Part shown: positions 1-64,000 of the stretch, piece by piece
How the letters are laid out: each line of letters starts with the position of its first letter
How positions within the stretch are numbered: the first letter of the stretch is position 1
NCBI GenBank assembly: GCA_036674765.1
Contig: JARVKI010000928.1
Location: forward strand, 186,001-250,000
Source: Seiridium cupressi
Lineage: Eukaryota > Ascomycota > Sordariomycetes > Amphisphaeriales > Sporocadaceae
Length of the DNA stretch: 64,000 bases
Direction of reading: 5' to 3'
The notes under the pieces: model-generated
The model's database searches: none
What the model saw: the letters and a program-made list of their open reading frames with translations, nothing else
Told to the model about the DNA's origin: nothing
Made by a program: the position numbers and the translations under genes

Positions 1-484
1 GAAGAGTGGGATGCGCTCTGGTGGCATCAACTCCACACATCCATAGCCCAATTGTGATATCACCCATGTAGTTGCTTAATTGTCGACTATTCTCGAGATT
101 TCGTCTCAGGATATCCCTCAAGTCCCGAAATCGGGATTGATGAAGAAGCGAGATATCGCAGTCCGCGTCTGTGAAAATACACGTTGGACCCTTCAGACAT
201 TTAATTCTCTTTTCGCGGGAATACCTGGCGTGGGATGGGTCCTGGCTTGTTGAATCAAAAGATGAAGACGCTCCATTCGAACTTTCAGCTTGAGCGCCAA
301 GGCCTCCAGCTCTGTTGGGCTGCCCATAGACTCCGTTTAGGTCGCGTCGATAGAGGCAAGCAACCCATTCTCTAAGCCTGTGCAAGAATCAAAGTACTAT
401 CTAACTGATTGTGAGAAATAAGACATACGTTTGCTTTTGAGGTTTGTTCTCCTCCATGTCCCCGATATCTACTGTTTGCTCCAT
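1..484 (-). CDS. partial fungal hypothetical protein, cut by left window edge
   Basis: The 5' part of a minus-strand gene that continues beyond base 1. Exon 1 runs 484 to 429, from an ATG giving an acidic N-terminus (MEQTVDIGDMEENK). It is followed by an intron at 378-428 (51 nt, GTATGT donor, CACAG acceptor) and exon 2 from 377 to the window edge. The frame stays open across the junction and for the remaining 125 codons, which is the main evidence for a real gene. The visible protein has a Ser-rich linker, then a Cys-containing segment (KCLKGPTCIF) and a helical region ending in LWMCGVD. That ending resembles a recurrent motif in fungal hypothetical proteins, but I cannot name a domain. It is divergently oriented to the next gene. 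Confidence 0.6.
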
Positions 485-1126
485 TGCTACTGATGGTGTC
501 GCATATGGTGGAACGGCAGACAAATACGAAATTTGCGTGCTGTGCATCATGCCGTAGTCAGGCAGGGATAAACCTCAAGCCGATCATATTGAAGTTCATT
601 CAGTATCCTACATGTTTCGCATGGTGTACTCTTGTCCCCCATAGATGTAAGGATAAGAATAGATAATAGCCAAGATCTGAACGAAATATCAGGTGTCAGG
701 GTAAGCGCACCCTGTGATAAACCAACAGTGACAAGAAATGTGCCCAACGGAGGCAGACAAAGTCCTAGATTACAACCCCGCTTCTTCAGTCACCACCAAC
801 ATGCGTGTTTGAGCCAGTTATAATACAGAAAGATGATGATCCTTGCAATGTCAACTTCCAACGTGGCATTGCCGAATGGATATTGTGCCATTGCTGCAAT
901 CTCGTGCTTCGCCCGGTGTGGCTGGACACAGTACAACCAAACGGGCGAGAGTACTAAAGAACGCGTAAGGCTACCATATCATTCCACAATATAGAAAAGA
1001 GAGAGCTCATATGAAAACAACTGGACGGAGCGGACGTAATCCGAACCACAGCCCAATATGGCCACTCGAACTTGTGACACTGAATAAAGCCGAGTTGCGA
1101 TATCGTTACTATGTCACGACCCTGAA
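485..1126. other. intergenic, presumed divergent promoter
   Basis: This stretch separates two divergently transcribed genes. Its short ORFs show no protein-like pattern. I see no repeat, TATA box or other site that I can support. Confidence 0.4.
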
Positions 1127-2168
1127 ATGGCTCGGTCGGCTTACGAGGCTTTCAGCAAGTACCATGCATCAATTTGCTGGAGTAATAGTAACGACACTGC
1201 AATTAACATTCATCCAAGCAGCAGAAGCATTCTCGACACCATCAGACTACTGAGGAGTAACACACAGCAAACCAAAGCATTTTTGCAGCCGCTAGCATTT
1301 CCTACGTCTTCTCTCCAAGACGCTCAAAGAGGCATCCGTGATGCGGTAAAAGTTGAATTCATGGTTGATTGTGATTCGAAAGATGACTATTCCACGACAT
1401 ATAGATTATGGCATACCTTGAGCCGGTGGAATGGAAATGATTCGTTCGAAGATTTCATGCACTCTTCGTTTCCAACGTCCGCACCTTTTCATAGGAAAGA
1501 TTGGGCATCACCCCTGAAAGCTTGGCAACTTAAGCGACGCTATAAAATCCGCTTCGAACGAACCAACGACTTCCTGCAGCATCTTGTTTACGACAAGCAA
1601 AACTTGACTGTCAAAATATTCCATCAAACTACGTGGTTGAAAAGTCAGCTCCGACATACCTCGCATTATAGTATGGACATTGGGTTTCCCGAATCTTTGC
1701 AACTGTACGTTTGATTGCTCATGGCATCGTTGAAATGACTGACCATGAACTAGAGGTTCTTTGCCGCCACAACTAGTTTTGGAGACCTTAGTCTCCATCT
1801 ATTATATCTTGTTCCCCGTCGGTGAAGACCCCAACTCGGCCGGAACAGCCGCTGAACTCATGCGCAAAGAAGGCTTCGACCCAGAGTTTCATATTGACGA
1901 TATCAGAAGCATCCGCGGGCTGGCTGAGGATGTTGAGTGCAAGTACTGGTCTCATCGTTTGAGGACACTTCAAGAGATCTCCTCTGAACCACCAGCGACA
2001 AACAGGTTACTCTCTTGGATAGAATGGCATACTACAGAAAGAGATGCCCTGACTATCGCCATTGTTGGTGTTTTCTTAGCGGCACTCTTCGGGCTGTTTA
2101 GTTGCATTATCGGCATAGCGCAACTGGTAGTTGCTTATCTAGCTTGGAAATACCCAACACAGATCTGA
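1127..2168 (+). CDS. fungal-specific hypothetical protein with C-terminal membrane segment
   Basis: Two exons, 1127-1704 and 1754-2168, separated by a 49-nt intron (GTACGT donor, CTGAC branch site, ACTAG acceptor). The join keeps frame and gives 330 aa. From memory it belongs to a large family of uncharacterised filamentous-fungal proteins. The recognisable marks are a basic stretch followed by LQHLVYD, then FHQTTWLKSQLR, then SLPPQLVLETL, a GFDPEF block and a C-terminal hydrophobic segment of about 25 residues ending AWKYP. Those features suggest a tail-anchored or single-pass membrane protein. Function is unknown. The start is the first ATG after an in-frame stop. Confidence 0.8.
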
Positions 2169-3081
2169 ACAGATTTGTCAAGTTTGTGTATATTCGGAGC
2201 TATCATCAGAGTCGGCATCATGATCGTTATGACTTGGGTGCTGGAATAGAATAAAGCTGTTACATAGGACAAAAGAATTCGAGGGGTAATTGTAGGCGGT
2301 CAATGCAGCGACTAGATCAGCATCAAAGATGTCTAGGTTTTATAGAAGCTTTCTCTTACAGTCGCCCCACAGATCACGGTTGACTTCGCTGTCTGATAGC
2401 CCGATGCTAACATCGAATTGGCGATCACGAGCTTCTATTCCTCACGAAACAGCCAAGCTTCCGCGTCAGGTATTTTAACTCACACATAATAATTCCGAAA
2501 ATTCTTGTAATAAACTCATTTATCGGTTGTGATTCTTCCTATGTTATTTGGACATGAAGAAAGCTCATGTTACTGCTAGTAGCATAGGACGAAGCCAATA
2601 TATAGATACTACCGACGAACGGTCGATACTGCAAATCGAAATTTAGGCGTATAATCATGAAATTCAAAAGAAAAGTCCTCCAGCTGAACAAAAGTCACTC
2701 AGTTCCAGAAGATGTCGTCAGTCGTAAATATCGAAAAGGAAAAAAAGGGAAAAAAGGAAAAAAAGGAAAAGAAAAGTCAGTCTGATCCCAAGGTGATAAC
2801 AATCTCCCATCCCGCTCAATTCATTCACACTCTCAGACTTAATCCCGTCAATTGTGCTCTTGTAGACGGTATCCGTCGACCAAAGGTGAGAAAAAAACAT
2901 AGGAGAAATCGTGTATAGGGTTGACAACCAAGGATCCTAGGCTGTCTTCGTTCGATGTGGGTAGAGTTAGCTGGTATGAGCTGAACTCCCGAATAACGTA
3001 AGTTGAAGGTGGCCATCAGGGACTACCAAGCCCTCTGGAATGACCTAAAAAACGTTTGAGTTAACAGGTTGGGGCCTCGCG
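2169..3081. other. intergenic, low-complexity purine tract
   Basis: No convincing gene. A purine-only, A-rich tract at about 2733-2774 (AAAAGG/AAAAGGA units) produces a Lys/Glu-rich ORF that I regard as an artefact of composition. The stretch separates a plus-strand gene from the 3' end of the minus-strand DUF6590 gene, so it holds the 3' ends of both. Confidence 0.4.
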
Positions 3082-5250
3082 TTACTTCCTGTGTCCTTTC
3101 TTCCGCGAATGCTTTTCTGGTTGGGTTGACTTCTTGTTCTCCCAGCATTTATCCACGGCTTCTTTGACCACCCTGAAATGGGAGCGTTTGATCGTGCCGA
3201 TGAAGAATACCTTGACGTTATGCTCAACCGTCACAAGCTTAGAGTAGTTTGCGCGAGATTCTTTTGCAAGCCCCTCCTCAACTTCCATGGTCACCATCAC
3301 CGGCTTGAATCCAAGGTCCGGCTCATGTTTCAAAAGAGACGGTGGTTTTCTGTGGTCATCGCTGTAAACCATGCCATGTCCCTTAGGTTTGACCCCTGGT
3401 TTCTTGCATCCTTGGCGCTCGTATGTCAAGATTGGCCTGGGATTGTATCAGCAAACGGATTCGCAACAGGATACCGTGGGAGTCTTACACGCAAGTGCTA
3501 TGATTGCCTTCATCAGTTGCGACGATAATAAACCTTCTGTAACTAACGTAGAAATCATTTTCAATTGGCCGTATGTCCGAGACAAAGTCATCCGCTATAA
3601 CGACCGCTGACCCTCTTGGTTCAGACCACAGAATCTTGAAGACCTAGTTAGATTCTGTTAGCTAGCGATTTCGAAAATCCTGCCTATCAGCACACTCACT
3701 GCTCCAGGGGCGAAGCGCCACCCAGGTTGGACTTTATAGCCTTGAACCCAGTCAGTAATTACTCATACATTCTAGAATATACTGGTTACTGACGATCATC
3801 CGTATCCTCAAAGTTTCCCCCAGTGCCAAAGATGCGATATTTTGGCACTAAATGAGGGAGTGTATTTTGCTCGGGTTGCCGCTGTACTGGCGTATCTGCG
3901 CCTGTCATGTCGCCTTCTATACGTTAGTAGGCATTCATGGGAATTCCCAGCCAGCCACTTGCCTTCTACATAGGCACTCGTATCTTCTGCAATGACTCCA
4001 TATGATGATGCTGATGCGTGCGAAGGTTCTCCAGCGTTTACCGCATATGCATCTTTGAGACTTTCCAGTCGTGCTTGCTCGAACTCTTCATTATTGACCT
4101 CGTAACTTTGGCCGCAACTATCATCGTAGTTGTTATAGTAATTTTGGTCGTAATTTCCGGTAGAACCTCCAGCTGACTCCACATTAGTCACATATCCAAG
4201 CAACCGAAGTGGTCTATCTTACCAGCAGATAGCTCTTCAGGGCCGGGGACTAGACGCCAATTTAGCATAAATTTGAGCACAAGCGATCCTGGTATTCCAT
4301 GTACAGTGTGGCGGGGGTGGGGGCGTCTTACAAGTCTGAACACAACTTGGGGAACTCCCTACTTCCTCTGGAATTGCCATTCCTTTTCCTTTCCACGGTT
4401 GCTCACGATGATAGCCGGTATCATTAAGCTCATTGGGTGTAGGGAATGAGACTTCATCTTGTGTCTCAAGTTGTCCAGTCTCGTATGTTGTATCTTTATT
4501 CCTCCTGGACCGGTGAGAGTGGCTAGTCTTGGATATATCGCGAGAGGACCGATGAGAGTTACTCTGATGCGCAGAATCACCAACATGATACACTTTCTCC
4601 TTTCCCTTCCTCGACTGGTGGGTACGACCAGATTCAGAGGTCACAATAGTCGCTTCATAGTACTGTTCCTCTTGTGGCTCAGTAGATAACCCTGGTAGCA
4701 TAGTTTGATCATGGTGACCGCTCCCCAGAGGAGGGGATTGCCCTTCGTACGGCCCTGGAACAGCGACCTCATTCGCAACTTCTTCTGAGCTTTGTTGGTT
4801 CCATTCATTGCTGTGTATGTATTGTGGTGATGAAGAAGGATCCGGAACATTGGTAAACTCTTGGGAATCACCATGGATATGTGAACTGCTTTCTTCGGGT
4901 GCACCGAAGCCACCTTCTTGGTAATAATTATTGTTGAGATTCAGGTCTTGTAGCCCTTCCACCACTCCAGTGCGAGGGTAAGAGGGATCGGAGACGGGAA
5001 CCGATTCTACACATTCGCCTAAACTGAGTCAGTACCAGTTTTCCAGCCTCTAAGAATCTCGCACGACACGAGACTCTCTTTCGAGCTTACCAGCTTTATT
5101 GAAGCCATTTTGATACCAGATATTGGTTCGGGTATCAAGCTCCGGTGCATTCCAATACAAAACTTTCGGAGGTACTGGTGTATTCTGGTTTACTTTGCGC
5201 GAAGAACCTTCTGATTTCCTAGAGCGCTTGTTTTTTGGGACGCCAGCCAT
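3082..5250 (-). CDS. DUF6590 domain-containing protein
   Basis: A multi-exon gene rebuilt by hand: 5250-5091, 5018-4332, 4249-4223, 4172 to about 3978, about 3901 to 3794, 3740-3700, 3643-3489 and 3436-3082. Every junction except the one near 3900-3980 has a good donor and acceptor and keeps frame. For that one I cannot choose between boundaries 3902-3977 and 3882-3969. The product is about 572-575 aa. The N-terminal two thirds are disordered, rich in Ser, Gln and Asn. The last roughly 190 residues are a DUF6590 domain: a YKVQPG entry, then FAPGAVFKILWSEPRG, a RRFIIVA strand, PILTYERQG, KKPGVK and LVTVEHNVKV. DUF6590 is a fungal domain of unknown function, often in long disordered proteins. 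The ATG at 5250 is preceded by no in-frame extension. Confidence 0.85.
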
Positions 5251-6586
5251 GATGTTACGTCGAAGGAGACTGCCATCGGGTCGTTCAATTTTGGATTTAT
5301 GACAGTAACGACCAGGAGCATCCGCATGAATGATTCGATTGACACAACTGTCGGAATATCGGTCTTTTCAACACCACAGCTGAAATGCGGCTCTGCAGTA
5401 CGTATCTTTGACTTGACGCTCTCGCAACTAAAGCGCCGAGGTGGGAGTCAAGACATGGGGAGTATGCACGCAGTAGCGTATGCATCGATGGTACGCATAA
5501 ACGAGACGTTCGACTGTCTCGGAGAGACTACTTCATTGGTCGTCAAACTGAGTTATGGCATCCGGTGATGTGTGTATACACTTCTGATTGGTGTAGTCAT
5601 CTGCGGCAAAACGAAGTCTGCGTAGTCTACATCGAGTAAGTAAGTCACATCGCAGGACCTTAGGGAGGGGTGGACCGGAAGCTCTGTGGCTACTTTGAAG
5701 AATACCTTGGGATGAAAACTACTCAACGTCGCACTGCAGAGAGGTAACAGGGGCTTCACTACTACGGATCAATGCTTCTGGTTTGGGTCGCCGTTTACCT
5801 ATAAAGAAGACCTCACGTTCAAAAAGAGCGACAACGATCCATCCCAGGCGATCTACAATGGCAAGTGTAGTTGCCCAGGGAAGCTACTGTATCAGAACTG
5901 AAGATGATATGTCTTTGATGCGGTGCAGAATTGATGAAGAAGAAATGCGTAAGAATGGCCGTTTGTCAAAATCACCAGGGCTCGAATGGGTCGGACAATT
6001 TCTAATGATAATATCAGCACCACCTCCATGCAAAGCATATTGACTGCATAGAGGACCATAATCTTGGCAGCACTCCACTCTCCTGTAAATTATCTATCTA
6101 GACTCAATTGGGCAAAACGTGGGGGGATCATTTCTGAGTCGATGGAGACTTGAGGCTCTGCACAGAGTACTGGGTACATCAAGTACTTCCTTATCGGACG
6201 GTTGACGACCGGGGGGTTGGGCATGGCGCCACATCTCCGACTTGCGACTGGCTGCCCTCTCACCGGTTCTTATTGCTTTGTCGCACTTAAAACCCGGTGA
6301 AAGCCCTAACTTTGATACAATATGATCACAGGGATCGAGATAGTGACAAGCTTTGTATCGTAGGATTATGTTTTAACCAGTTCTAGCTCATCTATTGCCT
6401 CTCGGTCTTTTCAAAGTGAATGAAAAGGCTGTTTTCCCAGTAGCAGAGGCCCGTCAATTTTGATTGTGCCGAAGTGTGAGACATTGCGAGCCAGGTCGGC
6501 ACTTGCACTGGTCGCAGACTTCGCCAAGATGCCGTCCAATCATCTACATGCGACACATGCATTTACTCCACCATATGCTAAGAATC
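5251..6586. other. intergenic, divergent promoter region
   Basis: About 1.3 kb between the divergent DUF6590 and coiled-coil genes. The ORFs here (for example 5299-5568 and 5783-6043) lack family features and show no splicing pattern. I see no repeat. It presumably contains both promoters and the 5' UTRs. Confidence 0.4.
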
Positions 6587-8512
6587 ATGAGTTTCGATCC
6601 TGCAGAGTCGTCGCTGGTGGCCTCTACGGATGCCCAACACCAGTTGCAGCTGGACTCAGATGAGTCCTCAGTCACGTCAAGCGTGACTTTCGACAGAATT
6701 AATCGCCGGCTTGTTTTACCATCCATCAGCTCGCACGCGACTCTTCAGCACCTTACTAAGAAACTGGCCGATATCCCGCGGGTTAGACACAATGGAAAGG
6801 CCATAGCCGCTCGATCTCACGACAAGACCGCTGATAATGCTGGGTTGGATAAATCCTTTGCTCAACTCAGCCTATATGAATCTACCACTGGGACCAATGA
6901 CAGTCATGTAGTCCCAGATAGCATAGGCTCCCCAGCAATGGATAAAGCTCAACAATTCAATCCAAAGACTCTCAATATGTTAGATCGTTTTGAGAGTATA
7001 CGACAAAATGATGAAGCTCCGTCAAACCCGCAGGTCGAACAAGACACCGATTCCGAGGAGTGGTTAACTGGGCAACCATCAAATTCTGTTCCAGACCTCG
7101 ATTATGATGATGTTCGGCTTATAAACGAGCAATGGGCACGCGTCAGAGAACAGCGATTTGCTCTCAACAACACGTTCACGAAAATTGAGCGTGGACGTGA
7201 CGCATTGCAAAATATCCGACAACAGAAGAACCAAGCATATCAAAAACTTAAGCTAGCGATCCAGAAACTTTTACCGACATACGCCAGCCTCGGTGAGCTA
7301 TTCAAGACAGCTGAAGATCTGGATCTCGCTTGTCAGAAGGTTGAAATCGATATGGACGAGCTTGTGGATGAACTAGAAGACGGAGAACTTGAGCTGCAAG
7401 TCAAGGAGCGAAGATTTTATACCAGATTTGCAGAAAGTGAGACGACAACAGAGACGGACTCATCCCATCCAGCATCAAGAGCTACCCTACTTGGAATTGG
7501 AGGAGATCGACCAGAGGAATTTCATCCTGTCTTTGAAGATCTTCGCCATGCTTTCCGGGAGGTGCAGCTTGCTGATGAAAATCGAGAAAATTTGACCAAC
7601 AAGCGAGACGCGCTAGCATTGAAGACAAGAGAAGAGCGGTCTAATGACGAAGAGAAGTTTATGGCGGACTATGAGATTATGTTTAAAGAGGCCAACGAGG
7701 AAGTGACTCATTGGTCCGGAATGGTTGAGCAGCTGGAAAAAGAGTGCCTGGAGAGAGACCTCCTTCCCAAAGACTGGCTGACTGAGCAATACGGGCTTGA
7801 CGTCTATCACGTACCTAGTGAAGAGATCTACCTCGAGGAAAAACTGATGACTCGCAGTTCGGCGGGAACTGCACCGAAGACACTCGCACATCCACAGTTT
7901 GAGTTTCTTCTATCAAATCCGAAGCATTTGCTCAAGGACCCTTTCCCCCAAACAGCCGCGCGATCTTTGAGGGCGGCCGTCTCGCTCCCAAGATCGCTTC
8001 CAAGGAGAGATAAGTTTATCGAGGAGGCCAAAAAAGAATACGGGATAGAGTCTCTGCTTGCTTCTATGGATAATGAGGACAAACAAGGCTACATCAACCG
8101 CTGGTTATTGCACAAGCTCCGGCATTCTGCATTAGAGGCGGAACTACTACTGGTCTGTTTCACGCCGAATCTGCAGATCAAGGACTTAGAGCATTGGCAA
8201 CGAGATGTGCTTTTCTTCTGGTCACGAGACGTCAACGCCATTGAACTGACGAGCCAAGACAAGAACCTCCCTGATGGGAAGACTTCAGATGCCACCGACG
8301 TATCCCGCCGCACTTCTCCGAGGATTTCACTACAGTCGAGGAGAGCTTCCATGAACTCACAATTACCGTCACGCTCTTCAAGGGGAGCGTCGATTCGTTC
8401 GGATCTATCCGGCAACAGGAAAACAGCTGTTAGCAAACCTTCTCTCTGTCATAGTCGATCAGACTCTGGTATCGGTGCTGGTACGATCGACGCAAACTTC
8501 GAGTCCAGATAA
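6587..8512 (+). CDS. fungal conserved coiled-coil protein of unknown function
   Basis: An uninterrupted frame of 641 aa from the ATG at 6587. In-frame ATGs at 6548, 6557 and 6575 are alternatives. I prefer 6587 because an acidic Ser-rich N-terminus typical of such proteins begins there, while the residues before it look like translated leader. Residues about 1-165 are disordered. About 168-281 and 318-401 are charged heptad-like segments (INEQWARVREQR, ELVDELEDGELEL, MVEQLEKECLERD) that should form coiled coils. About 468-558 is a compact conserved-looking helical block (GYINRWLLHKLRHSALEAEL, HWQRDVLFFWSRD). The tail is Ser/Arg-rich, suggesting phosphorylation. I do not recognise a named domain; a scaffold or cytoskeletal role is only a guess. 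Confidence 0.8.
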   Translation: MSFDPAESSLVASTDAQHQLQLDSDESSVTSSVTFDRINRRLVLPSISSHATLQHLTKKLADIPRVRHNGKAIAARSHDKTADNAGLDKSFAQLSLYESTTGTNDSHVVPDSIGSPAMDKAQQFNPKTLNMLDRFESIRQNDEAPSNPQVEQDTDSEEWLTGQPSNSVPDLDYDDVRLINEQWARVREQRFALNNTFTKIERGRDALQNIRQQKNQAYQKLKLAIQKLLPTYASLGELFKTAEDLDLACQKVEIDMDELVDELEDGELELQVKERRFYTRFAESETTTETDSSHPASRATLLGIGGDRPEEFHPVFEDLRHAFREVQLADENRENLTNKRDALALKTREERSNDEEKFMADYEIMFKEANEEVTHWSGMVEQLEKECLERDLLPKDWLTEQYGLDVYHVPSEEIYLEEKLMTRSSAGTAPKTLAHPQFEFLLSNPKHLLKDPFPQTAARSLRAAVSLPRSLPRRDKFIEEAKKEYGIESLLASMDNEDKQGYINRWLLHKLRHSALEAELLLVCFTPNLQIKDLEHWQRDVLFFWSRDVNAIELTSQDKNLPDGKTSDATDVSRRTSPRISLQSRRASMNSQLPSRSSRGASIRSDLSGNRKTAVSKPSLCHSRSDSGIGAGTIDANFESR

Positions 8513-9749
8513 TGAAAGACTACACAAAACAACATATCCGAACACGAACTCCATACATTTGAACTACCACCAATTTTCCATTTCCGACAGTGATTTGGGT
8601 TTCTGGGCACAAGTGATGCGGCACGGGGCACGGTCCTCCGAGTACTACATTGCTTCGAAGACCCTGACAAGGAAGACGGCGCGACTAACCTGACCTTATT
8701 GTTCCTAATCTTGCCTGTCTATCGAAACTAGAATGAAATAGAAATATCCATATATCAATAGACGAATTCCCTCTGTTATGACTACACGACAAACGTGCAA
8801 TGATGATTGGCGTTGATGCGCCCGCGCACTATGATGGATTCGCAAAACAAGCCATACGACGACGCTAAACACAGCGCAGCATTCCTCCGTCACTCTGGAG
8901 CCAGTGATAGGCTGAAACGGGCCGTCCCTCGCCCTTCCGGCACATCCATTTGGAGTAGGTCATGAGATAATATCTGAGGGAAGCCTTGGAATGAACCTTA
9001 TAGTGTAGGCTGATACGACCTTCAACCCGCGCATGGCCCGTCATGTACTCGGTACGTAGCGATCTGCATCGTATTTTTGCATCCTCATCTGCGCGTCTCA
9101 CTGGCGGGCACCATAATGGCGTTATTTCACATGTGTACATCACGGCAGCCTCGCCTTACAACCCCGCCATTCGGTTCCGGGAATTCGCTAGCTCATACCC
9201 CTGACCCTTCTCCCAAATCAGGCCGATCCCTTTCGGTATTTCCATTCTCGAGTGAACCCATTGCTGGCAAAGGCGGAAGAGACGGCCAAATGAGCATGCG
9301 ATAGGCCACGGAGTCTCAAAAAACAAGCGGTGATGCCTAAGCTAGCAGCCCGAACCGCGAGCCATTTTCTCGACCCGAGGCACCCATCACAGCAAGCCGA
9401 TTGGGAAGGTCCTATCATGCTATTGCCTCACATGTTCCGCAAGAAGACCATTGGAGCGCATGTTAGTTCGCTGGCGAGGATGCGCCTGTTGTCAGCCTGT
9501 CGAAGGATGGCGGACTTGCAGTATTGACAGCCACCGAAAACGGCATGCGAGCGACATATGCCGTCCGCATGTGCGGGCAGGATTCCCGCCTGGGGCACTG
9601 GACGAACTAATTCAAGAATGTGTACTGAACAAGCCAATCTGAGGATAATCTCACTTCTATAGGACTCCAAAACCCGATCTTGAATATAATGATTTGAAGA
9701 GGGAATGTAATGACCTAAACACTAATGGTGAAAAGCAGATAATATCCAA
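8513..9749. other. intergenic, no gene recognised
   Basis: Several short ORFs overlap on both strands without codon structure, family motifs or matching splice sites. I see no gene here. Confidence 0.4.
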
Positions 9750-9930
9750 AAACAACCTGTCATATGCAAGGCACGTTCCGAATACCAGGCCTCTGGAATT
9801 GTCTAGTTGAATACCTGCAGCGGCTCGTGCCGCAAGCTTTGATCTTGTGGCAGGCAGTCCTCCACGATATACGCCCGGCTACAGTGTATTGTGGTTTGGG
9901 GGCCGAGGTTGAAACGCCCGGTTTATGAAT
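9750..9930 (+). repeat. copy A of a diverged dispersed repeat
   Basis: Shares collinear blocks with 11535-11720. These are a CATATGCAAGGCACG block (from 9761 here, 11549 there), a CAGCGGCT block, and a CTACAGTGTA block (about 9880 here, 11671 there). The first and last blocks lie 120 and 124 bases apart in the two copies, so chance similarity is unlikely. Each copy is followed by an A/T-rich TATA-like stretch. It could be an old duplicated promoter, a miniature element or a piece of a larger decayed element; no terminal repeats are visible. Confidence 0.55.
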
Positions 9931-10106
9931 ATAAGCTGATGTAGCTGTAATACTGGCGAATTCAGCTATAAACACAGTAGATCCGCCAGAAAAAGGAAGT
10001 ATAGCGTGAATCTCCTTATAGACTTAGCTATAGGACTATTCACCATAGAATGTTGTCCTCATAAATTTGGAGAAGGTTTTTCAAATTGAGTAAAGGAAAC
10101 TAACTA

Positions 10107-10696
10107 ATGAACAGGCTCTGGTATGGCCTGGCATCAAAGCCACGCAACGAACGCGCCTGTAAAGACGCAAACGACATAGCATCAAGCCAAGCATGGACGT
10201 CGATAAACACCGTGATGACACGACCTTCGGAAATTTTGGGGAATGACTCCCAACAGATTACTTTCTTCGACGAAACCGGAACAATCATGAACACTTCCAA
10301 TGAAGCCACTAATCGGCTCGATAACGAGTCAGTCCTCCCAGCGGGAAGACCGTCTGCAAAAATTAAGCTTCTGGCAGACAAGTTGGAGAAAATACAATCA
10401 CAACAGAATAAGAAACGTGGTAGGTATAGACCTTCCGCACCTCTCCAACAACTACCACCAGAATCTCCGTCGCCGAATGCCGCTATACTGCCGGGGCTTA
10501 GTCCGCATGCAGGGGGCCCGCCAGTATCCACATGACCGATCCACCTCCGCTTGATCCCTCCGGGTCGATGCCATTCGTTGATGATACGTCAGGCACAGAG
10601 TCAGGCTATGAGAATGTATGTGATGATACCAACGGAGCGAGGAATAGGAGCGAAATCATATCAGATGACGATGATGATGGCGACAACGATAACTAG
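10107..10696 (+). pseudogene. possible decayed or mis-framed acidic hypothetical gene
   Basis: A 142-codon frame from the ATG at 10107 has a protein-like composition (TFDETG-like acidic stretch, AKIKLLADKLEKIQSQQ helix, Pro/Ser-rich tail). It ends at 10533-10535. A second protein-like frame overlaps that stop, starting at the ATG at 10532 and ending at the TAG at 10694-10696, with DDTSGTESGYE and a run of Asp. The two are in different frames and I found no intron that joins them, so they may be one gene with a frameshift. Function unknown. A further frame at 10721-11011 could be a later part. Confidence 0.3.
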
Positions 10697-11534
10697 TGAC
10701 AAGATTCATTACAACAGGCGGTGAAAGAGTTGCAGCCATCGTTAGTTCGCCTACAATTGGCAGTCGGAGCTTCGGGCTCCATCAACCTCCCGCTTACAAG
10801 TACATCTTTTGGACGGTACATCGGATGGCGAGTCCGTTATATCGCTCGTATTATTGGTCGACAAGCATGCGGGTTATTTCATTACAGAAAGACCGCACAT
10901 GCACACGCGGTCCTGACACCGAATGATCCTCTGCATCCCGCATATCAGACAGCCTTAAATGCATCGCTTACGCTAAGCGTGCCAGTGACGCCTTGTTTTT
11001 CCCACGTCTGAATCCTACCTTCTCCCATTCGGTAAAAGGATCGCCGAAATCGTAATCGGGTTGGAGATTTGAGAAACTTGCCACCAATGCGCGATGCAAA
11101 CGTCTCAGCAGAGGCTGTGATTGCGCGGACAAGCCTGATTCTGTGGTCTTATCTGAAGCTCTATGCACCATCGTGGACGCATCTTATGGGCCAAGCCCCG
11201 TCAAACCGCTGCCTTCGTAAGTAATGACTCATATGCTGCCGCCAGGGAGCAGGGTCTGGATGGTCCCGAATGAAGTGTCGATGTTCAGATGACTCCAACC
11301 TTCAGAAGGATGGAGGGCAGTGGCTTTCGACCGGTGAGTAGGGATGCGCGTGGGATGTGAGCCGACCAATGAGAGGGTTTCGCAGCTTTCATAAGATTAT
11401 GAACATAAGAAAGCTGTGAAAGAGCATTCAATTGGTCAGACGTATTTCCTCAACAGCCTTGCTATCACTGTCTAGCTATGTTTGCATCGAGTCGAACCCA
11501 GAGTCGAAAACTCCAAAAAAGAAGAGGGAGTTCA
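10697..11534. other. intergenic, degraded ORFs
   Basis: Holds the 10721-11011 frame mentioned for the preceding possible gene and otherwise nothing that I can assign. A GTAAGT donor-like site lies at 11219-11224 without a matching coding exon. Confidence 0.3.
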
Positions 11535-11720
11535 TGCAAGTTACGAGTCATATGCAAGGCACGATACTCCCCGTACCCAGGCTCATGGGTATTTGTCGAA
11601 ACTCAAATATCCACAGCGGCTTGAGCCGAGATCATGACACTCGAATGGGCTTCGTGCAGGAGTCGCCCGACTACAGTGTAGACGAATTCTTAGTAGGCCA
11701 GGGGGGGCGGGACCGCCCAG
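11535..11720 (+). repeat. copy B of a diverged dispersed repeat
   Basis: The partner of 9750-9930, sharing the same three blocks in the same order and spacing. It is followed at about 11729-11735 by TATATAA, a reasonable TATA-like element. The copies have diverged by substitutions and small indels, so the duplication is not recent. Confidence 0.55.
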
Positions 11721-13113
11721 CTCGTATGTATATAAAGACTCATCCAAGCGCCACATCCGGATTTCGACGTCGCTGCGTTAGAGCGCGAACCAGCCCCAAA
11801 TCAGGTGCAACTACAGGATAAGTACTGCTACCTCTTCTTTCTGCACTATGGGGCCCCTGACCAGCAGATCTCCGAAAACAATTTACTACGATTGCTAAGG
11901 TTCCAATATTGGTGGCAACGGGCCTGGGATGACGATATTTGAACGACGCGGATAAGCATGGACCCCCACATATCGCTTGACTTGTCGACTACAAACAGCG
12001 TTGTCATGGCTCATGCACACTTCTTTGGGTTGGCTAGGCGGCAGCTGGATGCCTTGGAAAATGCGCCAAATACTCGTCGGTGAGCATTTGCTGGAGGTGG
12101 AGTGCGTGGTTCACCCAGGCCCATCTGGTTTCCATGACTGCGAAAAAGAAGAAGGGAAAACTTTGTCCAAACCGCATATCAGTTCCAGCAAGAGATACTT
12201 TGACTCTTCGGATCATCCTTCTACGAGGCCCATTTGGGCCCTCTGCGTGACCTCGAACCTCTTACCCGCAATACCAAGAGAAGAGTCCACTATCGACATA
12301 CATCCGACCCAACCTGCTGCGTCGCTGCATTATGGGGTCATTGTCAGCGACAATCAAATATGTTATAATGCCAACCAAGGGACTATACAGATAGATTAAC
12401 GAATGCATTCAAAAGTAGAACATGGGTGAGTCTCTTAGGACCCGGCTATTGAGACTGCGTCTTGGGATTTGCTGTGAGACTTGGATGCACTCCGCCGAGT
12501 ATTGAATGTTAGCCAGACTGGCCATACCTATTCGGAAACACAATATTGTACAGTGAAATCCAGGGTCAGCGTCCGCTTTCTGCGTGCTAAAGATTTTAGT
12601 TTGGGGTACACAGAGTATAGTCGCTCGGTTAGCAGTACTCATCAAACTGGGGGACACTACAGCCGATGCTGATAATGTACCGCTACAGCCATGTGTGTAC
12701 CGAAGCTAACCTGAGTCGCTAATAATGGTTTACTCTACATGACTACAATACTTCGTATTCTGCCACTGTATATATAAGTCTACATGTAGTTTTTGACCCC
12801 GGTCCGGGAAATAGCTCAGTAATAATCAGATCTGGCAGATGTGAAGGCATGCATCTGAGATAGATTCTATCGTCCTCTTGATGATTAGCCATCCCCATAC
12901 AAATCAGGTGGCTGGTCACAACTTGGACGAGGGCACAGCCAGATTAACACATTACACATCGAGCCATGGACATTGATCCCGTTATCAACCTGAATATCTG
13001 ACAAGATCCCATACAGTATCCTAGCCCTAAATGCTTTCGAAGAGCAATTATGGCGCCCGAAAGTCGAATGACACATGCGTAAGCCAAAAAACCAAAGAAA
13101 GTTCCCTCAGAAC
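11721..13113 (+). other. gene-poor accessory DNA with a possible nucleoside-phosphorylase-like fragment
   Basis: A 140-codon frame at 11977-12399 contains SLHYGVIVSDNQ. This resembles the HYGxIxSxNQ signature of PNP_UDP (nucleoside phosphorylase) domains that sit at the N-terminus of many fungal NLRs. A second short piece (LHYGAPDQQ) can be read near 11847. The rest of the frame does not align with that family by eye, so this is a weak hint of a decayed receptor gene. No other gene is seen. Confidence 0.2.
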
Positions 13114-13986
13114 CTAATTATCAAAGACGCCACGCCCTCCGTAGCTGTTCCCAATGTGGACTGCAGATGTGCCTTTCGCCATGATGGAGTCTGCCCCGTT
13201 GTTTGTTTGATCAGGTGGACCCAAGCTACAGCTTAATGCTGCCTCGGTCCATTCATTTCCAACCCGCACTCTCGCGCTCTCTTCACCTTGAACGTTCTTC
13301 GCATAATTCTTGCCTCCGTAGATCTCCAATCTCTTCGTGACAACCTCGCTCATAACACTATCCGAATCTGCGGCGGCATTTTGCAACGTGGTCAGGCTCG
13401 GCTCGTCGTCAACCTCCTCGATCTCTATTTCTACCAACGTGCGACGAGCACTTTCCTTCATGGGAAATAAACTTTCCAGCGCACTTATGAACTCGGTGAT
13501 CTCATTTATCATTTTCCTAGAGTTCTTCTCATCATACAATGCCCACGCGGCCTTTTGAAGAAGGCTAGTTCCTTTTTGTCTTCGACTGGCAACTGCCCTG
13601 AGATGGCTGTGCAGCCTTTGGGGGACTGGCTGCATGTTCTCAACTTGGAGGTGTTCGAGGTCCTCTTGCTTCGTACGCACCATGTACCGCTTCGACGCGG
13701 TCTGCAGGTCTTCGGAAAGATCGCCAATCCCCACCAAGATGCTTTTAGCTTGTTCAACACATCCATCTTCTGGCTCATCAGTGGCAAATCGAGGATCGTC
13801 GTTAATAGCAACGGCCTGACGCCATCGGCTTAAACGGGTCCGGGCAACGTCGACCTTGAGCTGACATCGTTCGTAATCTCGAGCGAAATGGCGGCCTAAT
13901 TGAATGTACTCGAAACAGTCAACGCAATTGTTAAAAAGGGCTGCCACGCTTGAAGCGCCGGCTACCGTACCGAATATCTCAGCCAT
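13114..13986 (-). CDS. het-s: HET-s/HET-S-type HeLo protein with C-terminal prion-forming domain
   Basis: A single-exon gene of 290 aa from the ATG at 13986; the Podospora HET-s protein is 289 aa. The N-terminal HeLo domain (about residues 1-225) has the family hallmarks FNNCVDCFEY, LGRHFARDYERCQL and SRWRQAVAINDDPRF. In HET-S this alpha-helical domain inserts into membranes and kills the cell when activated. The C-terminus carries two 21-residue pseudo-repeats, about residues 227-247 (ARVRVGNEW) and 263-283 (AVHIGNSY), at the positions of R1 and R2 in HET-s. These stack into the beta-solenoid amyloid. Residue 33 is His; from memory His33 is associated with the active HET-S type and Pro33 with the prion HET-s type. 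No frame break is visible. It lies downstream of a broken NLR on the same strand. Single-exon structure and full length argue for function. Confidence 0.93.
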   Translation of the reverse strand: MAEIFGTVAGASSVAALFNNCVDCFEYIQLGRHFARDYERCQLKVDVARTRLSRWRQAVAINDDPRFATDEPEDGCVEQAKSILVGIGDLSEDLQTASKRYMVRTKQEDLEHLQVENMQPVPQRLHSHLRAVASRRQKGTSLLQKAAWALYDEKNSRKMINEITEFISALESLFPMKESARRTLVEIEIEEVDDEPSLTTLQNAAADSDSVMSEVVTKRLEIYGGKNYAKNVQGEESARVRVGNEWTEAALSCSLGPPDQTNNGADSIMAKGTSAVHIGNSYGGRGVFDN

Positions 13987-14791
13987 GTTGGTATCTTGAG
14001 TTGACTTATTAAGGTCTTTCCTTCGCAAGATGAGGGGGTGGTGCGGCTGAAATGAAAAGACCTTTTAGTGGTCGCTTCGAGCCTGCTTCATCTTGGGGGC
14101 TGATTAATAGCCCCGCTCAGCGGCGACAACCCAAGGCCTGCTTCACCTTATGAGCGAACTATAACGCAATGATGGGAAACGACGAAGATACGAAAGCCTC
14201 ACTGAACCCTGCGGGTTGAAGATCTCCGGTCGATGTTCATAGTAGAATTGACCGAGGAAGGAAATGTAATGCTTTAGTCCAAATGCAGAGCCTCGCAATG
14301 TATAGAGCGGCGTTCCGAAGGTGCGAGATAACAAAGTGGCTCTAGCCTTTGATAGACTCGTAGCTACGCTTAATGACCAGAATACAGCATGACCCTCATC
14401 TACTATACCTCAAATTAAAGGTCGATGTCGTGATCATATCTAAATAATGTTTTTGGTGACAGATAGAGGTCCTTGAAGATGCTATCTCTTGAGCGCCACG
14501 CCTGCTCATGCTGATCGTCTAACAGCAGTCATAGGACCTCCTCTACGCCAGCCGTCTTCATTCTAACATCGGAAAAAGTTACATGAAGAAAGAATGAGAG
14601 CTTGTTAGGTAATTTCAGTAACTGCTGACCGATCAATACGTAACGTGCCGTTCATTTATATGGAACCATCTGGAAAAGTCACGAACGTCCCTCTAGGCCT
14701 TGGAAAAAGTATAAAATTACAACCGCCCCTAGGACCCTCCAAGGCAAAGAGAAAAGGAAAAAAATAAATAAAGTGCTAAGGGGTTTTCTTA
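13987..14791. other. intergenic between HET-s-like gene and NLR
   Basis: About 800 bp upstream of the HET-s-like gene and downstream of the receptor gene, both on the minus strand. It should contain the effector's promoter. The only structure that I notice is an A-rich tract at 14751-14771 just past the receptor stop codon. Confidence 0.4.
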
Positions 14792-17249
14792 TTATATTTC
14801 GGCGCCGCCGTCTAAAAGCAGCTTTACGACGGCGTTGTGGCCCTTACCTGAAGCGCATATTAAGGCCGTCGAGCCATCATTATGGGCAGCGTCGACCTTG
14901 GCACCGCCGTCTAAAAGCAGCTTTACGACGGTGTTATAACCCCTAATTGAAGCGCATATCAAGGCCGTCGAGCCATTTTTATTAATAACGTCGACTTTGG
15001 CAGCGCCGTCTAAAAGCAGCTGCACAACAACTTCGTTCCCATCATTCGCAGCATTCAGAAGAGGAGTCCGACCATATCGATCCCTCGTCTCTAAATGGCT
15101 AGATTTAGAGTCCTGTCGAGCACCGTTTTGAAGTAAGAGCGTTACAATATCATTATGGCCGTGATGGGTTGCCCATGATAAAGGCGGCAGGCCATTCTCG
15201 TCTCTGGCATCAACCTTCGCGCCTCTTTTGAGTAGGTGTTGGACAACGCTTTGATGTCCGTTTGCTGCAGAATACCATAATGGTGATCTGCCGAGCTTGT
15301 CTTTCCGGTTTACAATGGTAGGAGATAATGATGGTAGTTTGTCTCTTAAGATCACCTCGTACTCTGGCACTCGATCTAGGAGCGACCGGACTATCGAGTA
15401 ATACCCCTTCTCACTAGCCCATGATAAAGCGGTTCGCTGGTTAGAAGTGCCTGCCGCATTGAGACTCTTTTTGCTCCTTTTGCTCTTTTGGAGGATAAGA
15501 TTGACCAAGTTGTCCAAACCAAAGTAGGACGCGATCAGTAAGGAAGTGGGGAGTTCATGGGGAAATTCTGGTTCTCGCATTCGCTTTTCCCCATACACTT
15601 TCAGCCAACGTGAGCAAGCGCCGGAATCTGTGTCGCAAAGCTGCAAGGCCAAACGCTCCAGGTCTCTGTCATGTGTGTTAGGCACGTGACGGTAATGGTC
15701 TGCCCAGCTGCATGCAGCATATTCTAGGAAGACGAAACTGCGCTGGTCTTCCGATTCCCGAGAGCTTTTCGCCCCAACCGGTTCTTCAGGATCAGCGAGA
15801 AGCAGGTATCTGATGCATATCTCTGAAAGCAAACGGTGACTCCTTTAGGTCCAGGGAGTGTTGCCATTTTAAGGAGGGAGAGCGAACTTTGGATGGTTCA
15901 AGTGACGTTTGAATCAGGAATTCTCTCGCTGTCTGGTGGAGAAGAAATACTCGCGAATCTTGGATAACAACAAAAAGCCCACACGCTTCTCGGACCATAA
16001 CATGTAGCCGTTCCGGTGATACGAGATCTTGCTCGAGGTCTTTATGCCATTGGTGGCTCTTTTGGAAAGCAAGCACTGCAGCCATCTCTGTAAGATGCAG
16101 TGGTCTATCTGCTGCAACAACAGCGTGGAGGATCCTCTTGGCCTTGACGGGATGTTGGCTCTTGCGAAGGATATTGTCGTATGCCTCCTCTACTGTGCGG
16201 GGCAAGTTGCGGATGCTGGCAATCAAATCACTTTTGGAGAGGAAGACGGCTGTTTCGATAACAGGGAAGACTAGGTGGACCCATAGGTACGTTCGGTGAT
16301 GGACGACAGCAAACTCTGCCTGCAATATCTGTTTCTCATGTATGGAAAGTTGGAGCCTTTCGCATAATTCCTCTATACGTTGGTCGATAGTGATGGCGAT
16401 TTCCTGCGCAATCTTATCTATCTCTTCTTCGCTCTCTCCACTTAGGTGGATAGTAGGATGAGATGCTTCAAGATTCCGGAAATCTTGCCAAATGCGAAGG
16501 TATGGGCGGCTGGTTACGAGGAATTTCAGTGCGGATATTCCCTTGCCTTTGCTGTAATGCTGCGTCAAAGCCTTAGCAAGACGCGTCTGGTCCACGCATT
16601 CGTCTAGGGCATCTAGAATGCAGATGATGTCGCGGTGATTGTGGTTTCTTGTCGCCCCGATGAGTATATCCCAGAGTTTCGGGAAAGATGCGAAAAGCTG
16701 GTCGCCTTCTTCTCTAAAGTCTTCGAGGATGTCGTCCGAGAGCAGAGCAGGCTACTGGGTAAAGAGCTGATGTAAGATACAGCAAACAGCGCCTTCCAAG
16801 ACTCTCTGATCCTCGAAGTCGTCCTTGAAGAAGAAATAGCATGTCGTTCTGGTAGGATTGGAAGGGAATAGGTCGTCTACCAGGTATCTTGCCAGCACGG
16901 ATTTGCCACAACCCGGGTCTGCAGAGACCCAAAGGAGTGCCGAGGTCTCTTTTCGCCAATTTTGGAAGAGACGATGGGCGGTGAACCATTCACAAGTGCT
17001 ATTTGCTCGCTTCGGGTTCCTATTCTTGCGGTTCTCGTACGGCGAGGTGAAGAGTCGTTGAAGAAATTCGGTGCGCACTTTCGCTTTGTCCGTTTCGGCG
17101 AGGTGAGAATCGGCAAGGTAGCGGTTCGAATCTGGGTAGTTATGAACGATCGAGTAACTGTTCCCAACCTGGACCCTCGCGTGGCCGCCGGGCCTGATAA
17201 CTCCAGCGGAGTTTACTGTTGGGCATGTCGTATCTTCATCGCCTGTCAT
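14792..17249 (-). pseudogene. R0-NACHT-ankyrin NLR receptor, broken by nonsense and frameshift
   Basis: Reads from the ATG at 17249. Residues about 13-34 form an R0-type amyloid motif (ARVQVGNSY) matching the HET-s repeats. A NACHT NTPase follows, with Walker A DPGCGKS near residue 115 and Walker B ILDALDE near residue 210, then winged-helix-like regions and about eight ankyrin repeats to the stop at 14792. In the NWD2/HET-S model, ligand-driven oligomerisation of such a receptor brings R0 motifs together and seeds the effector's amyloid. Two lesions are seen. A TAG at 16752-16754 (codon 166) lies in a frame that otherwise continues unbroken. A frame change at about 15833-15836 leads into the ankyrin part; its context fits loss of two bases. 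No intron explains either. Unlike NWD2, which has WD40 repeats, the sensor here is ankyrin. Confidence 0.88.
14805..15100 (-). repeat. 99-bp ankyrin-coding tandem repeats
   Basis: Units at 14805-14903 and 14904-15002 match at about 83 of 99 positions by eye. A third, more diverged unit begins at 15003. The 99-bp period equals one 33-residue ankyrin repeat. High nucleotide similarity of neighbouring units indicates recent expansion or gene conversion, as known for highly conserved repeat arrays of fungal NLR sensors. Most differences between the first two units are transitions. Confidence 0.85.
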
Positions 17250-17461
17250 CGTTGAGGTTGTTGCTGATCGCTATCCTGTTGTTGACGCGTTGTGGTGCGG
17301 GGAAGTCTCGACGACGGTGAGATTGAGATCAGCCTTGTGGTTTGGAGACCAATCGGATCTGCTGAGCCACCTTCCTACACCATCTACACACGCCAGCCGT
17401 GATCTCGCCTCACGGTATTCCTCCCAGTTCCTCTCGGCTGCCAATATTGATATCATATCGC
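17250..17461. promoter_or_regulatory. divergent intergenic region between NLR and HeLo pseudogene
   Basis: 212 bp separate the receptor ATG (17249, minus) from the ATG of the broken HET-s copy (17462, plus). Both genes presumably once used this stretch as a shared promoter. I see no specific element. Confidence 0.35.
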
Positions 17462-17640
17462 ATGGTGGAGATTTTCGGTAGTACCGCTGGCGGTAAGAGC
17501 GTGGCCGCTCTCTTCACTGGCTGCGAGGACTGCTTGGAAACCGCGTAACTAGGTCGCCACCTTGTTCATGACTACGAGCGCTGCCAGCTGAATGCCAATA
17601 TTGCTCAGACGTGGCTGAGAACAATGAGAACGTCACTTCA
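17462..17640 (+). pseudogene. truncated second HET-s/HeLo copy
   Basis: Translating from the ATG at 17462 gives MVEIFGSTAGG, then VAALFTGCEDCLE, an in-frame TAA at 17546-17548, then LGRHLVHDYERCQL in the same frame. This matches the first 57 or so residues of the intact HET-s-like protein at 13114-13986. The TAA falls exactly at residue 29, where the intact copy has Gln encoded by CAA, so one C-to-T change explains it. Similarity fades after about 17625 and no prion domain follows. The relic is divergent from the receptor gene. Confidence 0.85.
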
Positions 17641-18298
17641 TAGTTTATCCGTCAGCCTGGTGAGCTTATGTAACATTGCTGCCATAAACAACCCCGTGAG
17701 GCCATGTAAAGCCCGGCCGTCCGATTGATATAATACCATGATCGCTGCTGTGCCAGACGGAAGTGCAATACTGGTGTTTGAGATTGAACACTTATTTTTG
17801 CTGGCATAGTATTAATTTAGGCGGTACGCTTTATAGCATCGAAATATCGAATGAATGTCGTTAAAAACAGAGTTTGGCTCGGTCGAAAGATCAATTTAAG
17901 CTATGGATCGATCGTTCATGCTTGCCAGCTACCTCAGGTATGAATCATGGCGGACCATGTGGCCCGTTCACCAGATCCACATCATCATCTCCACATCAAG
18001 TATGACCCGTCATTCTGCGAACCGTCCCGGCCCCGACCCTAAGACAACCCCATACAACGCAAATGGCACTTTGCCATCAACTTGGAACAGAATCTGGTAT
18101 AGACCGGCGCGAGATGGTCGATTTCATCAGCGATAAGTTGAAGAGGATGTATCTGTTACCAGTATCACTCGGACCTTAGACAAGCGTAGAATGAGTCACA
18201 AGGTAATGCGTCGTGTGGTTTAACAACGGAAACCGGAGCTGCGGCATTTTTATTAGTATAGACTCAAGATGCTGGGTTGCCGATTATATTATTTGGTG
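17641..18298. other. intergenic between HeLo relic and transposase relic
   Basis: No gene is recognised. It may hold the decayed 5' half of the transposon whose DDE region begins at about 18299, but I could not find terminal inverted repeats. Confidence 0.3.
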
Positions 18299-18751
18299 TT
18301 CATTGACGAGTTTGGCTTTGATAGATTTTGCGTTTTTCGACGAAAAGGATGGGTTCTAAAGGGCGTTACTCCGGTATGGAAGGCCAGTTTCTAACGCGAT
18401 AGCAAACTATTAATGCTTGTAGCGTACACACAAACTGGCGTGAAGCCGTCCAGCTTCTTCTTCGGATCGGTGGATAAGGCTTTATTTGAAGACTTTATCG
18501 ATTAATTACTCCATTACTGCGGTAAATGGCCGGAACTTGAAACCGTACTTGTCATAGACAATGTTGGTTTTCACTATTCAGAAAGGGTCCAGCAGAAGTG
18601 TAAAGATGCAGGCGTGAAGTCGGACTTCATCGCACCATACACTCCACGCACTAATCCAATTCAAGAGTTCTTCAGACAGGTCAAGACATATATGAAGTTA
18701 CAGCGCAAAACCACAGTAGTCTCATTCAGAGGGGATTTGAGAGTTATGTGA
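18299..18751 (+). mobile_element. Tc1/mariner-like (DDE_3) transposase relic
   Basis: A continuous reading frame of 150 codons, interrupted by TAA at 18392-18394 and 18503-18505 and closed by TGA at 18749, encodes the catalytic core of a DDE_3 transposase. Marks are FIDEFGFD (first Asp), a GWVLKGVTPV strand, LVIDNVGFH (second Asp) and APYTPRTNPIQEFF. The second Asp and the expected third acidic position are 34 residues apart, as in DD34E Tc1 elements, but that position is Gln here. Stops and the lost acid make it non-functional. The second TAA sits where relatives carry Gln, consistent with CAA to TAA. Confidence 0.85.
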
Positions 18752-19038
18752 AATCGTGTGTCAAGGTTGTGGGCAGTCGACAGAGCAGTGCAGAGGGCCA
18801 TTTTCGGAACGCTGGGCTTTACGTTGAGCAACCTCCTGAAGAAACGATGTGATTTGGCATGGAAAGGCATGCTAGCTTCAATCTTTATGAATATTATCTA
18901 CCCATTTGGAGATCCAGCTTACGAACCTGGCAACAACGCCTTCCATGACTCCGTTCTAAATCAACATGTCTTTACCCGCTTTCTGGCGGGTGGAGAGCCG
19001 GTGGAGATCGTAACTCTCGCCCATTGTAACCTGACCTG
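18752..19038. other. short stretch between relics
   Basis: A 94-codon ORF at 18758-19042 (plus) ends in the neighbouring relic and has no recognisable motif. It may include the decayed 3' end of the transposase. Confidence 0.3.
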
Positions 19039-19926
19039 CTAGCTGAGAAGCCTCCTACCAATTGTGGTTGGTGACCTCGGCGCTAAGCCACGGCTGTAGT
19101 GTACTGGCGCCTTATCTTCTGGCAGTGGAAAGTCAAGCTGTAGTAGTTGGCTCTCGCCAGCAGAATCTGCAGAGGCGTCATCGCTATGCCCACGGCAGGA
19201 AATGCGAACAGTGACAGGTAATGGATCAGAGGCCTTACGCTTTCGCAGCCTACGCGCCTTTTCTTCGTCCTTACGTATGTAAATTACCTCACGAATTCCT
19301 TCAGGTACATCGGCATGTGTTTCCAGCTTGTGACCTTGCTCAGCACAATCGACAAGCCGGTCCATGATATCACGGTCAAGTTTATAGTGCTTCTCGTTAT
19401 TGCGCCAGCAAGAGAATCCTCGGTCCGTACATGCAGCGCTAGAGCACTCCATAAGCCGGTAGATGTCCTTCCATACAGCTGGCAAGCCAGATGCCTCTTG
19501 CTGAGCAGTGAGCTTGTTTAAAGCGGCAGTGTGTTTCTTTGTAACTCTACGCCCTATCTTGCCGTCCTTGTTTATTGCCTGGACCTCCTTAAATATAATC
19601 AAGACAGTGACTTTGAGATCGTTGCCTTGATTACCCCAGGATCTCAGCTTGCTTTCCATGATCGCCCAATCGATTGAAAGCTTATTGGATCGTGTGCGGA
19701 AAGGAGCAACGCCGTGTTTTGAGTTGAATACAATGATCAGCGTCTAATCGGGTTGGTATTGAGGTTCAGGTACTTTGCTTTCCACGAGCGTCGAGAGTTC
19801 GGATTCGAGGATCTCGTTCCAGTATGCACCTGGTGCAATTCCGACGTCTTCTATAGTGTCTTCTGTAAGCGTTGTAAGTCTTCCCTTACGTGCAACGCGG
19901 CACGAGAGGACGACTGAGGGCCAGAC
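19039..19926 (-). pseudogene. broken member of a repeated fungal gene family
   Basis: A minus-strand frame runs from about 19926 to the stop at 19039, interrupted by TAG at 19744-19746. The downstream part (ATG at 19659) encodes 206 aa. The upstream part encodes an AYWNEILESEL segment, and the residues around the TAG (QYQPD before, TLIIVFNSKHG after) read as one protein. A Cys cluster (MECSSAACTDRGFSCW) followed by KHYKLDRDIMDRL and a VPEGIRE motif recall, from memory, a family of uncharacterised proteins found in many copies in ascomycete genomes, often near transposons. A Lys/Arg-rich stretch follows. Function unknown. It lies next to the transposase relic and may have travelled with an element. 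Confidence 0.6.
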
Positions 19927-21340
19927 TCAGGCTGCTGTGTATACGATGAACCATCCAAACCCCTGAGCTGGCTACTGACGCGATACTTCAGCAATCCAGA
20001 AGGACTTGACCATAAAGTCGGCCAGCCGCCCCTTTTTCTCGTGGCAAAATTTACGTGCAGGTAGCACAAGACAGCGAAATTTGCAAAATGAAACAAGCTA
20101 ATACTCTTTAGATAGGACGCTATTTTCTGTTTTCTGTAAATGATTGTTCAATGCTACTACTGCCCGTCTGGATGATCTTTGAGTTTATCACGACTATGCA
20201 GTAAAAGCCGATGGACTTGCTTGAAAACACGCTTTAAGCCACCAGAAATGGCCACGGAAATCTTAAAACTTTGTCTTTCTGGTTACGAAGTTGCTGATAT
20301 ATATTCAATATAGATCAGGATTGTCCAAGTATACCGAGAAGACAGGTCAAGGCGTATATATTATATATCGATAAAATAAGATAACCAATTGGGAGAAGAA
20401 CTTCGTTAAATTATCCCGTTGCAAAAGCGAGGATGAATCCGACGAATTGGAATGGATTTTTCAGCGTAAAAGATATCCAAAGGGGTTTTAGTTGCTACAG
20501 TCGTACGCAGTAGGTGCTGGGCTAGACTGTTAATACGTGGTAGTAGCATAATTCAGAACGGTTGCATCTCAAGATGTATGTTGGTGGCCGTCCTCTCAAC
20601 AGTCCTAAACAGAGAGTGTTTTTTGTTTTCTGTAAACATCTTTCTCAAAAGAAGAGATCACAGTAAGACCTGGGAAGCGTTCATGAAAGACCTTAAGAAA
20701 AATATGAGCGAATGGCCCAAGACCATGGCGATTGTAATTTGTTCGGAATCGCTGACAGACCAAAGCTTCTGTAATCGGAATGAAGTGGCCGATATATTGA
20801 TGATGTCGTCCCAAGCAACCGGCATGTGTCAAACAATGGTTTCGCCGAACACATCTGGTTCTGACAATTACCTGAGATGTAGCTATATCCAAATTTAAGT
20901 CAATGAGCCTATATCCGCAAGCAGTTCTGCGACATTTGGTTACAGCTACTTGAAACCGTGGGGATCGTTTGGTCCTTGAAGCAGTCCGTCCACCCGTGCT
21001 AAATATTAGTCATCAAAAATAGAACGGGAACTTCTTTTGATGAAAATTCGCTGTCGGTTAACACAGGCGGGAAGAAACATCGATAAATGGGACCATCGTC
21101 TTGATTAGCTGTCGTGAGACTCATCACATAATGCAAATGCCCTTAATCGTACCCTCATCCGCAGATGTTCAGAAGTTCTCTTTTATTTTGGGGAAATTTG
21201 CGATATACCATTTTCGCAAATCGCAATGCCTGAACCAAACCCATGCTTTACGATTGACCGCCTTGACACCAGCCGTGAAAGCAATACAACCCTCAAACGA
21301 GACCTTGACCATGTAACCATCACCTTATCTACCACCACAT
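19927..21340. other. A/T-rich intergenic region
   Basis: No gene recognised. The stretch at about 20290-20410 is notably rich in TA dinucleotides (TATATTATATATCG), as expected of old, mutated repeat DNA. The region also includes the 3' flank of the ribosomal protein gene. Confidence 0.4.
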
Positions 21341-22260
21341 TTATGCGGCGGCGATAGCCTTGCGGCGGAGAGCACCACGCTGTCTCGAGCTCAGGTGAGC
21401 GTTCTCCCGGGCAACAGTAGAGTCCGACTTCTGGATAACTTCCTCACCCTCGGTCAGGATCAGCTCGATATGGCAGGGGTTCGACATGTAGGGGTTGATC
21501 TGGTGGTCTATCAGTACTGAGTTGCAGTCCAGGGAAAACGAACAATACATACACGACCGTGGGCACGGTAAGTACGTCTGCGCTGCTTGGGTGCCTGGTT
21601 GACCTGAATGTGCTTGACGATGAGGTTGGAGGTATCGAGACCCTTGGCATCAGCGTTAGACTCGGCGTTCTTCAGGAGACCGAGCAGGAACTCGGCAGAC
21701 TTGACGGGCCATCGGGCGCGGGAGACACCGAATTGCTTGCCTAAATGTGAGATACACCGTCAGCAATTCTGTCCTCCAAGTGTTGTCCCCATTGATCCCC
21801 CTCATAATTGCCCCGCGATGTTTCCTTTTCCTGACTGGCAAACCCCGAACAAAAAAAGTTTCAAAGTCGTACCTTGGGCAGTTCGGCCGGTGGAGCCAGC
21901 ATATCGGCGCATGGGGACAGCCTCAGTCTTGGTCTGGACGTTCTCGAGGAACGTGACAGCACGGGTCAACTTCCAGCCGTTGATGGCCTGGGCAGTCTCG
22001 CGGGTGTTCTTGAAAGAGACACGGAGGTAGGCACCGCGGGCGCGGGCCGACTTCGCGGGTGCGATCTCTGTGGCGGCGTATCGAACCTGTAGGTGAAGCC
22101 ATCGTCAGCCCTCCCCATCGTCAAATTGTGGTGTTGCCTTTTTTTCCTCTTCTTCTCAAGTATTCCCTTCGGAACTGAACGGATTGGCATGCAGCCAGCC
22201 TGCGCAAATCCCAATCCTCCTCTTGCCAGGAAATCGTAGAAATCGAGATGCACATACCAT
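21341..22260 (-). CDS. RPL17: 60S ribosomal protein L17 (uL22)
   Basis: Four exons: 22260-22258, 22086-21873, 21740-21553 and 21499-21341, giving 187 aa. Exon 1 is only the ATG, followed at once by a 171-nt intron (GTATGT donor). The other introns are 132 and 53 nt, and all joins keep frame. The protein starts [19 protein letters not shown], has [20 protein letters not shown] and a long loop ([20 protein letters not shown]), and ends [20 protein letters not shown] plus a basic tail. Length and sequence are those of eukaryotic uL22, a protein lining the exit tunnel of the large subunit. It is divergent from fibrillarin. ATG-adjacent introns are typical of highly expressed fungal ribosomal protein genes. 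Confidence 0.97.
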
Positions 22261-22706
22261 CTTTGCTGTTGTGTTAGTAAGAGATGGTGTCGAGGGTGGT
22301 CGTCGAAATTGTTCGGGTCTAGGTTGAAGGCAATTGACGGAGCGATGCCAAACACTGAATTGAAGTTTTCCCCGGTGAAATTTTGGTGGCCGTGGTTTAA
22401 CCGAGGCGGAAGTACCAACCCTACGAACTTTTGAGAATTGGCAGCCGTCTGCGGCCCCGCTGTGATTGGGCCAGGCGGTGGATTCTATCTTATCGCAACC
22501 CCCACTACGGATTATCTTATCGACCGAATACTAGCTCTCAGAAACTTTTTTTTTCGTCAAGCTCTGAAAGGTGCTGTCTGAAGATTTGCGGCGAACCCAA
22601 GTTATCCGGTATTTTCACCAATTGCCCCACCAATCGATCGCGACTCTTCAGTCCTACATCCTGTCCATTCGATATCACCTACCGGTCATCTTTACAAACA
22701 GAAAAA
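22261..22706. promoter_or_regulatory. divergent promoter shared by uL22 and fibrillarin
   Basis: 446 bp between the ATGs of two ribosome-production genes on opposite strands. Visible sites are an inverted CCAAT box (ATTGG at 22465-22469), an AACCCTA telobox-like block at about 22418-22424, and a T-rich tract at 22546-22554 close to the fibrillarin side. Telobox-like and pyrimidine-tract elements are known at ribosomal protein promoters in fungi. That they act here is inference. Confidence 0.6.
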
Positions 22707-24131
22707 ATGGGTTTCGAGCCTAGAGGAGGTCGTGGCGGAGGTTTCCGCGGCGGACGTGGTGGCGGCGATCGTGGTGGCCGCGGAGGAGGTTCCTTCAGAG
22801 GCCGCGGTGGTGCTGGTGGAGGCTTCCGCGGTGGTCGTGGTGGCGGCGACCGTGGTGGTCGTGGAGGACCTCGCGGTGGACGAGGAGCACCTCGAGGTGG
22901 TAGGGGAGGTCCCAGAGGAGGTGCTCGAGGAGGAGCCAAGGTCGTGGTCGTAAGTCCAAGGGACTACAGATGCTCGTATGCCAGTAACTTACCAAACTGA
23001 ATGCAGGAGCCTCACCGTCACGAAGGTGTCTTTGTCTCAAGAGGAAAGGAAGATCACGCAAGTCGCAAGTCTTTTGTCATGGAGGAAATCCACTAACCTT
23101 GTACTAGTTGCTCACTCGCAGCGTGGCCCCTGGCCTCGAGGTCAGTTGAACCATGCGCATTGTTGGCTTTTACATAGACAACTAACATCTTGCAAAGGTC
23201 TACGGAGAGAAGCGCATCACGGTCGAGAACTCCGAGAAGGGTGAGGATGGAGCTCCCGTCTCTACCAAGGTTGAGTACCGCGTGTGGAACCCTTTCCGAA
23301 GCAAGTTGGCCGCTGGTATCATTGGTGGTATCGAAAAGATTTGTAAGTACAGCATGCGCGAACTTCTTTTTCTCTATTTAGAGTATTTCTGTTTTGGTAC
23401 TTTGTGTCGGCACGATCGAAGTATCGAGCCAAGATCGTTTGGATTCGGTCCAACGAGAACGTCATTTCATCCACGATAAGAACAAAAAGCTAACATGACA
23501 TCTTTTCCCTCTTGTCAGACATGGGTCCAGGAAAGAAAGTAAGTTACTCCATTTTTGTCTTTCAGCTTTTGCTCTGCAACAGCCACGCTGACAACGGTAC
23601 TTCTCAGGTACTCTACCTTGGCGCCGCTTCTGGTACATCTGTGAGCCACGTCGCCGATTTAGTCGGCCCTACCGGCAACGTCTATGCCGTCGAATTCTCC
23701 CACCGATCTGGTCGTGATTTGGTCAACATGGCTCAAAACCGTACCAACGTTATCCCGATTGTCGAGGACGCCCGTCACCCTCTCCGATACAGAATGCTTG
23801 TGCCCATGGTTGACTGTATCTTCGCCGATGTGGCCCAACCCGACCAAGCCCGTATCGTCGCGCTCAATGCCCACATGTTCCTCAAGGTTGGTGGTGGTGT
23901 CGTCATCTCCATCAAGGCCAACTGTATCGACAGCACAGCGCCTGCCGAGGCTGTGTTTGCGCAAGAAGTCCAGAAGCTTAGGGCAGAGCGCATCAAGCCG
24001 CAAGAGCAGCTTACCCTAGAACCCTACGAGAGGTTAGTCCCTTTCTCGGTTGCGAAACCACGCTGTAACTCTACTAACCTCTATGCAGAGATCACTGTAT
24101 CGTTATCGGACAATATCAGGAGGCGAAATAG
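22707..24131 (+). CDS. NOP1: fibrillarin, rRNA 2'-O-methyltransferase
   Basis: Seven exons: 22707-22949, 23007-23057, 23108-23140, 23198-23342, 23519-23538, 23608-24032 and 24089-24131. Frame is kept throughout, for 319 aa. Residues 1-81 are an N-terminal Gly/Arg-rich (GAR) domain made of GGRGG and FRGGRGG repeats, the usual site of arginine methylation. The methyltransferase domain follows: [24 protein letters not shown], the SAM loop [38 protein letters not shown] and [12 protein letters not shown]. It ends [10 protein letters not shown]. In the nucleolus it methylates rRNA ribose as the catalytic part of box C/D snoRNPs. The intron at 23058-23107 has a GC donor. No other fibrillarin copy is in the window. 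Confidence 0.97.
23058..23107 (+). other. GC-AG intron in fibrillarin gene
   Basis: The only donor that joins GKEDH to LLTRS in frame is GCAAGT at 23058. The branch site is CTAAC and the acceptor CTAG at 23104-23107. The nearby GT sites give the wrong phase. GCAAGT is the standard sequence of the minor class of GC donors. Confidence 0.8.
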
Positions 24132-24809
24132 ATTTCAACTCAACGAGGAAGATTGGAACAATGACGCGCTGTTTAAGTCTCTAATGTGTGAATACTCCAT
24201 AAGGGTTTTGTTGGTGGCGCCTATATTCTCAGGCATTGGCGAAAATGGCGTTGGGGAAACAGGTCATGCTTTTGCTAAGTTTTTATGCATTTTCTCATCG
24301 GCAAGGCGTAGAAAAATAAGGCTGATACCACCTACCCACCCTGGTACTTACATATCGTGAATGCCCTCATGGATCCGCGTAATCATCACCCGAGTTCAGA
24401 ACATAGCAGTGGAGATTTGGCGATTATCCAGTACCCAACTGAAGCGACACTTACATGACTTGTTACCTGCCGCACTTGTCATACGCTTATCGATTCGCAA
24501 GAAAGCCGTTGCATTTTAGTTTCCTGTAAATTGGAAGGGGCAAGCAATAACTCTACTGTCTTGGCAGTATGTGGCGTTCTGAAGGAACAGTTGATGTGGT
24601 TATGAGAAATGAGAAATGATTATGTGAGCCATGAGGGCAAACAAACATCAAGGGGTCGATAATGCTACTTGAAACCAGGTGGGCCAGAAGATCATGAGAT
24701 TTTGAGACTTCTACTTGATGACGCCCCGTACGTTCTCAATGTCTTTCTGTGGTCTTTTCAGCTACTTCCCTTTGCCTAAAAACGGAGAACATAGAAACAC
24801 TACGTCATG
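24132..24809. other. 3' flank, no gene recognised
   Basis: A/T-rich sequence downstream of fibrillarin. The read-through ORF to 24360 is intronic and UTR sequence. Nothing else is seen. Confidence 0.4.
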
Positions 24810-25019
24810 CTACAACAAAACAATATCTCGCCAAGCACGTTCCATATCTCTTCTGGTAGGTTGCGCTGCTCTGTGCACAATGCTCAAGTAGCCGCCGATC
24901 ATGTTGCCAATCTGTGTCGCGGATTTTACTGACCACTGCAAAATACTCTTGTCAGGTATATCCCTATTCTCGTCATCCCAATGATGTCTTTTAAAGAATA
25001 TAGTCAACAATTCCGAAAC
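24810..25019 (-). CDS. possible orphan exon, maybe the last exon of the upstream hypothetical gene
   Basis: A minus-strand frame opens right after a good acceptor (TCTTACAG, preceded by a pyrimidine-rich tract) at 25020-25021. It reads VSELLTIFFKRHHW, then a helical segment (SATQIGNMIGGYLSIVH), to a stop at 24810. It looks like coding sequence but lacks its own start. Joining it in phase to the hypothetical gene upstream is possible only with an unusual GTCTCG donor at about 25137. That would replace the last six residues of the protein. Equally it may be spurious. Confidence 0.35.
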   Translation of the reverse strand, partial: VSELLTIFFKRHHWDDENRDIPDKSILQWSVKSATQIGNMIGGYLSIVHRAAQPTRRDMERAWRDIVLL

Positions 25020-25115
25020 CTGTAAGACCCAAAATTAGAGAATTCGTTTGAGCATGACAACAGTCTTTGAACAGCTGAGCTTGTGATGGCTTTGCAAGAC
25101 TAACAAGTTGTACTG

Positions 25116-25988
25116 CTACTCGTCAAGCCACGAGACCTTTTTTCCCGTGACAACAGGACCAAGCATTGGGCTGAAGGGGTTGTACGAACCGGCGTGTGGG
25201 TGAGTCTGACACTGCCCTTGAGAATGGCATTGGCCTTGATCGTCAAAGTCAGGGTTGGGTCCCCAAGCCGAGGTAGGTGGCGCTTGTTGTTGTTGCTGCT
25301 GCTGGGGACGTTGTGGAGGCGAGGCCTCCCAAGGGCTCCCGAAACCAGCCTTCGGCGGGCTTGGCGGTTCCGGGCTGGGCGGTCCCCTCACGATCAGTTG
25401 CACGGTGGGCTCCGGGGTCCAGTCCATGGTCTCGCTGTCATCACTGTCGTAGCCGTACATGTGCTCATCGCCATCCAAGAGGAACTCGACCAAGTCTGAC
25501 CCCATATATTCGAGCCAGCGTCTCAGCGCCCTGCGTAGGCGTCTGTCCTTTCTTCGTATCCACTCTAGATCCCTCTTGGCCCGCTTGCAGTCTGGCCGGA
25601 TGCATGGCGGAGGCTTCCCCTTCCCCTTCCCCTTCGATGCATTGAGCAGGATGGAGAAGACATTGCTTTCGGCTGGTGGGAATTTGGAGGGATCGACAAA
25701 GTCCAAGTCTGATGAATCGGTATCCGAACTTGATGCGGACGAGTCTGCGTCGCCGTGGTAGTGATCATGCTGCCAGTCCCAGTGTCGATCTTTGTTGTGG
25801 GGATGATGAGGAAGATGATGATTGTGGTGCTTGCGATGCTTCTTGTATCGGCCACTTCCGCGTTTCCCTATGCCACTCCCGTCATGGGGATGACTGCCGC
25901 GGGTGGTCCTGTTGCTACTGGCGTTGTTGATGCCTCCACGGCCGCGGCCTTGGCCTCTAGCTCTGTTATTGGGCCTGTTTCGAGGCAT
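25116..25988 (-). CDS. low-complexity hypothetical protein
   Basis: A single frame of 290 aa from the ATG at 25988. The N-terminus is Arg/Gly-rich (RARGQGRGRGG), followed by a His-rich, basic stretch, then a Ser/Asp cluster (SSSDTDSSDLD). A central basic helix comes next (WIRRKDRRLRRALRRWLEYM) and includes two Cys in CIRPDCKRAK. An acidic patch, Pro-rich segments and a polyglutamine run of seven follow. The composition suggests an RNA- or DNA-binding disordered protein, but no domain is recognised. The lack of stops in such a biased sequence is weaker evidence than usual, yet the central helix looks genuinely coding. Confidence 0.6.
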   Translation of the reverse strand: MPRNRPNNRARGQGRGRGGINNASSNRTTRGSHPHDGSGIGKRGSGRYKKHRKHHNHHLPHHPHNKDRHWDWQHDHYHGDADSSASSSDTDSSDLDFVDPSKFPPAESNVFSILLNASKGKGKGKPPPCIRPDCKRAKRDLEWIRRKDRRLRRALRRWLEYMGSDLVEFLLDGDEHMYGYDSDDSETMDWTPEPTVQLIVRGPPSPEPPSPPKAGFGSPWEASPPQRPQQQQQQQAPPTSAWGPNPDFDDQGQCHSQGQCQTHPHAGSYNPFSPMLGPVVTGKKVSWLDE

Positions 25989-28900
25989 CACAGGATTGGA
26001 TACTGATGTGATGTCGGCTACGATCCTTCAGGAGCAAAGCCGACTTGATGGACAACTCAAGATGCAAGGGATGGATGACTGGCTTGGTTTCTATTGCTGT
26101 TCCCCCTGGTGTTTTCAAGAAGAGCGCCTATGAGATGTCCCACAGTATCATGGGATGAAGTAGGTGAGGAGCAAGTCAACCTTCTGGAAGCTTGGCAATA
26201 TTTTGCACAATATGCAATGTAAAGTTTTAGATGGTCTTATTATACAAACCATCGGGCACAAGATGTGATAATGGAAGGCTTTCAGCCTCTTTTCCATTCC
26301 ATAGTGTATTGATTTCTTACATTCCATGATTCACTTCAATAACTGAAGCCTAGCTCTTTCGAGACCTATAGTGTGTAAGACAATGATTCAAGTGCCTCGG
26401 GCGTCGTGGTTGACGATTGATTGAGAGCTATCGGACTGAAGGAATTGCGAAGTAGCATATTGATACAGCTAAAAACCAGCTCAAGTCATGTAGAGAGATT
26501 CCTGCCGGTATATGAGTTTATTGTACGCGTCAGGGTATAAAGAATGTTTCATCATCCAAAACACTTTGTGATTAAGGGTGATATATTTGTAATTGTCTTA
26601 ACGATATACCACCGGGACGCATGTGGGAAAACCCGACCAATGGTGGCTTGCTCCGCACAATGATGTCGCGGAGTTTCTACAGTCTTTATCTCACAGTCGC
26701 TAGTCGTGGATTTTGAATCACGGTTCTCATAGTCGAGACTGCTTTGTCGTGTCATGTGCTGAGCAGGCAATGCTGGTGATCATTGACAAAGGGCAACAGG
26801 CTTCACCTAGGGTCAGCATCGGAATTGGCCACAGCCACAAAAACCATTGACAACCAGGTCAAACAATTGCGATCTAGGGCTTGAATTTACTCGAACCCGA
26901 GGGGGATAATACACATGAAGAAACTGCGCTCAACAGGCTTTTTCCTTGAAGCATTTCATTGTATTGATTTAGTAGCTACATCCCATGAGCTGACGACTGA
27001 GTAAAGTGTCTAGGAAATATCAACAACGATAAGTAGGCAAGTGACTAATTTTACCATGATGTAAGCTTTAAATCTTTCCTAAAGGCCATCATAGGAACGT
27101 CAACACCATATCAACATTGGTCAAGTGTCAAATAATAACAAGCATATCAGACTATCAAATAAATGACCGACCACATACGCGGGATCAAATATATCCAACC
27201 CCTGTGTCAGAAAAGTGAGAGATAAGACCTATCAGCCCGCTCCGTTTTGTTATACTCTTGGATCTTGTCTGCCGGTATATACTATTTTAGAAGATGGTGT
27301 GATTATTTTTATCCGAGATCTTCGCCACAGGAATGTTTGGAACGTGTTTCCTACATGTCAGGCGTAACATTATCCCCTGATGGCCAGCGAAACATTTAAT
27401 GACAAGGATATGGGTGATATTCTAGTTCTCAAGCGAAGTGAAAATCATCATATCATGTCAATCCTGGCACGTGTTTTACCCTACGCATTTGCTAATATCG
27501 CCCCAACCTTCCATGGCCGTCAGATCTAGCTCGTTATTGGTCCGCCGTCACTCTAGTCCACCAGGCCAGCGTGAGGATTTGTAGGCAAGGCACCGACGAG
27601 GGAGTTTTAGGATTAAACGGCCGCCCAAGCGCGTTTTCAGATCTAGTCAAGTCTCTTCCGGTCAAAGGATTTTGCTACCAGAGATTCTGGTGGATTGGGC
27701 CTCTGTTCATGCAGCGCATTGACGCCAGCAAAAAAATAACAATTAACCACCTGCCACAGGCTGCTGAGAGCTTGGTAAAGTAAGCGAACGTCGCGGTCGA
27801 GTTTGACCTACGTTGCCTCCCGACGCGAAAGTGAGTTTGCTAGTCAGTTACCTGTTGGACAGCGGCGGGGTTTGGAGGTGATGCCGTAACACCTTGGCAA
27901 GCCGTGGATGTAATGAGACGAGATGCTTTCACGTGTGACTTGTCGAGGATACGATAGGCAGGAATCGCGTACCTCCCGTAATGCCGGAGTATACCTCCAT
28001 CGCGAAAGCGTCCGAGGGTATTTTCACGGCTGCAATCCCAGCGGGCTTCCGGGGAATGCCTTAGATCCACCATGATATTCCTTGTCGTAGGTCAGGTCAT
28101 AGACATTTTTCTGCTCCAACTATGGTGACTATTTTGTTCCTGCTGCTTGCAGCCGGCTAGCGGGACACAGACGCGGGAACTTGACTCGAGGGAAGGCTGT
28201 GAAAATGCGGCCGGCATTCAGTGGAGCTTTGTGCTGCATCATCTGCTTCGGGTCGTCAAGAACGAAGATCCAAGACGGCGAAGCAGTCAGCGTCATCAGG
28301 TAACTTGATCAGCATCAAGGGCATGGTCGAACATCTGACATGTCACTGAGTAGCACTAGCACTAGTTCTTATGTATGAAACAGATGCTGCGAATCAATGA
28401 TAGACGGCTGCAAGGACCGTTAATGAGCCGATCAGCGATACACCAGATTGAGCACGCAAGAGATATCAAAGACCCACCAGCTGATAGGCAGAAAGGGGCT
28501 TGAATACGTACCTGGTACATTAGTGTTTTCTCTGGATCTTACTGTTGATCAGTGGTTGCCGAAATACACATATACCTCAAAAGAGGACTATTGAACACAA
28601 GCTCCTTTCGACTCGTTGGTCATCTACCACTCTTATTTTCGATAGGTTGTGCACCAGGCAGGTAAAATGGTAATCGGTAAATTGCACGCGACGGGAAGTA
28701 CTGGGATCGAAAAGGTTGTGTGGAAGGCTGAAGCTGTGAAGGTTTGGACTAAAGCTTGATACAGAGAGCCCAATGGTCGTTGAGGTATGTCGAGTAGCGT
28801 CGCCGTTTAATGGACCTCGGTATCCCCTCCTTAAAACGAGCAGGAATCTGGCCAGCGTACTTTTCGTTTCCCGCTAGCTGTCAACTGTCAAACCGTTAGG

Positions 28901-30461
28901 CTTACCGTAAGGCTAGAATTGGTCAAGCGGCGGCAGTCAGGTCCCAATTCCTCACGTAGGTAGGTTCCTGAATGCCGATTTCTGGCACTTTGATCTGCAT
29001 TTCATGAGAAACATGTCGCACCGTACGTAGATCGCTGCCGTTCGCTGCTCATGTCAACCTGCGCTGCCACTGTGAGCGCCCGATGCGACCACAGCTAGCT
29101 CGGACTGCCGAATCTCCTATCCGTCTCCGTCCCTAATGTAGTATTATCATGCAGCGTGCCCTACAGTTATGAAGACAGTGGTTAGTCTGCTTCGTCATCG
29201 GCGTCTTGACATGTCAGTCTAGAGTGCCTGACAGTTCGTGCTCATCTCCCGAGCGTCGCCTGCCTCTATCTCACGGTCAGTCATGACTCGACATGCTGGC
29301 CATAACGATCACCAGTGGTGCTCTCGGGCAGTTCTTGGCAATCGGGCTTGTGCCTGTTGGGTAGATGGTGCGCTCCAGCACTCGGCCAATCTACGCTGCC
29401 AACAAGGGTTTGTAACTTTCTCAAAATACCAAGCCGGGGTAGCTTGTCGTCCCCCCTGTCAATGGCTTCGGCACCCCCTGTCTAGCTGGCGAACATGGGC
29501 ATTCTCTCAACTTCGTCTGGTTCCCCGCGTTGGCGCTCCTAGTCTCTTGGCGTCCGAGCGGAAATGTACTCCTTCTGGACCGAAGGTACAACGTCTTGTC
29601 TCTCACAATTGTATCCCCCCATAGCCACGCTGACATGCACGGCCTGGCAGCGGTCAGCACACACACGCTGGAAATTTGGCTGCTCACCCGGGACTATGGG
29701 CCCCCTGTTCATACCCCATGCCACCCATGAACGCTTTTCCTGTTTGTGCACTCTGCCATCTCAATGGCTTTTCCGGGGTCAAAACACTTCTTCTACATAC
29801 TTCCCATCTCTCCCAGACTACCCTGTCTTCTACCCCTAGGGTGAATATTGATGGTTCTGGAAGGAGTTGGTTTGTTATTCCAGCTACATAAGATCCCCTT
29901 CGAACCTTGTTCTAGTTGTCCGGCGCTTCTTTTGGGGAATCCTATACCGACCCTTTCATTCTTCTTAGTTTGATTGCCTTGGTGCAAGGCAACACTGGGC
30001 TGCATTATCTGCATTCCGGATTGTGGTGGACATATGAGGTGCGTAGCCCCCACCTATGTGTGCTTCTAAACAGAAGATGCATTGAAATGTACCAGCTATG
30101 ATCAGCGAAGTTGACCTGAATGGATCTATCTAGCTTGCATTGTTGTTTGCATTTGTCTTTTCACAACCGCGACGGATAGCTCGAGAAAGAATACGTCACT
30201 CGCGTTCACTCTTACACGCGCTACCAACGAGTTTGCCATCACGAGAGCCAAATCAGCCGGCTCATCTCTGTCCAGCTACTGCAGGAGAATTCTCGAATCT
30301 ATGTTGGCCATCTCTGAATGACGCTCAAAACTGTGGTGTGATACATCGCAACACGCCAGATAAGGTGGCTTATTCACTGCCTATGGTTCGACAGTTTCCG
30401 ACCCAGGATATTCACTGGTTCTTGACCCTCGGAACGGAAAGAGAAGACCGCCGCAGCCAAG
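25989..30461. other. 4.5-kb gene-poor region upstream of the GPCR gene
   Basis: No ORF here shows family motifs or a convincing exon chain. The left part is A/T-rich; from about 28.8 kb it becomes C/T-rich on the plus strand, as in long promoters and leaders of regulated fungal genes. It probably contains the promoter and 5' leader of the receptor gene at 30462. Confidence 0.4.
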
Positions 30462-31933
30462 ATGTCTACAATTGGAAGCAGTACTGGCACGCTGGACATA
30501 CACCAGGAGTCCGCCATATCTTCTGTCGAGCGCGCCGGGTCGGTACTGTCAATCTTGGGCTGCATTTTCATCATCTTCACATTCTCTATCTCCAAGGCTT
30601 TTCATAAGCCCATCAATCGGCTGGTGTTCTATGCGTCGTTTGGTAACATGATGACCAATGTTGCAACCCTCATTGCTAGGGAATTTATTTACCTGCGCAA
30701 CTCAGTAGGATGCCAGTTTCAAGCCTTCCTCGTCCAGATGTGAGAAAACTCGGAAGATTCCCCAATCTTGTGTCGAGAAACTGACTCGTGAGATAGGTTT
30801 ATGCCGGCGGACGCACTCTGGACCTTGGCCATGGCTGTCAATGTATACCTGACCTTTTACCATAAGTTCGACGCAGAGAGGCTGCGCCGAATGGAAGTAT
30901 GGTATTTCTTATTTTGTTATGGACTTCCATTCATTCCTGCTCTTGCTTTCATCTTCATCTCCGACCATCGGGGGCGAATGTACGGCGATGCAGTGCTTTG
31001 GTGCTGGCTGGCCTCGGAGTGGGATGTCTTCCGCATCGCCGCCTTTTACGGTCCGGTCTGGTGAGTTGGCTGCCCATCTAGATATTTATCTCATCAGCTT
31101 ACCAACGGTGTCTTAGGGTCGTCATCGTACTTACTTTTGCTATATACCTCCGAGCAGGGCGGGATATCTACAACAAGCGCAGACAGCTTCGACATTTCAG
31201 CAGTAGTTACGACCCTGACCCGCTCACCATGGACGACCCATTCTCTCACAAGACGACTGAGGTCATGGTCACTACGGAGGATATGAATACCGGTAGTGAA
31301 GATATCGATATGGCTACACTCGGTCCCACCGCAGAAGATTCAACAGCCCCTCAAACATCTCAACGGAGCGCTGCATATTCGGTTACGATTTCGTCAGAGG
31401 TGCGACCCGAACGCAACTCGCGACCCGAGTTTAATCCTCCCACTCAAAACAGCATGCAGATCAAGGAAGCTTCTACAGCTCGGCCCGTGGGCATCCGACG
31501 TAGAGCGGCTTTCGAGGCTAACAACGCTGCGTGGTCTTACGCACGATGCGCTATCCTTTTCTTTACGGCCATTCTCATCACATGGCTTCCTTCATCTGCC
31601 AATCGAGTGTACAGTGTGGTCCACCCGGGCGAGGTTTCGGTTCCACTAGAATTTATGAGCGCCATTGTCCTGCCACTGCAGGGGTTTTGGAACGCCGTGA
31701 TCTACATATCTACGTCCTGGTCCGCTTGCAAATACTTTTTTGCGGAATTAAGGGACCGCTCAAAAAGCCTGGAGCATACGACAGCGAATCATCCAGGTGA
31801 ATTCCACGGGAGGAACTCGGGCTTCAAAATATCAAGCCGCAGGCCGAAGCAGAACTACGAGACGGAGAGCATGACGGAGCTGGCTATCGACACAAGACCA
31901 AACTCCAACGATGAGCCTAAGCAACGGATGTAG
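30462..31933 (+). CDS. class V cAMP-receptor-like G protein-coupled receptor
   Basis: Three exons: 30462-30739, 30797-31060 and 31117-31933 (introns of 57 and 56 nt, frame kept), for 452 aa. Seven hydrophobic helices can be placed. The family-typical stretches are FHKPINRLVFYASFGNMMTN between TM1 and TM2, CQFQAFLVQMFMPADALWT in TM3, LTFYHKFDAERLRRME after TM3, WYFLFCYGLPFIPAL in TM4 and ITWLPSSANRVYSV near TM6. A Ser/Thr-rich intracellular loop of about 110 residues precedes TM6, and a charged tail follows TM7. It fits the Dictyostelium cAMP-receptor-like class represented by Neurospora GPR-1 to GPR-3 and Aspergillus GprH, which signal through heterotrimeric G proteins at the plasma membrane. 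The ligand is unknown. Confidence 0.92.
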
Positions 31934-34900
31934 TAGCTCCGTCTAGTCGACATCGTACCAGAATTTCAATCAAGTTGTATAATAATTTACTCTAATCACA
32001 ACAAGTCCCCGGAGGCTACTTCAACTACACGCGGAATATTGTTAGTCATGCACTTATATCTTCTGTTCTTATTAGCCTGTCGCTGTCATGGCTTGGGTCC
32101 GGGCCGGAGGTCAAAAAAGAATAGGCGCACGCGGTTGGGGTTTAGTTTAGTCTTGAAGGAGATACCCATTATAGGAGTTGCTTACAAAAGCTTTTTGAAA
32201 TGAAAGATGACCATGAACCCAAGTGCACCCCATTCCGATCACTTTTTTGATGCGCAACACACTTCTTGTCCTAGGTACGGGCTAACGTAGCATTGCGCAA
32301 TTACGCGCGGCGGCTGGCGGCGCAGACTAGCATGAGGGCATATATGTAAGCGAGATGAAAATTCGAGTTCCATTCCCTCGGATCTGCCTAGTGAGAGAGC
32401 ATCAGGACCTCAAGCCACTAGCAGAAATTCAAGCTCAAAACAAGAATCTCACGTACAACGGGTGAGTTCCAAGGACAACCAAGAATGCCACATCGCAAGG
32501 GCTCACCTCGTCAAGAACATTATTTGCCGGCCACTTCAAGGAGCAACCAACAAATGGATTACGCAGCGTTCTTGGCCATTCTAACCACTTGGAGACAAAG
32601 CTGCAGAAGCGAAACACCGCCGACCGTTTGACATCACTCTCGAGACATCCAGCAACCCAGGTTGTAGAGAATCAGTTCGGCCCGGTCATTTGGAGTATCA
32701 CTGATCCGAGGCGGCTCAAGATTGAGTCGACATTGACGTGCATGTTGGAGCCAAAATCAATGCGACCTAAGCCCCAGCATTTTTAATATATTTTCAACCG
32801 CCTTGCGTCTGCGCTTGACCTATGAGATCGTATTTAGGTTCCCAATTGGTGTGTATGCCCCACTGTCTGTGAGGGCAATGAGGGGAGATCGGGTCTCGCT
32901 TGTGCAATGCAGTGATGCGACAAACAGCCACCAACTAGATTGCTGCATAGGAGGAACGGAGCATAGGGTCTTTTCTCTTCTTCTTCTTTCGGAGCTCCCA
33001 AGCCGCTTTCGTTTGCCAACGACTGATTAGGATGTGTTGAGGCCAGTGTAGACGTCATTGTTTTATCCGTGGGCATTAACCGTCGGAACTGCTTAGCAGT
33101 CTCCAGAGTGAGTCATGCGATGGAGTTGGTGTCCTGTCTTGCTTTCATACACTACTCGCAATAGAAGTTAGGAGCTACGAGAAGGTCGGTGTCGATGGAC
33201 AGAATAACGCCATTCGCCGGCGGTTTGTACGACTTACAAGCAAGTCACTAATTGCGCAAAACACCCAGTTACAAGAGATAGGCATTTCTTGTCGAGCTTT
33301 ATCTCGTCAACGAAATGTTTTCCCGAATTACGAATTCCATTCGCGAAAACGCGACGCATCCCTCACCTGGTCCCTCCCACACAACGTACCTTGCTCCGAT
33401 GAGAGCCCCTGGACAACGAGCACTATGGAGCTACCAGTTGCCTCGGGTCTCAGACGTGATTTGCGATGAAGATGACATTGGGCAATTCGTGGAGTCTCGC
33501 ATGCGAAGCAAATGCCGGCATATCGCACGAGTATGACGCACGACTGGCACATTGGACATGCATCGCAGAATTGTGAACGACACAACTATCGAATGTCAAA
33601 CCCGCTCAACCCCGGCGGCATAAGAGGTCGGCTGCCAATTCCACCTGGAAACCCATGCTGGAAGACTACCATTGCCGGTTCTAGCTGCCGCCAGAATTTG
33701 CATCGTCTCAGAACCGTCGAGGGGGTCAAGGGGTCGAAGATCAATCCAACTATTTCGAGTATAGGTTTCCAAGATGGGGCAAGCGGGTGGGTACCCCAAG
33801 CGTTTTCAAGTCCCCTGAATCCGGGGTAACGTCAAAGTGTCTTAGCGATCGACGCCGACACGACGGTTTCAAGCGTGTACCAAGAAATCGAGACCGTTCT
33901 ACTTCTACTTGCCCCCAGCAAATCTCTCTCAGCTTTCTAGGTGTCTTCTGCTGCCTCCGATCACCTGCAGGTCTTGCCTACTAGCGTTTCTGGCCCCTCT
34001 GCTTTGCCCCACCTCTTGAAACTGGCCGCTGCTGGAAACCTATGAAGCATCCGAGGTTGGGGAGCTGCGTGTTGACCCAGGCCGAACCTTGGCGGCTGAT
34101 TGGCTACCGCGTCTAAATTTGATCTCCACTACAACAGGCTCGAGACGCTACTTGGGCGATGGCTGGGATCACCAATAGCCCTCTTCTGCTTGTCGTGCAC
34201 TCGAGACCAATGATATTGGCAAATACTCTAACTAATTAGTCATCGCGACATTGTGCACTATGCATGAGCTGGTTTTATGAGTAATAAGCTTCTCGACGCT
34301 AGCCGTCGTTGCTCATAGGCAAGCACTTGCAGTCAACTCCGAGGACAGGTGCTCGCCGCTGCACGCAGTCTTGCCAACTCATGTGTCATAGCCTCGGTAT
34401 GAACTCTCAGACTGCCTGGCTGCCCAATCTTTCGGCGTCACAAGGTAGGAGCCTCGGGCTCTGCTAACCCCTGGTGGAAAATGCTTGAAAAGTGTACGAC
34501 CGAGAGTTTTCCCCAGCTTTTCAACGATGGGCATGAAACGTTTAGCCTCTGGGCACGCCAGATCTTTGGAAACTCGATGGTGTGCACACCTTCTTCTACC
34601 GTCTGAAAAGATGTTGTTGGCAACCTGGTGCCGGCTGACCGGTCAAGGCTCCCGCTCATCGCATGCACCCGTCGCTTACACGGCCTCCACGGGCATAGGC
34701 GCCACAAACAGCAAGGCTTCCGAGATGCAGTCGCAGATTGGACGCAAGAATGGGGACACGCTTTACGGGACTGTGCCGAGCTGCAGGATCCGTGTTCTCT
34801 GCACACAGAGACTCAGACATGAGACGATCTCTAGACAAGACTAGGGCTGAGTCTTGCCTTCAAGTCTTACTCATCCAACGGTCGTGAAAGAAAAAGAACT

Positions 34901-35742
34901 TTCTTCACCCTGAGCAACCTCGAGCCTGGTCATGAAGCAGATATGCCGACTTGGGTCGGTCAAGCTGCAGCTTCTTGTATTGGCGCTGGACTCGTCTTAC
35001 CGTGTATGCGGTGAATGTGTGCATAGTGTCAAGCTGAAAACCTCAAACCCCGACTCGCAGATTTTAATGCACTTCAGTTCAGCTTTCACAATTCGATAAC
35101 AATTGATATGACCATACGGGGGTAACGGCCACGACTAGTCAATTACTACTTGATTATGATGGAGCCTCGAAGATAGCCTATGGGATAAACAACTGCGCCG
35201 CGGCAGGTGTTCAGCTCCCAAGATCCCATGACGGTTTTTCTAAATCATAATCTTAAATTTAGCCATACTTTTTGGAGAGCCTATCCTAGTGTCAGTCTCT
35301 GGAGTTACGCGGCAGATCAGCCCAAAAGTACGTAAGACCAAAAAGGATAGATCTGGTCAATACTTTTACTTTGCCAAGACTTTGGCGTAAAGCCAACCGA
35401 TACACTTCTTCGACAGGAGCAATCATTGCGAAATAGCGTGGGGGTCTACTGTCGGTGTATCTGTTGCACTTTGAGGATGATTCACCTCTATTTGTAATGG
35501 CTAGAAGCTATGGTGATCAGGAGCAACCATTCACAACAAGAGCCTTGTCATTGTCATATGACCACGGTCATTCATGATAGTAGAGCTGCCCTGAAGGGCC
35601 ACCATTCTCCAATTACAAGACACCACCGGCCTCCATCAACAACATCGTGTAATATTCACGTTCAGAGGACGGCATGGTCGTTGGGCGTCTCGACCAACCA
35701 ATCTCTGTGGGAAATCGTTCATTGCCTATATCATCATCATCG
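31934..35742. other. 3.8-kb gene-poor region
   Basis: Overlapping ORFs on both strands (such as 33315-33829 and 34438-34844) show no motif and no splice logic. I see no gene, repeat array or RNA. Confidence 0.4.
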
Positions 35743-36574
35743 TCAGCTTGGGTTGTACGAGGGTTGACGCTGCTTGACTATCTTGTACAAAGGGGCAAAC
35801 ATACGGAACCAGTAATCAATAAACGTCTTGTTGACAGTGCCCGTGGTACCATCAGCCATGATCTCGAAGAAAGAGGCGCACTCTCCCCAGCTGAAGCCAT
35901 CGGCGAGCCCAGAGAACGTAAAGTTCGGGTTGGTGGCCTGAGATGTGGCCAAACGGCCCATCCTCGCGTCTGCCAGCTGTTGGATGGTGATGAAATCAGT
36001 GGTGAAGTATGTCGTCGTCTGGGCCCAGACTGTTTCGTTGAATGGGTCTGGGCTGGCCCAGTAGGCATCAGAACGACTGAGGCCTCAGTGTTAGCGCTTG
36101 GCTGCGAAACCGAGAAGATATGGATACTCGACATACCTGAGACTGACATCATGCTCTAGAATATCGTGGCGACCGAGGTTATCGAGATCGAATGAGTCTG
36201 TGTTCGGGTAATCGGGACTAGTCCTGATAGCCTGAGGGAAGAGCCCCTCGGCATCGCTGTTTGCGATATTGAACCCATCGAGCATGGCGTCCTTTAGGAT
36301 CTCGAGGGTGATCTTTCTGCCATCGCGAGGCAGGTATCCATGGTTGGCCAATGTGTTTAGACCAGGGCATGGACCTCGGGCTATTGAAGTTTACGGGTGA
36401 GTGTCGCCCTCCATTTTCTGTGAGTGTCTTTTGGTCAGACTTACAATCATCAGGACCGGGTGCTATCCATTCCCCAGGAACCCATGTCTGGTTATTGTCG
36501 CGCTTCACATACTCTGGCAATCCGTGCACCAATGCGAAAGCATTAAACGAGGCGAACAGAGTTGTCGGCTTCAT
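35743..36574 (-). CDS. secreted heme-thiolate peroxidase (chloroperoxidase/peroxygenase family)
   Basis: Three exons: 36574-36445, 36380-36137 and 36076-35743 (introns of 64 and 60 nt, frame kept), for 235 aa. The N-terminus (MKPTTLFASFNAFALVHG) looks like a signal peptide. The family signature PCPGLNTLANHG is at residues 47-58, with Cys48 as the expected proximal heme ligand. The acid-base motif EHD is at 119-121, as in chloroperoxidase, whereas long peroxygenases have EGD. A GFSWGECASFFE motif lies in the C-terminal half. Such enzymes use hydrogen peroxide for halogenation or oxygenation outside the cell. Potential N-glycosylation sites are present (NQT, NET, NFT). Length fits the short-type family. 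Confidence 0.92.
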
Positions 36575-39500
36575 ATTGACTGCTAACTCGTAAGTTGTAA
36601 AGTTGAATAGGCTGCGCTGCACTGGAGAGCTTTCAACGAGACGGAGGTGCCAACTGCTGGTTCGGCGCATGACTTATATGCATCGCAACTTGGATGGACT
36701 TGAAAACTACAATATTGACCTCTTCTATTGCAGATTCACCTTTTCCATCCCCGGTTTTCAATGCGATAGTGCATCCATCCATCCATTCGTGCATCCAGAC
36801 GCGCATAGCGCCGACGCCGAGGTATCTTAATTCGGCATCTAAGATTCACAATGCGACATCCTACAGTCCTCTAATTAAGCAACCAGCCTGCGCGGCAATT
36901 TTGGTTGCATTCGATATGTTATACAGCAAGCCATTATTCCCCTGATCGATATTGGCCAATGAGGGGCTCTGTGGTCTCTATATGCAACACCACCCTCCTG
37001 CGAGGTTCATCAGGTCCAGCCATCGTTAAACTTTCCCAAGACGGCTATAATTGCGGCTGCCGAAGACCCTGAAAGCCCTCTTCCGCCAATGTGAAGTTGG
37101 ATGACTTTTAGGCAGAGGTTGATTGGATTGTTCGCAGTCCCGTGCCATGCAGTCGCAAGCTCCTCCCGCATAGGGGAATGCCGCGAATGCACACGGAGGT
37201 GGGATACCTCTAGTGGGCCAACGATACCACATGAACCAATTTCTTACACAACCATTCAATGAAATCTACTGAGTATTATTTCAAGAGAAATCTTCATCTT
37301 CTCCTTCTTTCTTCCTCTTTCATTTCAAATTTCCCTCTCGCAGTGTAGCTTTGACGACTTCGGATTGGGGGCAAGTCACATGTCAAGGTCTCATTATAAG
37401 CCCGAGGAAGTGTCACTAGAAGGATTGATAGAATCTACTAAAACTACTTCAAGGGTTTCGTTTGGATCTCTCATGATCGACAACAATGGTCGAGCTCATC
37501 TAAACATAAGCAGGCGAGCTCACGGGAGTGGATTTCTTGCTCGTTTCTAGAAAAACCCAGCCAAAGATTGACTAAATAATGACTTCTTAAAATCTCTACC
37601 TTCGAGAAACAAAACTCGCGAGACTTGATCCTGTCATATATTGTTTTAGAATGGCCACAGGCCAATCAGTCGCTGTCAATGCCACCAGAAAATATTGACC
37701 AGTGAATTGAATGTGTAAACTGTGGCATCTTGATGTATACCGACACGACGCCTTCTTGTCGCTCGGCGATATCGGAAACCTTTGGCGCCATCCCCGAACT
37801 GCTAGAGTGTGCAGTGCTTCTTTGCATCCAACAAAATACGTGTAAGCCTAGTACCATCGATCCAGGAACCACAAAATTAGGCACTTCGAACAGAATATCT
37901 GCTCACATTCACTCGGACATTACGTCTTTGGTAAGGGTCCGAGTCAACCACTAACCCGTCCATACGGAAGTAACTACACCATCCTTGGATCTAAACTAAG
38001 CTTTGAAATGATAAGTACTCTTACCTGAACTAATTGAGTAAGGGTGATCACAAGTCACTTAAGCTGCATCATAACCCGTTGCCGCTTGTTGAATCTGTGA
38101 GTATTATACGCCAGCACGTGGCGTTGGTAGCCACATAGTATAGGGGGAGCCGATCTACTAGTCATTTATTTGATCGACCATGAAACTGAGCAGGTAGCGC
38201 AGGAACTATTTCACCGACTGGCTTGGCTTACGGCACTTGAACACGCGATAGTGCATAGCGCGCCACGTGCTGCTCTTTTGCCATATCAGGCGCATAGCCA
38301 GCAAGACCATGATAGCTTCGGCGATTGACGCCTCCAGCTCATCCAGCCTAGACACGTTATAGCATAACCTTGCGGGAGTTCCCACATAGGCAAACTTAAG
38401 CTATTTCTGATCTGTCCTCGACAGCATGAAACTAGTTGAGACAGACCCGTCACCCGTCCCTGCGGTAAATGGGTAACTGGGCAGAAGCACCACGCCATCT
38501 TGGTCATCAGCCCGCAAAATGATGAAGAAGTGCACTTTTTGATTCTTGGTCAGTTACCATTCGCTTCCTGCGTTGCACGAAACTTGGAGACAAGCCAATG
38601 AAAGCAATCCGAGACCGCCACTCAGCAGCCCAGCTAGCACGCGATTTGGTGAAGAGTGAGAAGAAAAAAAGGGTTTGCTGTGTCTCTCAGTCAACGAGGG
38701 GCCATGCAGTGCAGTGCCCGCCGGGACAGATGAGCGAGTGACTTGCGACCCCCGACACTCGATGTACCTTTGGAGAAGGGCGTGTACCCTCGCAATCTGA
38801 GGCTCCACGTGCTGTTCTGGGAGCTCCCCTGTCCGTCCTCCAACCGGCCAGCCATTGCAACATATGCAGGGTAGTTAATGGGGGACTGGGGACCTGGGGA
38901 TTATTTTCCGGGCATCCCCGCCGACTGTGGCCGCCTGCGCGGCGTCGCCGCACAGACTTGTCAGATGCAGTCAGAATGCCCGCAGTGGAGATTTTCTAGT
39001 TCGCGTTCAGATATGCTCATGGCAGATCTCTATGTTATCTAGTCAAAGGTACGCTAATTCAAGAGACCTTCTAGGCGGCATCTTTCTTGCGCTCGGAGTT
39101 CCTGCTGATGAACGCTGCATTGTGTACCTACGCAGACAAATTCAAGTTCGGCCCGATCGCCAAAGGTGCAAGGTGCAAGGGCCAAGCTGCACGCTGCACG
39201 CTGTGCTCGCGATCAGGGATCAAGGAGATTTTTTCATCCCTTGGTTCCAGAAGACTGGGGCAGCAAAAAGGAAACAGACCTTCTCGGACTTTCTCTGCCC
39301 CTGATCGATTGGACCCTTTCATTGGCCGCGACCGCGACATTGTAGCATGAAAAGCTGCAAGGGGAAAATGATGAACGCTTATGCATGGCAGAGTGCTTTC
39401 GTCACCGCAGAGGCCGTTTCGGAAATTCCTGTATCTTTCCACTCTCAACCACTGCAGCAAGTCGGGGAAGCTTGCTCTTGGACCCGTCTCGCCCCATCAA

Positions 39501-40971
39501 TTGCCCTGACGTACTTTGCACCTGTGAAATGTGACAGAGGCTGCATGCGGGCCGGCCGTGAAGACATTTTCTCGCAACCAGCGCCGCTAACGGACAGCAG
39601 CCACTGAAAATCAACACCCCTTATGCATCAGCCACCACTCTCGTTTCCATATGGCTGCTGGCCACTACGCCGGGCGGGGGAGAGCACGCGAACCGGTGAG
39701 GACCATCAACGGCCTTGGCAGCCGAATCTTTGGTCCGAATCTTTGGTCCGTAGCGTCGGGAATGCTTGGCTGGCAAGGAAAACCACGAAATCTAGACTGG
39801 CATCAAGTAAATGATGAGAAATATGAACTGCCGAGCTTTTCGGTAGCGATACTGTGTGCGTATGACTTCCCTCGCACGACGTGATACTCAAGACAGATCC
39901 TGTGTCAAAGCGTTGTATGATGTATGTTTGTTCCGCTGATTCACCTGAGGAACCACACTTTGCCATTGTCAATCAGATCACCATAACCCCGGCAATTGTA
40001 TTGTCCGGGGCAGGTTTACGAACGCCTTCGTTGCATCCCGGTTTCCAATGCCAGGCAGCTGCAGGCTAGACAACAGTACACCGGAAGATGTGGGCGTCGG
40101 TCTGGAAGCCTTAATCTGTTTGCCCTCGCCTGCCTCGTAAGCACGCGGCACGCGGCACGCGTCCCGATGCTACTTACCAGTCCCCACAGGCTCAGGGGAT
40201 ATGATGACAACCGCCTTGGTGACTGGCTGGCTAATCGATATGTAGCAGCGGGTTACATACAAAGCAAGGGTTGATAGATATGACAGGTTTACGAATATGA
40301 ACAATTTGGCGGGAAGGGTGGCGAAGAGCAGGACCAGGTACGGATCGAAGTGGGCATGAGATCAGGGATACCAACTGGCTAATGCGATGCGACCGTCCGA
40401 CATGCCTGTAATCAAAATATGCTTTCAGCCTCTCAGAGCCTCAGGAGACGACATGCCAAACATGTGAATGGCCGGCACGTTTACTGTAGCAGAACTACGA
40501 CATAGACACTCATCGGTGGTGAAGAAGATGCCATCAACTTGATTTACTTTAAACTTGCGTGTTGTAGTACAGGGTCTCAGAATTCCTATCCATTCCAGAA
40601 ATTACACTGACCTACCCACCATAGCGTGGCTGTAACAGCCAATTTAGAGCATTGCGTTGCTATTCTCAACTCCCTAACGTCCCTAATTTCCCTTGGCTTG
40701 ACTTTGCGAAGTCTAGATGCTCCTACAACTAGTATCGTAGTCGACACGATAGAGAGGGAATCGCATGAGCTAGAATATGCGAAATCAGAGATGTAAAGGT
40801 CAATAGCATCGAATGGGCGAAGACAGCCAGTCCTCCAACATTCATAGTAACCCATTCCCAGATCGAGTCCATTCGCGGGAAGGTCGAGTTGCAACGACTC
40901 TGAAATAGACCGCCTCATGAGACCCGTCTTCGTGTCTTCAGAGTGCTCGTCTTCGGGCATCTTATAACCCA
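36575..40971. other. 4.4-kb gene-poor region with short tandem repeats
   Basis: No supported gene. Small direct repeats occur: GGTGCAAGGTGCAAG and GCACGCTGCACGCTG near 39170-39203, a duplicated 14-mer (CGAATCTTTGGTCC) near 39723-39750, and three GCACGCG-type units near 40141-40160. A 129-codon ORF (40586-40972) overlaps the stop of the methyltransferase gene and is more likely its 3' UTR. Confidence 0.4.
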
Positions 40972-43017
40972 TCAGTCTTCCTTGACCGCAACAACATGAG
41001 AGTAAACCCAATACGTTCCGTGCTCAAGGCACTCCTGGAGAATTTCTTCTTCTTCCCACCACCAACTCCTAGCGTGCACGAAATTGCCCCAGACCTCCTG
41101 CCAGAGCATTCTCAGAGCCGTACATCGAAGCTCTGCCTTCACCGGGCCAGGGTCCTTAACACCTTGGATCCTGTTGAAGCCTTCAGGTACTGCGGGGACC
41201 GACAGCGACATGATAGTGCTTCCTTTGCCACGTAATCGACTGACCGCTAGCCATGTCGGAAGAGTGCGACTAGGTAATGTCGTCCGAAACGCCTGTTCTA
41301 GGTTTGTCAACAGATTATCGATAAGCCATTGTCGTAACTTGGGACCCATTGAGCTTGAGACTGGCTCCGGATCGATTATTGTGAGGTGATAAGCCCCTCC
41401 TGCAGCTAGACAGCGGTGCACGGCCCGCAAGAAGGGAGGTATATCTGTAGAAGGGAACAATGATGCCATTGAAAGACACGTGACAGATGAGAACAGTTGA
41501 GGTGGAAGCGGCCGCGAGGCAGCCGACGCTGAAATTGTTGGAACCAATATTGGTTGGATATTCGGGAAGAGGTGAGGCGAGACAGGGCTTGGTGAGAGAT
41601 GAGATATCTTGATGTTGGGGTATAAGGCTGCCGTGAATGTCATCGACGCTGCCACCAGCAAAGTTAGCGGCACGTCCTGATTTCTGGGTGTAGCATCATG
41701 TCCTTACCATGTGTCTCATATATTGCGAGCACTCTCGGCGGACGCGGTAATTTCTGGAATCCTGGTTGGAAACTACTATGGTGAAGACCGCCGGCATATT
41801 TTTCGTTCTGGTGAAGAGCAGAGAACATCCACCTTTTTTTGGTCATCTCTAGCTCTTTGTATACCATAGCATCCGCAGCATCGCCCATGCCGGCCTTGAT
41901 GTTTGCAAGCATCAATTCAGGACTTGCCGCCGCCATCATGTGGACCTCGCGCTGCAATGCCGAGAGATTAGGCGATATGTAATGACTGTCGTCCCGATCT
42001 ACAGCGAGGCTTCGAGTTTTCTCCTCTAGAGATGCAATCGGTTTATCTCTCGCAGTAGCACAATCCCATTCATGCGGTGGCCGCCATCCTTCGAAAACAC
42101 CCGCAGCGTCAGCGTTATTACTGCATAACGTGAGTGAGCCAGCAGTGGCCCTGGCCTCCACGGACGGTGGCGTTTGTGGAAGTCGAACGAGCAGGAGTGC
42201 TGAATCCGAGTCATCGAATGGCAATGTTGTGCTGTCACATGGTCAGACCGATGAACACGATTGTGTGATGTCATGAGAGCTTACCCTTCCTCTGGCAAGT
42301 CCTCTAGTGGAGGAGTCGCGGCCTTGGTGCGATCCGAAGATATGTGAATTTCGGAGACGAGATGATCGAGGTCACAGTCCATAGTCCGTGGTGCGATTAT
42401 GACCTGCGTAGTCTTCATGATAAACGACGAGGGCCCTAAAGTCTGCACGAAGTTCTCCGACTTGGTAGCCACCGAACTTCGTGGGGAATTGCTTGTTACA
42501 GTACTTGAAGTGGCGTGCGATGGCTGGGTCCATTTGGAAAATACGGATTCTATAAAATTCAGCATCAGCCGAGAACAAACGAAATGAAGGGCTGAGAGGG
42601 TGCACCTCGCGATGATGGACTTGAGCAGTTGTCCAAGATATGAGGATGCTGCACGGGGAGGAGGTCTCCATCTACTGGCTTTGCGTTTAACTCCGGGCCG
42701 TCCTCTGGGACAATCAGTCTTTTGAGGCCGTACGCCGAGATATTTCGCTCCTTGGAACTGTCCGCCACGGATTCCGGCTGATCATTCGCATAGTCAACTC
42801 TTGATGATGTTGCGAGTTTTTTTCGCCCTTTACTGGAGAAAAATCCGAACCCTCTTTCACTGGAGGCGGAACTTGTGGTGGACACGGAATGGCGCGAGTT
42901 CTCATGCTTCTTCCCGTCCCCCTCTTTTGCCTTTGCTTCGCGTTCTTCGCGCTCCTTCCTAACGGTCCTCTCACCGACGAGCTCTCTATTGTGGTCAGTC
43001 CAATAGATATCGAACAT
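40972..43017 (-). CDS. methyltransferase-like protein with disordered N-terminus
   Basis: Four exons: 43017-42606, 42549-42285, 42231-41708 and 41648-40972 (introns of 56, 53 and 59 nt, frame kept), for 625 aa. The first 230 or so residues are disordered, Ser-rich and basic. The C-terminal half follows the plan of fungal class I SAM-dependent methyltransferases: a PPRVLAIYE strand, the ALYPNIKISHLSPSP strand-loop, then a core strand (VTCLSMASLFP) and the typical helix-strand RAVHRCLAAGGAYHLTIIDPEP. The Gly-rich SAM loop normally found after the first strand is absent (IYETHASMT instead), so cofactor binding is uncertain. The first intron lies in the disordered part and its boundaries are the least certain. 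Cellular role unknown. Confidence 0.75.
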
Positions 43018-46000
43018 GATGACAAACAGCAGAGACGAGGACGTGGGATAGCGAATATCTGGCTCCGGGAATTCTTGTTGCCGGGAAGAGTCCGGGCGAC
43101 CCGGGGCGAGGCCGAAAGTAGATCTTCTTCGATGCTGCGAAAAAAAGGAAAACCTTCAAGCTGCTAGGATGGGTGCGCATGTCAAGCAGTGCAGCTTCTT
43201 AAGAACTGGGGCTGATTGACCATGCTGTGACACTGGGTCTTGGTAGTGCAGCATGCAATAGACCGAGGACCAAACGCGAGGGGTGAAAGTTAAACACTTT
43301 GACGATGCTGGATTGTCAATACACGTGCAGTATGATGGTACAGATACTCGCCAACAGAACGGGATGAAGTGGGAGGAAGACAAGATGCCTAGGACGAGAT
43401 AAAGCTGCAAAAGGGATCTGTCGACGCGGCTAAAAGGAAAGTTGATGGCACAACACTGGCGGTGAAGGGTCGCCAGAGGCACCAATGAGAATTACTAAGG
43501 GTGAATAGTGAGACACAGGTGCTGCGTTGGGTCAGCTTCGAGTCCTGAAGGCAGGCTGCAGAGTAAGGCGCGTTCTGAGATGTCACAAAGGCGCGGTTGC
43601 CCGTGACTTCCGCTCGGGGCCAACCACGAATCGGGTAGTTGTAGTGCACTTTGCAGCTTGACAGGTGCCGTAGTAAGAGTGTTATCGATTAGAATCACCA
43701 ATGGCAAATTCCCACCTGTGCTGCAATCGTAAGATTCACGATGTCTCAGCTGGGTTTTGCCAGACCATCAAGCCTGTCGAGTGGCTTTGTCCCCGGCGAC
43801 TGATTCTGCCCTCGATGATGCGTTTTTCACATTATTCGAACATCGAAGTCTTTGAAATTGTACAAGCCCGAGGACATTTTACATGAGCTGCTCCCTTAGG
43901 ATGGTAGTTGCTATATCTCTGTGCTGATCAATTGGCGGTACATGGGAGGGTAGCCCAAATCAAATAACTGTGTGGCAGGTTTTCCGTTAACTATACCGAT
44001 CTATGAATATGCTACGAAATGGAGCTCCTGGATGCCCAAGTGACCATCAAGGATGCCGGGGAAGCAAAACCATGCTAGATTTTAGGGCGTTATCATTCTT
44101 GCCATTTTGGCCGAGAAACAGAACACATTCGTTTAGAAGTAAAGCACACCACCTCGTCTCAGCTTCTGGGTTGATATGTTCAGCGAATCAACATATACAA
44201 GTTAGCCCGGCATATCGTCATAGTTTTAATTTACAATTCATGCTCTCCTCTCATTGTCCTCCATTATGAATAATTGAATGGAAGATCCAGGATTTCCCTC
44301 AACTATCCACTAATTTGATGGAGTGATAAGACAGATTACTATCATAGTTCGATATTGCAGATAGTATTTGCCCAATCGTCTGCAGTTTGCTCTCCCGGCC
44401 GGTCCTCCTAAGTAGGCGAACAAACGAAACGTGATACACCACTATTCCAGACTACCAAAGAAATAGTTTTATTATTTCGTGTTGCTCAGTTCTCGGAATT
44501 GTAGCTACGAGAAACACAACTTCCAGATGTTCTAGCTGGGCATACATGGCTCCTTGTACTTCGAACGACACCTAGAGATTGAGCAACGATGCAATTGGGA
44601 TAGCTGAATCACGCATGAGGCTTCCGGGGATGGCCAGAGTATGGCATTATACATTGTGTTAACCCATAGCAGATGATCTGCTCCAATTGCAGACCGGCGT
44701 CAAAGGCGATTAATAGGATTGCAGGATTAGATAAGTTTTCCCAACCACAAAGAGGCTGAAATCAATCCTAGCGCTATTGAATCGATATAAATCCAGTAAT
44801 ACCTTACAATGAAATGATAGGCTACCAATTGTTATGGCTTCTCTTGATAGTACTCTACGTGCGTACTGTTGTACAACCAGGTGGGCAGCCATGTCGGCAG
44901 TTTGAGGCGAGTTCAAAAGGCGCCAGTAATATCGGAGTAGATAATGATAATTCAGTAGGGTTCATCAGTCCTCTTTGGGACACCTTCTAATTGAGTGCAT
45001 ATTGCTGGGTTTATGATCGTACACATCTTGGCTGCCGAATCACTAATGAGTGTCACTCTTGTTAATCGTCAGTGGTCTACAATGGCTGACCAGCACAAAT
45101 AATACTATCGCGCTATCGAATGGACAGGTTTACCGACGTGGATACGACGAGCCAGCCAGACCATCCAACAATAAGCTATGACCGGCATTTCCCCATGAGA
45201 TAATCCTGCCATCTGGTGTGTACAGCATACACGACCCGGAACGTGCAAGGGAAACATAATGCGCTAGGATCCCCTAATATGGTCGTTGTCCTCCTGTGAA
45301 TGCATCCGATTGTAACAATAAAATGCGGTAGCTGGGGAATGGTACGACATTGTCTCATGTCACCACCCATTGCTGAACGATTCTCATCCTATCGAAGAGA
45401 CTCCCGACTGCGAGCGCACAAATAGTCCTTTGATGACTGTGACACCAGCATGGATCGCTCTCCAGACGGGGAGCCCTCGGTCCTGCCACAAGTTGATGGC
45501 CCTTCTATCTTTACCAGTGTTGTCCCCGATGAGGAGAACGAACATGGAGTTGGAGTATTGCGTTGATGGACCATTCCACAGCCAGAGCCACGGCGTACAT
45601 GTGAGGTTGGCATATGCATGCGAGATTTTTATCAAGAGGTACAGACCGCATTGTCGGGTTGCGATAATATCGCTATAGCTTGGATGTTGAGATCACAATA
45701 GATTTTAATTACAAGTCCTGTCCCGTGGTTGACAGATGCTTGAATACAACCGGCGATATGGAATCTTCAAGCCAATGCATAATGAATAGGCCAAGATATG
45801 ATTTTGGATGGTGTCATGTTCACCAAGCCCAATAGCAATCCAGATCGGCATGGCCATCAAGAGACTATCTAAGGGCTACCTGCAACACATCAACTAGCAT
45901 TTATCAAAATACAGCAAATCCGATGTCTGCCAATGAAAAGACCGACCTCAGTGCCAAGTTGCATGAAGTGAATAGCCGTCATCCCGGGAACGATAATCAT

Positions 46001-46799
46001 CAAGCCGACAGTCCCCAGCTATCTGATACATGCCTTGATGCAGGAACCCAACGAGTTAGTCTAGCTTGGAGGATGGAACACAGGACATGGAGAGTGCCAG
46101 CAACAACTGTACCCGAACTCTTTGGGCTGTTCTGCAAAAACTCTGGGTAGCCGCATCTGTCTCCATCTGCAGCCCCTTGTTGTGTGCAACTTTACCTAGG
46201 TATGCGCTACCACATGCGACCAGGGGATAAGATATTCGTATCAACACCTTCTCGGGCGATCAATTTAATCATCCATCGGACCGCCAGAGCTTGCTATTTG
46301 ACCGTGACCGCTTCTCTATCCAAACCCGACCGGCCAACCACGCTCCTTCCTCCTCAGTGCATACGGCAGCCCCCTACTGTTCCCTAACTTGTTGTTCACC
46401 CAAACTTTTTCAAACACATTGAATGCGTTGGTCGAAAACTCAATTGCCCGAATGAAAGAATACCCGGAGTCAATTGGTCCCACAATCGCAACTTGACCCG
46501 TGTTTTTCTGTTCTCGAGTTTCATTGCCGTGGTTTGCTCGTCTGGCCACGAGGGTCAAAAATTCACACGCAATAATTTTCCCACCCAAGCAAACACTTCC
46601 CTTCACTTCACTTCATCACTCGGCTCATCCAGTCTTTGAGGTGCATGCGTCTGAACATTCCTTCCCGCTGCGACACATCAGACGAGCCGCACAGAAATCG
46701 ATTCAATCCGACCTTCTGATTTCCTCAGGCTATTACAGCTTGCGCCGCTAAAGCAATTTTGGCACACCGCGACTCGCTGTCGCATGCCCTCTGACAACA
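43018..46799. other. 3.8-kb gene-poor region upstream of the AzgA gene
   Basis: No supported gene. Minus-strand frames at 45176-45370 and 45384-45635 have protein-like stretches but no start, no domain and a frame break between them. A short ORF at 45923-46150 has a plausible ATG context but no further exon. The right end should hold the permease promoter. Confidence 0.35.
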
Positions 46800-49129
46800 A
46801 TGGGCTTCTCTGGCAAGACCCAAGGGATCCTGGACAAATTTTCAGATATCGAGGACCGCATCAACCGCTCGACTTTTGGTCGAGTCTTCCGCCTCGATGG
46901 CTCTGGTCATGTGTGTGGAACCTGTAGCCCTTGTGAGCTGTTATCAATGGCGATGACTTGCCGTGCATTACCTCCAGACTCGGAACTGGAGGTGACGATG
47001 ATGGCTGACTTCATGTCCAGTTTTCGGTCTGCTGACGAGTACTAGCCAAAGCAAATTAGAGGCGCATCGTTCTTCAGGGAACTGCGCGCTGGCTTGACCA
47101 CTTTCGCCACCATGGCATACATCATCGCCGTCAACGTAGGTTATGCCCAGCCGTCTACCTCTTGGGATAGATACTAATAGTCTCCTCGGCAGTCTCATGT
47201 GCTCTCTGAATCTGGAGGCACCTGCGAATGCAACACTCCAAGCGATCATTGCAAGACTGACGCAGCCTATGCTAGTTGTCAGACGAGTCAGTGAAAGAGT
47301 TCAAACTCTGTCGTGACGTGCGTCCTCGCTGACTTTGTGGCCGCAGTCCTGAAACAAGACCTGATCACAGCTACCGCGGCTATAGCAGGCCTTTCTAGTA
47401 TTCTCTTTGGGTTCCTGACCAATTTGCCTGTCGCATTGGGGTAAGTTGGCTAATCACAGTGGTTCGGGGCAGTAGACCGCTGATCACAACACAGTCCCGG
47501 CATGGGTCTTAATGCATACTTCACCTACCAGGTCGTCGGTTGGCATGGTACTGGCATGGTCTCGTACAGCCTCGCTCTGACGGCGGTCTTCGTGGAGGGG
47601 TTCATTTTCATGTTCCTAGCACTTACTGGATTGCGACAATGGCTAGTGAAGATGATCCCATCAACAATCAAAACAGCCTCGGGAGTTGGTATCGGTCTCT
47701 TCCTGACCATGGTGGGCTTATCCTATTCCGCCGGCGTAGGGGCGATCACCAGCGGAGGCTCGACTCCTGTAGCTATTGGTGGCTGTCCCGTCGCTTATCT
47801 AGACAGCGACGGCAGTTGTACCCAGGGTATCATGACGAACGCAGCGGCAAGTCTCCATCTCATGACAATCTCAATACTATATATGCTGATTATTTGAATC
47901 TAGTTCTGGATTGGTATTACCCTTGGTGGCATCTTTGTTGCTTTCCTCATGGCTTTCAGAGTCAAGAGTGCGATCGTCATCGGCATCACTTTGGTCTCTG
48001 TCATTTCATGGCCGTAAGTTCTCCATAGACTTGAAGGGAGGCATGCTGACCTGGAGATAGACGAGGTACAAACTACACGTATTTCCCCGGTGATAAAGAC
48101 GGAGACGATCGATACGAATTCTTCAAGAAAGTGGTCGCCTTTCATCCCATTGAGAAAACCTTGTTCGCACAGCAGTGGGATTTAAGCGGCTCCACTGGGT
48201 CTCAATTTGCGCTTGCCCTTGTCACCTTCCTTTATGTCGACATCATCGATTGTACTGCGACTTTATACTCAATGGCGAAATTCTCTGGCGTTGTAGATGA
48301 GAACGGAGATTTCCCTCGCTCGACTATGGCCTACTGTACCGACGCGGCTTGCATCTCCATTGGTTCACTCTTTGGCTGCTCTCCCGTCACCGCTTTTATT
48401 GAGAGCGGTGCTGGAATTGCAGAGGGTGGTCGGACAGGGCTGACTGCTATGATGACGGGACTGTGCTTTCTGCTTTCCCTCTTTCTCGCCCCGATTTTTG
48501 CGTCGATACCGCCTTGGGCCACCGGCTCCACGCTTGTCTTAGTAAGTCTCGGTCTATATCCTAAACTTTGGCCTTGTACGGTTACTGATACGTGCTGCTA
48601 GGTTGGCTGTTTGATGATCCGTCAAGTCTGTAACATCAATTGGGCTTATATTGGTGATGCTGTCCCTTCTTTCGTCACTTTGGTATTTATGCCAATGAGT
48701 TACAGTGTGGCATACGGGTTGATCGCGTAAGTTGGTCTACAGAATAATACCCTACCTGACTAACAAACTATCACCAGGGGTATGTTCGTATACGTCGTTC
48801 TCAACACGATGATTTGGGCGGTCGTACACTTCACCGACGGTAGAATAACACCCGCCAACTACAATGAGAAAGAGGTGTATAATTGGGCCATGAGCAGAAG
48901 AGATATGCCGACCTGGATGCGCAAGATTGCGGACAAGATCTCGGGCAGTCGCCAATCAGCTGTGGGCCGTAAGGAGACCATTGAGCTTGCGGATACAGAC
49001 AGCACTATCCGCAATAGCTCACACAGCGGTTCAGCAAAAGACAAGGATGCTATCATTTTTGAACACCATCCTCAACAGCCACACCCAGTGCATAACTCTG
49101 CTTACCAACACCAAGAACACTTCGGCTAG
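46800..49129 (+). CDS. azgA: AzgA-type purine (adenine-guanine-hypoxanthine) permease
   Basis: Nine exons: 46800-46910, 47046-47135, 47193-47286, 47347-47440, 47495-47846, 47904-48013, 48061-48541, 48602-48726 and 48778-49129. Every join keeps frame, giving 602 aa, slightly above the family norm of about 580. Typical stretches are LRAGLTTFATMAYIIAVN, the signature GPGMGLNAYFTYQVVG, GIGLFLTMVGLSYS, LYVDIIDCTATLYSMAKFSG, GCSPVTAFIESGAGIAEGGRTGLTA and PMSYSVAYGLIAG. These match the NAT-fold AzgA-like family of proton-coupled purine transporters in the plasma membrane, with about 12-14 membrane segments. The C-terminal tail is hydrophilic, Ser- and His-rich. The intron after exon 5 has a GC donor. 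CASP lies downstream on the same strand. Confidence 0.95.
47847..47903 (+). other. GC-AG intron in azgA
   Basis: GCAAGT at 47847 is the only donor that joins MTNAA to FWIGI in frame. The GT four bases further gives the wrong phase. The acceptor is ATCTAG at 47898-47903. Confidence 0.75.
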
Positions 49130-49938
49130 CATTCAGCGCAGGGGTCAACAGAAACGTTGTACAGAGACGAAGAGGCGACGACTTGTCCCGCAAAGAACAC
49201 ACCAGGACCAAAATTATCACCAACAAGAGGATGGGTCGGATTATGTGTGCAGCGGAAATATCTGATGGAGGGTGAGATGATGTTTGCTTACTTGTGTGCG
49301 TGCCTAATATGAGGCAGCACTATTTGACGCACAATTACACAGGACATGTCATGGGATGGGAGAAAAAATAGTTCATGTCTGTGGTGTTCCTTGTGTTACT
49401 ATACTGTACTTGACGGATGGGAAGATGTAAACTTGACTGCTACACCTCTGAGAAGTGGATAAAATAGGAGCACAGTATCTTGCCACTGAGGGAAATGAGA
49501 TGATGCGGATACATTGACGAGAGATGTCATATGTCTGGTATAGCTCACGAACAAGCTCAAGTAAATTACCGGCCATAATTGAGCACTTAATATTGGGCTA
49601 TTCATGGAGCGAGATATTTCGTGTAGTTACCGTAACCGCAATCGAGAGTTACGGGTTTGTCCAGGTGCTGCGAGGACAAGTTCTCCACTTTTAGGGAGTG
49701 GAGCAGATGTACCCCTGCAGGTCGGCTACTTGAGCTCCTGTGCTAGCGAACACGTTCAATGTTCCATTCGCAACAGCTGGCGGAAGTTCATGCTTCAACT
49801 TAAAACCTGAACGGCCCACGGCAATATCAAGGAATTGTGTTTGTATTTGGCTTAGGCGGCAATAAGCAACCCGCAGAGCTTCATTCTCTTGCTCATGCAT
49901 TCGCCACCGGGGCAGCGACCTCTGCCGTAGAAACAACA
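49130..49938. other. intergenic between azgA and CASP
   Basis: About 800 bp holding the 3' flank of the permease and the promoter of the CASP gene. No other element is seen. Confidence 0.4.
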
Positions 49939-52280
49939 ATGGCCGACGTGTCCGAATATACGGCCCTCGAGGTGTCAGAACCAGCGAATACCGAGAAGTC
50001 TTCGGCTGCATCTGCTGCCGCTGCGGAAACAACGAATAAATTTCAACATGCCATTTCAGCATGGCGGAGTAAGTGCGCATGTCGATGGGAAGGGCTGGTT
50101 GTAACACGATCTGATGAACTGCAGACATCGATTTGACCACATTGGTTTCGACTCTAGACAACACAGCATCGGACATTGTCGCATACCAACGAGATTCGAC
50201 GGTCCAGAGGAAAGATCTCGCACAGAAGACAAAGGACTTTAGAAAACTAGACGATGCGACTAAGTTGACAGAGATCAAGGGCCTACTAAAGGGTGTGTGG
50301 TTTGGAAATTCAACATCTGCACTTGATGTCGAGCTAAGCTGACTTGCCGGTGTAACAGCCTACCAAACCTTCATCGATCTCCTGACAAACCACTCGAAAT
50401 CGACCAATTCAGCCTTTCTCCAAGTCTACTCAGCTCTATCCGACGCGCCGGATCCGTACCCCTTACTCGAAGCTTCGGTAGATTCTATGCTGGTCTCAGA
50501 AGATACCCTGCCAAAGCTCACGGAAGAGAATCAGCACTTGCAGAAGAGTATCTCAAAACTCACTTCGCAGCTAGAGGAGACTGAGTCGAAGCTACAGTCC
50601 GAGAGTGCGACTCGCAAACAATTAGAGTCCAATTTGGAAGGCAAAGTGAAGGAGGTCGAGGCATCATGGAGCGCTGTACTGGAAGAGAAGAAGGACAACT
50701 GGGAAGCCAAGGAGAAAGCGCTGGAGGAGAAAGTCGAGAACCAAGAGAGGCTGATGACGGAGATCAAGGCAAGCTACGAGGTAAATCAACGTCTGAAGGG
50801 CTCGGAGGATAGCGAGTCGGAAGGACAGGGAGGCCACGTCACATCGGCGGAATTAGAAATGGTCCATTCAGACCTGGAGCGGACCAGCGCCAGACTTGCA
50901 GAGGTTGAGGCCCGCAATGAGCAGCTGCGGTTAGACCTGGCGCAGTCCAAATCACAAGTCTCAACTCAAGCCCCGGCGCTCGAGGACGACCCTAGCTACA
51001 TGCGAATGCGGTCCGAAAATTCGTCCTTGATTCGAAAGCTCGACTCTGCAAGACTAGAGAAAGAAGGGTTCAAGCGAGACATTGACACGAAACTCAGAGG
51101 TCTTGAGAGAGAAGTCGGCCTGCTCAAGGAGGACCGAGACAATCTGAAGGCCAAAGTACAGAAATGGCAAGATTATGACGACGTGAAGCAGGAGCTGGAA
51201 GTCTTAAAGAGCATCGAGTTTGCCACAGGCGACGATGACGATGTTTTGGTGACCGACGCTGATTCCAATGGTGCGGCTGCCAAGGGTAAAGGGGACACTC
51301 TTGAACAGCTGTTATTGGCACGAAACAAGAAGCTTAGTGATGAACTGACAATCTTGCGTGTTTCGCATCAAGATCTTCAGAGCAGGCTGGAAAACTTGCA
51401 AGAGGACATGTCACGAACAAATGCCGACCTCGAGAGGGCACAAAACCTCAACGCCCAGCTCGAAAATGATCTGGCCAATCTCCAAGCAGAGGGTCAAAAT
51501 GCTTTTCCGTCAGGGGCATCTGTAGCTGGTACATATGCCCGCTACGCACCGTCCGTAGCGCCGGGTAGGCGAGGAGGCCGAACATCGCCAACTTCATCCA
51601 TTATCTCAGGTTTCAACCCTCGAGATGGGGGTGGTGAAGTTTATGGAGGCGGGTCCGGGATGTTACCAATGATTACGGCGCAACGAGATCGTTTCAAGAA
51701 GAGGATCACACAGCTTGAGAACGAATTGTCCGACTCTCATCGTTCGATATCACAGCTGCGACAAGAGACAGCAGCACTGCAAAAAGACAATCTGCAACTC
51801 TACGAGAAGACACGATACGTATCCACGTACAACCGAGGTGCACCATCAGCATCTTCGTCTTCAGCATATTCTTCCAACCCTAACCCGTCGACGGTTTCTA
51901 TCGGCGGCACAGGTAATCCGGGTATCGCCTTGGACAGATACCGAAAAGCGTACGAGTCCAATATTTCTCCTTTCGCGGCTTTCAGGGGCCGAGAATCGGC
52001 AAGAGCGTATAAGCGCATGAGCTTCCCCGAACGTGTGGTCTACTCGGTGACGCGAATGGTGCTCGCGTCAAGGACGAGTAGGAACTTGTTCGCGGCCTAC
52101 TGTGTAGCTTTGCACCTACTCGTATTTTTATCATTATATTGGATGGGCACTACGGACGCCGAGCAACACGCGAGTAACTTGAGCCAAGGGGTCGCGGGTG
52201 CTGCGGCGATGGCAGGAGCAGCTGGAAAGGGAAGTGGGTCGAGCCATGGAGATTGGAAGGAAGACTCTGGTGGCTTCTGA
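49939..52280 (+). CDS. COY1: CASP/Coy1-type golgin
   Basis: Three exons: 49939-50068, 50125-50292 and 50359-52280 (introns of 56 and 66 nt, frame kept), for 739 aa. The start is the ATG giving MADVSEYTALEVSE. An N-terminal conserved block (AWRNIDLTTLVSTLDNTASD, RKDLAQKTKDFRKLDD, KAYQTFIDLLTN) is typical of CASP. About 450 residues of coiled coil with heptads follow, then a Gly/Ser-rich linker. The C-terminal conserved block is RYRKAYESNISPFAAFRGRE, FPERVVYSVTRM and a tail anchor VALHLLVFLSLYWMG. CASP/Coy1 is a Golgi membrane tether that helps retrograde traffic and retention of Golgi enzymes. Confidence 0.95.
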
Positions 52281-54801
52281 GGGTAACGCGCAAGGGAAAT
52301 GCGGGTTGTATAACAGTCGAACATACCTTTGTTAAAGCAGTTTACTGATGCAGATACCACGATTAGTGCTGCTCCTCTCCGGATACCCTTCTTGTCAAAA
52401 CTCGAGTACAGAGCTTTTCGTAGTCAAAAGCGTGCCGTTGTATGATATTGTCAGAACCAGCGCAGTCGCCCAGTGAACACGAACAGACAATGGATTGCAC
52501 ATGAAGGGAACGTCATGAAAGGAACCAGGGTAGATTCAAGCATGCCCAGGCGCAGTGTAATCAAGGCAGCGCCTAATTAGCAAATGCCAGCTGTTATACT
52601 GGGAGCCGAGACCAGATCCATTGGCCGTCAATGAAGCATAGCGGAACCGCGAGCTGCAAGACTCATCGCAGATTGCCACGCGGCAACCCTCCCTTCGACG
52701 TTTTGGAGGGCTGGGTCTTGGTTCAAGAGATTTTGCTGAAAGAAGACTTTGACGTTTTCACAATGCTCTTGATAAACGCTTCCCGGGGTCGGCACAGCTG
52801 GCCGAGGAGGGCCTCACCTGAGCGGTGGCCTATCAACGAACCTTAACGGCGCTGCTAAAGGGCGGGAGGAGCCTTCATGAGGCTACAAAGTCGCACGGCA
52901 TAACTCTAGCGGGTTGAATGAGCGAGACGCTTACGATACCTACCTACCCACCTAGGCCAGCCAGATCAATAACCATGCTCGGTAGCACAGAGATGCTGAA
53001 GAAATCAGGGATCGAAGCCAAGATGTCGCTGGCGCCGTGTTCATTGGACAGGCAATAAACGGGTAAATTAAACAGATCGGGCATGGTCTCAATGAATCAA
53101 TCTTGTTTATTTTGGTTGTGGTTGCGCGCTTGATTCTATTTTCAGCTCCTAGCCGCCCGGCTCAACGCCCTTCCCCACGGCTCGTGCTCCACAGTCGAAC
53201 CGAATATCGGGCAAATTTCAATTGAACCATGTGGGTGCTGCAGAAAGTTGCATGTGGCATGCGGGAGCGCTGTCCTCGATATTAGCCCACCTTCTGGACT
53301 TAGGGCGAGAAGACGCGTCGACTTTGGATCCTGGCTTGCGCGCGCTTCATCGGTCCATTGTCGGCAGAAAGCTTCTTTTTCCGTTCCACTGACCCAGCAG
53401 CGAAGAACCAAGATCCGGTTTTATTGACTGCTGGCCGCAAGATACTGGGTATTCCCGCCGTTACACTCATATCGAAGTCTCGATATGCACGTCAGCCAGT
53501 CGACATGGCGGGAAGCTCTATCCGTATGTATTCCGGCCGTGTTAATTGCCCGGATTGACATGCACGCTTCGAGCAGGGCTACCTGATCATGCTGGCGTGC
53601 CCTAATAGCCGAGACCTCTGGCGCGCTCTTCTGCCACCGATTGCGAAGCTACTGCATGCATCTTGGAGACCTACTGCAACTGCTCTAGGTCAATATGACC
53701 TGATGTTTTTGTTTCCCGTGCATCTTGTGGCTGACCACCGGCGTTTGACCGGGTAGGATATTACTCTCTCCGCCTTGACTTCTCGAGTTACGGCTGCAAC
53801 CCCCAGAAGAATGGGAATACGAGGGAGTATCTGAGTAGTCACCCTCAGGGCATCCTAGATGGAGTCTTTCTACTATCATATTCAGCCAAGGTCCAGATTT
53901 TCTCAAACATCAAGTGTTTTGCCGCTGCGTCCCCTCTCGCCAGGCTACACTACAGAAAATTCGTACGCCGTGTAAAGTGCAGAAGGTTAAAGTGGTGGCC
54001 GATGAAAGGCGGCCCCGGCGCTTGCATGACGGGGTTGGGCGGCGGTCCTCAGCCAGTCAGAAGCCGGTCGAGGCCTCTTACCCCATGTCGCCGACCCCTA
54101 GCTGCAGATCGCTTAGCTATCCCATACAACCACCCATGTCGGCTACCCGTTCTCCATGGACAGGGGCACTCTAATTGCAGCATCCAATGATCCGACTTCC
54201 CTGCCTCCAAGACCCTCTCGCCTCTGTCCCTCCCGGCTTGTCTTTCCTCAGCGACGTTGCCCAGGGCGGCTGCAGAAGATGACTTCCCGATGGACGAGGG
54301 TATCAGTCCATATGCGGAAGGCTGGTAGGTACTTTCCCCCATCTCCCCTCATCCTTGCCAGACTCTATTGTAAGACCAATTTTGGGTCCCTGCAGGTGTG
54401 GGTGGTTCAACGCATGCGATGTGCCGCCGGACGGACTATGGTATTCTTGCAGGTCGTTGTATAATATGATATCCCTCCCACCCTCCTCTGAATATGCTTC
54501 CAGTAGTACACCTGCGTCTGGTTCACCTCATATATCACGTTGGTGAATCGTTTCCTTTTCAGTCTTTCTGATTCTTGATTTCGTCTTTCTGATTTCGGTT
54601 TCCTTGGTCATCGATTCTTTTTATGCACAGGCTGCTCGGAGGGTCCTCGTCCGTTATTCCAAGACAAGAAGCAAAGCATCACCACCGTCACCATCAGCAA
54701 CAATTGTTATTCGACCAATTAGTCCATCTCGACCAACCTCAATCTCAAGGACTTCTCCAAGTCCCAACTACATCTCACCACAATTCAGACAAGCCATCAA
54801 G
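52281..54801. other. 2.5-kb gene-poor region
   Basis: ORFs at 53142-53411 and 53914-54342 have no motif. From about 54480 the plus strand becomes pyrimidine-rich (TTTCCTTTTC, TCTTTCTGATT), as in a fungal core promoter and leader just before the secreted-protein gene. CCACC/ATCACCACC-type simple sequence lies in that leader. Confidence 0.4.
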
Positions 54802-55697
54802 ATGCGTTCTTCGATAGCATTAACTACGGCGCTGGGAGCCATCGCGACCCTGGCCGCTCCTACATGGCCATCTCTGAACGAAAACGCAGTGCAGCCCGGC
54901 GCGCTCGCCACAGTATCGGAGTATTTCAACATGCTGGCGGCCAAGGTGCAAGAGAGCCGATCGATGGCTGTGGCACCAGTGTGTGACCTCTCGACTGTAC
55001 AGATGCCAGAAGGTTAGTACAGATCCCGGTCCTTTCACGAAGCTGCAAGACTGACATTCTACAGCACCCGTGCCTCTCCCTGCCGTGAGCGCCGGCTTGA
55101 CCTTGAAGCACGTGGCTGTGGGCCGCGGCACACAAAACTACACATGCGACACTACCAACGCCACTGCTGCACCAGTACAAATCGGCGCCATGGCAACGCT
55201 CTTCAACGCCAGCTGTCTCATCTCATCCTACCCAGACCTCGCAAACATTATCACCAAGATGGCGCTGCAGTTCACCCTGACGGAAGAAGAGACGACACTG
55301 GGACCAAGCAATCTCGCCATCTCGGGCACTCACTTCTTCACCAACACCACAACCCCTTTCTTCAACTTGGACCGTCCCAACCTACAGCTTGGTGAAGCTG
55401 GCTGCACAAAGCTGAACGCGACCAACGCACCCGCCGATGCCACGAAGGGAACCGACAACTCAACTGCCGTTGCATGGCTCAAGCTGGCCACACGTACTGG
55501 TGCTACGGGAGACCTACAGGAAGTCTATCGGGTTCAAACGGCAGGCGGCAGCGCGCCAGCTACTTGCGCAGGCATGCCTGCCTCGTTCGAGGTGCAATAC
55601 TCAGCACAGTAAGTCACACTTTAAGTCGAGCCCGGCATTTACAGTCCACTAATCGCGCAACAGATACTTCTTCTGGGCTGGTGCTGAATCGTCATAA
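54802..55697 (+). CDS. secreted DUF3455 protein
   Basis: Three exons: 54802-55012, 55065-55608 and 55664-55697 (introns of 52 and 55 nt, frame kept), for 262 aa. The last exon adds only a dozen codons. The N-terminus MRSSIALTTALGAIATLAAP is a classical signal peptide. The mature part has the DUF3455 features: LPAVSAGLTLKHVAVGRGTQ, NYTC, AAPVQIGAMATLFNASC, a GTHFF motif, VAWLKLATR, a TAGGSAPATC block and the end VQYSAQYFFW. DUF3455 proteins are common small secreted proteins of ascomycetes, sometimes mis-annotated as malate dehydrogenase. Function unknown. Paired Cys and N-glycosylation sites (NYT, NAT, NAS) fit secretion. Confidence 0.9.
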
Positions 55698-58642
55698 GCA
55701 ACCTGAGTCGCAGTTAGAGAAAACATAGGACTAGTTTGTTGATTGTATGATAAGGGGTGATGGTGCATCACATACGGCACTGGCAGACCTTTACACACTA
55801 TTTCTCTTCGCGCCTGGCGTTCAGGCGTTGAGGCTTTCATAACAAGACCGGAAGCCATTGATGATTTTGGTCGAACCGAACATATTACTTTTAGTGCGCT
55901 ACAAGGCTGGGACTACATTCTGCTTCTGTGTGGCTATCAAAGCAAAAGATTCGCGCGAGAGAGAGACGCTGGTGCTCATAGTCCGAACCGATAATACCAT
56001 ACAAAATTCTGACAACTGTCATGTCTATCATGTGCTTTGATCTTTTCCAGTGCTGTATTTGTTTGCCCACCTTCGTTCTTGGGGCAATTATATTCATTGC
56101 CTCTGGCAGGCTGTCCTTTGAATGCGACTCCTCGCATGCACATTTGCTGTTGGTTTCGAAATCTCTAAGATCTGTCTCGAATCCCTTTGGGTGTAAGCTC
56201 ATCTTCGCTCTTTGGTGAGGTAGCAGTGACAGCCCCTTCTTACTCGGGGGGTGATCGGCCATGCACGGCATCGCATCACTGCAACCCTACCAAATCTGAT
56301 ATGCCGCACTCAGCCCAGGGGCCATGGCAGCTATAGGATGCTGTGATATATGCCTTTGCGACTCATCGCACATATTTCTCATGCACGCTGAATAGCGCAC
56401 CAAACGATGTGCATCCTGAAGAGCCCACCACTGTCAAGTCGACATCAAGGGATCGCATCCTCTGAGAAGCAGGCTTTGTCCGATGCGACCGTGAGTCCTC
56501 GAGCTCGGGCGAATGCGCTCGGATACATCTGAAGCTCAATCTGAGCTGCAATCCATCTGAAACTATCACATTTCGTTCCTGCTTATTGGCACTGCCTTCT
56601 CATCCGACAAGCGGCTTGTCGCGTGCGAACAGCCGTATCGAGAAGAAATGCATGGCAATTGACGATGATTCACAAGCCTCATTCCTGGCCGTTCTCTATC
56701 TAGTGCCACATTTCCGTATGACCTGCAGGCTGGTGCAGATCCTCGAATTATCGTCCTCCTCTGCAGAGAATTGGTTTTATTTGAACTTCTCCCGTCACTC
56801 GAACCTAGGCTACCTAGGTATGCTCCATAGGAGATCGGGGGTCGGCATTTTGAAGCAAATCTGTGTACAATCTCCTGCCTGAAAGACTGATGGCCCGCTA
56901 TGCCACCGACCCCCACATCTCTAATAGCTCCCAGAAGAAAAACTACGGTTGCAAGGGAATTACGAGCCTCCCAACCAGATACCTAATGACATTAGCAGGG
57001 GTGCACTTTTAATTGGGAGAATCAATGTTCCTGGTCTGTGCCACGAGTTTCTACCTGACAGGGAGCCTTCAAATCGGGTTGGTACCGTAGTATAAGGGAC
57101 ATGAAACACGAAGCCTTCGTCTACAACCTTGCCTACCTACAGACCCATGCGCTCACCACCTCGTTTTCTCGACTATACTGACCCGGCGGGATGGTTGTGC
57201 ACGGAGACTGACACAAGATTCTCCAAGGCTGAAACCGCCGACCCCTCAGTCAGGGGAGAGATTTAAACTCAGCGTATTGTGGATCCCCAATATAGGCTGC
57301 TGACAGTGGGCTGTTTATCCTATCCGGTGCGACGGCAGGATGGGAGGCACCGGTTTCAGGAAATGATGGACTATACATGCAGGGAGGATTCGAAACATGG
57401 ACATGAGCTCATCACAGGGCCCGAGTCAAGGGATCTTATCAGTCCGATCTTGCGGGAGCCGGGCCGATTATGTTGGCTTCGGACCCAGAGCCGTGGGCTG
57501 GAAACTTTGGCGTCACCTAATGATGCCATGGAATACAGTATGTGCTTGAGTAGGCAAGGCCACTTCTCCAGCCAGATTCTCGACTAGAACGACATTTATA
57601 CTGTAATACAACGTAACTTGTCGAGTGTCGAGAATGCATTTAGAGTGATAGCAGAGTGATGCGTTCCTAGAGAGAGTTTAGGCGGGGTCCGTTGTATACT
57701 GTTTCCCTTCCACTAGCACCAATGTAAGCACATACATATACATCGTAATCCTCCGGGACAGACTTGGCACCAAATCTTCTCCCCCTTTTGGCAGACGTTG
57801 AAGCATCATTGATGATTTCGATAGATTAAGGAGCCGCTCCACCTCATCCTCATCCAGCTCCCCGCATTCCTCCGCCCACGCTGTAATCCTGGTCGGACAA
57901 GTAGGAGCTGAAACGAGAAACATCCAGCCAATACACACACACTGCTCGTTTGAGCTTCTGTAGGGACTTAGCAACCCTGCATAACCGTGCGTAGCTCATC
58001 CACCTGTAGCCCGATTTGCAGGTGTCGTAGATCTCAACAGAGTTCTTACAATGGGAAATTTCTCTTCTTTGATTCCACTCCCAATTTCGTTTTCGAGTTT
58101 CATGATGCCTGTCAACTGAACATGGCTTTAAATCCTTCGGTTAGTGCCACCCGAACCATGTTCCACCGGTTATCGGGCGTCCTAGCGACCTTCACGTTGA
58201 TCAAGGACCAGCCTGCATTGGACCCAGCTGTCCGGATCAAACGCTTCTTGAAGTACATAAGGGGTCATTGCCAAGAGTATAGGGTAGACTCTACAATGCA
58301 GGCTTGAGACTAGAATAAGCGCGACGATCCAGGATGGCTATAGTCTTCCGCGCGCTTGTTGTTGGGCTAGGGTTGGCAACGTCGTTGCGAGCTAATTATT
58401 CCAAAAAGGTGAGAGGTACGTCGTAGCAGCTGTAGACCGATATATTCGAATGTTATGGGCTAAATGTCTGCATGACTTGTCCTTGAAGAACATACGTAAT
58501 GTGGATGGAGGACACCAAAAGTGAACTCGGCAGGTGGAGCTTCATTGTTATATGACCAGCATGACGCGTGGATTACATGTTTGTGCTCGGCGCATTAGAT
58601 CGGTCCTAGGCAGACCCTCAAGTCTCTAGATGCTTGCCATTA
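55698..58642. other. 2.9-kb gene-poor region
   Basis: The minus-strand ORF at 57678-57974 has a protein-like stretch (ELDEDEVERLLNLSKSS), but no splice sites or partner exons could be found. Other ORFs look random. No supported gene. Confidence 0.35.
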
Positions 58643-59706
58643 CTACCCTTCCATTTCAACATCCTCACCTCCACCCTTTCTCCTGCTCTCAATGCGCTTC
58701 TTCGTCGTCTCCTTGGCATCATCGACCCACTTCTTGTAGGCGCCATCGCCCTGCTTCAGTTTCTGTTCTACAACACCTTTCAGCACTGCACCCGAGAAGC
58801 CCACAAAGTTGTGTCTGCGTAAGGCGTTCTCGAACTGCCAGTCCCTTCGCTTGCGCTCTTCCCGCTCCAGCATGTCATCATCTCCAATTTCCTGCGCCTT
58901 TATCCGTAGATCCCGCACCATTGCCATGAGGTTGAACCGGATCTCGGTGATATCGTAGCGACTTATCCGTTTCTGAAGAACATCCATAACCTTGGTAGGG
59001 AACTCGTCAGACGTGCATGCGCCGTGAGCAATGGGCGCAGGTTGTAGACCATCGAGCTCGTATAGTGTGCCGTTAATAGGTGTGTAGGCGACGAAGTGGA
59101 AAGCGTCCTCTGTCTCGCCGCTCGTTCTTTGCGTCTCATCCACGAAAGGGCTGCTCTTCGCAAAGCTGTTGTGCACATCGCGGATCAGCTCCGAGTTGCT
59201 GAGAGCCTCGCCACGGAACTCGGGCGGGAGCATCATGGTGAAGTCCTTGAAATCGTGCAGGGCCGAGCCAATTTCTACCTCGCCTTCCTTGTTCAGGAGG
59301 ACCGACAGTAGAGCTTGAGTCCCGCAGGCATTTTGGATGGTCTGCGCGGCGAAGAAGAGGCTTTCGGAAGCATTGTGGTCGAAATCGCCGTCTAGCGGCT
59401 TTTCGGCCGAAGTATATGGCTTGTCGGTCGGGTATTTGAAGAGGAATATGACGCCGTAGACCGGGTAGAGAGAGGCGAGAGCATCAGGTTCGAGGGTCAG
59501 AAGCTCTTCAAACTGTACGTTCTTGACTCCGAGGTTGTCGAGGAGATAGGTGAAGACACCCTGGACCTAGGTATCAGCACTTTCCTCGAAGTTGTCCAAA
59601 GCGTCTCGGCGTACTGCATCCGACTCAACTGTGGAAAAGATTAGCAAAGTTGCAGGAGCATTGTGCAGCGCGACGTTTATTTACTTGTATTCCACCCGCC
59701 ACTCAT
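58643..59706 (-). CDS. UCHL5: ubiquitin C-terminal hydrolase, UCH37/UCHL5 type
   Basis: Three exons: 59706-59685, 59628-59615 (only 14 nt) and 59560-58643, giving 317 aa. Introns are 56 and 54 nt, with good donors, branch sites and acceptors. The start reads MSGGWNTIESDAG, typical of the family. The peptidase C12 catalytic set is complete: Gln85 and Cys91 in QTIQNACGTQA, His167 in DAFHFVAYTP and Asp182 in ELDGLQ. A C-terminal helical extension (YDITEIRFNLMAMV, KKWVDDAKETTKKRIESRRK) marks the UCH37 branch, which binds the proteasome through Rpn13 and trims ubiquitin chains. Divergent from the Vps3-like gene. Confidence 0.95.
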
Positions 59707-60166
59707 CACTGCGAGCTGTGAGCTGCTTAGCCCGGTGAATGCTGGAGAGCTGTATTTCGTGGGTAGACTTAATCCGTTTCTGAGAGATTAGCCAGACAGT
59801 TGAGGTCAGTTGAGAGGTTATGGTTGATGCTGACAAAATGTGCTGAGATTGAAAAACATCAAGTCGCCGTTCGTTGCGTTGGGAAAGCTCGAGAAGCTCT
59901 GGTGGGTACGTAATGACCTACATAACCTAGAGCTTAGGTGATGGGCGATCGGCGATAAGATAACATTCCATTTAGTACCTACGGCGCAGCCTTGATAGCT
60001 CTGGTGCGGCGGCTTTAGTGGCATGGTGGATGACAGCGGCGCCCAGCCTCGCTCCATTCACAGAGCCAGGCTGCTAAGTTCTAGCAGCTCACCAACTGGA
60101 GTTGTTCACCTGACTCGGCTGCGACACTCCCAATTGCAGCTTTCATGATGGTGTTGCAACGATATC
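59707..60166. promoter_or_regulatory. divergent promoter between UCH37 and Vps3-like genes
   Basis: 460 bp separate the two start codons on opposite strands, so both promoters must lie here or overlap the leaders. No specific motif is identified. Confidence 0.5.
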
Positions 60167-63100
60167 ATGGCTTCCGATGTGCAAGATGACGAGCGCTCTC
60201 AGGAAAACCGAAACCACAATCTTCTCGAGCCCGGCCCCTTCGTTCTGCGTACACTCCTGCGGGATGTCCCGCTCTCAGCAGACGGCGCAAAGGATGACGA
60301 TGTCAAGATCAATTGCGTGGATTACTTAGGTCCGCATAAGATAGAACACCAAGCGCACAGTGGACACTGATGGCTAATACAACGTGCGAGCAGATGGCAA
60401 CCTATATGTTGGAACCACCGCCTCGGAGCTTATCCACTTCGTCAAGATACCTCCTGATCCATCCGACGCGACGGCCGCGCCTGTATTCGTCCAGGCCTCG
60501 AGACTCCAACCAGCCTATGCAGAAACCCCGGGGTCGTCTAGCAGTTCGAAGCCCGGCGTGCAGCAGATCTTGCTTCTGCCACGGGTTGGAAAGGCTTGCA
60601 TACTGTGCAATTGGACTGTGACCTTTTATTCGTTACCCGAACTAAGCCCTGTGTTCAACAACACCCAAGTGAAGAACTGCAATTGGATTGGTGGCATCGA
60701 CCTCAACGAAGTACAGGCCGATTATGGAAACCCAGATGGCACGGGAGTCACCATATTACTCTCCCTGAACCGGAGGATACAGGTGGTCAAGATAGGCGAG
60801 GATGCTCGTGGTATGAAGAAGATCGACATTCCGGCAACTTCTCTCACCGTGCGACGGGATACTATCGCGTGTGTAGCCGATTCCCGAAACTACTCTTTGC
60901 TGGAGATCGAACGGCAACTCAAAATCCCGTTGATGTCTATATCATCGCTAGATGACGCCCAGCCATCAGCAGGTCAAGCGCAAGACATTTCAGGAAGTGA
61001 TGGCGGAGGTTTGCTTCGAAGCAACTCCTCAGCAGCTCGAACCCGGCCGCAACCAGAGAGCCACGAGTCTCAGCAACACCGTAGGGGCACTAGCTTAGGG
61101 AACTTGATATCTGGAAACAGGAGGCAGGAGCAGCGTCCGACGGAGCAAGACGAACCAGTCTTCCAGGAGCCACCCGAGCCTACTGGCAGTCCTAGGCCCC
61201 CTGAGCCGTTGCAAAGTCGAGATGGCACACCGCAGCCTCAAGCCGAGGGACTACCACGGCCGGCCACCACACCTAAACCTCGGCAGGTGTTTCTGAAGCC
61301 GCATATCGTGTCCCCAACTCCAGAAGAGTTTCTCCTAGTCACTGGAACCGGCCCTCTGGAGCCGGGTATTGGCATGTTCGTAAATCTCGATGGAGATCCT
61401 ACGAGGCCCACCATCGAGTTTGATCGATATCCTAAGGAGATTGTCGTCGATGGCGTTGTCTCTGACCTGTCATCTTCTCGACCCAATCTCGGCGAGGACG
61501 AAGAAGGATATGTTCTTGCCTCCATGGGAAGGGAATTCAAGGATGGACTGCATAATGGTCTGGAGATTCAGAGATGGGACACTGACGGCTCTCAACCCGA
61601 GACGGCCAAATACTGGCTTGAGCCGCCCAGAACTGACTCTCAAATTGTGGTACCCTCTCAGCCGATAGGCATTCGGTCTCTCTTGGGTGCCGAGGAAACT
61701 AGCTTTCAGGAAATCGTTGAAAGACTCTGCCAACAACGGTTCAAACCATTTTCTCGTGGCATGGAGGCATCAACACTATCGCTCGGAAGCCTAGATTCGA
61801 GGACTGCGCTATCCATGGTACAATTATCTCAAGAGAAAGAGCTGTTCGAGAGGGATAACGACTCTCCAGAAGATGACTCTCTGCCCGAGGGATGGGAAAG
61901 CAACCGAAACAACGAAGAAAAGGAGTTTGCTCGCAGGCTTGCAGGCTCTACCGGCCGCCTCGCTGTGTGGTCCGGGGATCATATCTGGTGGGCTCTACGC
62001 AATCCTCTCATTCTTCAACTAGATGCACAACTGGAAAAGGCTTCAAATTCGAAAATCACCACAGTTTCCGAACGACGAGAGCTATTCAGTGTGCTTAACT
62101 CGTTCCGCGGCCGTGATGCGAAATCAGAATTAGAGTTTCTAACGTTCAATTACCTACGGCAGAAAGCAGGAGTGTTGTTGCTGACGAGCTTCTTGCATTC
62201 GGATAAGGAGTCATTCAACGAGCCAGAGCTACGGGCACTAGAAGAGGTTCTAGTGGATAGCCTATTGGATCCACGAGTTGTCTTGGCACTAATACCTAGT
62301 GTCCGCAACGAAGTGATAGAAACGAGAAGAGGCATCTGGATATTCGGAGGAGTTAAAGCAACAGCGGATGACTACATAGCAACCGATGCATTTGACAAAG
62401 GTAGATCCGGTGTAAATGTTCTACCACCACCTACTCTTCAGTTCTTGAAACGATTCTTGACAGCCTGGAGGCGGAAGAAAGGGTTCGGCAGCATTCCGGA
62501 TGAAAACGAGGTATTCCGGACGGTTGATGCCGCGCTACTGGCGGTGCTTCTCGAGCTTGACCAGCATTCACCCTCAGGTCTAGCAAGAGGAAAATCTATA
62601 CGCTCCGAGCTCTACGAGCTTGTCGACAACGGTGTAGACTGCTTCGAAAGAGCCGAGACCCTGATCGAATCTTACCACCGACTTTTTGTGCTCAGCCGCC
62701 TATATCAAAGTCGCAGAATGGCAGAAGAGGTACTCACAACCTGGCGGCGAATTGTTGAAGGGGAGCGAGATGATGGCGGCGAGTTCCGAGATGGCGAACA
62801 ACGTATACGGGAATATCTATCGAAAATCAGCAATCAAGCGTTGGTGCGCGAGTACGGTATCTGGCTTGCAAACCGCAACCCAAAACTCGGTGTACAAGTC
62901 TTCGCTGAGGAAAATGGGCGTGCTCAGAAACTCGAGCCTACGCAGGTCGTCGAAATACTACGTTCCGAAGCACCTGACGCTGTTAAGTATTATCTCGAGT
63001 ATCTGGTTTTTGGTCAGGGCCACACCATCCATGTGAACGAACTCGTTACGTACTATCTGGATATCGTCATCACCCATCTTGAATCATCTCAAGAAGCTCG

Positions 63101-63857
63101 CGATGTCTATACTGCGACATACGCCGCCTATCGAGCTTTACATCCTATGAAGCCTACTTACCGCCAATTCTTGACTGACAACGCCCCGCCAGACGATGAA
63201 GTGTGGCAAAGCCGACTCCGCCTACTCCAGCTTCTGGGCGGGCAATATGACTACGATTCAGCCGCGATTAGGAAGCGCATTGCCAGTCTCGAGTCCACCA
63301 CGCCAGACTTGCTCGTACCTGAGACCATCATCCTAGATGGCCGAGAGCGAAAACACGAAAATGCGCTGCGACTCCTTGTCCATGGCCTTGGTGACTACGA
63401 CACCGCGGTTGCATATTGCCTCCGTGGTGGCGCTAGTATTTACAGTATTTACCAATCAACTCCCGCGTCCCCACATCCATCAGCACCAGCAAATACCAAA
63501 GCACCTAAGAGGCGCGAAAGTGCGCCTCCCACGGAGAATGAGCAAGCACGTCTTTTCCGCGCCCTGCTGAGTGAGTTCTTGGACATCGAGGATGTCAGCG
63601 ATCGTGTAGAGCAGACGGGCATGCTGCTAGAACGTTTTGGAGGTTGGTTCGATGTGGATGAGGTACTGAGCTTGATACCCGATTCATGGAGTGTGGATTT
63701 GATTACTGGCTTCCTCGTCAGGGCTCTCAGGAGAATGGTCGTTGAAAAGAACGAGACCAATGTTGCGAGGGCATTGTCGAGCAGTCAGTACCTGAGAGTT
63801 CAGCATGATCTAGTGACCAAGATCGAAGAAAAGGGCCCAACATTTGAGAGTGAATAG
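60167..63857 (+). CDS. VPS3: Vps3/TRAP1-like CORVET tethering subunit
   Basis: Two exons, 60167-60329 and 60394-63857, separated by a 64-nt intron with a weak GTCCGC donor. Frame is kept for 1208 aa. An N-terminal beta-propeller-like CNH region (INCVDYLDGNLYVGTTASEL, ILLLPRVGKACILCNWTVTF) is interrupted by a disordered insert of about 120 residues (Gln-, Pro- and Ser-rich, nt 60950-61280). A long alpha-helical region follows, ending in a clathrin-repeat-like zinc-finger-free tail (HENALRLLVHGLGDYDTAVAYCLRGGA). That order, and the ALRLLVH motif of Vps39/Vps3 proteins, place it in the VPS39/VAM6/VPS3 family. The length and the CNH insert fit fungal Vps3, a CORVET subunit tethering early endosomes with Rab5. 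Vps39 is the main alternative. Confidence 0.85.
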
Positions 63858-64000
63858 GAAGAGTGGAACGAATAACACAACATTCGAATGAGCTGTATTG
63901 CCCGTAATCAGGTCGTGAATCATCGGCTGGCCACACGTATTCGGCCAGTATTGTTACTGAGACGATGATTTCGACATCGTCACAACCATGAAGAGGAGTA
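63858..64000. other. 3' flank at right window edge
   Basis: Sequence downstream of the Vps3-like stop. Too short to interpret. Confidence 0.4.

Follow-up and report, generated by a model that had tools for sequence, protein, structure and literature searches.

A HET-S homologue beside an interrupted R0-NACHT-ankyrin receptor gene in Seiridium cupressi

Described amyloid effector and receptor pairs

The closest described system is the HET-S/NWD2 pair of Podospora anserina, in which an effector with a HeLo domain and two C-terminal repeats (R1 and R2) adjoins the gene of a NACHT-type NLR that carries a single N-terminal R0 motif. Experiments in Podospora support a route in which the R0 motif of NWD2 induces an amyloid fold that converts R1 and R2 of HET-S (PMC4344463), and the converted protein lets the N-terminal helix of its HeLo domain enter the membrane (PMC3531502). 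The canonical HET-s motif (HRAM1) has N1, G10, R13, G17, and N18, along with hydrophobic residues at positions 3, 6, 14, and 16 (PMC3321046). Such amyloid motifs behave as portable units and are found with various repeat types (PMC3321046), and an adjacent NLR was reported for 98 of 155 HRAM effectors (PMC4518210). In Nectria haematococca, HET-eN is also a NACHT-ankyrin NLR with an amyloid motif and adjoins its effectors, SesA and SesB (PMC3321046).

We analyzed a 64,000-nucleotide stretch of the genome of S. cupressi, a cypress-canker fungus (contig JARVKI010000928.1, positions 186,001 to 250,000; hereafter the window), which contains a HET-S homologue next to an NLR gene. The locus is best explained as a canonical HET-s-class (HRAM1-type) effector/receptor pair with an R0-NACHT-ANK receptor, seen in S. 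cupressi after the receptor became a pseudogene (probability roughly 0.85). Its assignment to the HET-S/NWD2 type is well supported at the sequence level by the domains, the motif class, the adjacency of the genes, and the recurrence of this pairing in related fungi. Like the P. anserina pair, it combines a HeLo and R1/R2 effector with an adjoining NACHT NLR bearing one N-terminal R0, and both effectors have H at residue 33. The two systems differ in that NWD2 has WD repeats whereas the S. cupressi NLR has ankyrin repeats and is broken, and in that the genes are divergent in Podospora (PMC4344463) but lie on the same strand in S. cupressi. The HET-eN/SesA/SesB cluster is less similar because its motif is of the sigma type and its effector domains are different. 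The P. anserina het-s haplotype, which gives rise to the [Het-s] prion, shares with our locus a broken receptor beside an open effector frame and a conserved prion domain; residue 33 is P in het-s and H in S. cupressi, and the receptor was inactivated by a transposon scar in nwd2 (PMC4344463) as opposed to a stop and a frameshift in the S. cupressi NLR.

By analogy with NWD2/HET-S, a ligand would bind the ankyrin repeats of an intact pair and its NACHT domains would then oligomerize. Intact pairs in the relatives of Seiridium would be expected by homology to follow the same route as in Podospora, with ankyrin repeats as the sensor. For the system as a whole we infer amyloid templating and cell death, and for the S. 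cupressi NLR a loss of receptor function.

An open effector frame beside a broken NLR gene

The HET-S homologue (13114..13986, minus strand) is an open frame of 290 aa with no internal stop and no intron. A HeLo domain (Pfam PF14479, 170.1 bits) spans residues 6-201 (13384..13971, minus strand), and the HET-s_218-289 domain (PF11558, 83.6 bits) spans residues 222-283. Alignment and profile place R1 at residues 227-247 (13246..13308, minus strand) and R2 at residues 263-283 (13138..13200, minus strand). The protein thus has the HeLo or HeLo-like domain and the two C-terminal HET-s repeats of an effector in an HRAM pair. As judged by eye, each repeat matches 8 of the 9 HRAM1 consensus positions, with R1 lacking G10 and R2 lacking R13. 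A sequence search of the PDB matched the solved N-terminal domains of HET-s/HET-S (best E 3e-70) and the HET-s amyloid structure (E 2e-13). The AlphaFold2 model (43 sequences, mean pLDDT 76) agreed with HET-S structure 2wvo at a TMt of 0.92, and more weakly with the HET-s solenoid 2rnm (TMt 0.64, E 0.03). The closest relative among the matches listed is from Seiridium unicorne (94%). The search returned 324 relatives, and 118 of the best 120 contained both the HeLo and HET-s Pfam domains when examined by eye.

The NLR gene (14792..17249, minus strand) starts at 17249; it is the upstream neighbor of the effector gene, 805 bases away from it, and shares its strand. Its product has, in order, R0, a NACHT-type domain (NPHP3_N), a winged-helix domain (GPIID_WHD), and ankyrin repeats, so that the locus shows the gene adjacency and the single motif at the extreme N-terminus of a NACHT NLR that mark HRAM pairs. 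The gene is broken into three open pieces in two frames and is a pseudogene in this assembly. Pfam detected NPHP3_N in two halves, the first at 16755..16997 (86 bits, profile positions 2-82 of 164) and the second at 16506..16736 (40.9 bits, positions 88-164 of 164), followed by GPIID_WHD at 15897..16145 (30.4 bits) and, starting at residue 185 of the final piece, ankyrin repeats at 14795..15292 (Ank_2, 179.8 bits in five stretches; Ank, 128.6 bits), all on the minus strand. Between the halves of the NACHT-type domain lies an in-frame stop (16752..16754, minus strand) that ends the open reading frame; immediately past it, the reading resumes with the frame unchanged. Further along, the frame changes by one at 15838..15846 (minus strand, bounds approximate), leaving the pieces at 15792-16751 and 14792-15844 in different frames, although these pieces are contiguous in the related proteins P0121, P0122, and P0123.

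When aligned to the proteins of S. unicorne (P0121, 1027 aa) and Seiridium cardinale (P0123, 847 aa), neither of which is interrupted, the three pieces follow one another in order, and intact copies of the NLR therefore exist in sister species. Two deposited gene models come from S. cupressi, P0122 and P0124 (SCUP234_07289), the latter being the model of this strain, with 100%, 100%, and 99.3% identity to the three pieces over the aligned parts. Both skip the stop-bearing stretch, using different donors and resuming at the same residue, whereas the frameshift stretch is dropped by P0124 and read through by P0122. From the way in which these models treat the two stretches, the stop appears to be common to two S. 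cupressi strains and the frameshift peculiar to this one.

A stop of this kind can be spliced out or recoded, and the pair might still work if this happened in the RNA to both the stop and the frame change. The omission of the stop-bearing stretch from the models of both strains would agree with such a bypass, as would the still recognizable R0, NACHT-type domain, and ankyrin repeats. We nevertheless consider a working pair very improbable because the donors of P0122 and P0124 differ, 16 and 11 residues are lost from the middle of NPHP3_N that are present in P0121 and P0123, and the model of this strain also loses the entire frameshift stretch. The two donors and the missing residues likewise make a real intron across the stop unlikely. 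The receptor arm of S. cupressi is most likely dead, and the uninterrupted receptor frame of an HRAM pair is lacking here, making this a former pair in the present strain.

A sequence-only reading of this DNA had described an intact HET-s/HET-S homologue with both repeats and an ankyrin sensor on the adjacent NLR, and the open frame, the domain scores, and the short distance between the genes agree with it on each of these points. Its wording that the pair was functional or formerly functional is narrowed by the receptor stop and frameshift: the second half is the better one.

A short HeLo segment flanks the NLR on its upstream side in divergent orientation (17462..17638, plus strand; Pfam HeLo, 26.6 bits). 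It is what is left, at the 5' end, of a second HeLo/HET-S gene, contains an in-frame stop, and is identical to the intact HET-S homologue at 32 of 59 residues. The same relic was recovered by a genome-wide HeLo search. The locus probably once had two HeLo genes around one NLR. The relic, the stop, and the frameshift had all been overlooked in the sequence-only reading.

The R0 motif and its lineage among ankyrin NLRs

The R0 motif occupies residues 13-33 of the NLR (17151..17213, minus strand). We scored it with a profile built from 118 R1 and 118 R2 motifs of relatives, the window's own motifs being excluded (2 of the 120 HET-S relatives have no full 21-residue R1, and 2 have no full R2). The first 60 residues of the NLR reached 24.7 bits, a value attained by none of 15,384 scored shuffles out of 20,000 made (best 13.4 bits). 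When the profile was applied to all 1712 six-frame open reading frames of at least 25 aa in the window, only those of HET-S (E 1.3e-20) and the NLR (E 1.2e-5) matched, the third-best having an E of 0.75. A profile of R1 alone gave 21.7 bits with no shuffle as high, and one of R2 alone gave a weak margin (13.2 bits, two shuffles as high). Pfam's own HET-s model scored the motif at 15.3 bits, below its curated cut-off of 32.2 bits. All nine HRAM1 consensus positions are matched as judged by eye, with A at position 3 taken as hydrophobic. R0 is beyond chance, and the motif that the sequence-only reading had placed in the NLR N-terminus is upheld by the R1/R2 profile, although Pfam's model by itself does not reach its threshold.

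These results bear on the idea that HET-S and the NLR are unrelated neighbors, with an R0-like stretch arising by chance. The Pfam score below the cut-off and the weak margin with R2 alone would be expected in that case, but the combined profile score lies far over the shuffles, the motif is kept in 47 NLR relatives, and 8 of those 47 are linked with HET-S. The profile scores against shuffles and the conservation among relatives both lead us to reject a chance motif, to which we give a very small probability.

The NLR has at least 2921 relatives (from the best 7992 candidates scored), of which we examined the best 120. Inspection by eye found ankyrin families in 113 of these 120 and a WD40 family in none, true NWD2 sequences not being among them. 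An R0-like stretch was present within the first 120 residues of 44 of the 120 at 8 bits or more; three weaker ones counted by eye bring the total to 47, and 45 of the 47 have ankyrin families. We built a tree of all 120 by a quick method with midpoint rooting from the NACHT core, leaving out R0 and the ankyrin repeats. It separated 50 sequences (47 with R0 and 3 without) from 70 lacking R0, with 99% SH-aLRT support, and the R0 label changed four times compared to about 37 times when labels were shuffled. R0-NACHT-ANK receptors therefore look like one lineage in this tree. Its nearest neighbors without R0 are mostly ankyrin NLRs as well.

The sequence-only reading had regarded the exchange of a WD40 sensor for an ankyrin sensor on the same circuit as the main point of interest, and this part of it did not stand. 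NWD2 homologues of other species were already noted in 2015 to have ankyrin repeats in certain cases (PMC4344463), and the direction of the exchange is unsupported. A single R0-NACHT-ANK lineage with ankyrin-type neighbors lacking R0 weakens the case for sensor exchange on NWD2, within a tree that includes no NWD2 orthologue. Since no WD domain occurs in the 120 relatives, these sequences are explained no less well by an R0 motif on an ankyrin-NLR chassis than by a swap of the NWD2 sensor. Residues 1-70 of P0127 used as a query gave 16 candidates and 11 matches, all of them ankyrin-type proteins already listed, and so were uninformative on WD types. The family assignment is right, and the novelty of ankyrin in place of WD is already known. 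These receptors apparently form a branch of HET-s amyloid signaling in many related fungi and not a one-off swap, which provides material for asking what the sensor recognizes. Pairs of this type occur in Seiridium, Xylaria, Nemania, and relatives.

The pairing itself recurs in relatives, where the sequence-only reading had proposed to look for it. Among the matches listed, 8 of 47 R0-bearing NLRs were linked to a HET-S relative, compared to 0 of 72 NLRs without R0. Linkage was scored when an NLR and a HET-S relative lay on contigs of equal listed size, and P0234, for which no size was listed, was left out. Four of the linked pairs are on contigs of 14, 31, 41, and 73 kb, and the rest are on contigs of 0.5-3.3 Mb. 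Equal size is evidence of linkage and not proof of adjacency, except in Xylaria longipes, where the two genes have consecutive numbers (CHU98_g6258/g6259), and, nearly, for the contigs of 14-41 kb. Adjacency restricted to this strain is contradicted by the linkage in relatives and by the X. longipes gene numbers. The R0-NACHT-ANK NLRs of X. longipes, Nemania serpens, and S. unicorne resemble that of S. cupressi in domain order, motif class, and a contig shared with HET-S; unlike it, the listed receptors are uninterrupted. For the other 39 of the 47 R0 NLRs, no linked HET-S was present among the matches listed. These 39 include both S. cupressi entries as well as S. cardinale, whose HET-S has no separate listing. 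Contig sizes differ between the listed HET-S and the R0 NLR in several Xylaria species, which may reflect several copies or lost linkage.

The effector after receptor loss

The HET-s_218-289 domain of this effector is the only one in the 45.4-Mb genome. We scanned for another R0 with a profile of 13 relatives (the window's own R0 excluded), covering 1.5 kb on each side of the top 30 of the 78 NPHP3_N places and of all 8 NB-ARC places. This locus scored 42.9 bits and the next place 6.1 bits, so no second R0 was found near the 37 other NLR domains scanned. The R1/R2 profile gave the same outcome at these 38 NLR places (21.0 bits at this locus, 7.8 bits at the next; no second R0). Two queries of the whole genome had low power: a 28-aa R0 query matched only itself and also missed R1 and R2 of HET-S, and PF17108, which also matched in 4 of 14 control genomes, had three matches here, all below its threshold and two of them at this locus. 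The third PF17108 match (on C26) falls on the strand opposite a longer frame that encodes another protein. We rejected a second NLR copy, since the DNA of the locus occurs once in the genome. Elsewhere in the genome, the best-scoring match to P0121 was 39% identical (344 bits), with shorter stretches up to 51% (45 of 136 candidates scored). HeLo matched 15 places in the genome; at one of them (on C2) NPHP3_N follows, forming an all-in-one NLR.

A further idea is that some other NLR encoded in the genome activates HET-S in trans, which would explain why the effector has been kept. In its favor, amyloid partners that do not adjoin each other are suspected in other fungi (PMC9815663), the reading frame of the effector is uninterrupted, and the R0 scan reached 30 of the 78 NPHP3_N places, leaving 48, many of which are parts of one gene. 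Against it, the R0 profile matched nowhere in the 1.5 kb on either side of the other 37 NLR domains covered, and we consider this route highly unlikely.

Between S. cupressi and S. unicorne, the effectors differ at 16 of 217 HeLo residues and at none of 73 prion-domain residues (Fisher p 0.015). Across eight further comparisons with overlapping members, the window itself being one of them, the ratio of prion-domain to HeLo divergence ranges from 0.6 to 2.1. Polarized by outgroups, three of the nine changes on the S. cupressi branch are at sites at least 95% conserved in relatives (residues 12, 56, and 91), versus 3 of 427 changes on 22 branches of eleven other pairs (p 1e-4); this branch test was devised post hoc, the eleven pairs were hand-picked, and two sequences occur in them twice. 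The hydropathy of the membrane helix, 1.37, is not decisive; it is the tenth lowest of 116, where S. unicorne has 1.48 and the median is 1.59. The residue differences and the changes at conserved sites are post hoc signs that constraint on HeLo may be relaxed and not proof of lost toxicity.

Such signs raise the question of a het-s-like haplotype, in which the receptor is lost, HeLo toxicity is fading, and the retained prion domain may trigger intact HET-S in other strains, resulting in vegetative incompatibility. The differences confined to HeLo and the changes at conserved sites would fit it, as would the fact that residue 12 belongs to the N-terminal stretch inserted into the membrane in Podospora (PMC3531502). 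In addition, nwd2 is a pseudogene in all wild Podospora het-s strains (PMC4344463), and a pseudogenization model for such systems is in print (PMC10197012). Of the features of the [Het-s] haplotype, the receptor pseudogene is present here and the proline at HeLo residue 33 is absent, H33 being that of toxic HET-S. Several further observations weigh against the idea: the tests are post hoc with small counts from one strain, and S. unicorne, which has an uninterrupted NLR model, also shows two of five changes at conserved sites on its branch (mild replacements). Counted along the full protein, rare residues at conserved sites number 4 in the window, which is within the family range of 0-11 and does not single it out. 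Neutral decay of the effector equally explains the HeLo changes; under it, the chance of no prion-domain change is 0.07 for 9 changes and 0.01 for 16. We judge a het-s-like haplotype unlikely, and we hold with comparable doubt that S. cupressi is an independent natural counterpart of the Podospora het-s haplotype, with HET-S perhaps a nontoxic prion.

For the preferred reading of a former R0-NACHT-ANK pair, the interest that remains lies in receptor loss with an unchanged prion domain, and a second [Het-s]-like case is a tentative and rather improbable extension of it. If true, a [Het-s]-type system would have arisen a second time, here out of a pair whose receptor bears ankyrin repeats. As of 2012, there was no evidence for het-s/het-S incompatibility outside Podospora in one account (PMC3531502). 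In the literature on HET-s NACHT-ANK proteins and nwd2 pseudogenes, a body of sources mostly outside subscription journals, we came across no receptor-dead HET-S locus described from a fungus other than Podospora; that on Seiridium genomes yielded nothing useful. The apparently natural receptor loss in S. cupressi would make the pseudogenization model (PMC10197012) testable outside Podospora.

Among the same post hoc signs, HeLo position 86 is G in both S. cupressi and S. unicorne and is E, Q, or D in 118 of the 120 listed relatives, one of the two exceptions being S. unicorne itself; in Podospora, the E86K substitution abolishes HET-S toxicity (PMC3531502).

Residue 86 of the HET-S homologue

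Residue 86 (window positions 13729-13731, minus strand) is G in both Seiridium HET-S proteins, that of S. cupressi and its S. unicorne relative, and position 86 is occupied by E, Q or D in 118 of the 120 relatives among the matches listed (out of 324). For Podospora HET-S, a loss of toxicity through the E86K substitution at this position is reported (PMC3531502).

Sequences adjoining the locus

Beside the NLR gene and divergent to it lies a relic of the 5' end of a second HeLo/HET-S gene (17462-17638, plus strand), which contains an in-frame stop. A fragment of a transposase-type endonuclease (DDE_3; 18506-18748, plus strand) also adjoins the locus, and comparison of window DNA 17900-19050 with the genome found no second match.

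NLRs elsewhere in the genome and other genes of the window

A different place of the same genome (G000:C2, about 168970-170270; places L029 and L054) carries an all-in-one NLR in which HeLo (150 bits) is followed by NPHP3_N (86 bits), the latter with one stop within the frame read. Genome-wide, NPHP3_N was placed 78 times and NB-ARC only 8 times, with stops inside several of these domains; S. cupressi holds a large set of NACHT-type NLRs that is apparently decaying. The window also encodes fibrillarin (23494-24357, plus strand; 235.7 bits), with a glycine/arginine-rich ORF just upstream (22401-23000), and a Golgi CASP-type protein (50343-52277, plus strand; CASP_C, 317 bits).
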